Shown here: piece by piece, positions 1 through 40,271 of the stretch
How the letters are laid out: each line of letters starts with the position of its first letter
How positions within the stretch are numbered: position 1 is the stretch's first letter
Assembly: GCA_023132135.1 (NCBI GenBank)
Contig: JAGLYR010000196.1
Span: 1 to 40,271, forward strand
Length of the DNA: 40,271 nt
Source of the DNA: Candidatus Eiseniibacteriota bacterium
Lineage (GTDB): Bacteria; Arandabacterota; Arandabacteria; JAGLYR01
Direction of reading: 5' to 3'
The notes under the pieces: generated by a model
Database searches by the model: none
What the model was told of the DNA's origin: nothing
The model's input: the letters and a program-made list of their open reading frames with translations, nothing else
Translations under genes and position numbers: made by a program

Positions 1-2536
1 TCCAGTCCTTCCGGCGCTTCCCGTAGTTCGTGGCGTGCATGATCTCCCGGATGTAGAAGGTCCGGTTCTCCAGGAGCGTCCGGCAAGCTTCACACGCGCC
101 CACAACCTCATCGAAGGTGCATTGCTCTTCACCCATGTCCAGCAGCTCCTGGTAAGCCGCTTGAGATTGGGCGCGAGCCACTTCAGTCCGGGCGATCCGG
201 CGGAAATCGGTTCCGTAGTCTCCGGTCTTGTCCAGGAGCTTCTGGCGGATCAGGAACGGGTGGCGCCCGACCTCCCGCTCAGCCAGGAGCGTCTGGCGGA
301 TCAGGGTCTTCACCTTCTGGCATTGCCCCCGGATCTCACCGAAGCTGTACTCCCGCAGCCAGTTCAGTTCAAGCGGCCGCTTCCTGGTCCGAGCGCCGGC
401 CGAGAACCAGCCTTCCTTCCGCAGCATCTGCTGCATCACCCGCTGCCCCAGGAGGAACGCACGGGCCGGGAAATCCATCGCTTTCGGAATGGCTCTCTTG
501 TCCAGCGGGACGGTGTAGATCGCCTGCGGGTGACGAAGAACCCCCCTCTTCACCTGCTTGGCAACCTTCTCCACATACCCAGGGGTCTTGACCGTAAGCA
601 TGATCCCGTTGACATACCCATCCATAAGCTTTTCGATCTCGGGCAGTCCCAGCTCACCGGGGAGCTTGCCGGCCCCCGGAGGGAGAGACTTCAGGATCCC
701 CGGAATGTCGTACTCCGCCGGCGTGCCGATCTTGGCACAGATGGCATCCACCATTGCCCGGAGGATCCGGCGGATCTCGGCCTCCCACTCCAGAGCCATC
801 TCTTCCGTGGCCGCATCGTCAAACTGGTCAGGCAGGAGCATACCGGCCACGGAGAGCGCCTTGGCAACTCTATTTGCTCCTGCCTTCACTTTTCCCGGCG
901 GTTTCTTATCCGGCCGTCGGGGGACGGGCTTCGCCGGCTTCACAGTCTTCCCAGAATCAGGTTTCCCGCTTGCCGTGGGGGGTTCCCCCTTGGGCCGTTC
1001 GCTCACACCGCCACCCCCATCTCCCGACGGCTGCCCCTGAGCGCCCTGCTGTGCCTGGAGTGCTTCCTGCTTCGCCTTCTCCTTGATCTGCTCGATTTCC
1101 TGCCACTGTCTCTCGTCCAGAGGATCCAGCCCGGCCAGGTTCCGCTTCTCGTTCTCACTCCAGAGAGTTGCGTAGAAGTACCCGGCATCCGTGAGCGTCT
1201 TCGCCCGGCCAGCGGAGGCCGTATCGTCCTTCTTGTGGTCAAGGTTGAACTCGAACTTGAACTCGTCACCCCAGAAGTGTTGCACCACATCAGTCACTTC
1301 GCCTGCCACAAGCGTCAACAGCGGCTTCAGGCCGAAGTCTGTACTGGTATCCCGGGCCGGCTGATCCGACGCCTGGAAGAGCGCGCCGCCCTGCTGTTGG
1401 TGATCTGCAAGACCAATCTCTTTAAGTGGGATCTGGAAAGCCGCGCAGACCAGCCTGGTCAACCAGCCCAGATATTCGTGGAACTGCATATCCTTGGGAG
1501 ACCTGTGGAACGGGACGAACTGTGGCGGCGTGGGCGCGTGAGTAATGTCGGGCCTGTAGCCACCGCCCATGATCGGCAGTGACCAGCCGTTGAGCATCTC
1601 GTGTTCCCAGAAGTACCGGAAGTAGGTCGTGTCTTCCTGTGTGGCCGCGGACCCCAGGTACAGAAGTCCCTCCGGGATCTTCGGACCGTAGAAGTAGTCA
1701 GCGTTGAAGCGCGCCCCGTGAACCAGCGCGGTGACAGCCGTTATGAGCATCTCGACCGTGGACACTCCGTAGCCGGCCATTGAGATGTGCGTGGTAGGAT
1801 TCTGCATGATGTAGAGAAGAGACGGCTTCTTCAGCTTACCCTTTGGCTGCGCCGGCATCCCTATCGGTCCAAACCTGCCAAGGACCTCATGGTTGAGCAT
1901 CTGGAGATACGGTGTCTTCTTGTCCAGAACACCCTTCCTGTCCAGAAGGGGCCGGATCGTTGCGCCGTCCATCGCCACAAACTCTCCGAAGCCACCAACC
2001 ACAGACGGGACAATCTGGATCGCACCGGCGTCAAGAACCAGAGTATCGTCCACCGCCTTCTCCAGCGTGCGGGAGAGGGTATCCTTGTTCCGGTTCTTCC
2101 GCTTCAGAAGTCCTTCGATCTCCTTCATTTTCTTGGTCTGTTCGTCCGTCGGCTCCGCCTTCTCGTCCACCAGCACTACGCGCCACTTCGCCATGCGCAT
2201 CTGGGTCTTCCGGTACTCAATGGCAACCCGGATCGGCTCACAGGCATAGCTCAGCCGGCGGAGAATCATGTGATCGACAATCGTGGGCTTCATGCGCCCC
2301 TTGTCGTAGGCGTAGTCTATGTCCTTCGGATTTATGAGTGTGCCGACGATGTTCGAGATCCGGGAGTTGGCCTTGTGCTGGTCCAGCGATTTCGTCAGCA
2401 TCGCGCTCTGCTCTTCGAGCACCCCTACTTGTGTATCTCGTCGGGACTGGCCCTGTTGCTCAACCCAGTTGTCCGTCTGGGCGCTGGCGTCGGCGCTGTC
2501 GTAGATTGCGCTCTTCAGGTCGAATGGTGTTCCCAC
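1..2536 (-). CDS. Phage portal protein fused to a Mu gpF-like head morphogenesis domain (3' end outside window)
   Basis: The reading frame is open from a GTG at 2536 to the window edge (845 codons), so the C-terminus is missing. An AAGGAG site lies 7 bases before the GTG, and the terminase stop is 17 bases upstream. Residues about 1-490 look like a portal, the dodecameric ring at the head vertex through which DNA passes: a GYGVST motif near residue 252 and a QFHEYLGWL stretch followed by FQIP are typical. A Gly/Pro/Lys-rich linker covers about 500-548. The rest resembles Mu gpF/SPP1 gp7 minor head proteins: RTEVARAQ near 783 and CEAC at 815-818. These are normally two genes, so this is a natural fusion. 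The domain calls rest on motifs. Confidence 0.85.
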   Translation of the reverse strand, partial: MGTPFDLKSAIYDSADASAQTDNWVEQQGQSRRDTQVGVLEEQSAMLTKSLDQHKANSRISNIVGTLINPKDIDYAYDKGRMKPTIVDHMILRRLSYACEPIRVAIEYRKTQMRMAKWRVVLVDEKAEPTDEQTKKMKEIEGLLKRKNRNKDTLSRTLEKAVDDTLVLDAGAIQIVPSVVGGFGEFVAMDGATIRPLLDRKGVLDKKTPYLQMLNHEVLGRFGPIGMPAQPKGKLKKPSLLYIMQNPTTHISMAGYGVSTVEMLITAVTALVHGARFNADYFYGPKIPEGLLYLGSAATQEDTTYFRYFWEHEMLNGWSLPIMGGGYRPDITHAPTPPQFVPFHRSPKDMQFHEYLGWLTRLVCAAFQIPLKEIGLADHQQQGGALFQASDQPARDTSTDFGLKPLLTLVAGEVTDVVQHFWGDEFKFEFNLDHKKDDTASAGRAKTLTDAGYFYATLWSENEKRNLAGLDPLDERQWQEIEQIKEKAKQEALQAQQGAQGQPSGDGGGGVSERPKGEPPTASGKPDSGKTVKPAKPVPRRPDKKPPGKVKAGANRVAKALSVAGMLLPDQFDDAATEEMALEWEAEIRRILRAMVDAICAKIGTPAEYDIPGILKSLPPGAGKLPGELGLPEIEKLMDGYVNGIMLTVKTPGYVEKVAKQVKRGVLRHPQAIYTVPLDKRAIPKAMDFPARAFLLGQRVMQQMLRKEGWFSAGARTRKRPLELNWLREYSFGEIRGQCQKVKTLIRQTLLAEREVGRHPFLIRQKLLDKTGDYGTDFRRIARTEVARAQSQAAYQELLDMGEEQCTFDEVVGACEACRTLLENRTFYIREIMHATNYGKRRKDW

Positions 2537-2553
2537 GGGTCCGCTCCTTTTTC

Positions 2554-4320
2554 CTACGCAACAACCAACGCACGCTTCGTGAGGCCGGTCACGCGCTCTT
2601 CGGCAAGCATCGCGTAGCCGTTGGCATGGGCGAAGTGATCCGGGCCGCTTGCCGCCATCGTCTCTCGCGTGGTGTCCCGGTCCGGGTCATACGTTTTGAT
2701 AAGCTGTAAGTTCGCATGGTGCTGGGCGAAGGGAATCAGCCGGTCACAACGGTACGGGAGGTCAAGCTGGTGTGTTATGATCTCATGGCAGACCAGCTTC
2801 AGGTGCGAAGTCCGGTGAACCGTCACCTTCGCCTGCTTCGGTTGCCATGCCGGACGGTAGACCTTCGACCCCATCTCTGAAGAAGGGTAGAAACAGGAAA
2901 AGACCTTCCCGGGAAACCAGTTGAAGAGCATCTGGTTCCGGTCCCTGCCATAGCCGGCGTCGCAGACCAACAGCTCTCCGCCAAGTATCTTAAACAGCTC
3001 CGCAACTCGCTTCGGGTGCTCCAGGGGATTCTTCGCGTCGATCATCTCAATGTAGAGCAGCCGGCTGCGACCTTCATACGGCCCGCGAGCCACAAACCAC
3101 GACACGTCGCCCCAGTCTACCCCACAGGCAACCCGGCCATGCGTCCACGGCCCCCTTGAACCGTCTACCCAGCCCAGGTCTTCGTTGCAGCATTGGAAGA
3201 CCATCTCTTCGGTGAGAGTGACGTCCTCGGAGACAAACGGCTCGCCCAGCACTTCGTTCCGCCACTGATTCTCGAACCGGAAATCATCCCGCTTGTCCTT
3301 CAGTTTCTGGGCAGAGATCCACGGCGCCATCGTCTGACTGATCTTCCAGCTTGAACGCCGGGGCAGCACAGACGGATTCAACGGTATCCAGTGGCCCCCG
3401 TGGTGGCCCTGTGTGGCATTCAGGTGAACGGAGCGATCCATCGGCAGGCCACACTTCGGACAGCCGAAGTACCACTTGTCTCCGGGGCCGGCGAAGAAAT
3501 CCTCCGATCGCTTGCCGGCAGGAACACCCAGGATACAGTCGGGCCATTCGATCTGACCCTCCCAGCCACAGGAACACTTGTAGTGCCATGTGTGTTGCGA
3601 GCCGCTCAGGAAGCGGCCATGAATCAGCGTCCGGGGCATCGTCGGCGTGGAAATCCGGTGTTTCACCCCAAGCTCGGAGTGACTGGTGGATTCACTGAAG
3701 ACCTGTTCCGACTTTGGGTTGGCAGCGTCAAACTCGTCGAAGGTGATCTTGTCGCAGGACGGTGATCTTCCGGCAAAGTCGCACCAGGAAGAAACCAGAG
3801 TGTAGAAGCTCGTGCCGAGTTGCTTCATGAGGACATTGTCGGCCCCGCCCGTGCTCTTGGCGTCCACGATCTTGCTGGTCAGATACCGGCTTTCCTTCAC
3901 TGCCAGATTCAGGCGCTCCCGGCCGAAACGGTTGGAGAGCGAGTCAGTTGGGAAGACGTGCATGACCACGCTGTACGGGACCACGTCGCAGAGAAACAGG
4001 TTGTCATTCAGCTCCGTCTCGGAAATCTCCATCTGGCGGCTCTTCATGGTGTCCTTGTCCAGCGCCGCATCTGCCAGGTACTCGGGCAGATACGGCCGTG
4101 CGCCGCCGTGCATGTAGGAGAATGGCCGGCCCCGGAGCCTACGGACCGCGACAACCCATTGGCGAATATCCCCGTGAAGATATTGTTCCCGGCCCCTCAC
4201 CGAAGATATGTTCGCCAGAGACCTACTTGCCCAGTCTTCCGGCAATGTCTGGATGTCCGACCAGACTTGATCGTAGGGACCCGAAGAGCTCTTCGAGTTG
4301 CGGACTGAGTTCTTTTGCAT
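2554..4320 (-). CDS. Terminase large subunit, GpA-like
   Basis: This is the ATPase-nuclease motor that packages DNA through the portal. The length (588 aa) is usual for the family. Visible motifs are a Walker B ITFDEFD (192-198), a zinc ribbon with Cys249/Cys251 and Cys287/Cys290, and RNase H-like nuclease acidic residues at Asp402 (GVDWGD), Asp454 (CDAGYG) and Asp561 (PDHF). The P-loop position holds KSRQMEIS (93-100) instead of a canonical GKT/GKS. The ATG at 4320 has an AGAAGG site 6 bases upstream and overlaps the small terminase gene by 98 bases, which is long. A downstream TTG at 4245 lacks a ribosome site. The portal gene follows directly, as in most tailed phages. Confidence 0.92.
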   Translation of the reverse strand: MQKNSVRNSKSSSGPYDQVWSDIQTLPEDWASRSLANISSVRGREQYLHGDIRQWVVAVRRLRGRPFSYMHGGARPYLPEYLADAALDKDTMKSRQMEISETELNDNLFLCDVVPYSVVMHVFPTDSLSNRFGRERLNLAVKESRYLTSKIVDAKSTGGADNVLMKQLGTSFYTLVSSWCDFAGRSPSCDKITFDEFDAANPKSEQVFSESTSHSELGVKHRISTPTMPRTLIHGRFLSGSQHTWHYKCSCGWEGQIEWPDCILGVPAGKRSEDFFAGPGDKWYFGCPKCGLPMDRSVHLNATQGHHGGHWIPLNPSVLPRRSSWKISQTMAPWISAQKLKDKRDDFRFENQWRNEVLGEPFVSEDVTLTEEMVFQCCNEDLGWVDGSRGPWTHGRVACGVDWGDVSWFVARGPYEGRSRLLYIEMIDAKNPLEHPKRVAELFKILGGELLVCDAGYGRDRNQMLFNWFPGKVFSCFYPSSEMGSKVYRPAWQPKQAKVTVHRTSHLKLVCHEIITHQLDLPYRCDRLIPFAQHHANLQLIKTYDPDRDTTRETMAASGPDHFAHANGYAMLAEERVTGLTKRALVVA

Positions 4321-4924
4321 TCTGCGCCTTCTCTGTGAGGGCCAGAATTACCTCTGCATAGACATTCCCGCCGACCCCACCACCCCCGTCGCCGGCAGCG
4401 GGTGCGCTGCCCTTCTGTTCAACCCTGGCCGTGTCGATGATGTCACAGACGGCCTTCAGGTAGGCGGCTACACTTACATCGCCGTTCGCAAGCTGTGTCC
4501 CCAGATACCCAAGCGCCTCCGGAACCCTGTCAATGGCGTGGCTGGCTACGAAGGTCAGCGCCTCAAGACGGGCCTCTTCCGTCCTGACAATCCACTTCAG
4601 CCGCTCCTGCTCCAGCGCCCGGCGCGCCTCCCGGATCTGGCTGTCGAATTTTATCCCCCACGTCTGAAGCGTCTGAAGGCTCTTGGGGTGCTTCTTGAAC
4701 TTGCCGACCAGCTCCTTCTGGATCTCCCGGAAGGATACCTCTGTTGCCATCAGGCGGATGAACTCGTCCAGGAGCCCCGGGCTGTATCTTTTCATCTTCA
4801 TACCGGGAGAGGGTTGGAGGCTGTTCCCCCTCATGTGCGCCGGCACCCGCGGCCCCGGGCTCCGCTGCTTCTTCTTCCGTTTCCGGGTTTTCTTGTCCGG
4901 CCCCCGTGTCTTCTGCTGATTCAT
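4223..4924 (-). CDS. Probable terminase small subunit
   Basis: The frame is open from 4987, but the ATG at 4924 has a GGAGG site about 8 bases upstream and gives a 233-aa protein. It begins with a very basic stretch rich in Lys/Arg, followed by a helix-turn-helix-like region (YSPGLLDEFIRLMA then SFREIQKELVGKF) and long charged helices, and ends with a Gly-rich linker and a short acidic tail. Position just before the large terminase and the DNA-binding-like N-terminal half suggest the small terminase, which recognises the packaging site and hands DNA to the motor. I rely on context as much as sequence. Its 5' part overlaps the preceding gene's frame for about 360 bases. Confidence 0.7.
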   Translation of the reverse strand: MNQQKTRGPDKKTRKRKKKQRSPGPRVPAHMRGNSLQPSPGMKMKRYSPGLLDEFIRLMATEVSFREIQKELVGKFKKHPKSLQTLQTWGIKFDSQIREARRALEQERLKWIVRTEEARLEALTFVASHAIDRVPEALGYLGTQLANGDVSVAAYLKAVCDIIDTARVEQKGSAPAAGDGGGGVGGNVYAEVILALTEKAQNAKELSPQLEELFGSLRSSLVGHPDIAGRLGK

Positions 4925-5264
4925 CTTCCTGTCCTCCGGCTCCATGAAGCAGGCGGCGAATCTCCGCCCGCGCCCTGGCTGATTCATCGCCAGTGAGTCT
5001 CACCCCGTCCATCCGTCGGCCCGTGTAGAGAACCAAGGCGGTTTCCCGGTAGTAGTTAGCGGCCTGAGCCAACCGTTCGTTGCTGCTCAGGATCGCCCGA
5101 ATCAGATCCTCCGAATCACGGATGATACTCTGGGAGGCCCACATCAATCGCTGCTGGCCCCACATTAGAAACTCCAGCAATTCGGACTCGCGCCGGCTGC
5201 TTCTCACCCGGAATGGAGTTCTCCGCGGTGGGAAGTACGAACCCTTCTTCCTCTTCTTGCCCAT
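4563..5264 (-). CDS. Unknown basic/helical protein overlapping small terminase
   Basis: The frame is 233 codons long from an ATG at 5264, with a weak G-rich ribosome site. The first ~110 residues look like real protein: a basic start (MGKKRKKGSYF), then helical sequence with Trp/Met (LMWGQQRLMWASQSII) and LAQAANYYRETALVLY. After about residue 113 (position 4924) the frame overlaps the small terminase gene and becomes Gly/Pro/Glu-rich, which looks like translation of the wrong frame. Either this gene truly overlaps its neighbour, or it is joined to it by a frameshift (programmed, mutational or a sequencing error). I do not recognise the family. Confidence 0.55.
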   Translation of the reverse strand: MGKKRKKGSYFPPRRTPFRVRSSRRESELLEFLMWGQQRLMWASQSIIRDSEDLIRAILSSNERLAQAANYYRETALVLYTGRRMDGVRLTGDESARARAEIRRLLHGAGGQEDESAEDTGAGQENPETEEEAAEPGAAGAGAHEGEQPPTLSRYEDEKIQPGAPGRVHPPDGNRGILPGDPEGAGRQVQEAPQEPSDASDVGDKIRQPDPGGAPGAGAGAAEVDCQDGRGPS

Positions 5265-5288
5265 TTCAACCCCCCGGTGGAAATGCGC

Positions 5289-7508
5289 CTACGGAAACGT
5301 ACCTATCGTGTCCCTGTCCACAAGCTCGCGCGGAGCGCGGCCGCTCACGTCAGGGTGGATCCCCTCCCGAATCAGAACCCACTCGTCCAGAACTGTCTCC
5401 GGGGCCTTGTTCAGCCCCACATCCACAATCCGGCAGTACGCACGCCGGCCATTCATAATCATGTCATACACATAGGTAGTGGTATCGGCCTCACGGTAAG
5501 TAGTCTGACCATGCTTGTACTCTGTGTGGCCCTGATACCAGTTAAGCAGAACCCCACGGTCGAGCAGAAGCGTGTCGGGCTTCCCGCACAGGTGGTTCAT
5601 GATGTGCCCAACCCGCCATGTCGAGTCCGCCGGCGGATCCCCTTGGTCCCAGTACCACCGGGGCCACCAAGTAACGTCCATCATGCGGTCGCGTGCCCCG
5701 CCAAGGCCAATGTAGACAGCCGTGGTCTCAGCGAGATAGACAAAGGGGGAGTCGGCGGCCCAGCCCCCGGAGTCGTGAACCGCATTGTGTATCCGCTCCG
5801 TGCGATACCCGACGTGCTGATCCCCGGTGAAGATGCAGTCGAAACCGCCCTGCTCCAGTTGCCAGCACCAGCCCGGGTCATACCGGGCATCATTCTGGTT
5901 CGGTCTCACCGCCTCATACAATTCACAGCCATAGATCGGCCGGTGGGCAGCCGCCAGCTTCCAGGAATCCGCCGGCAGCGTTACCGCCGCGTGTTGCACG
6001 AAGTTGTACTGGCGAGAGCCGGGGATCCCCAGACTATCATTCTCTCCGCCCTGGCCGGTGTAGCAACCATCGTGGGTGAAGCCGCCTACCACATTCTGAA
6101 GAGCCAGGAAGAAGAGCGCCCCGTTACCATAGGACACCTGATACCACGTCTCGGCTGCCAGGGGGTTTGCCCGACCGTCCGGCGGCACATAGGACTGAAT
6201 CCCGTTCCAGCCAGCCGGCGCCCCCGACGGTTCCCAGTTGCCGCAATCTGGAAGCCACTCAATATCTGTACTCAGGTGATCGTCAATCGCATTGTGGTAG
6301 TCGGCCTGCTGGTCGTTGTCGATAATCATGTCGCCGCAGTCGAACAGGGCTATCGGGACCGGGTTCGTGAGAGCCGAGACCCAGTCCAGTTGTTGCTCCA
6401 GTTGCTCAATCCGCTTCGCGTTGGTCAGTCCCAACTGACCACCCGGCCCGTGGCCGCCCACATGAGCATCCGCAATGCCACAGATCCGAAGGCCAACCGT
6501 TCTCCGGGGAATCACCTGCTCTGTCAGTGATCCGCCCATGCCAAGGCCGCCGTCCATCCCCAGGAACATGCTCCCGGTGGATTCGGTCCTGACTGTGGAG
6601 GTGTCTACGTAGTCGATGATGAACTTCGGGCGCTTGGAAGTATCCACCGTGTACTCGGACGATGCATAGCCCCACGCCATTGCACACCGGCTACAGGTCT
6701 CCGCTTCCATCGTCCAATCATTCAGAAGATAGCCGGCAATCGTGAGAGAGTCGTAGCACGAATAAACCCACGGGCGGGTCAGATCAAAGGAGTGGTTTTC
6801 ATCGGAGCCAACGTAGGTCATCACTTCATCACATGAGGATGTACGATCTCCGCACCCTTCCGGCTCATAGTAGTAGGAACGCTCTGAACAGCCCCACCTA
6901 CACCATGACGAATCCGGGGTATAGCCTTCCCGGTAACACAGCCAGTTCGCTTCGTCCAGATCCGCAGCAACCCAATCGTTGTCGCCTACACCCCACCACG
7001 GGAGGTGACTGGTGGCAAAGTATCCCCGCGCAGTAACGGCGGCGCTTTCTATCAGGGTTGTCACCGGGCCAGTCGGATGTTCGAGAACACTCATAACAAG
7101 AGTGATGTGATTGATCGCGGCGTTTTCGGGGAGAATGTCTGCGAAGTCGCACCGAAGAAGTACCCGGCTGCTGTCGCTCTGGCAACCCGTGGCCTTGTGG
7201 ATCCGCCCACACCAGAGGGTGTCATCGGCCCCAAAGTTCAGGGTGTTGTAGCCGCTACAGATCCAGGTGTCCTCGATGCCATTGTAGAGCGGATCCGGCG
7301 ATACCCCGTTCTGGAGCACAAGACTTTCGCCTTCGGCCTTGTCGGAATAGCCAAACAGCAAAGCCAGAAGCAGGAGAGATCCCACCGCCAGCGCAATACC
7401 CCATATCACGGTCCTTGTATCCCTCCGGCGCATCGCCGTCTGTGTTTCCTCAGTCTGCTCAACTTTGCCCCGCTCCCGTGCCTGGCGGAGTCGTTTCCCC
7501 TTGCCCAT
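5289..7508 (-). CDS. Membrane-anchored metallophosphoesterase with DNRLRE-like domain
   Basis: The ATG at 7508 has GGAGG 8 bases upstream and overlaps the previous stop; the frame itself extends to 7550. The protein is 739 aa. A basic cytoplasmic start leads to a hydrophobic segment at about 33-54, so the rest should face outside the cytoplasm. Residues ~70-300 follow the pattern of DNRLRE surface domains (NFGADDTLWCG, RVLLRCDF, late YVDTS). The C-terminal half has calcineurin-like phosphoesterase motifs: ADAH near 347, GDMIID near 390, AAHRPIYG near 520 and GDQHVGY near 560. That suggests a two-metal phosphatase/phosphodiesterase of unknown substrate. It has many cysteines. Lying between the late promoter and terminase, it is probably expressed late. 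Confidence 0.8.
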   Translation of the reverse strand: MGKGKRLRQARERGKVEQTEETQTAMRRRDTRTVIWGIALAVGSLLLLALLFGYSDKAEGESLVLQNGVSPDPLYNGIEDTWICSGYNTLNFGADDTLWCGRIHKATGCQSDSSRVLLRCDFADILPENAAINHITLVMSVLEHPTGPVTTLIESAAVTARGYFATSHLPWWGVGDNDWVAADLDEANWLCYREGYTPDSSWCRWGCSERSYYYEPEGCGDRTSSCDEVMTYVGSDENHSFDLTRPWVYSCYDSLTIAGYLLNDWTMEAETCSRCAMAWGYASSEYTVDTSKRPKFIIDYVDTSTVRTESTGSMFLGMDGGLGMGGSLTEQVIPRRTVGLRICGIADAHVGGHGPGGQLGLTNAKRIEQLEQQLDWVSALTNPVPIALFDCGDMIIDNDQQADYHNAIDDHLSTDIEWLPDCGNWEPSGAPAGWNGIQSYVPPDGRANPLAAETWYQVSYGNGALFFLALQNVVGGFTHDGCYTGQGGENDSLGIPGSRQYNFVQHAAVTLPADSWKLAAAHRPIYGCELYEAVRPNQNDARYDPGWCWQLEQGGFDCIFTGDQHVGYRTERIHNAVHDSGGWAADSPFVYLAETTAVYIGLGGARDRMMDVTWWPRWYWDQGDPPADSTWRVGHIMNHLCGKPDTLLLDRGVLLNWYQGHTEYKHGQTTYREADTTTYVYDMIMNGRRAYCRIVDVGLNKAPETVLDEWVLIREGIHPDVSGRAPRELVDRDTIGTFP

Positions 7509-7509
7509 A

Positions 7510-7923
7510 CTAGAAGCCTCCGCGTAGAACCACGTCAGCCGTGCCCCCACTCTCGCCGGACTTCACCCGGATTGAATCCACAGCACAGCGTTTCCAGACC
7601 TGCCCTTCGCCGGCAATGAGCCTGATCCATCCCGTAGTATCCGAGTAGGCGCCGTAGAACTTGACCCAGAGTGTCCCGGCACGACAGATGAACCACGCTT
7701 CGTTAATCTGCTTCGAGAGATCGCCCGTGTCCACGGCGTACTTCGTGAAGGTGCTGGTCAGGTTCAGATCGGTGAGTACCCGCTCGCAGGGATAGGCCCC
7801 GGATACGGGAGGACCGAGACACGTATCGGCCTCGGCGGGTCTCAGCTCATTCATGACCGAACCTGCCACGACCAACAGGACGATCATGGTCCAGATAATG
7901 TCCCGATTCGAGACGCGTCGCAT
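7510..7923 (-). CDS. Small exported or membrane-anchored protein, first gene of the late operon
   Basis: The ATG at 7923 has AAGGGGG about 6 bases upstream. The 137-aa product has a basic N-terminus and a hydrophobic segment (IIWTMIVLLVVAGSVM) followed by a mainly beta-strand-like domain ending in GTADVVLRGGF. The end resembles small virion decoration or fibre-associated beta domains, but I do not recognise a family. It is the first gene after the promoter and terminator at 8131-7965. Its stop overlaps the ribosome site and start of the phosphoesterase gene, so the two are translationally coupled and probably act together outside the cytoplasm. Confidence 0.75.
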   Translation of the reverse strand: MRRVSNRDIIWTMIVLLVVAGSVMNELRPAEADTCLGPPVSGAYPCERVLTDLNLTSTFTKYAVDTGDLSKQINEAWFICRAGTLWVKFYGAYSDTTGWIRLIAGEGQVWKRCAVDSIRVKSGESGGTADVVLRGGF

Positions 7924-7964
7924 GGGAACCCCCTTTTTGCGTATCAGTACAGGAAGCATGTGAG

Positions 7965-8013
7965 AAAAAAACAGGGGCCGCACAGGAGCGCCTCTCGGCG
8001 ACCGCACGGCCCC
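7965..8013 (-). terminator. Intrinsic terminator in the late leader
   Basis: On the minus strand GGGGCCG pairs with CGGCCCC (8013-8007 with 7980-7974), with a smaller inner stem, CGCC and GGCG around GAGA. It is followed by TG and seven T residues (7971-7965), the classic layout of a Rho-independent terminator. It lies about 130 bases after the promoter at 8131-8103 and before the first late gene. Confidence 0.8.
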
Positions 8014-8102
8014 AAGCCCCGCCCGGCCCGGGTGGTACGGGGCAAACTGCTCCCATTCAGTCCGGGCCGGTGACTGTTTCGGTGGGTCGTTCTCTCGGTG
8101 TC

Positions 8103-8131
8103 AACATAGCCGAAACCGGAAGAACCGTCAA
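8103..8131 (-). promoter_or_regulatory. Sigma70-type late promoter
   Basis: The -35 is TTGACG (8131-8126), the spacer is 17 bases, and the -10 is TATGTT (8108-8103). The -35 overlaps the stop codon of the last early gene. Transcription would start near 8096 and meet the terminator at 8013-7965 before reaching the late genes. Confidence 0.7.
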
Positions 8132-8760
8132 GTGCTCCTTTCTTCAGACAGGTCCAGGGCGGTTCCCGCCACTCTCGTCAACTGGAGTGAGAGCAGCGCG
8201 CCCTCGCCATTCAGTAGATACTTCAGAGCAAACGCAAGGCTGATCCCCTCGGTGGATCTGCGCATGATGGCAGACAACTCCCCGATGGGCATTAGGAGCT
8301 TTGCCGGCAGAGCAGCCCGCATCAGATTATGCAAATCTGTATTCGTGATCCCCGAGACTGCTTTCGACGTACCCCACGGGAACCGCTCCGCGCCCTCCGG
8401 TGCAGCGGCCAAGCCAACCTTCAGCCTCTCGATATTGGCCTGTTCGATGATCTTCCCGAGAAGCCAACGCAGGGCAGCTTGCGTTTCCTCGCCCAACGTA
8501 GCCGCACTCACATCAACCCCTGCCAGCACAATCAGCTCGTACTCACATCGGCGCATGAGTTCTCTCAGGTCCTCTCCGTAGAACCTCACCAACGTATCGC
8601 TCCTTATCTCGTCCATGCCCATCTCCCTTCTGGCAATGACTCGCGCCCTGCCTTTTGGATCAAGAAACAACTGTGGCAACCCATGGTCACACATGAAAGC
8701 CCTGGCAACCCTTTTCTCTAAATTCGTCTTCTCCGAATCCGTCACCGCAAGAGCCTCCAT
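8128..8760 (-). CDS. Unknown protein, last gene of the early operon (candidate late regulator)
   Basis: The ATG at 8760 has a GGAAGAG site. The 210-aa product is mostly helical with no transmembrane segment or recognised motif; it has only two cysteines. It sits immediately before the late promoter, whose -35 box overlaps its stop codon. That is the position held by antiterminator Q in lambdoid phages, and the size is similar. The placement is the only support for a regulatory role, since the sequence does not look like any Q protein I know. Confidence 0.75.
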   Translation of the reverse strand: MEALAVTDSEKTNLEKRVARAFMCDHGLPQLFLDPKGRARVIARREMGMDEIRSDTLVRFYGEDLRELMRRCEYELIVLAGVDVSAATLGEETQAALRWLLGKIIEQANIERLKVGLAAAPEGAERFPWGTSKAVSGITNTDLHNLMRAALPAKLLMPIGELSAIMRRSTEGISLAFALKYLLNGEGALLSLQLTRVAGTALDLSEERST

Positions 8761-8771
8761 TCCGTCTCTTC

Positions 8772-9104
8772 CTACTTGTTATCCATATCGTAATACTTGT
8801 CCGTCAACCGCAGCTTCAACCAAGAGACAACACGGTGCTTCTGTCCATCCGTAAGTCCCCGCACTCCCTCAAAGACCCGGCGCATTGCCAGAATCTCCGG
8901 GTCCGGCTCCGGCACGTTGCGCCTTCCAAGCCTCTCAACCGGCGAGCAACACGGCCGGGGATCCACAACCCACTCAAGCGCCTCAACCATCGCGTACGCC
9001 AGATCCCATTGCTCGGTATTGAGAGTCCTCGTTGCCATTGCCTCACTCAACCGGGCCAGCTCCTTCTTCGCACGTTCACGAACAGCGTTTTTCTTCACTT
9101 TCAC
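8772..9104 (-). CDS. Unknown small protein
   Basis: I prefer a GTG start at 9104, with a GGGGGAG site 5 bases upstream; the frame is open to 9170 but the ATG at 9134 has no ribosome site. The product is about 110 aa, basic at the N-terminus (VKVKKNAVRERAKKEL) with amphipathic helices and a PRPCCSP motif in the middle. It has no recognised family. It overlaps the 3' end of the upstream gene by 29 bases. Confidence 0.65.
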   Translation of the reverse strand: MKVKKNAVRERAKKELARLSEAMATRTLNTEQWDLAYAMVEALEWVVDPRPCCSPVERLGRRNVPEPDPEILAMRRVFEGVRGLTDGQKHRVVSWLKLRLTDKYYDMDNK

Positions 9105-9690
9105 CTGTGCTCCCCCTTCCTTCCGGTGGGCCATTAGCCGACAAGAGACAACCGCCGCGGAGCTCGGCAACGTCCATCAGGAGAAGTTTGACCTCAACCG
9201 GCATCCCCATGCGCGTCAGATCGTTGTCAAGAATGGTAGCCGCTCGCTCCCCGAATTTCTTGAGGACCTCAGCATCCTTGCCGTATATCTCTTTGATATC
9301 CTCCACCTGCCGGAGCAGATCCTCAAGTCCCTCTTGGATCAGCCTTCCCTGGTCCCTCGGATCCGGTTTCTGCTGCTGAAACTTTCCCGCTGGCTCTGCC
9401 TCCGGTGCGTAGCGACCGACATCCCACAGAAGCACCAGTGCATCCTCTGTCCTTTCTGCTATTTTCCTGCGCCCTTCGTGGTGATTCGCTGTGGTGCTGC
9501 GATCTCTCCGGGCATCCATTACCCTATCGAACCGCCTCTGCGCGTCTGTTGCCACTGAGCCGACAAGCGCGAGAAGAGCGCGGCGGTCCTTCTGGTGTTG
9601 CTTCCTCAAGGCAACGCCTAGCCATTGTTGATTATCGCGTTGTTCTCGCTCCCGAATCTCATTCACTTGCTCGAACGTAGGTATCTTCAT
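9076..9690 (-). CDS. Unknown protein of a small paralogous family (copy 1)
   Basis: The product is 204 aa, highly charged and helical. It starts with ATG at 9690, overlapping the previous stop by four bases (ATGA). It has no recognised domain. Its segment RALLALVGSVAT followed by a later GRYAPE resembles RSLLALIDSVAT and KFAPE in the next upstream gene, and RALIATIRSLAA in the gene at 10806-11075. I read these as diverged paralogues. The C-terminal half contains DLLRQVEDIKEIYGKDAEVL, likely a coiled coil. Confidence 0.7.
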   Translation of the reverse strand: MKIPTFEQVNEIREREQRDNQQWLGVALRKQHQKDRRALLALVGSVATDAQRRFDRVMDARRDRSTTANHHEGRRKIAERTEDALVLLWDVGRYAPEAEPAGKFQQQKPDPRDQGRLIQEGLEDLLRQVEDIKEIYGKDAEVLKKFGERAATILDNDLTRMGMPVEVKLLLMDVAELRGGCLLSANGPPEGRGSTGESEEKRCS

Positions 9691-10250
9691 GACCTATCCT
9701 CCGGTGCGAACTTGGCTAGAGCGCGGACAATGTGTATGGCTTCGAGAACCTCAGATTCGACGAACGGGAAGCCCCCTGGATTAACGGAGAACCATTCTGC
9801 TGCCCGCGTTGCCACCGAATCAATGAGCGCGAGAAGGGAGCGTAGATACTTGGCCGCTGCCATTGCGTTGACCGTATCGCAATGCGCCTCCCATTGTTCG
9901 GCCAGATCCCGAATCCTCTGTAGTTCCTCCGGCTCCAGAATCTTCTCCGGCTCGTTATCGTTGCAATCGGGGCAGAAGGACGCGTGGTATTCCCTCGACA
10001 AGCTCACCCACTGTTCATTCGTGTTTGCCGGAACTCCAACGCCCTTCACTATGAGACAGGCCAGAATCATAGCGGTCGTGTGAAGTACCTCTTCGTCGTC
10101 CCCGCGTTCCATCGCGGCTTTTGTGCGAAGAATCAACTTGTCCGGGGAACCGTCCGGGCCGATATAAAGCAAGGAAAGGCCCGCGGCCAGGTCGTGCAGG
10201 TCTTTCCGAAAGTCCTCCCGTGGTCGCCCTTGTGTACCAATCGTCGTCAT
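9687..10250 (-). CDS. Unknown protein of a small paralogous family (copy 2)
   Basis: The product is 187 aa, from the ATG at 10250. It has a CPDCNDNEP motif in the middle, one half of a possible zinc site, then RSLLALIDSVAT and a C-terminal KFAPE shared with the neighbour at 9076-9690. The stop overlaps the next start by four bases, and its own start overlaps the stop of the upstream gene. No function can be given. Confidence 0.7.
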   Translation of the reverse strand: MTTIGTQGRPREDFRKDLHDLAAGLSLLYIGPDGSPDKLILRTKAAMERGDDEEVLHTTAMILACLIVKGVGVPANTNEQWVSLSREYHASFCPDCNDNEPEKILEPEELQRIRDLAEQWEAHCDTVNAMAAAKYLRSLLALIDSVATRAAEWFSVNPGGFPFVESEVLEAIHIVRALAKFAPEDRS

Positions 10251-10483
10251 GGCAACACCTCCGCCACATAGCCCTGGCGACCCACAGCGAATCTAATGAA
10301 GCCCGGATTCGTAGTTACGATGGTCGCGATCCCGCTACTGTCGAACACAACTTCACCATCGGAGCCACGCAACAGAAACGCGCCACAGCTCGGCAACCCC
10401 TTGAGCGTGGCATCGGTGGCATCCGCCGGCCCCTTCTCGTTGCTATGGAGCCGCACCTTGACATATATCTCGCCGTGTCTCAC
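10247..10483 (-). CDS. Unknown small beta-rich protein
   Basis: The frame is open to 10540, but a GTG at 10483 has a strong GGGAGGGAG site upstream and leaves 20 bases after the previous stop, so I choose it. The 78-aa product alternates hydrophobic and polar residues (GEIYVKVRLHS, IATIVTTNPGFIRFAVG), suggesting a small beta domain. It has no recognised family. Confidence 0.6.
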   Translation of the reverse strand: MRHGEIYVKVRLHSNEKGPADATDATLKGLPSCGAFLLRGSDGEVVFDSSGIATIVTTNPGFIRFAVGRQGYVAEVLP

Positions 10484-10503
10484 GTCACTCCCTCCCCCCA
10501 GCT

Positions 10504-10782
10504 TCACACGTCCAACGCTATAAGCCGCGCATTGGTCCATTTCTGTTCCGTCCCGTCCAGCAATTCAAGAATCGTTCCATCGGGTACAAACTTTTTCACC
10601 TTGCCGACCGCGCACTCAAGCCCGTGCCCGACGCCCATCTTCCGGCCCACCTTGCCCATGCCTATCAGGTGTGTCACTTCAACCGCCCACTCGCCGACCT
10701 TCGGCCTTCGCGAGTCTCTCTGTTTCATGGCAAGCATCGCCAGGAAATACACCAGCGGGCTAGCCTTTTGGCTTCTATTCAC
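10504..10782 (-). CDS. Unknown small protein
   Basis: The likely start is GTG at 10782, six bases after GGAGG; the frame extends to 10800. The product is about 92 aa. The C-terminal half (GHGLECAVGKVKKFVPDG then ELLDGTEQKW) has the look of a small SH3/KOW-like beta barrel, but this is weak. The N-terminal part is basic and may be helical. Confidence 0.6.
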   Translation of the reverse strand: MNRSQKASPLVYFLAMLAMKQRDSRRPKVGEWAVEVTHLIGMGKVGRKMGVGHGLECAVGKVKKFVPDGTILELLDGTEQKWTNARLIALDV

Positions 10783-10805
10783 CACACCCCTCCATCTCAT
10801 TCGGC

Positions 10806-11075
10806 TCAGTCATCTTTCGGCACGACCTTCTCCCCGAGCGCGTAGCTCTGTAGTCTCCGCACCAGATCGAGCCAGTTCACCCAATCATCTGTCGTGCTGT
10901 CGAACGGCTCCAGCAGAAGTCCTCTCGCTTCAGCCGCCAGCGAGCGAATGGTTGCAATCAAGGCACGTATGTCCCTCTGTCGCTCGAATGTCTCCACATC
11001 CACGTCTAGTCCCAAGGCATCCCGCAGGTTATCTGCCCGGTCCTCGATCTCATTGATCTCTTGCGGTGTTTTCAT
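10806..11075 (-). CDS. Unknown small protein of the paralogous family (copy 3)
   Basis: The product is 89 aa from an ATG at 11075 that overlaps the previous stop (ATGA). It starts MKTPQEINEIEDR, like MKIPTFEQVNEIRER in the gene at 9076-9690, and contains RALIATIRSLAA. These similarities suggest a shortened member of the same family. It is acidic and helical, with no known function. Confidence 0.68.
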   Translation of the reverse strand: MKTPQEINEIEDRADNLRDALGLDVDVETFERQRDIRALIATIRSLAAEARGLLLEPFDSTTDDWVNWLDLVRRLQSYALGEKVVPKDD

Positions 11076-11356
11076 CCTTGTTCCTTCCCATCACTTCTCC
11101 TTGGAAGAGACCACTTGGACGTACCTCTCTCCATGTGCACCTGCCGGAGCGCCGGTCTCGCCATGACGATATTCTGACAGGCATGGAGCGCCTGTGCGAA
11201 TTCACTGGCGTCTGACCCGTGAAGCTCCGTCAGTCGGCCATACCAACACGCCGCCATATCAAGCGCATAGACCACCATCTCCTCATCGCGCGTCATCACC
11301 ACTGCTCCGGCCGTCGCTGCGGCCCCCTCCGGTATAACTCCCACTCCCTCCAGCAT
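11072..11356 (-). CDS. Unknown small protein
   Basis: I place the start at the ATG at 11356, just after the upstream stop and a G-rich ribosome site. The ATG at 11296 (MTRDEEMVVYALDMA) is also possible. The product is up to 94 aa: an Ala/Gly-rich start, a helical middle (VVYALDMAACWYGRL) and a basic tail. No family is recognised. Confidence 0.6.
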   Translation of the reverse strand: MLEGVGVIPEGAAATAGAVVMTRDEEMVVYALDMAACWYGRLTELHGSDASEFAQALHACQNIVMARPALRQVHMERGTSKWSLPRRSDGKEQG

Positions 11357-11358
11357 GA

Positions 11359-11877
11359 CTACACCCCCGCTAGTCTGTCCCCTCCATCCGGCGGATCCAC
11401 AATTAGCACCTGCGCAACCCGAAGTATCTTGCCCCATTCATGGAACGGCCGGCCATAGAGACCGTCAGGCTCGTCTAATTTGTCCCGCTTGTAGTTCGCC
11501 ATGAGCCCTGGCAGGTTTTCCAGCGCGGACGCCAGATCCCCCAGAAGATCGTTTCCAGACCGGAGATCATCAGCGATTGCCATATTCGTAGTGAGCGCCG
11601 CTTCCGCTGCCTTCTGTCGTATCCAGCCATCGACCTTCTCACGCGAGCCGCGTATCTCCATCGGAACGTGCGCGTACATGTATTGTGCATACGCCACTAT
11701 GTTCTGCTGGTTCTCTCCGTCGGCCCTTCCTATGGCCTCTGTCAGATTGTTCGCGAACACCGCTTCAAGAAAATCTCCCGGCGGTATCCCGTGCTCGACA
11801 TACCTCCGAATCGCATCCATCATTCCCTCTCGGATGTAGAACTCGTTGAAACAATAGACCTTCCTGTTACTCACCAC
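11359..11877 (-). CDS. Conserved phage protein of unknown function
   Basis: The product is 172 aa. GTG codons at 11877 and 11874 both follow GAGGAGGGG. The first ~80 residues (YIREGMMDAIRRYVEHG, PPGDFLEAVFANNL, then MEIRGSREKVDGWI) match a pattern I remember from many small phage proteins that act before DNA replication, but their function is not known to me. The C-terminal half is less familiar. It sits immediately downstream of the methyltransferase gene and overlaps it slightly. Confidence 0.7.
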   Translation of the reverse strand: MVSNRKVYCFNEFYIREGMMDAIRRYVEHGIPPGDFLEAVFANNLTEAIGRADGENQQNIVAYAQYMYAHVPMEIRGSREKVDGWIRQKAAEAALTTNMAIADDLRSGNDLLGDLASALENLPGLMANYKRDKLDEPDGLYGRPFHEWGKILRVAQVLIVDPPDGGDRLAGV

Positions 11878-12847
11878 GCCCCTCCTCGCCGCGCCTATGC
11901 CGGCGCACTCTCGTTTTCATCCGCCGGCGGAATCTCACCGCCGCTTGCAATAACACCGGCGGGGTAACAGCCCGGACAACGTCACCCGCGCTCGGGAACC
12001 TCCGCTGGACCCTGGGGGGCTTGTAGTAAGAACGCCCACCGGACACACGCTTCAGGTAGCCGCTCGGATTCCATGTCAGGAAAAACGATTCCCTGGAGCG
12101 GTCCGGCACGAAGCTACCGTCCTCCATCAGAAACGTATCAATGGCTTCGTAGACCCCGGGCCGCGGCCCCAGGCTCAGACCGTGGCCTCCACCAACGCCA
12201 TCCTCCACTACGAAGTAGCTCCCGTGCGACACAAGTGGGCTAAACGTCCGCAGCACGTTCAGAGTATTCTCGTAGGTATGGGAGCTGTCTTCGACTATCA
12301 AACACCGGGACCGCAAGGGGATCAGCCGTATAACGGTGTCGATCAGACGACAGGCATCGCCTTCGAGTAAGGTCACTCGCGGGTGGGCCCGGACTACGTC
12401 TGCCGTCAACGTCTGGTTCTTGTCGATCCCGATGACAATGCCGTGGCCCAGCACATCGAGCAGATGGGCGAATTGCAGCGTGCCGGCGCCGCGGTAGGAT
12501 CCTATCTCGATAATAACATCCGGCCGGAGCTCACAGATCATCTCCTGATAAACCCACGCATCCAGCGGATTCCTACGGGCTGGCACACCGAAATATCTCG
12601 ATCTATCCATGACCCTCCGGTGGACCAGGTTCAGCACATCCTTTGCCGTCAGGTAGAGCGTCTCGCTCTGTTGAAGAAACGGGCCGTTGTACTGTCTCAT
12701 TCTTCCCCCTGGACGCGGTTGTAAGCGGTCAGCAAATCCGTGTCTATCAGCCTCGTTCTTTCTGATGGACAGCACCATCCACCCGGGGAGCTGTGCCAAG
12801 GAAAAGGATTCCGGGGCCTCGTCATAGGATCCATATGGAATACTCAT
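11867..12847 (-). CDS. CmcI-family SAM-dependent methyltransferase-like protein
   Basis: The product is 326 aa. The core follows the cephalosporin hydroxylase (CmcI)/rhamnosyl O-methyltransferase pattern: YQEMI near 100, IIEIGSYRGAG (110-120, the SAM-binding loop), IGIDKN near 141, VEDSSHTYEN near 190, YFVVEDG near 211 and LTWNPSGYL near 256. Bacterial relatives usually methylate sugars or antibiotics; the substrate here is unknown. The C-terminus is very basic (RRRMKTRVRRHRRG), perhaps for membrane or nucleic acid contact. The start overlaps the preceding membrane-protein stop (ATGA), so the two are probably coupled. A cargo gene modifying cell-surface glycans is plausible. Confidence 0.85.
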   Translation of the reverse strand: MSIPYGSYDEAPESFSLAQLPGWMVLSIRKNEADRHGFADRLQPRPGGRMRQYNGPFLQQSETLYLTAKDVLNLVHRRVMDRSRYFGVPARRNPLDAWVYQEMICELRPDVIIEIGSYRGAGTLQFAHLLDVLGHGIVIGIDKNQTLTADVVRAHPRVTLLEGDACRLIDTVIRLIPLRSRCLIVEDSSHTYENTLNVLRTFSPLVSHGSYFVVEDGVGGGHGLSLGPRPGVYEAIDTFLMEDGSFVPDRSRESFFLTWNPSGYLKRVSGGRSYYKPPRVQRRFPSAGDVVRAVTPPVLLQAAVRFRRRMKTRVRRHRRGEEGRGE

Positions 12848-13275
12848 TGCCTCGCCTTCGTACCCATCCGGGTCTGTCCGCTACAGCGTGTCAGTATCTC
12901 TATGTCACGGTCCAACCGCAGCACCCGATTCCCGAAAGCATCCATTCTTCTCGTCAGCCGTTGCTCTATCTGCACGTCCCTCTTCCGGCTGGAATCGTCC
13001 ATCTGTATCCCTTGACGGTACACCGCCTTCGAGAGAGCGGCACAGTCCAACAGCACTTCGGCAAGCGTCGTAGGAATACTATCTGCCGATGCAGAGATTG
13101 GAACAACCCGCCCATCCACACCCGCATAGACATACTGCAAGCTAGGCCATGTATCCATGAGCGTGATCTGCGACGCCTCAACGGTGAGATTGTCCAGCCG
13201 GCCAGCCAACTGACCAACACGGAGAGACAGCACCCCCAAACCCAATACGATTGCTACAAGAATCCAGTTCCTCAT
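12844..13275 (-). CDS. Membrane-anchored or exported small protein
   Basis: The product is 143 aa. The N-terminus MRNWILVAIVLGLGVLSL is a signal anchor or signal peptide. The rest is polar with a helical, charged C-terminal half that could form a coiled coil. The ATG at 13275 overlaps the nuclease stop and the gene's stop overlaps the methyltransferase start. No family is recognised. The pairing with the methyltransferase hints at an envelope function. Confidence 0.7.
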   Translation of the reverse strand: MRNWILVAIVLGLGVLSLRVGQLAGRLDNLTVEASQITLMDTWPSLQYVYAGVDGRVVPISASADSIPTTLAEVLLDCAALSKAVYRQGIQMDDSSRKRDVQIEQRLTRRMDAFGNRVLRLDRDIEILTRCSGQTRMGTKARQ

Positions 13276-13943
13276 CGTATGCCCTCCTTCTTAGGATACA
13301 GCCGGAGTACTCGGCCCTCTTTCTGGAGCCGGACCCCTTCGATCCACCCACTTCTGATAGATTTTGGAATTGCGCATCTTGCACTTTGCTCACCACAGTA
13401 ATGATGAGTGATACCGTCCATCAATTGCTTAAGGGTGCATCCTGGATGCCCGGAAACAAATCGCTGTACTTCCCTCGCGGTTGAGGCGAATGGTGTCCAG
13501 CGATCCCCGTCACTCGTGCCCGCCGCCGCCCATGTCTTATGCTCAGGCTGGAGACGCGCGAGCAAATCCTTCGCCCCGCGGTGCGATGCTCTCTGAATCT
13601 TTGCCGGGGCAGCGGAGGAAACTCCACGATTTACCACAAGCAATCCGATGCCGGTCCAGCGGAGAATTCTGTCAACAATTTGCGGGCGGCGTTTCCTGGT
13701 TCCCGGGACAGCAACCGAGACGAAATGCGCCCACGGTCGCCAACTGTCAGCCTGGTCAAGTAGTGTCATCGACAAGGACATCTTCGTTTCGATGACCCAG
13801 ACTTTGCGGTCCAGCACGGCTACGATGTCGGCAATCTTCTCGTACGCGCCCATCTGGACTTCCTGATAGACTTCCCAGTGTTGGTCAATGAGCCACTGGA
13901 CAACAGCCGCAGCCAACTCTTTTTCAGATCCGAATTCACTCAC
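13272..13943 (-). CDS. PD-(D/E)XK nuclease-like protein with C-terminal winged helix
   Basis: I choose GTG at 13943, which overlaps the upstream stop by four bases (GTGA) and has GGGGGAG before it; the frame extends to 13979. The protein is 223 aa. In this numbering Asp39 (KIADIV), then Glu52-x-Lys54 (WVIETK), fits the catalytic core of PD-(D/E)XK nucleases, with an earlier Glu in the first helix. The C-terminal third (TAREVQRFVSGHPGCTLKQL to GRVLRLYPK) looks like a winged helix. It may act in recombination, repair or host DNA cutting. Confidence 0.7.
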   Translation of the reverse strand: MSEFGSEKELAAAVVQWLIDQHWEVYQEVQMGAYEKIADIVAVLDRKVWVIETKMSLSMTLLDQADSWRPWAHFVSVAVPGTRKRRPQIVDRILRWTGIGLLVVNRGVSSAAPAKIQRASHRGAKDLLARLQPEHKTWAAAGTSDGDRWTPFASTAREVQRFVSGHPGCTLKQLMDGITHHYCGEQSARCAIPKSIRSGWIEGVRLQKEGRVLRLYPKKEGIR

Positions 13944-14248
13944 CTCACACTCCCCCTCACCCGGCCCGGTGATCCCCAAGGCCGCGGCGCCAGTTCCTTC
14001 GGCTCGGTTCCGTCCCCGCGCACGTCTGCACTAGACCCTACCGCCACCTCAGACGATGTTTCGTTCTCCCGACACAGGCTCAGTTTGCCGCCACCGTTTC
14101 CGGCTCGGTTTGCTGCCGCCCGTAGACGGGTATCCTCTCGGATGCAGAACGTCTGACACTCCAACATCTCCCAACACTTGAACCTGTTGTACCGGCAAAC
14201 CACCAGACCGGGTAATGACTTACTCCCCTCCCTCATCTCCGCTTCCAT
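13940..14248 (-). CDS. Unknown small cysteine-containing protein
   Basis: The stop at 13940 overlaps the GTG start of the nuclease gene, which supports the frame. The start is uncertain: ATG 14248 or 14236 are possible, and both overlap the upstream gene. A cluster of four Cys (CRYNRFKCWEMLECQTFC) may bind metal. The rest is Gly/Arg/Ser-rich and probably disordered. No family is recognised. Confidence 0.5.
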   Translation of the reverse strand: MEAEMREGSKSLPGLVVCRYNRFKCWEMLECQTFCIREDTRLRAAANRAGNGGGKLSLCRENETSSEVAVGSSADVRGDGTEPKELAPRPWGSPGRVRGSVR

Positions 14249-14456
14249 CATCCTCCCCGTGTGGGCCAACACCAGGCGGGCAGATATCCAGCACGCCCGT
14301 TTGCACGCTGATGACCTCACCCGGCATGTACCCAATGTTTTCGACCTCCGGGCTCGTCATCGACGCCAGGTAAACATCCCAGAGGAACGGTAGGGAGTTC
14401 AGGCCAATCGCCAACGTCAACAGCATCGTTACCACGAAAAGCCGTTTCGTCTTCAT
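14220..14456 (-). CDS. Small secreted protein
   Basis: The ATG at 14456 has GGAGG 7 bases upstream. The 78-aa product begins with a signal-peptide-like MKTKRLFVVTMLLTLAIGL and ends in an acidic Gly-rich tail (GEDDGSGDEGGE). No family is recognised. It is one of five small or large products in this window with an N-terminal export signal. Confidence 0.68.
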   Translation of the reverse strand: MKTKRLFVVTMLLTLAIGLNSLPFLWDVYLASMTSPEVENIGYMPGEVISVQTGVLDICPPGVGPHGEDDGSGDEGGE

Positions 14457-14457
14457 G

Positions 14458-14688
14458 TCAGACCTCCAATCCTTTCACCACCACATCTGCCCGCTGTACG
14501 AACCCGCACTTTGGGCACGTCACTGTTGCCCATCCAATCCGCGTATCACGCTGCTCTACCCCCCTTGATGTCGGCCTACCTGTGTCGGGTTTTGTTCTGG
14601 AGTGGGTAAGCCCTCCAGCATGGTCATTCACTGTCCCGCTCCCCGGCCGCAACCTAGCTAGATCGGCGATGCTCTTGAATAACGACAT
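14458..14688 (-). CDS. Small protein with one zinc-ribbon half
   Basis: The ATG at 14688 shares a base with the preceding stop (TGATG), so it is coupled to the XRE regulator. The 76-aa product has a CPKCGFVQRADVV knuckle near its C-terminus, the only Cys pair. It may form a zinc site as a dimer. Function unknown. Confidence 0.65.
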   Translation of the reverse strand: MSLFKSIADLARLRPGSGTVNDHAGGLTHSRTKPDTGRPTSRGVEQRDTRIGWATVTCPKCGFVQRADVVVKGLEV

Positions 14689-15362
14689 CAGACCTCCAGG
14701 CAGCGAAGCAGATCCTCGACCAACACACCCGCTGCGGTGACGCCATCTGTGTGATTGTGAATGATCCTTGCAAGATCACAGAGACCTGACCTTTCCTCTG
14801 CTGGGGAGGGGTTCGTCACTTTTGGAGCATTGTCTTGCACCAACACTCCTCCGAGCCGTTGCTCAAGCGCGCGCACGTTCTTCTCCAGTTGCTCCATAGC
14901 AGCAGCCAGTCGGCTGCACGCTGCTGTTACCTGTGATTCCTTCGCTGCCAGCTTGTCCCCTATATCCACTTTACCCTCCTCGGTTCCAAAACCTTCCGTT
15001 CCTGTTAGAACCTTCATCGCCTGTGTGTAAGAACACTCCCGCGTCAGCCGCAAGAACAAAGCGAACTCGCGGGGGTGCTGTCGAATAATCCCCAGCAAAT
15101 CCGATGATACCTTCCCAGCCAGAGCCAGGAGCTCGTCTGGATCGTCGCCTAGCTCCCTGGCAATCGCAACAATCTTGTCCTCCGCCGGAGGCACAAATAC
15201 CATTCGCTCTATCTTGCTGAGATACGTCGGACTCACGCCAATCTTCTTGGCGAACTGGCGCAGCCCAATTTTCTTCTGGGTTCGTAGCCGGCGGACTCTT
15301 TCGCCGAAGCGATCCTCATGAAGACGGTCGAGATTCCGGCCACCCGTGCTTCCCAACCCCAT
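14688..15362 (-). CDS. XRE-family helix-turn-helix regulator
   Basis: The product is 224 aa, from an ATG at 15362 behind GGGGAG. Residues ~18-80 are an XRE helix-turn-helix: FGERVRRLRTQKKIGLRQFA, then GVSPTYLSKIER, a strong recognition-helix pattern, followed by DDPDELLALAGK. The middle (GDKLAAKESQVTAACSRL then MEQLEKNVRALEQRL) looks like a coiled coil for dimerisation. It probably binds an operator within the phage genome; candidates are the palindromes at 17809-17869 or 20281-20310. I cannot tell repressor from activator. Confidence 0.88.
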   Translation of the reverse strand: MGLGSTGGRNLDRLHEDRFGERVRRLRTQKKIGLRQFAKKIGVSPTYLSKIERMVFVPPAEDKIVAIARELGDDPDELLALAGKVSSDLLGIIRQHPREFALFLRLTRECSYTQAMKVLTGTEGFGTEEGKVDIGDKLAAKESQVTAACSRLAAAMEQLEKNVRALEQRLGGVLVQDNAPKVTNPSPAEERSGLCDLARIIHNHTDGVTAAGVLVEDLLRCLEV

Positions 15363-15379
15363 CGCGAGCTCCCCTGATC

Positions 15380-15820
15380 TTAGAATGGGACATCGTCAAC
15401 ATTCATGTTCTCTCCGCCACCTTCAGGACTGCTCCCCGTGGCCGCTTCGGAACCGCCCTCCGCGGCCGGCTCCTTCTGTGCCCGCTCAAGGAACTGTATC
15501 CACTCAACCTTGAGCTCCAGTACAGATCTCCGCGCCCCCTCCTTGGTCTCCCATGAACGCGACTGGAGATGACCCTCGACCAGCACGGGGGATCCCTTCG
15601 ACAGTTGCTCACCCGCCAGCTCCGCCCAGCGTTTCCACAGGACACACGGCACGAAGGCCGTCTGCTCCTGCCAGGCGCCATCCTTGTCCTTGTACTTCTT
15701 CGAGCACACGATCGTCATGTTCGCCACAGCCAGTCCGCTTTGGGTGTATCGTACCTCGGGGTCCCTCACCAGACGGCCGGACATCATGAGCTTGTTCGCG
15801 TACGGCATCTTGTAATCCAT
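15380..15820 (-). CDS. ssb: Single-stranded DNA-binding protein
   Basis: The product is 146 aa with the OB-fold SSB pattern: NKLMMSGRLVRDPEVRYTQS, VPCVLWKRWAE, then GSPVLVEGHLQSRSWE. The acidic C-terminus ends DDVPF, matching the host-protein interaction tip of bacterial SSBs (usually DDIPF). It would coat ssDNA during replication and recruit host repair proteins. It lies in the same operon as ERF and the RuvC-like gene. Confidence 0.95.
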   Translation of the reverse strand: MDYKMPYANKLMMSGRLVRDPEVRYTQSGLAVANMTIVCSKKYKDKDGAWQEQTAFVPCVLWKRWAELAGEQLSKGSPVLVEGHLQSRSWETKEGARRSVLELKVEWIQFLERAQKEPAAEGGSEAATGSSPEGGGENMNVDDVPF

Positions 15821-15841
15821 TTCGCACTCCTTCCGATTGAC

Positions 15842-16204
15842 CTACAGCGGCAACCCTATCTGCTCCCGGCCGGCAACTGCTGTCGGATACCACGTCATGC
15901 ACTTCCTGCCACTCACGCGACACCTGCGAGACACACCGTTGCGAACGTAGCCATCGCTGCGAACGTCCGGCAACCGACGGGCCGGCATGTGTCTGTTGAC
16001 CCCATGAATCTCGGCATACTCCCCAGACGTAAGCCCTGGATGCTGCTCCACAAACAGCAGGCACAGGAGTCTCTGCTTGTCCTTCCTGCCAGAAGCCTCT
16101 TCCTCTTCCGATGCAAGATGCGACGTGATATGATCCGTCCGCCGTGCCCCGACATGCGACCGGCCAACGTAGCGGATCTCTGCGCCACAACAGGGACACT
16201 TCAT
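15842..16204 (-). CDS. Zinc-knuckle, winged-helix-like small protein
   Basis: The ATG at 16204 has GGAGGGGG upstream; the frame itself is open to 16243. The 120-aa product starts MKCPCCGAEIRY (zinc knuckle). A later GLTSGEYAEIHGVNRHMPAR, then RCRVSGRKCMTWYP, resembles the small winged helix found in many phage early proteins. It may bind DNA. Function unknown. Confidence 0.65.
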   Translation of the reverse strand: MKCPCCGAEIRYVGRSHVGARRTDHITSHLASEEEEASGRKDKQRLLCLLFVEQHPGLTSGEYAEIHGVNRHMPARRLPDVRSDGYVRNGVSRRCRVSGRKCMTWYPTAVAGREQIGLPL

Positions 16205-16208
16205 GTTC

Positions 16209-16322
16209 TCACCCCCTCCACCAGCCCAGGGCGCCAAGCACATGCCGCATGAGGAAAACCGCCAGCAAGATGCAGTAGATCGCGAAGCCCCATGCTACGA
16301 CGTTGACTTTGTTGCTTCCCAT
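16209..16322 (-). CDS. 37-aa membrane microprotein
   Basis: This short frame runs from ATG 16322 to a TGA at 16211-16209. A GGAGG site stands upstream of the ATG. The product has one hydrophobic helix (VVAWGFAIYCILLAVFLM) and a short basic/Trp-rich tail (HVLGALGWWRG). It overlaps the end of the RuvC-like gene by 28 bases and ends 5 bases before the next start, as expected in a tightly packed operon. Holin-like or regulatory roles are both possible. Confidence 0.6.
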   Translation of the reverse strand: MGSNKVNVVAWGFAIYCILLAVFLMRHVLGALGWWRG

Positions 16323-16720
16323 GTCTCCGACCTCCACGCTGGGTCAGCTACGTTCGCCAGACCTACCTTGAGATCCCTCTGGCCGGCGATACACACGGCT
16401 GTCGCATCCAGCACGGCCTCTTGCTCGCTCTCGGTCATGGCCCCCCACGGTCGCGGCGCACACTTCACCTTTGTTACCGTTGTAATTCGCTTCACAATCC
16501 GGCCCACCTGCTTCTTCGGAGTGTTCTCAGGATTCTTCGACTTCACACGGCAAGGCACGCTGAACGCCCGCTTCACCCGCGCCGGATTCACAATGGCAAC
16601 GGAGCAGCCGGATAGCTGGAACGTCCAGTACCAGAGAACATCCGTTTCGCTATCCATAAGGCTCATTCCGGTATTCGCCTTCGAGAGATCCAGCCCCAGG
16701 TAGAGCGATCCTTGTCTCAT
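16295..16720 (-). CDS. RuvC-like (RNase H-fold) resolvase-like protein, short form
   Basis: The ATG at 16720 has GGGAAG upstream; the ATG at 16753 lacks a ribosome site. The product is 141 aa. LYLGLDLSKANTGMSLMD at the start matches the first strand of RuvC-like nucleases, with catalytic Asp11. VNPARVK and the C-terminal TESEQEAVLDATAVC match later elements. The stretch between them is about 30 residues, shorter than usual, and I do not see the middle catalytic Glu strand. It may resolve recombination junctions or be an altered relative. Confidence 0.65.
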   Translation of the reverse strand: MRQGSLYLGLDLSKANTGMSLMDSETDVLWYWTFQLSGCSVAIVNPARVKRAFSVPCRVKSKNPENTPKKQVGRIVKRITTVTKVKCAPRPWGAMTESEQEAVLDATAVCIAGQRDLKVGLANVADPAWRSETWEATKSTS

Positions 16721-16762
16721 TCTGTCTCTTCCCACGTTTCGTTCCCTTCCCATATGCGGCCG

Positions 16763-16966
16763 TCAAGATCGCGCACCGCCTTCTTTTTCATCACAATCCC
16801 GGTGTTGCGCAACAAAGGCGCTCTGCCGCTCCAGATACTTGCTCAGACCTATGCGCGGTTGCTCCAGAGCTTCTCGCGCGCCGCATCGAGTACACGCGAA
16901 ACCAAATGGATAGTCCTTGTTGGTTCCATCGCAGGCAAGTATCCAGGGGTGGCCGATTGTTTTCAT
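16763..16966 (-). CDS. Small zinc-ribbon protein
   Basis: The ATG at 16966 overlaps the previous stop by four bases and has GGAGG 7 bases upstream. The 67-aa product has FACTRCGA and a C-terminal HRDCD, giving a CxxC...HxxC zinc site. This layout recurs in short phage early proteins of unknown function. Confidence 0.7.
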   Translation of the reverse strand: MKTIGHPWILACDGTNKDYPFGFACTRCGAREALEQPRIGLSKYLERQSAFVAQHRDCDEKEGGARS

Positions 16967-17229
16967 GACTTTGCCTCCGGTCTTTTCCCCGTCCCCCCAC
17001 AATCCGGGCACTTGACGAAATGCCAGCCATCAGGCGCGTGTTCCTTCCGCTCCGCCTCCAGCCAGAGAGTTCTCCACGGCTCTTCGTAATCTTCCGCCGC
17101 AATCGGAACCCAGCCTGTACCCTCGCACTCACCAAGGCACATGGTAGCCGGATCACACGGGGTCGTGCTACCGTAGCGGTCAGCGTATTCTATACAGGTT
17201 CTCGGATCAGGCGTATTTCGATTACCCAT
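16963..17229 (-). CDS. Small DnaJ-type zinc-finger protein
   Basis: The ATG at 17229 follows GGAGGG. The product is 88 aa with two knuckles: CLGECEGTGWVP and CPDCGGTGKR. The GTG following each Cys pair is the DnaJ cysteine-rich repeat style. It may be a chaperone-like or scaffold zinc protein. The start overlaps the upstream gene by 40 bases. Confidence 0.65.
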   Translation of the reverse strand: MGNRNTPDPRTCIEYADRYGSTTPCDPATMCLGECEGTGWVPIAAEDYEEPWRTLWLEAERKEHAPDGWHFVKCPDCGGTGKRPEAKS

Positions 17230-17459
17230 CGTGCCAGTCCCTCCTTCAAGTCTTTCGCCGACGCAATCTTTCTGGCTTCTCTGCCTATCAGTTGGGCCGC
17301 CTGAAGACTCTCGGCGTTTATCCATTCCATCACCAGGGCATTCTCGCCCTTCCCCTTGGGGAAGTTTCTGACCTTACGTACCGACATTTCCACTTCAGAC
17401 ATTCCGAATGCCTCCCGGTAGACTCGTCCCATTGAAGCAATGAATTCATCCAGTGACAT
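17190..17459 (-). CDS. Unknown small protein
   Basis: The product is 89 aa from an ATG at 17459, with a weak GGGAAA ribosome site; it overlaps the upstream gene end by 14 bases. It starts MSLDEFIASMGRVYREAFG (helical) and has a central VRNFPKGKG, then a helix-rich end. No family is recognised. Confidence 0.62.
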   Translation of the reverse strand: MSLDEFIASMGRVYREAFGMSEVEMSVRKVRNFPKGKGENALVMEWINAESLQAAQLIGREARKIASAKDLKEGLARWVIEIRLIREPV

Positions 17460-17706
17460 AGAGTTTCCCGTTCTTGAGTTTCAACCCCTTCCGTTCCCGC
17501 CACAGGCGAAACCGATTTCCTGTCTGGGCAACGACCCAGCCTATCTTGTGTTTCCCTAGCTGCCCAATTGCGAAAAGCAGACTGGCCGGATTGCCGACTG
17601 AGTCCGTGAGAAGAAACCACTTGGGTTTACCCGGCTCCGTCTCCGCCTGCCTGACATCAAACTCTGTCAGGATCTTGCTCTTAGGAATCCTCTTTCTCTC
17701 CACCAT
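17446..17706 (-). CDS. Unknown small basic protein, first gene after the 17.8-kb control region
   Basis: The ATG at 17706 has GGAGGG upstream. The product is 86 aa: a basic N-terminus (MVERKRIPKSK), then beta-rich sequence (KPKWFLLTDSVGNPASLLF) and a basic C-terminus. No family is recognised. Transcription likely begins near 17794 from the promoter that abuts the palindromes, so its expression is probably controlled by whatever binds there. Confidence 0.65.
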   Translation of the reverse strand: MVERKRIPKSKILTEFDVRQAETEPGKPKWFLLTDSVGNPASLLFAIGQLGKHKIGWVVAQTGNRFRLWRERKGLKLKNGKLYVTG

Positions 17707-17800
17707 CGAACCCTCCACAATCTGATTCTAGGGGTTTATCCACCGCGCGAAGCGGCCTCTAATACTGTCTATGTTCTTGTAGTATTCTTGTAAGCTTCCT

Positions 17801-17806
17801 ATTATA
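17801..17806 (-). promoter_or_regulatory. Minus-strand -10 box abutting palindrome 1
   Basis: The minus strand reads TATAAT at 17806-17801, a perfect -10. No good -35 stands 16-18 bases upstream, because palindrome 1 fills that position. This suggests a promoter that needs, or is blocked by, a protein bound to the palindromes. Confidence 0.5.
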
Positions 17807-17808
17807 AC

Positions 17809-17869
17809 TGTCCCACAGGTGGGACACCCGTGTCCCGTGGGCGGGACAGCTTGTCCCGTGGGTGGGACA
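17809..17869. repeat. Three tandem 18-bp palindromes
   Basis: Units at 17809-17826, 17831-17848 and 17852-17869 all read TGTCCC-N6-GGGACA; the middles are ACAGGT, GTGGGC and GTGGGT. Unit 1 is a perfect inverted repeat except for the two central bases. Start-to-start distances are 22 and 21 bases, two DNA turns, so all face the same side of the helix. That is the arrangement expected of cooperative operators or initiator-binding iterons. Confidence 0.8.
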
Positions 17870-17872
17870 CGA

Positions 17873-18298
17873 TCACCTAGTTATCCACGGGATATGCACA
17901 AGTTGTCCACAATGGGGGCACTTCATCTGCTTCGGTGGTCTCCCCATCGAGTTCTTCGGTCTGAGCCATAACTTCTTCGACCGCCTCACAACAATCACCC
18001 GGCCTGACCGCTCAACCTCCTGGGAAATGTATCCCTCTTCTGCCAGCAGATCCAAGTGCCGGTTGACCGTGGACTTCGAGATCCCGGTCTCTTTGGCAAT
18101 GGCCCGGAGGGTCACGGGTTCCTTGCCCCTGATAAAGCCAACCCGCTCCCCATCCGGGTACTCTGTCTGTACCGTGGTGGCATCAATACACCAGAGGAAC
18201 GTCCAGATCGTTTCATCCATTGCCGCGTAGTGCTCGGGCGCCAGCACGCCGCTCCACACAGAGAACGGCCAGCTCTTGCCATCCAACTCTATGCCCAC
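17873..18298 (-). CDS. Winged-helix replication-initiator-like protein
   Basis: The product is 141 aa from a GTG at 18298 behind GGAAGGGG. The N-terminal part (TIWTFLWCIDATT, then VTLRAIAKETGISKSTVNRH, HLDLLAEEGYI; residues ~31-105) resembles the N-terminal domain of phage O/DnaD-like replication proteins: a conserved helical entry followed by a winged helix. The C-terminus has a CPHCG knuckle (127-131). Its 3' end contains the DnaA-box-like sites, as is common when a phage origin lies within or beside its initiator gene. A plain transcription factor is the alternative. Confidence 0.65.
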   Translation of the reverse strand: MGIELDGKSWPFSVWSGVLAPEHYAAMDETIWTFLWCIDATTVQTEYPDGERVGFIRGKEPVTLRAIAKETGISKSTVNRHLDLLAEEGYISQEVERSGRVIVVRRSKKLWLRPKNSMGRPPKQMKCPHCGQLVHIPWITR

Positions 18299-18394
18299 AC
18301 CACACCCCTTCCGAAGACGGCCCAGCTACCCCGCCAGTGTCTCACTATGCTTCACGGGAGCGCCGTCACGAAGACTTTGGCAGGCTTGCGACTC

Positions 18395-19306
18395 CTACCC
18401 CTGCCCATTGGCTTCCTTCCTCTTCGCCAGCCAGTCCTTCACGTCGAAGCCCTTGGCCTTGGCTTCGTCCCGGACCGCCTCATAGAACACGGTGGCACCG
18501 TCTACCGCCTTGAGCTCCTTCGTACCCAGTTTCAGCGAACTGAGGATGGTGCGCCGGCGCTGTTTTGGAATACCGGCATCCCGAAGAAGATCCTCCGCTG
18601 CTTTGACGTACCGTGTCGCCGTGGCGTCTCCCGCATCAGGCGCAGGCTTGGCCGTGGCCGGCTTACCGGAACCACGGGGCCTCTGGGACCCCCGGCGTTT
18701 ACCGGACGCGTCTCTGGCTTCTTCCCTGGTTCCGCGGCCGGCAGCCGTCTCGCCGTCATCGTCATCGCCGGGAGCAACACCAGCCATTCCAGAGTAGCCC
18801 ACCTTGCGAGCGTAGGTCGAAGCTGCTACCCAGCCCTGGGGGTCCTTCCCGGAGAGCTCGAGAATCTTCCCTGTTGCTTTGTCCCGGATGAAGTCACCGT
18901 TCCTGTCCTTGGGCCGTTTCTTCTCCGGCACAATCCTGAGCTCGCCGGAGGCGAATTCGCCGGAGACATGGGAGAGAAGGGTTATCAGGATATTGGAACC
19001 GTCAGGTGCTACGCGGAAGAACTGTATGATTGCCAGCCCCGCCAGTCCAAGACCGGCTTCCTGGGCAGCAGCCTGGATAGCACTCAGGGTTGAATATCTG
19101 CTCTTGTGGTGAGGATTATACCCGTCTTTCGTCGCAGGTTTCATCTTGGCCTGAACGCCTGCCAAGGCCGCTGTCAGCTTACTGATGCTCGGACTCGTGT
19201 GCTGCATGGGGAGATAGAGTCCTCCGTACAACTGTAGCTCCTCCGGTGGGTGGACCTGGAGACCCGACCGTTGGAGGGCAGTTTCAATCCGTTTCTCTTC
19301 TTCCAT
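18395..19306 (-). CDS. erf: ERF-family ssDNA annealing protein
   Basis: The product is 303 aa. Residues ~39-180 match the ERF superfamily: SISKLTAALAGVQAKM, NPHHKSRYSTLSAIQAA, then LITLLSHVSGE and AASTYARKVGYSG. The middle is a low-complexity acidic then Gly/Arg linker (APGDDDDGE, RGTREEARDASGKRRGSQRP); the C-terminal helical part may hold an extra DNA- or protein-binding module. ERF proteins anneal complementary single strands, helping genome circularisation and recombination. It is grouped with SSB and the RuvC-like gene. Confidence 0.9.
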   Translation of the reverse strand: MEEEKRIETALQRSGLQVHPPEELQLYGGLYLPMQHTSPSISKLTAALAGVQAKMKPATKDGYNPHHKSRYSTLSAIQAAAQEAGLGLAGLAIIQFFRVAPDGSNILITLLSHVSGEFASGELRIVPEKKRPKDRNGDFIRDKATGKILELSGKDPQGWVAASTYARKVGYSGMAGVAPGDDDDGETAAGRGTREEARDASGKRRGSQRPRGSGKPATAKPAPDAGDATATRYVKAAEDLLRDAGIPKQRRRTILSSLKLGTKELKAVDGATVFYEAVRDEAKAKGFDVKDWLAKRKEANGQG

Positions 19307-19310
19307 CGGA

Positions 19311-19937
19311 TCACTCCTTCTGCTTTTTCCGTCCCCAGTCAGGGCGCCACTGGAAAGGCTCAGGGTCGCCCAGTTGAAGCCAGTGTTCGCCGGCTTCCGT
19401 CAACTCATAGATCGTTTCACCCCCTTCCCATTTATCCACGGCAAGGCCGGCGGCGGCAAGATTGCCACCCCAGTCAAGATACCCCGGGTGGCCGTCTCTG
19501 CCGGTTCGGTTCGCCTGGTCCAGACAGGCAAGCCACAGATAGTACATTCGCCTGTGCCATATCCACTTGTACCTGAAAACCCTTGGGTGGCATCTCTCCA
19601 GATCCGGGAGAAGCTCCGGGTAACGGATCGCGTCCTGCATGGAGCAGGTAGACAGATCACGAAACCCGGCAAGCCGTTCCCGCTCCCAGCTCCGGCGGAT
19701 CAACTGAACCCGCTCGGCGCGTGACCGTTTGGGCTTAGAGTCCCGGATATACCCCGGACCCGTCTGCTCAAGTGCCCGGCGAAGCCCCAGCGTCACATCC
19801 TCCCACCAGCCGGGATCCTGCCACGCGCCGAACGTCCCGTGACGTAAAGCCGGGTGGTCCCTTGGGAGCCCCGACATCTTCGCGTTCAGATCGTCCCACC
19901 GTTTGACAAAGTCTGTCTCTTCATCGACTCGGGGCAT
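19311..19937 (-). CDS. Unknown protein with a winged-helix-like C-terminus
   Basis: The product is 208 aa from an ATG at 19937, upstream of and close to ERF. It is rich in Trp and Arg. The end (TIYELTEAGEHWLQL) has the YxLTxxGxxWL pattern of winged-helix proteins. No family is recognised. Coupling to ERF suggests a role in replication or recombination. Confidence 0.7.
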   Translation of the reverse strand: MPRVDEETDFVKRWDDLNAKMSGLPRDHPALRHGTFGAWQDPGWWEDVTLGLRRALEQTGPGYIRDSKPKRSRAERVQLIRRSWERERLAGFRDLSTCSMQDAIRYPELLPDLERCHPRVFRYKWIWHRRMYYLWLACLDQANRTGRDGHPGYLDWGGNLAAAGLAVDKWEGGETIYELTEAGEHWLQLGDPEPFQWRPDWGRKKQKE

Positions 19938-19939
19938 GA

Positions 19940-20215
19940 CTAGGCCCCCTTGAGTTCATCGGCGATCCGGTCTCGGAGTGGCCCCAGAACCCAATCGAGT
20001 TCTACAGCGTAGATGACCGCCAGGAACGTCAAGGTGCGGACGTTCGCGACCGACGCGTTCTTCTCAAGCGACGCCAGAAAGCTCTCGGGCTTCCCAAGCA
20101 TCCCGGCCACGCGTATACGGCTGTAGTCTGATTCTTCGCGCGCTTCATGAAGGCGCACGCCGATCTCTCGCCAGCATTGACGCTTGGCGTTCACGGGTGG
20201 AGTGTGTCTGCTCAT
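19940..20215 (-). CDS. XRE-like helix-turn-helix protein
   Basis: The ATG at 20215 has AAGGAG 9 bases upstream; the frame is open to 20275. The 91-aa product fits a diverged XRE/Cro-type helix-turn-helix: IGVRLHEAREESDYS, VAGMLGKPESFLASLEK, then TLTFLAVIYAVELDWVLG. It is the first gene after the promoter at 20285-20257, so autoregulation through the 8-bp inverted repeat there is a fair guess. Confidence 0.68.
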   Translation of the reverse strand: MSRHTPPVNAKRQCWREIGVRLHEAREESDYSRIRVAGMLGKPESFLASLEKNASVANVRTLTFLAVIYAVELDWVLGPLRDRIADELKGA

Positions 20216-20256
20216 GTGTATCTGCTCCTTGGTAGGACGGGGGAGTGGGGATCTCC

Positions 20257-20285
20257 ACCGTAGCCCCTGCACCACACAGCGTCAA
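20257..20285 (-). promoter_or_regulatory. Leftward sigma70-type promoter
   Basis: On the minus strand TTGACG (20285-20280), a 17-base spacer and TACGGT (20262-20257). Transcription would begin near 20250, about 35 bases before the start of the helix-turn-helix gene. The -10 is weak by consensus. Confidence 0.55.
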
Positions 20286-20310
20286 GAACATTCGGAAAAA
20301 TCTTCTTGAC
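20281..20310. repeat. Inverted repeat spanning two opposed -35 boxes
   Basis: GTCAAGAA at 20281-20288 is the exact reverse complement of TTCTTGAC at 20303-20310, with 14 bases between. Each arm carries a -35-like TTGAC: TTGACG on the minus strand and TTGACT on the plus strand. It could be an operator for a dimeric repressor or reflect two mirror-image promoters. Confidence 0.65.
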
Positions 20311-20334
20311 TGATCCCCGCTCGCCCCGTAGGTT
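20306..20334 (+). promoter_or_regulatory. Possible rightward promoter
   Basis: TTGACT (20306-20311), a 17-base spacer and TAGGTT (20329-20334). It mirrors the leftward promoter across the inverted repeat. The -10 is poor. A transcript would start near 20341 and could reach the plus-strand frame at 20365-20628, which I cannot confirm as a gene. Confidence 0.35.
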
Positions 20335-20449
20335 CGCTGTGGCCCGGAGAAACGATGCCGGACCATGCCTCGTACAGACCCCACCGAACTGTTCGCCGGT
20401 GGAATTCTGCTCTCTCCGTTTCTCGACGATACCATCCTGGATGCCGACC

Positions 20450-20890
20450 TCACCCACAGACCTCGGTACGACGAAGATGCCGCTCATAGTTCAGCTGATA
20501 CTCGGCCAACCGAAGCGCCAGAGCATTATAATCATCGGGCAGCGGTCTCCGCGACCCCAGAAGAGTCAGGAAGAAAACGGCCCTCCGCCGCTCCGGTTTC
20601 CTCTGAAACGCGCAAACCACCACGCTGAACCACTTGTGCATCCATCTGGACATTGTAGCCAACCGGAAGCATCCGTCCCGCCCGGCTATGCAGCTCATCA
20701 CTGCCATGCCAGGCAAGAGAAGCATCTGCAAAACCGGCGTTCCGCCAAGACCCAGTGGTTTCTTGTCAAGCAGCTTCTCCAGCAACACGCTGGCCTGCAC
20801 AAGCGGCTCCCACTGTTCAAGATTCAGCCACCTGCCTGTTGTGTGCCCCGGATCCTGCCGCCACATCTGAAGCGTCACTCGGTACTGCAT
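20450..20890 (-). CDS. Unknown protein, last gene of the 24-20.4 kb block
   Basis: The product is 146 aa from an ATG at 20890 behind AAGGGG. It has a Leu-rich helical core (LVQASVLLEKLLDKKPLGLG, TPVLQMLLLPGMAVM) and Arg-rich segments. It is not clearly membrane-bound. No family is recognised. The next 234 bases toward lower coordinates hold promoter elements rather than a gene. Confidence 0.62.
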   Translation of the reverse strand: MQYRVTLQMWRQDPGHTTGRWLNLEQWEPLVQASVLLEKLLDKKPLGLGGTPVLQMLLLPGMAVMSCIAGRDGCFRLATMSRWMHKWFSVVVCAFQRKPERRRAVFFLTLLGSRRPLPDDYNALALRLAEYQLNYERHLRRTEVCG

Positions 20891-20893
20891 CCT

Positions 20894-21103
20894 CTACCCC
20901 TTCCGCGCCGGCGGTTCGGCCGACAGATCGTACTGCTCCCTGATCGCCCGGCGCACCCACTCAGCCATCGACACGTCCGGCCTGGCGCACGTCAACTGCA
21001 TGAGCATGTCATACTCGTCCGGGCGAAGCCCCAGAAGAAACCTGTGCCAATGCCAGCCCTGCGGCTTAGCTCCCGGTTTGGCCCCCACCTTCTTCTTTTT
21101 CAC
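20894..21103 (-). CDS. Small ribbon-helix-helix-like protein
   Basis: A GTG at 21103 behind GGGGTGGGG is the likely start; the frame is open to 21112. The 69-aa product begins with a Lys-rich tail (VKKKKVGAKPGAK) and ends with DVSMAEWVRRAIREQYDL, typical of the helices of ribbon-helix-helix DNA-binding proteins. It may be a small regulator. It overlaps the upstream gene by about 38 bases. Confidence 0.62.
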   Translation of the reverse strand: MKKKKVGAKPGAKPQGWHWHRFLLGLRPDEYDMLMQLTCARPDVSMAEWVRRAIREQYDLSAEPPARKG

Positions 21104-21464
21104 TGTCCCCACCCCCTTTCGCCGCCGCGGAGCGAATGACCCCGTTGCGGAGCTTGTTAGCCTCCTTCATCAGCGTCATGCCAACGCGCATCGGCGAACC
21201 CGGCCCTTTCAACATAAGGGTTGCGGCCGACGACGAAAGGAGCATGGCAAGCAGTAGCGGGCCGGCATGGTGGCCCGGGTTCCTCTGCAGCTCCTTATCG
21301 CTCACGACTCCCATCTCTGTAAGCTCTGTGAGCAGGGCAATGTGAATGCCCTGCACAATCTTGTCATCCATAATTCTGACACCGTATTCAGGATCGTCCA
21401 ACGGGCACTTCGCATTCGGAGGAACTACGTGTACCTGGATGGTGATGGTGCTCTCACCCGGCAT
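21066..21464 (-). CDS. Unknown protein
   Basis: The product is 132 aa from an ATG at 21464 with GGAGG upstream, overlapping the previous gene end by 11 bases. It has a beta-like start (ESTITIQVHVVPPNAKC), a hydrophobic middle (GPLLLAMLLSSSAATLML) and a basic Gly-rich end. The middle could be a buried helix or a weak membrane segment. No family is recognised. Confidence 0.65.
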   Translation of the reverse strand: MPGESTITIQVHVVPPNAKCPLDDPEYGVRIMDDKIVQGIHIALLTELTEMGVVSDKELQRNPGHHAGPLLLAMLLSSSAATLMLKGPGSPMRVGMTLMKEANKLRNGVIRSAAAKGGGDSEKEEGGGQTGS

Positions 21465-22224
21465 TGGTGTCCTCCCTCCCCTGGAGCTGCGCGGCTACCA
21501 GGGCTCTCTCGTTCCCGATGGCACAGATCCACTTGATGATGTCTGCTGACTTCATCCCCCAGTCCCTCAGCGGATCCAGCTTGCAAACCACACTGTTCTT
21601 GAATTCCATGTAGATCCCACGGGCCAGCATGGAGCCGGCGGTCTCCGCGAGCAGCACAAAGGCTAGCTGCGCCGGGCCTGATCCCGCGTAGCCCCATGCA
21701 AAGCCCGTGGGTGAATGTCCAACTTCGTTGAGTCTCAGGCTGAGCGGTTTCCCGGGACATTCAGGCTGATCCCCAGAGATCGCGACCGGATCAACGTCGG
21801 AGGCGTTTGCCGAGTAAACACCCCACTCATTCTCGGACTCAACCACACCGACGAAGACCGGGCAGCCCGCCAGCCGGTCATGACAGAACGTACAGACTCT
21901 ATCGTAGGTCGCTTCACCATCATCGTTCTCACAGTACGGCCCGACGATCCCGCCGCTTGGACAGTCGGCCTTGCTTGCGGTCCAGAGGCCACAGACTTCA
22001 CATTGCTCGACCTCTACCTTCGGAGCAACAGCGTCAAGAACGCCTCTCTCGGCAAGGTCCATCTCGGCCTCACCAGCAAAATACTTTGCGGCCTGGGTCT
22101 CGGAGAAAAACATCTGTGGGCCGGTATTCGGCATGGGCCGGCAACCGCTCTCGTGATAGTCCCTGCCGGATCCCGCCAGAAACGGATGCCCGCACCTGTT
22201 ACAGTAGAACCATATTCTAGCCAC
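21454..22224 (-). CDS. Multi-zinc-knuckle protein with a DUF6166-like domain
   Basis: The product is 256 aa from a GTG at 22224 after GGAGGG. The N-terminal half has CNRCGHPF, CEVCGLW and CTFCHDRLAGC, likely zinc sites. The C-terminal half (GYAGSGPAQLAFVLLAE, then a Phe-Lys segment and a Trp-rich end) matches the pattern I know as DUF6166, common in phages and bacteria and of unknown function. The fusion of zinc knuckles to this domain is unusual. It is early, so it may interact with host proteins. Confidence 0.75.
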   Translation of the reverse strand: MARIWFYCNRCGHPFLAGSGRDYHESGCRPMPNTGPQMFFSETQAAKYFAGEAEMDLAERGVLDAVAPKVEVEQCEVCGLWTASKADCPSGGIVGPYCENDDGEATYDRVCTFCHDRLAGCPVFVGVVESENEWGVYSANASDVDPVAISGDQPECPGKPLSLRLNEVGHSPTGFAWGYAGSGPAQLAFVLLAETAGSMLARGIYMEFKNSVVCKLDPLRDWGMKSADIIKWICAIGNERALVAAQLQGREDTNAG

Positions 22225-22495
22225 GTCGTACCCTCCTTCTGTTGGGGTTCCACTTCAACCCGCCCGCCTTCGTGTTCCCAAGCCGGATGTTATTCGCCAT
22301 CTGTTCCAGCGTGAGGCAGTTCCCACACCTGGATAGCCGATGAATGTTCACGGTCCTGACTGTCCAGACGCCCCAGTTCTCGCTGCACCGCCGATGCTCC
22401 TTGTCCACACGGAATGCATCGCACACATGAAGAGCGGGTGTCTTTTTCGCCTGTGCCTCTACCGCACTATCGGCCAGCTTCCTCAGTGTCTTCAC
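22217..22495 (-). CDS. Unknown small Cys-containing protein
   Basis: The product is 92 aa from a GTG at 22495 with only a weak ribosome site, overlapping genes on both sides. HVCDAFRVDKEHRRC and CGNCLTL give three or four possible zinc ligands. The C-terminus is basic (NPNRRRVRRG). No family is recognised. Confidence 0.58.
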   Translation of the reverse strand: MKTLRKLADSAVEAQAKKTPALHVCDAFRVDKEHRRCSENWGVWTVRTVNIHRLSRCGNCLTLEQMANNIRLGNTKAGGLKWNPNRRRVRRG

Positions 22496-22919
22496 AGTTG
22501 TTGCTCACCCCCTTCGCTTTTTCTGGAGCCACATGACTCTCTATTGAACACCCGCCGGAAATCTCTTCCGTCGTGAACCCTCTCATTCTGTCCGATTTTG
22601 CCCGACGAACCAGCGTCGCGGTCATTGCGATCACCTCGTCGGCTGTCGGGTAATCCGGGAAAGGCCGCTTGTCCAGATGCTCTCCCCAGATGCACCCGCA
22701 GTGAGGGCAACAGATCTCTGGCTTGAAACCGCTGGCCTCACGGGAATACTCGAACATCTCAATCGTCAAGTAGCGGCCGCAGGCCCCACACGCGTAGAGC
22801 CACCAGCCTTTCGTGCAGAGGGCACAGTAAAACCCGCCAGCCATCAACAGCCCCGTTCCCGGTGGCACCCTCACGCCGCAGTCCACACACGTCAACCACC
22901 TGTCCTTCGTCTGTGTCAT
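22467..22919 (-). CDS. Multi-zinc-knuckle protein
   Basis: The product is 150 aa from an ATG at 22919 overlapping the previous stop (ATGA). It has four Cys pairs in the first half: CVDCG, CALC, CGACG and CCPHCG, so it is probably a folded zinc-ribbon protein. The C-terminal half is helical and polar. It is one of several zinc-ribbon genes in this block and has no known function. Confidence 0.7.
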   Translation of the reverse strand: MTQTKDRWLTCVDCGVRVPPGTGLLMAGGFYCALCTKGWWLYACGACGRYLTIEMFEYSREASGFKPEICCPHCGCIWGEHLDKRPFPDYPTADEVIAMTATLVRRAKSDRMRGFTTEEISGGCSIESHVAPEKAKGVSNNCEDTEEAGR

Positions 22920-23233
22920 TTCGTCCCCTCTCGCAAGCAGACCCTTGCTCCCCTGAAAAAAGCCGATACCCGCCTCTCGAATCGCCCGGCCGACTGGTGG
23001 CTGAACAGATCAGCGTTCTGAATTCCGAGAAGCTCCAGCGACCGGGCCACGCGCCAGTCGTTGAGGGCTTGCCGCGCCGTCCCGTATTCCATTTCATCAC
23101 TGACCCGCTGGCGACCCACGCGCCTGTCAAAGGTGCTCACAACCCATCCCCACCCCTGTCGGACCATTTTGCTCTCAACCCTTGCCTGCCCGGTTGCCCG
23201 TACCTGTGTCATAAGCGCGCTTTCCCTCACCAT
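22916..23233 (-). CDS. Unknown basic protein
   Basis: The product is 105 aa from an ATG at 23233, just inside the previous stop, with GGGGGG upstream. It is rich in Arg and helical, with a Trp-containing centre (GWGWVVSTFDRRVG). No family is recognised. Confidence 0.62.
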   Translation of the reverse strand: MVRESALMTQVRATGQARVESKMVRQGWGWVVSTFDRRVGRQRVSDEMEYGTARQALNDWRVARSLELLGIQNADLFSHQSAGRFERRVSAFFRGARVCLREGTK

Positions 23234-23742
23234 TGGGGATCACCCCCCAACAGATCGCTGGCGAAGTCCTTGGCGTTCAGGTGAATGCACCGAAGCGCCT
23301 CGCAAATTTCGGCGGTCACACCATCCTCGAATTGAGAGACCGTGATATCGTGAGCGAGTGCCACATCATGAATCTCGTGCGCCAGTCGCGACACCCGGGT
23401 GTCTATCTGGTCCACATCGTACTGGATGTCCTCAATGGTTCTGGTAGTACCGGCCGTGTATTCGATGATGACTACCGCCTGTTCAGCGATATACTTCGCG
23501 GCCTCGGCTCCATACCGGCGTGAGCCACCGGCAATGTCTCTGGCGCGTTTCCATGCCCCAGCCTCATTCGCCGGCGCCGTCTTCGGCAGATCCTCTTCGA
23601 TACATCCCATCACGGCTACTGTCTGTGCAACTTCGACGCGCCACTTGGCCGCCGCTATCTCCGCCGCAACAGAGGTCCGGTGAGTCTCTGGGGTCCAATC
23701 ACCCAGCGTTACAAACACCTGCCTGACTTCGTAGATCTTCAT
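23227..23742 (-). CDS. Unknown protein, first gene after the 23.8-kb control gap
   Basis: The ATG at 23742 has AGGAG upstream; the frame extends to 23784. The product is 171 aa, mainly helical, with a C-terminal stretch that may be a coiled coil (YDVDQIDTRVSRLAHEIHDV). No domain is recognised. It heads a long run of overlapping genes. Confidence 0.7.
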   Translation of the reverse strand: MKIYEVRQVFVTLGDWTPETHRTSVAAEIAAAKWRVEVAQTVAVMGCIEEDLPKTAPANEAGAWKRARDIAGGSRRYGAEAAKYIAEQAVVIIEYTAGTTRTIEDIQYDVDQIDTRVSRLAHEIHDVALAHDITVSQFEDGVTAEICEALRCIHLNAKDFASDLLGGDPQW

Positions 23743-23891
23743 GTCCCGCACTCCTTTCTGGTGTAGCAAGATATTTTCTTTCATACACTTGACAGCACAT
23801 CGGTAGTAATATCAAAACTTTACGCCGATTGCCCTCCTTCAACCTCCGGTGACCTCCGTTAGAACTCCGTTATTCACAGGATCCCCAGATA
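23743..23891. other. Intergenic control region with AT-rich tract, iteron-like repeats and a DnaA box
   Basis: About 150 bases between two genes. The stretch 23765-23822 is AT-rich. Three 10-bp repeats stand at 23841-23850 (AACCTCCGGT), 23851-23860 (GACCTCCGTT) and 23862-23871 (GAACTCCGTT), each two or three bases different from the others. A perfect DnaA box TTATTCACA follows at 23870-23878. A weak minus-strand promoter CTGTCA-16-TATCTT may drive the next gene. This could be an origin or a regulatory site. Confidence 0.5.
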
Positions 23892-24155
23892 CTAGACCTC
23901 TAGAACGATTCTCTGCCCCTCCGATCCCGCTCCGATTCGTACAAGCACCCACAACCCCCGCGCCGCATCCCACTTCGACCAGTTCTTCGCCCAGGACTCA
24001 CCCCCAGTGTTCCACCGAACCCGCGTCACGATGGCATTGTTCACTGTTCCAAACTCGACGGCTTCCTCTATCGGAACCCACTCGCGGGGGATCCGACCCT
24101 TCGTCCCTCGGTCGTAGATCTCAAACTCCACCGCAACGACTTCTTCGGTCCTCAC
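23892..24155 (-). CDS. Unknown small protein, first early gene
   Basis: A GTG at 24155 with GGGAGGG upstream is the best start; the frame is open to 24233. The product is 87 aa, beta-like with acidic patches (VRTEEVVAVEFEIYD, NNAIVTRVRWNTG, LWVLVRIG). It lies just after the strongest promoter of the window and is probably made very early, a common place for host-takeover proteins. Confidence 0.65.
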   Translation of the reverse strand: MRTEEVVAVEFEIYDRGTKGRIPREWVPIEEAVEFGTVNNAIVTRVRWNTGGESWAKNWSKWDAARGLWVLVRIGAGSEGQRIVLEV

Positions 24156-24204
24156 GTCGCCCTCCCTCTGTGGTATGCCTTCCGCACCCCTGTCTGACAT
24201 AATG

Positions 24205-24233
24205 ATTATATCACAGCCCGGAGCGTGTGTCAA
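24205..24233 (-). promoter_or_regulatory. Perfect-consensus sigma70 early promoter
   Basis: On the minus strand TTGACA (24233-24228), exactly 17 bases, then TATAAT (24210-24205), with an A-rich stretch just upstream of the -35. Transcription would start near 24198, into the early gene block. Confidence 0.85.
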
Positions 24234-24260
24234 GCTTTTCTTTTCAGGTCTCTGGAGCGG

Positions 24261-24323
24261 CTACGGGGTCTTCCCGAGATAGCGGTTGACAGGATCGTTC
24301 TCGGTGGTAGGGTGGTCCTGCAC
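24261..24323 (-). CDS. Possible 20-codon leader peptide
   Basis: GTG at 24323 follows AAGGAG by five bases and reads to a TAG at 24263-24261. The peptide (VQDHPTTENDPVNRYLGKTP) is polar. It lies between the hairpins at 24339-24393 and the early promoter. A good ribosome site is the only support, and it may be chance. It lies antisense to the possible plus-strand RNA. Confidence 0.3.
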   Translation of the reverse strand: MQDHPTTENDPVNRYLGKTP

Positions 24324-24403
24324 TTGCACTCCTTCTGTTGGGGTCCCCCAGACCCCACGCGACAAGGCCGGCCCCGGGGGAGGGGCCGGCCTTCGTCTGT
24401 TTT
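24286..24403 (+). ncRNA. Possible plus-strand small RNA with promoter
   Basis: TTGACA (24286-24291), a 16-base spacer and a weak -10 TAGGGT (24308-24313) would start an RNA near 24320. It would contain a 7-bp hairpin (24339-24345 with 24351-24357) and end at the terminator-like 12-bp hairpin, about 84 bases in all. Its bases 24329-24344 are identical to 22233-22248, the strand opposite a ribosome site, so they could pair with that site. A 16-base match is not rare enough to be convincing. Confidence 0.3.
24364..24403 (+). terminator. Strong GC-rich hairpin, terminator-like on the plus strand
   Basis: AAGGCCGGCCCC (24364-24375) and GGGGCCGGCCTT (24382-24393) form a perfect 12-bp stem with a 6-base loop; TTTT follows at 24400-24403 on the plus strand. 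No T run follows on the minus strand. It may still hinder late transcripts arriving from the lysis genes. Confidence 0.6.
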
Positions 24404-24419
24404 CCTCTCTCTGTAGCCG

Positions 24420-24794
24420 CTACACAGGCTTCACTTTTCTCACCCAGATGTCATCCTCATCCAGCCCCCGCCAGAACTCGACCACAGCAACGTCCATCGT
24501 GGCCTGCCCAGTATCCTCCATCGCCTGCCATTCGGGGATGCGCTCTGTGAGGCTTGCGCTCACCCTCTTGCCGGAGCGATAGGACACCGGCCCGACGGTA
24601 GCCGGACTGTAATACAGGGCCAGCATCGCCACCGCCAGCGCCATGAACGCGGCGAACAGACGGTCGCGAGCCTCTTCTTCCTTCGGGTACTTTGAGAAGT
24701 AAATGATGGCCGCCAGAAGCTCCTGCACCAGAGGCCAGAGCTTCGACTTGCTCAGGATCTTGAGTACCCGCCAGATGCTTATGAACGTCTTCAT
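24420..24794 (-). CDS. Membrane protein of the lysis cassette (possible holin or spanin-like)
   Basis: The product is 124 aa from an ATG at 24794 overlapping the endolysin stop (ATGA). It has one strong hydrophobic segment (FAAFMALAVAMLALYY) and a weaker one near residues 20-33 (LWPLVQELLAAIIYF), then a polar tail of about 60 residues. Position after the endolysin suggests a lysis role, but it does not match a holin or spanin family I recognise. Confidence 0.65.
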   Translation of the reverse strand: MKTFISIWRVLKILSKSKLWPLVQELLAAIIYFSKYPKEEEARDRLFAAFMALAVAMLALYYSPATVGPVSYRSGKRVSASLTERIPEWQAMEDTGQATMDVAVVEFWRGLDEDDIWVRKVKPV

Positions 24795-25306
24795 GTATCC
24801 CCCCCTGTTGCGGCCGGTCTGTCAACCCTCCGCCACTCCCGGACGAAAGGATCGAACTCGCCGGCCAGCCCAAGATCCACATGAACGTAGGGCCAGTAGC
24901 CGTTACGTTTCTTGTCGAAGTAAACGGCCGCCCGGGGCCAAACCCGTTTCAGCACCTTCGCCCACTGAAGCGCACCCAGACCACCGGGAACTACCAGGTC
25001 GAACGCTTCACCGAAAAGATGCCGGCTCCGTGGATGCCCGCCCACCTGTTCGTTCCAGGCTTTGCAGCGATAGCCGCTGTTGACGATCAGAGGGATTTCC
25101 CTGTCGCGACCGAATAGGTCATTCGTGAGTTGCCGACCGCGCTCGAAATATCTGAAGAGCTTCGGGTGGAACACCCATGCGCCGCCGCAATGAGCCTTGC
25201 AGCGGCAAGCGATTTCCCACGCGCCAAGATGTTCGGATACCTGGAGTCGATTCCGGCCTGTTTCGCCGAGAACCTTCAGGGTCCGCTCTGGAGCTGATTC
25301 AGCCAC
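24791..25306 (-). CDS. Endolysin: M15-family D-Ala-D-Ala carboxypeptidase-like
   Basis: The product is 171 aa. Zinc-ligand motifs of peptidase family M15 are clear: SRHLFGEAFDL (His96, Asp103) and YVHVDLG (His142). VNSGYRCKAWNEQVGGHP and the N-terminal WEIACRC...CGGAW are usual in these phage enzymes. It would cut peptide bonds of peptidoglycan to release progeny. It lacks a signal peptide, so it needs a holin. The start overlaps the upstream coiled-coil/membrane gene. Confidence 0.9.
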   Translation of the reverse strand: MAESAPERTLKVLGETGRNRLQVSEHLGAWEIACRCKAHCGGAWVFHPKLFRYFERGRQLTNDLFGRDREIPLIVNSGYRCKAWNEQVGGHPRSRHLFGEAFDLVVPGGLGALQWAKVLKRVWPRAAVYFDKKRNGYWPYVHVDLGLAGEFDPFVREWRRVDRPAATGGDT

Positions 25307-25608
25307 TTCATCACCACCGGGAAAACCCTGTCAAGCACCCAGAACAGAAGCGCACCACCACCACCGACCCCCGCGTACCTTGCTCCCTTGGCTGCTGTTC
25401 TTGCCTTTGAAGTACCGGCAATGCCGGCGGCTTCCTGCCTGGTCTCAACGACAGAAGCCCGGTTCTCTACGGCCCTAAGCCGTCTGTCCTGTTCGTCGCT
25501 CTCGCTCCAGAGCGCCCTCAGCGCAGTTTCGACATGCCCGCTCAGGTCCTCTACCTGTTGCGCGGTTCGATGGACGCAGGCTTCAAGTTGTCCGTTTCCG
25601 AGAGGCAT
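25276..25608 (-). CDS. Coiled-coil plus C-terminal membrane protein, holin candidate
   Basis: The product is 110 aa, ATG at 25608 behind GGAGATG. The N-terminal half is a helical coiled coil (RTAQQVEDLSGHVETALRAL), then an Ala/Gly-rich stretch and a hydrophobic end (GGGALLFWVLDRVFPVVM). This layout is like XhlA-type lysis-associated proteins. Directly before the endolysin, it is the best holin candidate here. Confidence 0.65.
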   Translation of the reverse strand: MPLGNGQLEACVHRTAQQVEDLSGHVETALRALWSESDEQDRRLRAVENRASVVETRQEAAGIAGTSKARTAAKGARYAGVGGGGALLFWVLDRVFPVVMKWLNQLQSGP

Positions 25609-25715
25609 CTATCATCTCCTGTTTCCATCGCTTTCTTCATGTCCTTCATGTCCTTCCGTACCCGCTGGGAAGCGTCTATCGCTGCCTGTAGAGCTTTCGC
25701 ACGCTCTCCGTTCAT
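25551..25715 (-). CDS. Small helical protein
   Basis: The ATG at 25715 has AGAGGAG upstream and lies 11 bases after the fibre gene stop. The 54-aa product is highly charged (KALQAAIDASQRVRKDMKDM). No family is recognised. It overlaps the next gene by 58 bases. Confidence 0.55.
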   Translation of the reverse strand: MNGERAKALQAAIDASQRVRKDMKDMKKAMETGDDRCLSETDNLKPASIEPRNR

Positions 25716-25726
25716 CGCGTTCTCCT

Positions 25727-26968
25727 CTAGCTTTTCGGATACCTTTCCGTCAGCACCCCGCATCGCTGCCAGTATTCGGTTCCAAATACAGAACCCTTGG
25801 GCCGGTAGCGGAAAAAGCAATCATAGAACGTCGGATCGCCAGCCCCGCTACAGTCCCAGTCCAGCTTCACCACAACAACAGAAAGTGGCTGGATGCCGCT
25901 GATACCTGGGATGTTGATTCTGGCAACCTTGAAACCGTCTGGCGCCGTAGCCCAATCGGTAGAGCTGAAGTCCACAGACCCCAGACTGGTTTCCTTGAAC
26001 TGCGCTGCCCCATCGTCTACATCATCATCCAGACGCCCCTTAGCGTTGTCCATCTCGAAGGAGAAGAACCGAGCGAAGAGCTTTGTGCCAACCCAGCTAC
26101 TGCCCACAGTGAAGGGCATCAGAAGGTGGCCGTCTCCTTCGTAGTCACCGGGGATATGAAGGGTGGTCCAGCAGTGGCCGTCCCCCTCAGCTCCACCCGT
26201 CTCGAACTTCAGGGCAAAAGGACAAAGGCAGGTCCCAAGGGTTTCGTAGTGAGGTTGTGTGCCGAGCGCGCTGGCTTTCAGGTGACTCGGAAGTACCCCG
26301 TTGTCCAGCCGCCAGTCTCCAACCCTGATCGGAACCTCTATCATGTGTCGGGTAGGACCGTAGAGAATGCTCTGGCGAAGATCAATCAGACCCTGAACCG
26401 TATCGTTGTTGAAGGTCATGCAAGCCGCCAGAAGGATACAGTCATCGTGTGGAGCAGAAGGCCATGACCAGTCCTGGCCGGAGCCATAGGCGTTTGTGAA
26501 GACCTGGCTGGGGAGCCAACCCATTGCCTGATTGCCCGGCTCAAGGACCGTGACATGCAGGCTGTAGCTATCCTCCCGTCTGGTATCCGCCGGCCCGTAG
26601 CCACTCTTGAAGGACCCCACCTGACTGTCAGATGCGGCGTAGCGAACCCATATGAAGTGCCACTTGTAGAGGGCGCTGAAAGTGAAGGGCCCAAGCTGCG
26701 GAGTGTCCGCGATTTCAACAAACTCACCATTCTTGTCAATGGCTGTCCCATTGGCAATGTTGACCTTGTTGCCCGAAACATCGACCGATACGGTGAGACC
26801 CTCTATCACACCCGGCTCCCGGAGTGTGCCATCCCGGTACATGGCCCACGACGGGACTTTCCGCTTGGGCTTCTCACGCTCAACAATGGAATGCTCTGTG
26901 GCGCTCTCCATCCAGTTGAGCCCCGTGGCATCGTGCAGAAGACCATTCGGGTGAAGCTGCTTTTCCAT
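25727..26968 (-). CDS. Tail fibre or baseplate appendage protein
   Basis: The product is 413 aa from an ATG at 26968 behind GGGGAGG. A long N-terminal region has beta-like and Gly/Asp-rich segments (VDVSGNKVNIANGTAIDKNG), as in phage tail appendages; the middle and C-terminal parts are beta-rich. I do not recognise a named family. It follows the exported fibre-like gene and precedes lysis, as expected for a receptor-contacting protein. Confidence 0.7.
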   Translation of the reverse strand: MEKQLHPNGLLHDATGLNWMESATEHSIVEREKPKRKVPSWAMYRDGTLREPGVIEGLTVSVDVSGNKVNIANGTAIDKNGEFVEIADTPQLGPFTFSALYKWHFIWVRYAASDSQVGSFKSGYGPADTRREDSYSLHVTVLEPGNQAMGWLPSQVFTNAYGSGQDWSWPSAPHDDCILLAACMTFNNDTVQGLIDLRQSILYGPTRHMIEVPIRVGDWRLDNGVLPSHLKASALGTQPHYETLGTCLCPFALKFETGGAEGDGHCWTTLHIPGDYEGDGHLLMPFTVGSSWVGTKLFARFFSFEMDNAKGRLDDDVDDGAAQFKETSLGSVDFSSTDWATAPDGFKVARINIPGISGIQPLSVVVVKLDWDCSGAGDPTFYDCFFRYRPKGSVFGTEYWQRCGVLTERYPKS

Positions 26969-26982
26969 AATATTCGCCTCCC

Positions 26983-28050
26983 CTAGTTATCGTAAGGCCG
27001 CTTCACCAGGATCCACGCGAAAACAACCTTGAAAGGTTCACAGCTGGAAGACCTGACAACGAAACTACTCCCGTCGCGCTCGTCTCGTGGTGCGTACAGA
27101 GTTCCGTAGCAACAATTCTGCGGCGTGACGGTGATCGCATCCCGGTAAGTGGCCGGCACAGAAACCGTGACGGAGTTGTTGCTGGCGGGTATGGAGTCCA
27201 GCCCACACCACGACGGGGGATCCCCGGTTCCTACTGTCCCGTAAACCCAGAGCGAATCATTCGCATCTGCGCCCAGGACTGAGTACCCGCCGGCTTGACC
27301 GGAACATCCTATCCTGAACGCTTCCTTGTGCGCGGAGTCGGCGTAGACCCAGAGATTTTTGCCAAGCCCGTAGGTGGCGCCCTTCGCTTCGTTATAGAAC
27401 ACACCTCCATACATCGACGCGTGCGCCGGCCCGAGTACAACACTGTAAAAGTTCTTCGGGCCACTGGCCGAACTCATATCCGGGTATCTCTCACCGATGA
27501 TCCTGATACCGGGGCCGTAGTGGTTATCTGATGTCGGTATGCTCCAGTCGGCGCGCGGGCCAGCGTAGAGCTTCAGAACGCCGGGAACATGAGTGGTGTC
27601 GTGTTTCCCGAAACCCAGCCAGACGGAACCGCTATCTACGCGGATCACCGGAAGGTTGTGGTCGTGAGCAAATACATGGCCGCTGTGAGGGAGCCAGAAG
27701 TTCGCGAAGGAACTGTCCAACAGTGTGTTCACCCATATGTCGTACCAGCCGGCCGGGATTCGGTCAATCAGGTACATACCGCCTGATTCCTCCGAAAGTG
27801 TGTCCAGCCGTGTGTAGATCCCGGAGCCGGCAACTGACTGGGCCGGATCCCCGAGCACGGTACTGTCCGCGGGAAACGCTGCGATGACCTCAGCGTACCG
27901 TGCGGCCCGGCCGTTGACTTCAATGTAGAGCCGGGTCCGCTGGATCGTCTGCCCCCCTGCTTCTGAACCGTACATTTCCAGTGAGCAGGCAAGGGCCACG
28001 ATGATACAGCCCCACACCACAATCTCCGCAACGATCCTACTCTTCTTCAT
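26983..28050 (-). CDS. Membrane-anchored fibre-like protein
   Basis: The product is 355 aa from an ATG at 28050 after AGGGGG. The N-terminus (MKKSRIVAEIVVWGCIIVAL) is a signal anchor or signal peptide. The beta-rich body is followed by a C-terminal domain (SVTVSVPATYRDAITVTPQ then VFAWILVKRPY) that matches the tip of many tail fibres. Ordinary fibres have no export signal, so this one may be displayed on the cell surface, or the helix may be used in the virion. It sits in the tail gene block. Confidence 0.72.
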   Translation of the reverse strand: MKKSRIVAEIVVWGCIIVALACSLEMYGSEAGGQTIQRTRLYIEVNGRAARYAEVIAAFPADSTVLGDPAQSVAGSGIYTRLDTLSEESGGMYLIDRIPAGWYDIWVNTLLDSSFANFWLPHSGHVFAHDHNLPVIRVDSGSVWLGFGKHDTTHVPGVLKLYAGPRADWSIPTSDNHYGPGIRIIGERYPDMSSASGPKNFYSVVLGPAHASMYGGVFYNEAKGATYGLGKNLWVYADSAHKEAFRIGCSGQAGGYSVLGADANDSLWVYGTVGTGDPPSWCGLDSIPASNNSVTVSVPATYRDAITVTPQNCCYGTLYAPRDERDGSSFVVRSSSCEPFKVVFAWILVKRPYDN

Positions 28051-28059
28051 GGCTTCCCC

Positions 28060-29073
28060 CTATGGCCTCAGATACGCGGCCAGCTCCGCCGGCAACCGCT
28101 TCAGGGAACAATAGAGCAGCGCCCAGCCGGTGAGAGCTCTGACATCCGCAATCGACAGGACTTTCTTCTCGAGCTTGATTGTAAGGCGTAGCTGGTAAAA
28201 CTGATACCAGATTGCCCCGTTCTTGGGTGGCTCTCCGTCCAAGACACACGCGGTCCAGCCCGTCCATGTGCCATCCGGCGTCTGTACTGTGCCACAGCGG
28301 ATCTCCGCGGTGATCGTCACGTCCACATCGAACCGGGCGAGTGATACCCAGTCTATGAACCATTCGTTGTCCGCCGTCGTATCCACAATGTCAATAACCG
28401 GACTCGTGTATGTGACATTCTGGCCCAGGTTTCCTACCCCGTCCACCATCACAATTTCCCAGTCCGCTATGTACTGGGTTCCGTTGTAGGCCGCGCCGAT
28501 TCCGTTCAGCCCACCGCCGGGGCCATACAGGTCATACGCCGCCCCGACAGTTCCGTACCCGCTCTGTGTGTGTAGCGGAATCAGGCTTTCGCGCAGCCCC
28601 CCCGTCAGGATGATCGCGTAGCCGCGGGTATCGTCCCGGACGTTGAACAGCCAGGCAGTGAAGTTGTGCGGACCGGAAACTTGGGTCTGGGGAGCCGTGC
28701 CGACGTAGCACTCACCAACGATCCAGCACCACGCCGGCGCTTCCTCAATAATCGGAGTCGCGAGACAGTGAGGGGCAAGCGTTTCCTTGAAGGCAGTGGG
28801 ACCCCCGCGTATGTCCCAGAGCCGTGCCGCATTCTGGAGCATGAGCCGATACGCGAAGTCGCAGAGGGTCATCGTCTCGTAAGGAGAGTGGCCCCGTTGT
28901 ACTACAGGGCGCGGGACCGTGAACAGATACCCCAGGCGGTCCATGTACTCGCCGGCGGCAGTCTCGACACTGAGCCCGGCCAGGAGACCTTCCCACTTCT
29001 CCCGCCAGCCAAACGTGCCTACGATCTCATTCTGGGCCGCATCGAGCAGGCTATCCCGGTTCGGCTGAGGCAT
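28060..29073 (-). CDS. Baseplate/tail protein, I-like
   Basis: The product is 337 aa from an ATG at 29073 behind GGAGG, which overlaps the end of baseplate J. Residues ~35-110 (AAGEYMDRLGYLFTVPRPVV, then MTLCDFAYRLMLQNAA and WDIRGGPTAFKETL) resemble the helical N-terminal part of P2 gpI-like baseplate proteins; the rest is beta-rich. Position after the J protein agrees with a P2-like order. Confidence 0.75.
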   Translation of the reverse strand: MPQPNRDSLLDAAQNEIVGTFGWREKWEGLLAGLSVETAAGEYMDRLGYLFTVPRPVVQRGHSPYETMTLCDFAYRLMLQNAARLWDIRGGPTAFKETLAPHCLATPIIEEAPAWCWIVGECYVGTAPQTQVSGPHNFTAWLFNVRDDTRGYAIILTGGLRESLIPLHTQSGYGTVGAAYDLYGPGGGLNGIGAAYNGTQYIADWEIVMVDGVGNLGQNVTYTSPVIDIVDTTADNEWFIDWVSLARFDVDVTITAEIRCGTVQTPDGTWTGWTACVLDGEPPKNGAIWYQFYQLRLTIKLEKKVLSIADVRALTGWALLYCSLKRLPAELAAYLRP

Positions 29074-29075
29074 GG

Positions 29076-30152
29076 CTATTCCTCCACCGTGAGATTGATC
29101 GTATTCGGGTTGGGCAGCTCGCCGTCACCCAGGACGATATTGCTACTCGGTACACTCATGACGACGTCCTGAACCCCATCAACGGATGCCATTGTCGCAA
29201 TCAGGTCAGCCATCGTCACGTCTACGCCCATCACCCACATCCGCCAGCCAAGGAACGTGGTCAGCGCCGCCTCTACTTCATTTTCCAGCGCACCGGCTGC
29301 TTTCGAGCCGTCACTGTAGATCGTGGCCGTCACATCGACATTCACGAAGGTCGCTGTCTGCGCCGTCACATCGGCCGTCAGGGGCCGGCGGTGATCCAGA
29401 TACGCCTGCACAGTGGCAATGAGTGGAGCCGATGCAGTCCCGGAGGGTCCGCAGATGAAAACGGTTACAGAGTTGGAGGCCGTGAGCTGGCCCACAGCCG
29501 TAGCCTTTGTAACGTCACTGTCGGCAGCTCGCGCCCAGGATTCATAACTCTCTTTCACCCCAAGGGCCAGAACACCCCAGATTGCTATGATCCGGGCGCG
29601 AAGCTGCTCGTCACTCTCGTCGCCTGTACCGCCGGCAGCCGGCGCAGGATTCGTAACGCCAGTCACTCCCATTGGCACAGAGAGCAGAACCGTGATAGTG
29701 TTCGCCGGTACGTTTGTCTCCGTGCCGGCCGACAGGCAACTCGCTTGAATATTCACTGTGCCCACGCCGGCGCCGAACGTGCCCTCCGCAACGGTTGAGA
29801 ATATCAGCCCTGTGTTTGTGGAGGCCAGGGAACCCGCCGGGACCACCAACGGTCCGTTGGGTGTTCGGATAAATTGAAGCGTTACCACGGACCCGGTATC
29901 TGCCATCCGCTCCAGCCCGAAAGTTGGAGCGTGGCTGTCCAGACCTGCGGCTATGGCGGTTTCTACGAATGCCGCACGGTCCAGGCGGCGGAGCCCGTAC
30001 CAGTTCTTGTCCAGCTCATCCGCAAACGCCTCAAGGAGCGTTCTCGTCGGAGAGCCTATTGAGAAGTCCGTAATGTTCGACCCCTGAGTGCTCATGCGGT
30101 CGATCATGTCCACCAGGATCTCGCCGAACGTCTTGTACTGGATAGTTGCCAT
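29076..30152 (-). CDS. Baseplate J-like protein
   Basis: The ATG at 30152 has GGGGAG upstream and is 2 bases after the previous stop; the frame extends to 30185. The product is 358 aa. The pattern of baseplate J/gp47 is clear: TDFSIGSPTRTLLEAFADEL, GTVNIQA, GTETNVPANTI, then GTGDESDEQLRARI and the long beta end. This protein forms the wedges around the hub. Confidence 0.9.
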   Translation of the reverse strand: MATIQYKTFGEILVDMIDRMSTQGSNITDFSIGSPTRTLLEAFADELDKNWYGLRRLDRAAFVETAIAAGLDSHAPTFGLERMADTGSVVTLQFIRTPNGPLVVPAGSLASTNTGLIFSTVAEGTFGAGVGTVNIQASCLSAGTETNVPANTITVLLSVPMGVTGVTNPAPAAGGTGDESDEQLRARIIAIWGVLALGVKESYESWARAADSDVTKATAVGQLTASNSVTVFICGPSGTASAPLIATVQAYLDHRRPLTADVTAQTATFVNVDVTATIYSDGSKAAGALENEVEAALTTFLGWRMWVMGVDVTMADLIATMASVDGVQDVVMSVPSSNIVLGDGELPNPNTINLTVEE

Positions 30153-30153
30153 G

Positions 30154-31794
30154 CTACACGCTCCCCAATGGCAGGTCGTGTCCAAACACGCGGGAGTCCG
30201 GCTGGTTCACCGGCCGGACATCAACCTCAACTGTTAGCTGGTCATCGCGTGAGATGATCCGTGGGTTCTCAACGCTCTGCACCCGTGGATCCATGCCGAT
30301 TGCCCGGATCGTCTCAGCGGCCACAATAGCATCGGTCAGCCCGCCATGCGCCCCGGCCTTTGCCCGACCAATGTAGTCGTGTATCCAAGTCCCGAATTCT
30401 GGGTGGTGGGGCAACTCTCCGCGGGCCATCTCCATCACAATATGCAACGCTTGAACGAAATTGTCCATGCCGCTAAGTATCTGAATCACACCGTCAGAAT
30501 CCACCACGAAATCGAAGTCATTCACCACATCAATTTCGATGGACGTCCCATAGAGCTCATCGCCGCCATACGGACCAAGAATCAGAAGCCTGTCCGCGTA
30601 GCTGGCCGGCAAGTCTCTTTGCGGGATTTTCAGCCGGCATCCAACAATGTCAGCGGGATCCACGGCATCACCGTCAAGCCCGTTGACCTCAGCGATCAGC
30701 CACCAGAGATCAGCGTCGCCAAGATACCGCGCTGCGATCTGCTGCAAGCTCTCGCCCGTCTGGGTGTAGTGATTCAGGTAGTAGGGATATCTCTGCCTCA
30801 GAAGCGCCGGATCCCAGAATGGCAGGTACTCGTCATCCGCCGGCGGATCCGCCTTAATCGGTGTCCCGCCTTCTCTGGCATTCTGGGCCGCATCGAGCAT
30901 CAGGTTTCCGGCACAGCTAAGGTCCTGAAGCCCGCGGAGCAGATGATCGTTTCTCTCCGGCCACTCGTGGGTCACCGCGTACATCTCAGCGGATACCTTC
31001 GTCATCTCCCGGAACATCTCCAGGTCGATTTCCGCGAATTCCACTTCGCCGGCTTCGTAGTCATCCATCTGCCCAAGGAGCGTGGCGGCGTATGTTTTCA
31101 GCGTGTCCACGGTATCGGCCACGCTTGTTACCAGATACCACATGGTAGCGGCCTGCTGAATCACGCCCAGCGCCCCGCTCAGGCGATCCTTGACGCGCCT
31201 CACTACGTTGTCGATGCTTCGCCAGTACCCAGTAATCGGGTCCGAAATCTCTTCCGCTTCCCCCATTTTCCCAAGAACACGGAGACGAAGATCGTAGTTG
31301 AATATCAGCGGCCTGCTCACGTCCTTGCGGATCGTCAGAGATTCAATCACAACCCAGTGGTGAAGGCCCTTGTCCCAGTCCATGAAAAAGGCAACGTAGT
31401 CATCGTTGGGGGGATCGAGCATCTGGCCCTTGGGGGCTTTCGTGACTTCCTTCGATTGCTGATAGTCCATGTAGAGGCTGTAGATCTTCTGGATCTGCTG
31501 AGCGCCGTTGAGCAGCCCGGATGAACCGAAGCGGAATGAATGCCCCGTGTTGCCGGCAATCTGGATCGTGCCGGCGGCCCGCCCATACTCTTCCGCAAAG
31601 GGGCCTTCAAGTGTGTGTCCGATGACGGTTCGAGACGGATAGGTTTCCGTGATGCTCTGGGGGTTCACATAGAAAGTCCAGAATTCGGAATGGTCCCCGC
31701 GATTCAGCGCCAGGGTATATGCATTCAGCCGGAGGCCCCCAGACCCCACCATTCCAAACGCGCTTAGCCCCACTCCCATTGCTGCTGTTGGCAT
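30154..31794 (-). CDS. LysM-domain baseplate protein fused to a gp25-like domain
   Basis: The product is 546 aa from an ATG at 31794 with AAGGCGAG upstream. Residues 1-335 are the body of a baseplate/hub-associated protein. YTQTGESLQQIAARYLG to LKIPQ (~342-390) is a LysM peptidoglycan-binding domain. From ~432 the protein is gp25/W-like: SDGVIQILSGMDNFVQ, then HHPEFGTWIHDY. In most phages LysM and gp25 proteins are separate, so this fusion links hub and wedge. The domain assignments come from motifs. Confidence 0.8.
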   Translation of the reverse strand: MPTAAMGVGLSAFGMVGSGGLRLNAYTLALNRGDHSEFWTFYVNPQSITETYPSRTVIGHTLEGPFAEEYGRAAGTIQIAGNTGHSFRFGSSGLLNGAQQIQKIYSLYMDYQQSKEVTKAPKGQMLDPPNDDYVAFFMDWDKGLHHWVVIESLTIRKDVSRPLIFNYDLRLRVLGKMGEAEEISDPITGYWRSIDNVVRRVKDRLSGALGVIQQAATMWYLVTSVADTVDTLKTYAATLLGQMDDYEAGEVEFAEIDLEMFREMTKVSAEMYAVTHEWPERNDHLLRGLQDLSCAGNLMLDAAQNAREGGTPIKADPPADDEYLPFWDPALLRQRYPYYLNHYTQTGESLQQIAARYLGDADLWWLIAEVNGLDGDAVDPADIVGCRLKIPQRDLPASYADRLLILGPYGGDELYGTSIEIDVVNDFDFVVDSDGVIQILSGMDNFVQALHIVMEMARGELPHHPEFGTWIHDYIGRAKAGAHGGLTDAIVAAETIRAIGMDPRVQSVENPRIISRDDQLTVEVDVRPVNQPDSRVFGHDLPLGSV

Positions 31795-31795
31795 T

Positions 31796-33385
31796 TTAGC
31801 TCGCCTTTGTCTGGCTTGTCATGTGGGTGTCACCCACCAGAGACGCAGGGACGCCGGTAGAGCTGGACCCACTCTGAACTCCGGTATGCACATGAGTATT
31901 GTAGAGTGCCTTGAATCGCTCGTCAATGAGCCGGTAGAACGATCCTTGCCCCAACCGCACAGACGCGGACTTTACTTCGATCAGCGTGGCCCCTTTGATA
32001 AGTACGGTGGCCGGCAAAGTACCGCCGCCACCTTCAGATTCAACCCGAACACGGCCGTCACTGACCAGCTCAATCTGCCGGCTTATGCCATGATCGGTCT
32101 TTAGATCTATGTCGCCCGAACGCGTTCCGGTGGCCGGGTCAACGTGAATCCTGATTTCCCCGGCTTCGATCAGAATGTCACCATCGGCACCACTGCAATC
32201 GGACCGTAGCGTGGCCGTCCCGCCACCGCTACATCGCAGAGACACATCGCCGGCGGCGTCCGCGTGAATATCTATGTCGCCAAGGACGGCCTGGACATCG
32301 ACATCGCCGGCAAGAGCCTTCAGGTCCATGTTAAGCCCTGCCGTGACGCCAACTTTGGTGTTTGCTGTGACCGCCACTTCTGTCCCGGCATCGACATCCA
32401 CTTTGGTTCCCGCATCCACGTCCACACTGGTCCCGGCATCGACCGAAACCGACGTTCCGGCGTCTATCTCTATTGCAACCGAAGCCTCGACTTTCGTATC
32501 AAGCTCCGACTGGATCAGGATATTCCCGCCGCCGTCCGGTATGTCGCTGGAAGATACTGTGCCGGCCCGGATCCCCACACCTTCAGTGGACCGGATCAGT
32601 AGCCGCTCCTGAGCATCGTCTTCGGGAAACTCGTCTTCCTCAATGGTGCTGAGCAGTATTCCCCTATGCGCCCGGAAGAGCAGGTTGGCCTTGGTTTCAT
32701 CGCCGTTCGGAGCCGGGTCAAGCGTGAACAAGACCTTCCCGGTTTCAGGAGTCACAAGAAACTCGAATTGTGTGGGACCGTCATCCTCCCGGCCCGTCCT
32801 GAGCTCCTGTCGCACCATGAATCCTCCACCGTTGCGGAGGATATACGCAAGATCCCCTTCAAGCTCATGGCCCCAGTGACCGCGGCCGTCTGTGCGGACA
32901 ATGTTCCCGCTGGGATGGACCCTCAGCTCAATGTCCTCTGGGTCTAGTTCCGGCGGCTCGGATTCCAGCGTGCGCCATGTCAGGTCGAGTGCCGGCGCAG
33001 GTTCAATCCGGGCCACGGTTGTACCTTCGTCAACGTCTTCTTCTCTGAACAGCGGAAGAAGACGGTTTTCTTCTGGGATCGGCTCGGAGAAAGAACCCAC
33101 AACAAGGGGTTGGCTTCCATGACCCATCGCGAAGACGATAAGAACCAGCGCCCCGACCCTGGGCAGGAGAAGTGTCCCGCCGCTGGTCATGCTCGCTTCG
33201 TTCTGTGCCACCGGGACGTTCTGGAGCCGGCCCCCGAGAAAGAGACCAATATCGAGAGTCATGTTCGCCCGGTTGCGTCTCTCCACGCGCCCGGGGTACA
33301 TCCGCAGGACCTTTGTGTGGCTCAGGTCCGCAGCCCGGCGCTGTCGCGCCAGGGCAGTCTGTGTCAACCATCTCAGGCGTCTCAT
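31796..33385 (-). CDS. Baseplate central spike protein, gpV/gp5-like
   Basis: The ATG at 33385 shares a base with the hub stop (TAATG). The product is 529 aa. An N-terminal OB-like beta domain is followed by a beta-helix-like zone with seven-residue repeats (VDAGTSVDVDAGTKVDVDAG, ~302-352). The C-terminus has HVHTG near 499, the HxH iron-binding tip motif of contractile spikes. It pierces the outer membrane on injection. An aspartate-rich zone is usual for spike beta helices. Confidence 0.88.
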   Translation of the reverse strand: MRRLRWLTQTALARQRRAADLSHTKVLRMYPGRVERRNRANMTLDIGLFLGGRLQNVPVAQNEASMTSGGTLLLPRVGALVLIVFAMGHGSQPLVVGSFSEPIPEENRLLPLFREEDVDEGTTVARIEPAPALDLTWRTLESEPPELDPEDIELRVHPSGNIVRTDGRGHWGHELEGDLAYILRNGGGFMVRQELRTGREDDGPTQFEFLVTPETGKVLFTLDPAPNGDETKANLLFRAHRGILLSTIEEDEFPEDDAQERLLIRSTEGVGIRAGTVSSSDIPDGGGNILIQSELDTKVEASVAIEIDAGTSVSVDAGTSVDVDAGTKVDVDAGTEVAVTANTKVGVTAGLNMDLKALAGDVDVQAVLGDIDIHADAAGDVSLRCSGGGTATLRSDCSGADGDILIEAGEIRIHVDPATGTRSGDIDLKTDHGISRQIELVSDGRVRVESEGGGGTLPATVLIKGATLIEVKSASVRLGQGSFYRLIDERFKALYNTHVHTGVQSGSSSTGVPASLVGDTHMTSQTKAS

Positions 33386-34722
33386 TATACCCGCCCCTTC
33401 TCTCCCCTTGTGACTGTCAGAGCAGTTGTGAAAGGGGAGCTTTGCCGCCACGTGTTACCGACACCCTCAACGTAGTAGGTCCGGTCAGTCCACGGCGCGT
33501 GTACCCAGTCTCCTATGCGAATCTCCGGGCGCCCGCGAATGATGATCGACCCGGAGTAAAAGTCAGCGTTCTTGTAATGCCAGTCGTAGAGCTTCTGCCG
33601 GCGGGTCTGAATGTGCTCAATGGCCGACGTGTTCCCGCCCAGCAACACATTGTCGTTGTCGTCCAGGTGAGAGAAGGCTCCGACCGGCAATGTGTGACAC
33701 CGCACGATCAGCGGCCTGAAACCGTACTGGTCCGTGAGGTTCTCGGTGTCCTCTTCCCCGTCGGCTATCAGGGGAGCGAAGGACGCGCTGATGTCATCTG
33801 CACCGATAATCCAGCCTTCCGGGAACACCTGAAACACAGTCCGGGTGTCAGCGTCGGACTTCGAGACCGTGTACCGGATCAGCTCTCCAGGGGAGAGCCT
33901 GTGGTACTGCTGTGTCGGGTGAACAAAGGTCCGGGCATTAGCGAAGGTGAAGTCTCCCGTCTTGTCGAACGGGTACGGTCGCACAATCAGGTGCGCCTTC
34001 GGGTTGGCCCGGTCAGCGTTCGTGTCCACGTAACACTGGTAGAAAGCCAGGTCCAGAACTGTCTCCAGATAATTCCAGATCGCCCCCGTGAATTGCCCCA
34101 GCGCCTCATTGTAGACAAGGTCCTCCGGGTACGTTTCGACCTTCTCCTCCCAGTCCAGAAGATCCTGCACCGAGAGCCGCCCGTCTCCAAGAGGGGTGTT
34201 GAACACCGGCATCTGTGTGCAGATCTTTTTGATCGCCGCCGGGATAGGTTGACCGCGGAATTCCGTCACCAGGGTCATCTTCTCAGGCAGCGGGAACTTC
34301 TCTTTCCACTTGCCCTTCGATGCGTCGCTGTAGAGTGACGGGAAATACAGTACCGTATCCGTGAGGAACACCTTGCCCAGATCCCTGCCGGAGATCGTGA
34401 CTCTCTGGGTTGTCTCGCCGCCCGGAGAGACAGACAGGTCTTCTCCGACCCGGTCAATTATTCCCAGCATGGTTGCCTGGTCGCGGTCAAATGAAAGCAT
34501 CACAGCATCGTTGGGTTGAAGCGTGCGCCATTGCCTGAGATCCCCGCGGGAGCGGGGCTTCAGCTCCAGGTTGAAAGAGCCGGCCGCCTCACGGAGAGTC
34601 TTGTTCGTATCGACAGAGACCACCTGGGCCGTCGCAGGCTTGTCCATCTCGCTGCGGGTGGTGAAGTCCACTCGCACGAATGGTCGCGTGGGTCGATGCC
34701 TGTCTTGCACCGTGCCGACCAT
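33385..34722 (-). CDS. Tail hub protein, gpD-like
   Basis: The product is 445 aa. ATG 34722 overlaps the tape-measure stop (TAATG). The pattern follows late-control gpD/gp27-like hub proteins: beta-rich N-terminus (PNDAVMLSFDRDQATMLGII), VTISGRDLGKVF, then GELIRYTVSK and the C-terminal HYKNADFYSGSI with RIGDWV. The hub connects the tube to the spike, as the neighbouring gene order suggests. Confidence 0.85.
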   Translation of the reverse strand: MVGTVQDRHRPTRPFVRVDFTTRSEMDKPATAQVVSVDTNKTLREAAGSFNLELKPRSRGDLRQWRTLQPNDAVMLSFDRDQATMLGIIDRVGEDLSVSPGGETTQRVTISGRDLGKVFLTDTVLYFPSLYSDASKGKWKEKFPLPEKMTLVTEFRGQPIPAAIKKICTQMPVFNTPLGDGRLSVQDLLDWEEKVETYPEDLVYNEALGQFTGAIWNYLETVLDLAFYQCYVDTNADRANPKAHLIVRPYPFDKTGDFTFANARTFVHPTQQYHRLSPGELIRYTVSKSDADTRTVFQVFPEGWIIGADDISASFAPLIADGEEDTENLTDQYGFRPLIVRCHTLPVGAFSHLDDNDNVLLGGNTSAIEHIQTRRQKLYDWHYKNADFYSGSIIIRGRPEIRIGDWVHAPWTDRTYYVEGVGNTWRQSSPFTTALTVTRGEKGRV

Positions 34723-36728
34723 TATTGATCCTCCGTCGGGGCTGTTGGTTCCGGCGGCCCCGGCAACGGCGCTCCGAACAGCTCCTTGAGCATTCTGGTC
34801 ACTTGGCTGGTGGCGTCCGCCAGATCAACAAGCTCTCGCGTGGCGGTTCCGGTGGCGTCCGCCACACCGAATCCGCTTTCCTCAATACCGCCCGTCGAAA
34901 ACATCTTCTTGGCTTTCGCAACGACTGCCGGCTCGGGAGACATTCCAGCTTCAAGCGCCATCTTCACCATCGCATCTGTGGTGGCATCTCCAAAGGTTGT
35001 CTGGCCGGCTTCCTTGGCGTACCCTCTCAACTGCGCCAATCCAGGCCGGGGAGCGGGTTCCTTGCCGAACAGGAAATCTCCCAGCTTGCCGCGGGTCAGT
35101 CTGTCGAAATACTCAGCGATCCGCCCGACGTGGGTAAGGATCCCCTCGCCGGTAATGGTTTTCATCTCACTCATCCATGTGTCCATCCGTTGCCAGCGGC
35201 TAACACCCGCGTCCGCGCCAGCCAGGATGCTCTCCGGGCCACCAGCAAGGTCCCTGAATTCTCCCACCTTGCCAGCGCCCAGCAACGCGCGGTTCTCGTA
35301 GAGCACCCGCGCTTCGCCAGGACTCACGCCAATCAATCTCGACAGGATAAGCTCGTAGCCTTTCTCCTGCCTGCCGATGGTCTCGGGGTGGGTCTCTCCA
35401 GCCAGGGCAAGCATCTTGCCAAGAAGATCCGCCCCGTATTGGCTGAAGAGACCCTTGGAAAGCTCTGTGGCCCACGCCATCGGGCTCGCGGCTACCGCAG
35501 CATCGCCGCGCTCTGCGGCAAGTTCGCGAATTGAGTATTCTGCCAAAGCCCGCGGCGCTCCCTGGGCGCCGATGATGTTCTGGCTGATTCTCTGGAGCAG
35601 CCCGCCGGCCCGTTCCGGCATGAAAGGTTGATAACCGGGGATCCCGGAGACTCCGGCCCCCATCTGCCCCACCTGCACCATATAGCCGGCCAGAACATTC
35701 GGATCAATGTCCATCACGCCAGCGCCGGCCGCGTGCCGGGCCAGAGCCGTCACCTGCTCAAGAAGCTGTGGCCCGATCAGACGTGCGCGGGCCGAATCCC
35801 CGCCGGTGATTGTTTCCGCTCCACCGGCAAGACGTTGCATGAAAGCCATTGAGAAACGATTGCCTGTCAGGTACTCAAGCGTCCCGGCGGTGGGAGCCAG
35901 TTTTCCGGGTTCAACTCCCCAGAAACGGCCCATTGTGGTGACGCCGCGGACTCCTTCCCGGAAACCTGGTGTGCCGGCGGCGAGTGTCGAATAGGTGGCG
36001 AAGGCTTCAATCACCGGGAGCATCTGGTGACGCGTGAAACCGAATTCCTGCCCCACCCGCATAGCGGCGTGCTCGACCTCTCCCAGCCGGCGGGTAACGC
36101 GCGTCAGCTCATTCTCAAGCTCTTTCGCCTGCCGGATGCCCTGGTAGAGAAACATGCCAGCACCCAGAGCTCCGACAGCGCCGGCCGCGACACCCAGCCC
36201 TCCAAGGACGGATCTGCCTATACCCAGTAGGCCCGACACGCCGGGCAGCCCGGCAACTCTTCCGCCCACATCTTTTGCTTGGGTGAAGATCGTCTGTTGC
36301 TCCCCCGGGAGGTCCCGTAGAGCACCAGACTGTTTCTCAAGAGACCGAATCCGGCCAGAGTGCTCCCGGACGAGCTGTTCGTCCATCCGGGCATAGTCCT
36401 GCCGCTCTCTGATCTGGTCATTGATAATCTGTTTGCGGTAGGCGCCGGACCGCCGGGCCTCTTCCTTGAGCCTCTGGATGTCTTCGCGGGCAATGGACCG
36501 GCTCTCCTGCCGGAACGCAGCCGCTTCCGACTTCGCCTCCCGTCCCAGATCCTGAAGCGCACGAAGTTTCTCCTTTGGTGCAAACCCTTGTTCAACAAGC
36601 GTTCCGACCTCGGAGGCCCATCGGCCGAAGGCGTCCTTCACATCCCGAAGCGTGGGTTGCAGATTCTCTGCCGGCTCTACACCGACCTTGATACCTACCT
36701 GCTCCATATCGGCCGAATCACCCGGCAT
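34722..36728 (-). CDS. Tail tape measure protein
   Basis: The product is 668 aa, from ATG 36728 inside the end of the chaperone gene. A long charged N-terminal helix (LRALQDLGREAKSEAAAFRQ, LKEEARRSGAYRKQ) is followed by a hydrophobic segment near 175-200 (GLGVAAGAVGALGAGMFLY), then helical, Gly-rich sequence. This is the usual make-up of tape measures, which set tail length and enter the host membrane. It is short, suggesting a short tail. Confidence 0.88.
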   Translation of the reverse strand: MPGDSADMEQVGIKVGVEPAENLQPTLRDVKDAFGRWASEVGTLVEQGFAPKEKLRALQDLGREAKSEAAAFRQESRSIAREDIQRLKEEARRSGAYRKQIINDQIRERQDYARMDEQLVREHSGRIRSLEKQSGALRDLPGEQQTIFTQAKDVGGRVAGLPGVSGLLGIGRSVLGGLGVAAGAVGALGAGMFLYQGIRQAKELENELTRVTRRLGEVEHAAMRVGQEFGFTRHQMLPVIEAFATYSTLAAGTPGFREGVRGVTTMGRFWGVEPGKLAPTAGTLEYLTGNRFSMAFMQRLAGGAETITGGDSARARLIGPQLLEQVTALARHAAGAGVMDIDPNVLAGYMVQVGQMGAGVSGIPGYQPFMPERAGGLLQRISQNIIGAQGAPRALAEYSIRELAAERGDAAVAASPMAWATELSKGLFSQYGADLLGKMLALAGETHPETIGRQEKGYELILSRLIGVSPGEARVLYENRALLGAGKVGEFRDLAGGPESILAGADAGVSRWQRMDTWMSEMKTITGEGILTHVGRIAEYFDRLTRGKLGDFLFGKEPAPRPGLAQLRGYAKEAGQTTFGDATTDAMVKMALEAGMSPEPAVVAKAKKMFSTGGIEESGFGVADATGTATRELVDLADATSQVTRMLKELFGAPLPGPPEPTAPTEDQ

Positions 36729-37056
36729 TCACTTCACCACCCTCCGCAGGCGGGACAATGCCTACGCTCTCAAGGAATATGCGGTCCTCTTCGAGTGACC
36801 GCGACATTTCCTCCGGGTCTTTCTGTATCCGATGCAGCCAGTTGTCGAACTTCTCGTCGCCGGTAAGGTTCTTCAGCTCCCCGTGCGCCAGAAGGTCAAG
36901 CACGATCTGCCGGCGCGTCATCGTCAGGAAGCGTTGGTCCGTCGGTGGTAGGCTGTACTTCTGCCGGAACATGAACTCGGCCGTCTTTGCTATCCGCCGC
37001 GCCTGCTCAGTCAGATCGTCCGTTGTCAGCATCACGAAAGGGAGCAACGAAAGCAC
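36718..37056 (-). CDS. Tail assembly chaperone, T part
   Basis: The product is up to 112 aa; the first possible start is a GTG at 37056, and the frame is open from a stop just upstream. ATG 37032 lacks a ribosome site. It overlaps the G part by about 50 bases, in the +1 (equal to -2) frame relative to it. This is the lambda/Mu/P2 arrangement in which a G-T fusion is made by ribosome frameshifting. Helical, charged protein. Confidence 0.75.
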   Translation of the reverse strand: MLSLLPFVMLTTDDLTEQARRIAKTAEFMFRQKYSLPPTDQRFLTMTRRQIVLDLLAHGELKNLTGDEKFDNWLHRIQKDPEEMSRSLEEDRIFLESVGIVPPAEGGEVNAG

Positions 37057-37363
37057 CCCACAGCCCCCAGAGTTCTTCGACCTGCTTCCACTTTAGCTGT
37101 GTCGGGAACACCTCCAGCAGACCCTTGTCCTCATCGGTGAGAGGCATGTTATCGGCGCGGGCGATATGCGCTACCGCAATCTGCAAGGTCGCCACCCTCT
37201 CAGCAATGGCACACGCGGTCCCCCCTGGTGTACCCGGCATGTTTGGTGCGTTGCCGGTAAGCTCTGCAACCCTGGATGCGATCTGAACTTCATCCATGAT
37301 TGAGAGCTCCCGGAATGTCAGCTTGTAGATGCCCCAATCTTCGACCTTGGTAAAGCGATCCAT
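37007..37363 (-). CDS. Tail assembly chaperone, G part
   Basis: The product is 118 aa from ATG 37363 behind GGGGGG. Helical, with KLTFRELSIMDEVQIAS at the start and WKQVEELWGLWGAF near the end. It sits between the tube and tape-measure genes, the usual place for tail chaperones. These proteins coat the tape measure before the tube assembles and are absent from the finished virion. Confidence 0.78.
   Translation of the reverse strand: MDRFTKVEDWGIYKLTFRELSIMDEVQIASRVAELTGNAPNMPGTPGGTACAIAERVATLQIAVAHIARADNMPLTDEDKGLLEVFPTQLKWKQVEELWGLWGAFVAPFRDADNGRSD
37063..37068 (-). promoter_or_regulatory. Candidate -2 frameshift site
   Basis: The minus strand reads TGG GGG CTG in the G frame, with GGGGGC at 37068-37063. 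A slip of two bases back would enter the T frame, which is open from a TAA just upstream. A GGGGGC core is also part of the Mu -2 site. A +1 slip at CCC-T a little later is the alternative. Confidence 0.5.
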
Positions 37364-37387
37364 GATTGCCCCCCCGGGTAATCAACC

Positions 37388-37804
37388 CTATGAGTCGCCC
37401 CACCGGAGATTGCGCCCAACCCAGGAAGCGTTCCGGCCGACAATCGCATTCGGCCCGAAATTCAGTCCCTTGCTGGTCAGAATGCAATGCTCCACAGTGA
37501 ACAGAAGCCCTCCGGTGGTCTTGTCCACGGCCACAATATCAATGGCCGGGAAGATGTGTACGTTGTCCCTTGTCGGGAAAACACCTAGCCGCTCCATAGA
37601 CTCGCCGGATACCGCGAACATCCGCATGTTCACGTTCAGCGCGTAGCGGAGCGGGACAGCCTCTTCGTAGTAAATGATCCCAAGCTCCGGGATCGGCTCT
37701 GTCCCAAAGCCTTCCGTCAGATCAAGGCCGGCCCCCCGTCCTATCGGCAAGTTGTTAGCCGTGAGAATCAGGCGGTCAGCGGTCAAAGTCGGGTTCCTAC
37801 CCAC
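37388..37804 (-). CDS. Tail tube protein
   Basis: The product is 138 aa from a GTG at 37804 behind GGGGAGG. A beta-rich sequence with VPLRYALNVNMRMFAVSG and KTTGGLLFTVEHCILTSKG matches tail tube proteins, which form the inner channel. It lies between the sheath and the chaperones. Confidence 0.82.
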   Translation of the reverse strand: MGRNPTLTADRLILTANNLPIGRGAGLDLTEGFGTEPIPELGIIYYEEAVPLRYALNVNMRMFAVSGESMERLGVFPTRDNVHIFPAIDIVAVDKTTGGLLFTVEHCILTSKGLNFGPNAIVGRNASWVGRNLRWGDS

Positions 37805-37832
37805 TCGAAATCCCTCCCCTCATGCCCCGCGA

Positions 37833-39614
37833 CTACGGAAGCCCCGTGCGCGGCGGAAGAACGTGCGCGGTGATAAAGACGAAGTTGGCCGGCGTGGTCA
37901 TGTTTATCTCGAAATCGAGATACCACGCGTCGGCCTCCTGCCGGACAGTCACATTGCGCCAGCCCGGAGTGATAGTCCCGGTATCAGGATCTACGATGTC
38001 GGTGATCCAGCCAGCCCCCCTGAAGTCATCCAGGCGCGACTGTGCCCGGCCCTTCAGATTCGCCGAGAGATACCGAGAACTCCGGCCTACAAACTCCGTT
38101 TCCGCCCAATCCTCCATCGAAATCCTGACAGCGTCGGATAGCCGGCGTAGACTGACCTCCGGTGTGGTTCCGTCCGTGTTCCAGATACCCATGTTTTCCT
38201 GAATGGCCGTGTTGAGTTTCGAGACCCAGAAACCCCGCATGTTTCCGGTGATCTTGGAAACACTTTTACAGAGACAGGCAACACCGCTGAGCTGAAGCGT
38301 TTCCCTGTCGGCCATCGACAGATCAGCTTCCAGGGAAGCCACATCCACATACTTGTGAGTTCCGGGTTCGTAGAGCGGAAGCCCAGCCATGAGCCCAGCC
38401 AGGAGCGCGGCTGAGAACAGTGACGAAATGGTAGTTACCGTAGCATCCGCACCGTACCGGCCAACCCCTGGATACGCCTGCACGATCCGGTCCGAGTTGA
38501 GCACCGCGGCGGCGGACTGAGCCTGAGCCTTTGTCTGCGCGAGTGACCCTCCCACGAAACCAATCCTGTCTTCCTTCAGGTGGCAATGAGTCTTGAGCAT
38601 TGCGTGAACAGCGGCCAGCTCGGAGCCAACCCACAGAAGATGGGCCGCTTCGTCCTGAAGAAGAATCAGAGCGGATTCGTAGTTGGTTGGAGTCGCGGCC
38701 GGCGCCGTTCCGATGCTGCCGCCATTGGTGGTCCAGCTCTCGTAGCCGGTCGTGTTGGCCGGGACAGTTATCGACTTCATCGTCGCGGTCACCCACGGAA
38801 CGTGGTGATTGATCCAGTCCATGACGATGTACGGTGTGGCAAGAACCGAATACGCCGACGCCTTGACGTCCTGGGCAGCCACGTCCGTCAGATACGCTGT
38901 CGAAATCGCCGTCATGCCTGGGTGCGCATTCGGGTTGAGTGTCACGGTGTAGTCATCCAGGGCGGCCAGAGCAGCGAACAGCTTCCCAATGGTGTTGTAC
39001 TGGGTGGTGGTCAGATCGAACTGGAAGCCGCTGCCGGTTCCAGCAACTACACACTTGAATCCAACCACCGGATCGTCTGCATCCACATCGAGCACAGCCG
39101 TTGCTCCTACGCCCGTGTATTGGATGTCAAGCACATCTCCAAGGTTGTCCTGCGAGAGCAGATCCTCGTAGAGCAGGAAGGTGACTTTCTTGCCACTCGT
39201 GCCGCCGGTCTCGACCTTCCACTCCAGGTCGTTGTAGAGTGTTCCCCAATCGTTCGCGGTGAGCGTGATTCCACCGGAAGAAGTCATGTCGCCGGTGGCT
39301 TTCGTGGCCGTCTCAACACGAACGACCTTCACCTTTTCCGCCCCGCCCGTGCGGGTGGAGGGACCGAACGCCAGCACCGCCGCGTCCACAATGTTCCCGC
39401 TGCGGTGAACCTTTGTCAGCGCCGAGAGGCTGCCGTACTCGTGAACCACCTGCGGTTCACCGGAGGAACATTCCCCAAGCAGCGCAACGACGTTGCCCAA
39501 AACCATCGGCGCGCCGGCGGCACGGGAAGTGTCCACCTTGGCCTTTGCTTGCGGCACATAGAGTGTTCTCCCGTCCTGATCGGTTGCCAATCTAACCACC
39601 TTCCTTTCGGGCAC
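37833..39614 (-). CDS. Tail sheath protein
   Basis: The product is 593 aa. The C-terminal part has the sheath signature: PGVGRYGADATVTTISSL, SLEADLSMADRETLQLSGV, MRGFWVSKLN and the end VRQEADAWYLDFEIN, typical of contractile sheaths. The N-terminal domains are variable. The start is uncertain: GTG 39614, or TTG 39590 which has a better ribosome site. It shows the tail is contractile. Confidence 0.93.
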   Translation of the reverse strand: MPERKVVRLATDQDGRTLYVPQAKAKVDTSRAAGAPMVLGNVVALLGECSSGEPQVVHEYGSLSALTKVHRSGNIVDAAVLAFGPSTRTGGAEKVKVVRVETATKATGDMTSSGGITLTANDWGTLYNDLEWKVETGGTSGKKVTFLLYEDLLSQDNLGDVLDIQYTGVGATAVLDVDADDPVVGFKCVVAGTGSGFQFDLTTTQYNTIGKLFAALAALDDYTVTLNPNAHPGMTAISTAYLTDVAAQDVKASAYSVLATPYIVMDWINHHVPWVTATMKSITVPANTTGYESWTTNGGSIGTAPAATPTNYESALILLQDEAAHLLWVGSELAAVHAMLKTHCHLKEDRIGFVGGSLAQTKAQAQSAAAVLNSDRIVQAYPGVGRYGADATVTTISSLFSAALLAGLMAGLPLYEPGTHKYVDVASLEADLSMADRETLQLSGVACLCKSVSKITGNMRGFWVSKLNTAIQENMGIWNTDGTTPEVSLRRLSDAVRISMEDWAETEFVGRSSRYLSANLKGRAQSRLDDFRGAGWITDIVDPDTGTITPGWRNVTVRQEADAWYLDFEINMTTPANFVFITAHVLPPRTGLP

Positions 39615-39864
39615 GCTTCAGCCAGTCCTCCCACGGGACGGTCCCGACGGGCCACGACTTGAACGCGCTGAGAAGTGTTTTCCATTCGGTACTGGGCCGC
39701 GCCCGGCGACCCGCCACAGAGAGAAAGCCGGCCCTCATGATTACGCTCAAGCCGGCATCGTTGCAAAACTCCTGCCACGACACCGAAGGCTTTGAAGGCA
39801 CAGGCTTCGCCGGCGTCCTGGTGACTTTCCGGCTGGCTGTCTCTGGCCTGGTTGTCTCCGGCAT
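39592..39864 (-). CDS. Unknown small protein
   Basis: The product is 90 aa from an ATG at 39864 with AGGGGG upstream. The first half is Pro/Thr/Ser-rich and probably disordered. The second half (VSWQEFCNDAGLSVIM, then VPWEDWLKRARKEGG) is helical with Trp. It may be a small head-tail or sheath-associated factor. No family is recognised. Confidence 0.6.
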   Translation of the reverse strand: MPETTRPETASRKVTRTPAKPVPSKPSVSWQEFCNDAGLSVIMRAGFLSVAGRRARPSTEWKTLLSAFKSWPVGTVPWEDWLKRARKEGG

Positions 39865-39873
39865 GGCATCCCC

Positions 39874-40271
39874 CTAAGTGATTGGTGTTATTGTCCCTAT
39901 CTTAATATCATCAACGGACGGCGCAGTGTCCGTCACCCCCAGAGCGTATTCCGCATCAAAGCGGACGGCCGCCAGGAAGAAGATATTGGGATCCTGTACC
40001 GTCTGTGCCATACTTTCGCCCATCGGTGACACCTGCGGGCTACTGAACGGGCAGGAGTCTTCATTGTGAGCGATCTTGTACGCAACGATCATCGCCAGCG
40101 CCTTTGTGAGCCGGTACAGGTCATCCCTTAGCTGCGAGTTCATGGCGACGACGTCTATCGAAATCATCGCCCGGTATCTGGCCCCCCAGTGAGCGGGCCA
40201 TTCGTTGTCGGCGTCGGCCGCCCCTTCTTCCGAAAACATCTGCCCCAGAAACTGAACAAGCGGAGTTTCCG
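39874..40271 (-). CDS. Virion-associated protein (5' end outside window)
   Basis: An in-frame ATG lies at 40239, but the frame stays open to the right edge without a stop, so the true start may be outside. The visible 132 codons are beta-rich and include NIFFLAAVRFDAEYALGV and VDDIKIGTITPIT at the end. Position before sheath suggests a head-tail connector or tail terminator. I cannot assign a family. Confidence 0.7.
   Translation of the reverse strand, partial: ETPLVQFLGQMFSEEGAADADNEWPAHWGARYRAMISIDVVAMNSQLRDDLYRLTKALAMIVAYKIAHNEDSCPFSSPQVSPMGESMAQTVQDPNIFFLAAVRFDAEYALGVTDTAPSVDDIKIGTITPIT

Follow-up and report, generated by a model that had tools for sequence, protein, structure and literature searches.

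A phage gene beside the terminase genes combines a predicted membrane anchor, a DNRLRE-like domain and a metallophosphoesterase domain with tryptophan at the catalytic histidine position

A single gene adjacent to the packaging genes of a contractile-tailed phage encodes a predicted membrane-anchored protein in which a DNRLRE-like N-terminal half is joined to a calcineurin-like metallophosphoesterase (MPE) half. The occurrence of these three elements in one phage gene beside the terminase, as put forward in the original prediction, was confirmed and found to be conserved in two other phages. The leading explanation, to which we give about an even chance of being right, is that the protein is an inner-membrane-anchored, periplasm-facing phage MPE that modifies the envelope of the infected cell; the parts of this explanation that we infer are the orientation in the membrane, expression late in infection, the binding of metals, the class of substrate and the biological role.

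The window analyzed here, 40,271 nucleotides in length, is an entire contig (JAGLYR010000196.1, C108) of a 3.4-Mb, 345-contig genome bin of Candidatus Eiseniibacteriota, with the phage assigned to this host by binning only. The contig is a fragment of a contractile-tailed phage, carrying genes for a portal protein, terminase large subunit (TerL), probable terminase small subunit (TerS), ERF annealing protein, and HTH regulator, as well as a tail cluster (25.7-39.6 kb) with baseplate J, baseplate spike, tail lysin, and sheath genes. No terminal overlap or repeat was found at the contig ends, and the phage is incomplete, since no capsid genes were identified on it. The HTH regulator (14688-15362, minus strand) is of the Cro/C1 type and hints at a temperate or regulated life cycle. 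Also encoded on the minus strand are a CmcI/rhamnosyl O-methyltransferase-like protein (11867-12847; PF04989, E = 2.8e-31), which may be a phage enzyme that modifies sugars, and two further small proteins with N-terminal transmembrane segments (12844-13275 and 14220-14456).

The open reading frame at 5289..7508 on the minus strand (ATG at 7508, stop codon ending at 5289) is a real gene with a product of 739 aa. It is preceded by a GGAGG ribosome-binding site 8 nt 5' of the ATG, it has full-length homologues in two other phages, and the probability of a 740-codon open frame arising by chance at the local GC content is ~1e-11. Its codon-position GC agrees with that of the TerL, sheath, and baseplate genes in the window, and comparison with relatives indicates purifying selection (pN 0.32 versus a saturated pS of 0.78), with pN ranging from 0.32 to 0.42 against saturated pS across the phage relatives. 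The plus-strand reading of the same interval was rejected, as it contains overlapping chance frames only. The stop codon (TAG) of the upstream gene ends at 7510, so translational coupling of the two genes is probable. This upstream gene (7510..7923, minus strand) encodes a 137-aa protein with four cysteines and a predicted signal peptide (hydropathy 2.19, likely cleavage after AEA), and a relative with 44% identity in a two-row alignment is encoded upstream of the MPE gene on the phage contig L005 (8520-9071). Between that relative and the MPE gene, L005 also contains small exported-looking ORFs at 9074-9316 and 9177-9629 (lipobox-like LAGC).

Full-length homologues of the DNRLRE-MPE protein were located via TerL synteny and then alignment patterns in two independent IMG/VR phage contigs, L005 (61 kb; 56% identity) and L003 (6.7 kb; about 40% identity, 38% by BLAST), both of which retain the domain architecture and the position beside the terminase. 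Patterns of peptides taken solely from the window protein gave no match in IMG/VR, nor did either homologue in a tblastn search of INPHARED phages, and sets of 98 and 386 genomes spanning the domain yielded no full-length relative beyond the window's own contig. Outside this contig, a profile built from the three phage proteins matched only separate MPE or separate DNRLRE proteins in the 386 genomes, and so the two halves are independent modules, the fusion of which is seen only in these phages among the collections searched.

The three phages share the gene order DNRLRE-MPE gene, small basic protein, TerS-like protein, TerL, and portal-like protein. In the window, these neighbors are all on the minus strand and comprise the conserved small basic protein (4563..5264; similar ORFs by eye at L003 2353-3099 and L005 12247-12882), the probable TerS (4223..4930; preceding TerL, with similar ORFs by eye in the same place in L003 and L005), TerL (2554..4320; phrog_675, E = 4.9e-88; PF05876), and a portal protein truncated by the contig end (1..2536; an open ORF after TerL, with a similar ORF after the L003 TerL). 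The location of the gene in a contractile-tailed phage contig, just ahead of the TerS, TerL, and portal genes, is confirmed, but the late promoter originally proposed is not: candidate sites occur at chance level (2 found versus 1.9 expected), and late expression of the gene is suggested by gene order only.

Membrane anchoring, also part of the original prediction, is borne out by a 19-residue transmembrane or signal-anchor segment (residues 34-52; 7353..7409, minus strand), whose mean hydropathy of 2.62 was reached in 0 of 20,000 shuffles of the N-terminus and which has a comparable counterpart in both phage homologues. The 33 residues ahead of this segment include 11 K/R and 5 D/E. According to the positive-inside rule, the basic flank of a transmembrane segment stays on the cytoplasmic side (N-in, C-out), and therefore the C-terminal 687 residues are expected to face the periplasm. 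The basic stretch is long and no clear AXA site is present, which favors an uncleaved anchor over a cleaved signal. LpxC (E = 1e-99) and eight Omp85 matches mark the genome bin as diderm; of the surface placement that had been proposed, the sequence supports the membrane anchor and the periplasm-facing orientation but not exposure on the outer surface. Cysteine accounts for 2.6% of residues in the three N-terminally exported candidates of this phage versus 1.0% in 19 others (p = 1.7e-5, for a comparison chosen post hoc after the proteins had been inspected), a richness that would be expected in an oxidizing compartment, but few cysteine positions (C84, C251, and C482) are common to all three phage MPE proteins.

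A Sec-directed fiber-like protein, odd for a phage assembled in the cytoplasm, may be encoded elsewhere on the contig. The gene at 26983-28050 (minus strand), which follows the genes for baseplate J and a gpI-like protein, is in tail-fiber position, and its product has a hydrophobic, signal-peptide-like N-terminus and seven cysteines; in a relative from the L005 phage (L022:1468-2745), the N-terminus is a textbook signal peptide (ALAQS).

The N-terminal half of the DNRLRE-MPE protein (approximately residues 79-302; 6603..7274, minus strand) resembles DNRLRE domains, which are beta-sandwich-type domains found in secreted as well as adhesive proteins. All three phage proteins match NF033679 (17.7, 25.1, and 20.6 bits; E = 2.8e-3 for the window protein, 1.5e-5 and 3.8e-4 for its homologues) below the curated 34-bit cut-off that defines membership, and the half is classified here as DNRLRE-like on the basis of remote homology. 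The profile-profile comparison with three cellular DNRLRE domains (hhalign probability 97.1%, E = 6e-11) upholds the domain as first proposed.

For the C-terminal half (approximately residues 338-716; 5361..6497, minus strand), the window protein on its own had no domain match in sequence searches of Pfam, PHROGs, and PDB. However, PF00149 was matched by L003 (25.5 bits) and L005 (24.9 bits) above the cut-off of 21.5, and the window protein, whose own score is below this cut-off, is assigned to the family through its 38-56% full-length identity to these two proteins. A comparison of the phage MPE half with four cellular lipoprotein-type MPEs by hhalign gave a probability of 99.4% (E = 1e-21), while a PDB search with the three-phage profile returned nothing meaningful. 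An AlphaFold single-sequence prediction of the full protein reached a pLDDT of 33, and a low-confidence model of the MPE half from a seven-sequence alignment (mean pLDDT 51, pTM 0.62) shows the expected order of strands and helices. In Foldseek searches with this model, purple acid phosphatases were the best solved matches (probability 1.00, E = 8.5e-5 to 3.6e-4), followed by VPS29 as the second-best class and also CD73, and the best match in the viral library was Bacillus phage G gp352. Fold and homology thus point to membership of the calcineurin-like superfamily, though not to an active phosphatase.

The nearest cellular relatives of the MPE half are single-domain MPEs with lipoprotein-type N-termini and a full GNHE motif, and named relatives occur in Ca. 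Eisenbacteria and Gemmatimonadetes MAGs. The host bin encodes eleven PF00149 proteins, one of which, on contig C17, is of the phage-domain type, and by sequence the solved-structure relatives of the host MPE are purple acid phosphatases (3zk4, 6git). Several of the cellular proteins (L007-L009, L013, and L016-L020), from Eisenbacteria/Gemmatimonadetes-type MAGs, make up a lipoprotein-like MPE subfamily, unnamed so far, in which GDQH replaces GHxH.

The superfamily signature has been given as DX[H/X]-GDXX[D/X]-GNH[D/E]-[G/X]H-GHX[H/X] (PMC3407115). The corresponding minus-strand motifs of the window protein are D-A-H (6462..6470; D347 and H349, predicted metal-1 ligands), G-D (6330..6335; D393, predicted bridging ligand), G-N-W-E (6231..6242; N424, and W425 replacing the catalytic histidine), H522 (5943..5945; predicted metal-2 ligand), and G-D-Q-H (5814..5825; D563 and H565). 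The residues D347, H349, D393, N424, H522, D563, and H565 are invariant across the three phage proteins and four cellular ones; none of the seven metal-ligand positions is lost, with Asp563 at the first histidine of GHxH, as in the cellular GDQH subfamily. Being common to the phages and these cellular proteins, GDQH is a subfamily trait, and the aspartate could still bind metal. Of the calcineurin-like catalytic motifs proposed originally, the ligand positions are therefore retained, but GNH[D/E] reads GNWE and GHxH reads GDQH.

The catalytic histidine of GNH[D/E] is tryptophan both in the window protein and in L005, whereas L003 and all cellular relatives have GNHE. An assembly error was ruled out as the source of GNWE, which is encoded with different codons on the independent contig L005 (56% identity), and a single H-to-W change on the branch leading to the window protein and L005 would be the simplest history. 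In other superfamily members, this histidine is important for catalysis with most substrates; YfcE, however, has cysteine at the position and keeps phosphodiesterase activity, and histidine mutants of Rv0805 and CthPnkp retain activity on bis-p-nitrophenyl phosphate (PMC3407115). Given its replacement by tryptophan, a role of the GNWE protein as a plain phosphomonoesterase is unlikely, and a phosphodiesterase-like or scaffold role appears more plausible. The claim of an active phosphoesterase is accordingly weakened, MPE homology standing while the catalytic histidine is tryptophan in this phage and its nearest phage relative, and the suggestion that the protein releases phosphate is the one least compatible with the loss. 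Between the two GNW proteins, identity is 76% around the ligands versus 57% in the rest of the domain (p = 0.013, a small sample), arguing that the pocket is probably still in use, and the pattern fits a pocket retained for a changed task; the window protein and L003, by comparison, are about as similar around the ligands as elsewhere in the domain (45% versus 44%).

In the favored explanation, the protein would be exported by the Sec pathway and held in the inner membrane, facing the periplasm, by its N-terminal signal anchor, with the DNRLRE beta-domain positioning it, probably through binding of an envelope glycan or protein. The purple-acid-phosphatase-like C-terminal MPE domain would bind two metals and act on a phosphate-containing envelope substrate, a phosphodiester being likelier than a phosphomonoester given GNW. 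Alteration of the infected cell's envelope late in infection may then hinder superinfection or help release.

The strongest competitor, less probable but to be taken seriously, is that in the window and L005 proteins the MPE fold has become a pseudo-enzyme scaffold of the same general kind as VPS29. It would then be an envelope-anchored binding module without catalysis that might mask a phage receptor or form a complex in which the co-exported small protein takes part. Phe63 of VPS29 presumably occupies the GNH histidine position, much as W425 places an aromatic residue at the pocket of the phage protein. VPS29 has the MPE fold, is reported to be inactive as a phosphatase and to serve as a protein-interaction scaffold using Phe63 at the metal pocket, and has lost the bridging aspartate, which is Asn39 (PMC3101248). 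A scaffold role is suggested by tryptophan at the catalytic histidine position in two phages that are 56% identical and by the rank of nonenzymatic VPS29 as second-best class in the fold search. Unlike VPS29, however, the phage protein retains the bridging D393 and every other ligand position, so it was not placed in the VPS29-like inactive class despite the aromatic W425; it also has an export signal anchor and is fused to DNRLRE. The conservation of the ligand surroundings above background between the two GNW proteins, together with GNHE in the third phage, likewise argues against an inactive scaffold.

A broader variant of the envelope reading, which we regard as rather improbable, is that a Sec-exported, cysteine-rich set consisting of the DNRLRE-MPE protein, the coupled 137-aa protein, and the fiber-position protein (26983-28050; L022:1468-2745) remodels the infected-cell surface; the exported fiber-like module would mask the receptor, and the W-for-H MPE would be a phosphodiesterase or a metal-dependent binding module.

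Ranked lower still, and doubtful in our view, is a phosphate-scavenging auxiliary metabolic gene: an ectophosphatase, taken over from a lipoprotein phosphatase of the host, with which the phage would draw phosphate from organic phosphorus for its DNA synthesis. In its favor, the nearest cellular relatives are single-domain, lipoprotein-type GNHE proteins, with one in the same bin, and the fold resembles that of purple acid phosphatases. However, a general phosphomonoesterase would hardly be expected to lack the GNH histidine, and the place beside the terminase suggests expression too late for DNA synthesis. Moreover, neither PstS nor any other phosphate gene was recognized in the set of window proteins that was scanned, and scavenging leaves the added DNRLRE domain unexplained. 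The last and least probable alternative is a virion structural protein, for example a receptor-binding protein of the tail or head that combines DNRLRE and MPE domains and whose hydrophobic N-terminus acts as an attachment helix. This would suit a gene within the packaging and structural region, the occurrence of DNRLRE domains in secreted and adhesive proteins, and the hydrophobic N-terminus of another candidate tail-fiber protein of this phage. The gene is not part of the tail cluster, however; signal anchors typically look like this 19-residue segment of hydropathy 2.6 behind a basic stretch of 33 residues, and a signal peptide is also present in the coupled neighbor.

Phage MPEs, purple-acid-phosphatase-like ectoenzymes, and DNRLRE proteins are each already known, while neither the collections nor the open-access papers searched contained a fused, membrane-anchored phage MPE with GNW. 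Closest are the lipoprotein-type MPEs (L007-L009, L013/L002, and L016-L020; PF00149), with which the phage domain shares DxH, GD, GN[H/W]E, H, and GDQH, as well as PGSxQ and YGxExY stretches and the V[IV]D...D domain end; they differ in being single-domain proteins that are not phage-encoded, with GNHE intact and no DNRLRE domain seen. Purple acid phosphatases (human, pig, and rat TRAP; plant PAPs) are the best fold match of the modeled MPE half. Their motif set is DxG / GDxxY / GNH[D/E] / VxxH / GHxH, in which a Tyr coordinates Fe(III). In contrast, the phage domain has DxH rather than DxG, no Tyr after GD, GNW, and GDQH, and membership of this family was ruled out by the ligands DAH, GDMII (no Tyr), GNWE, AAHR, and GDQH.

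In most descriptions, phage MPEs are enzymes of the cytoplasm directed at DNA. A membrane-anchored, purple-acid-phosphatase-like MPE with a DNRLRE domain beside packaging genes, with His replaced by Trp in one lineage, would, if true, represent an unrecorded phage route to the host envelope, and the phages provide a natural GNH/GNW pair for probing the role of that histidine. Among DNRLRE domain-containing proteins (NF033679), the cellular domains align end to end with the phage N-terminal half, and the phage proteins differ in their sub-cut-off scores and in the fusion to an MPE; one DNRLRE protein, without MPE, is listed for an Aeromonas phage (PMC12512217). The MPE fold is likewise found in other phage proteins, including Bacillus phage G gp352, SbcD/Mre11-type exonucleases, and a crAss-like MPP (PMC7886860). 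The SbcD-type phage enzymes are cytoplasmic and DNA-directed, whereas the DNRLRE-MPE protein is predicted to be membrane-anchored and appears close to ectoenzymes of the purple acid phosphatase type.
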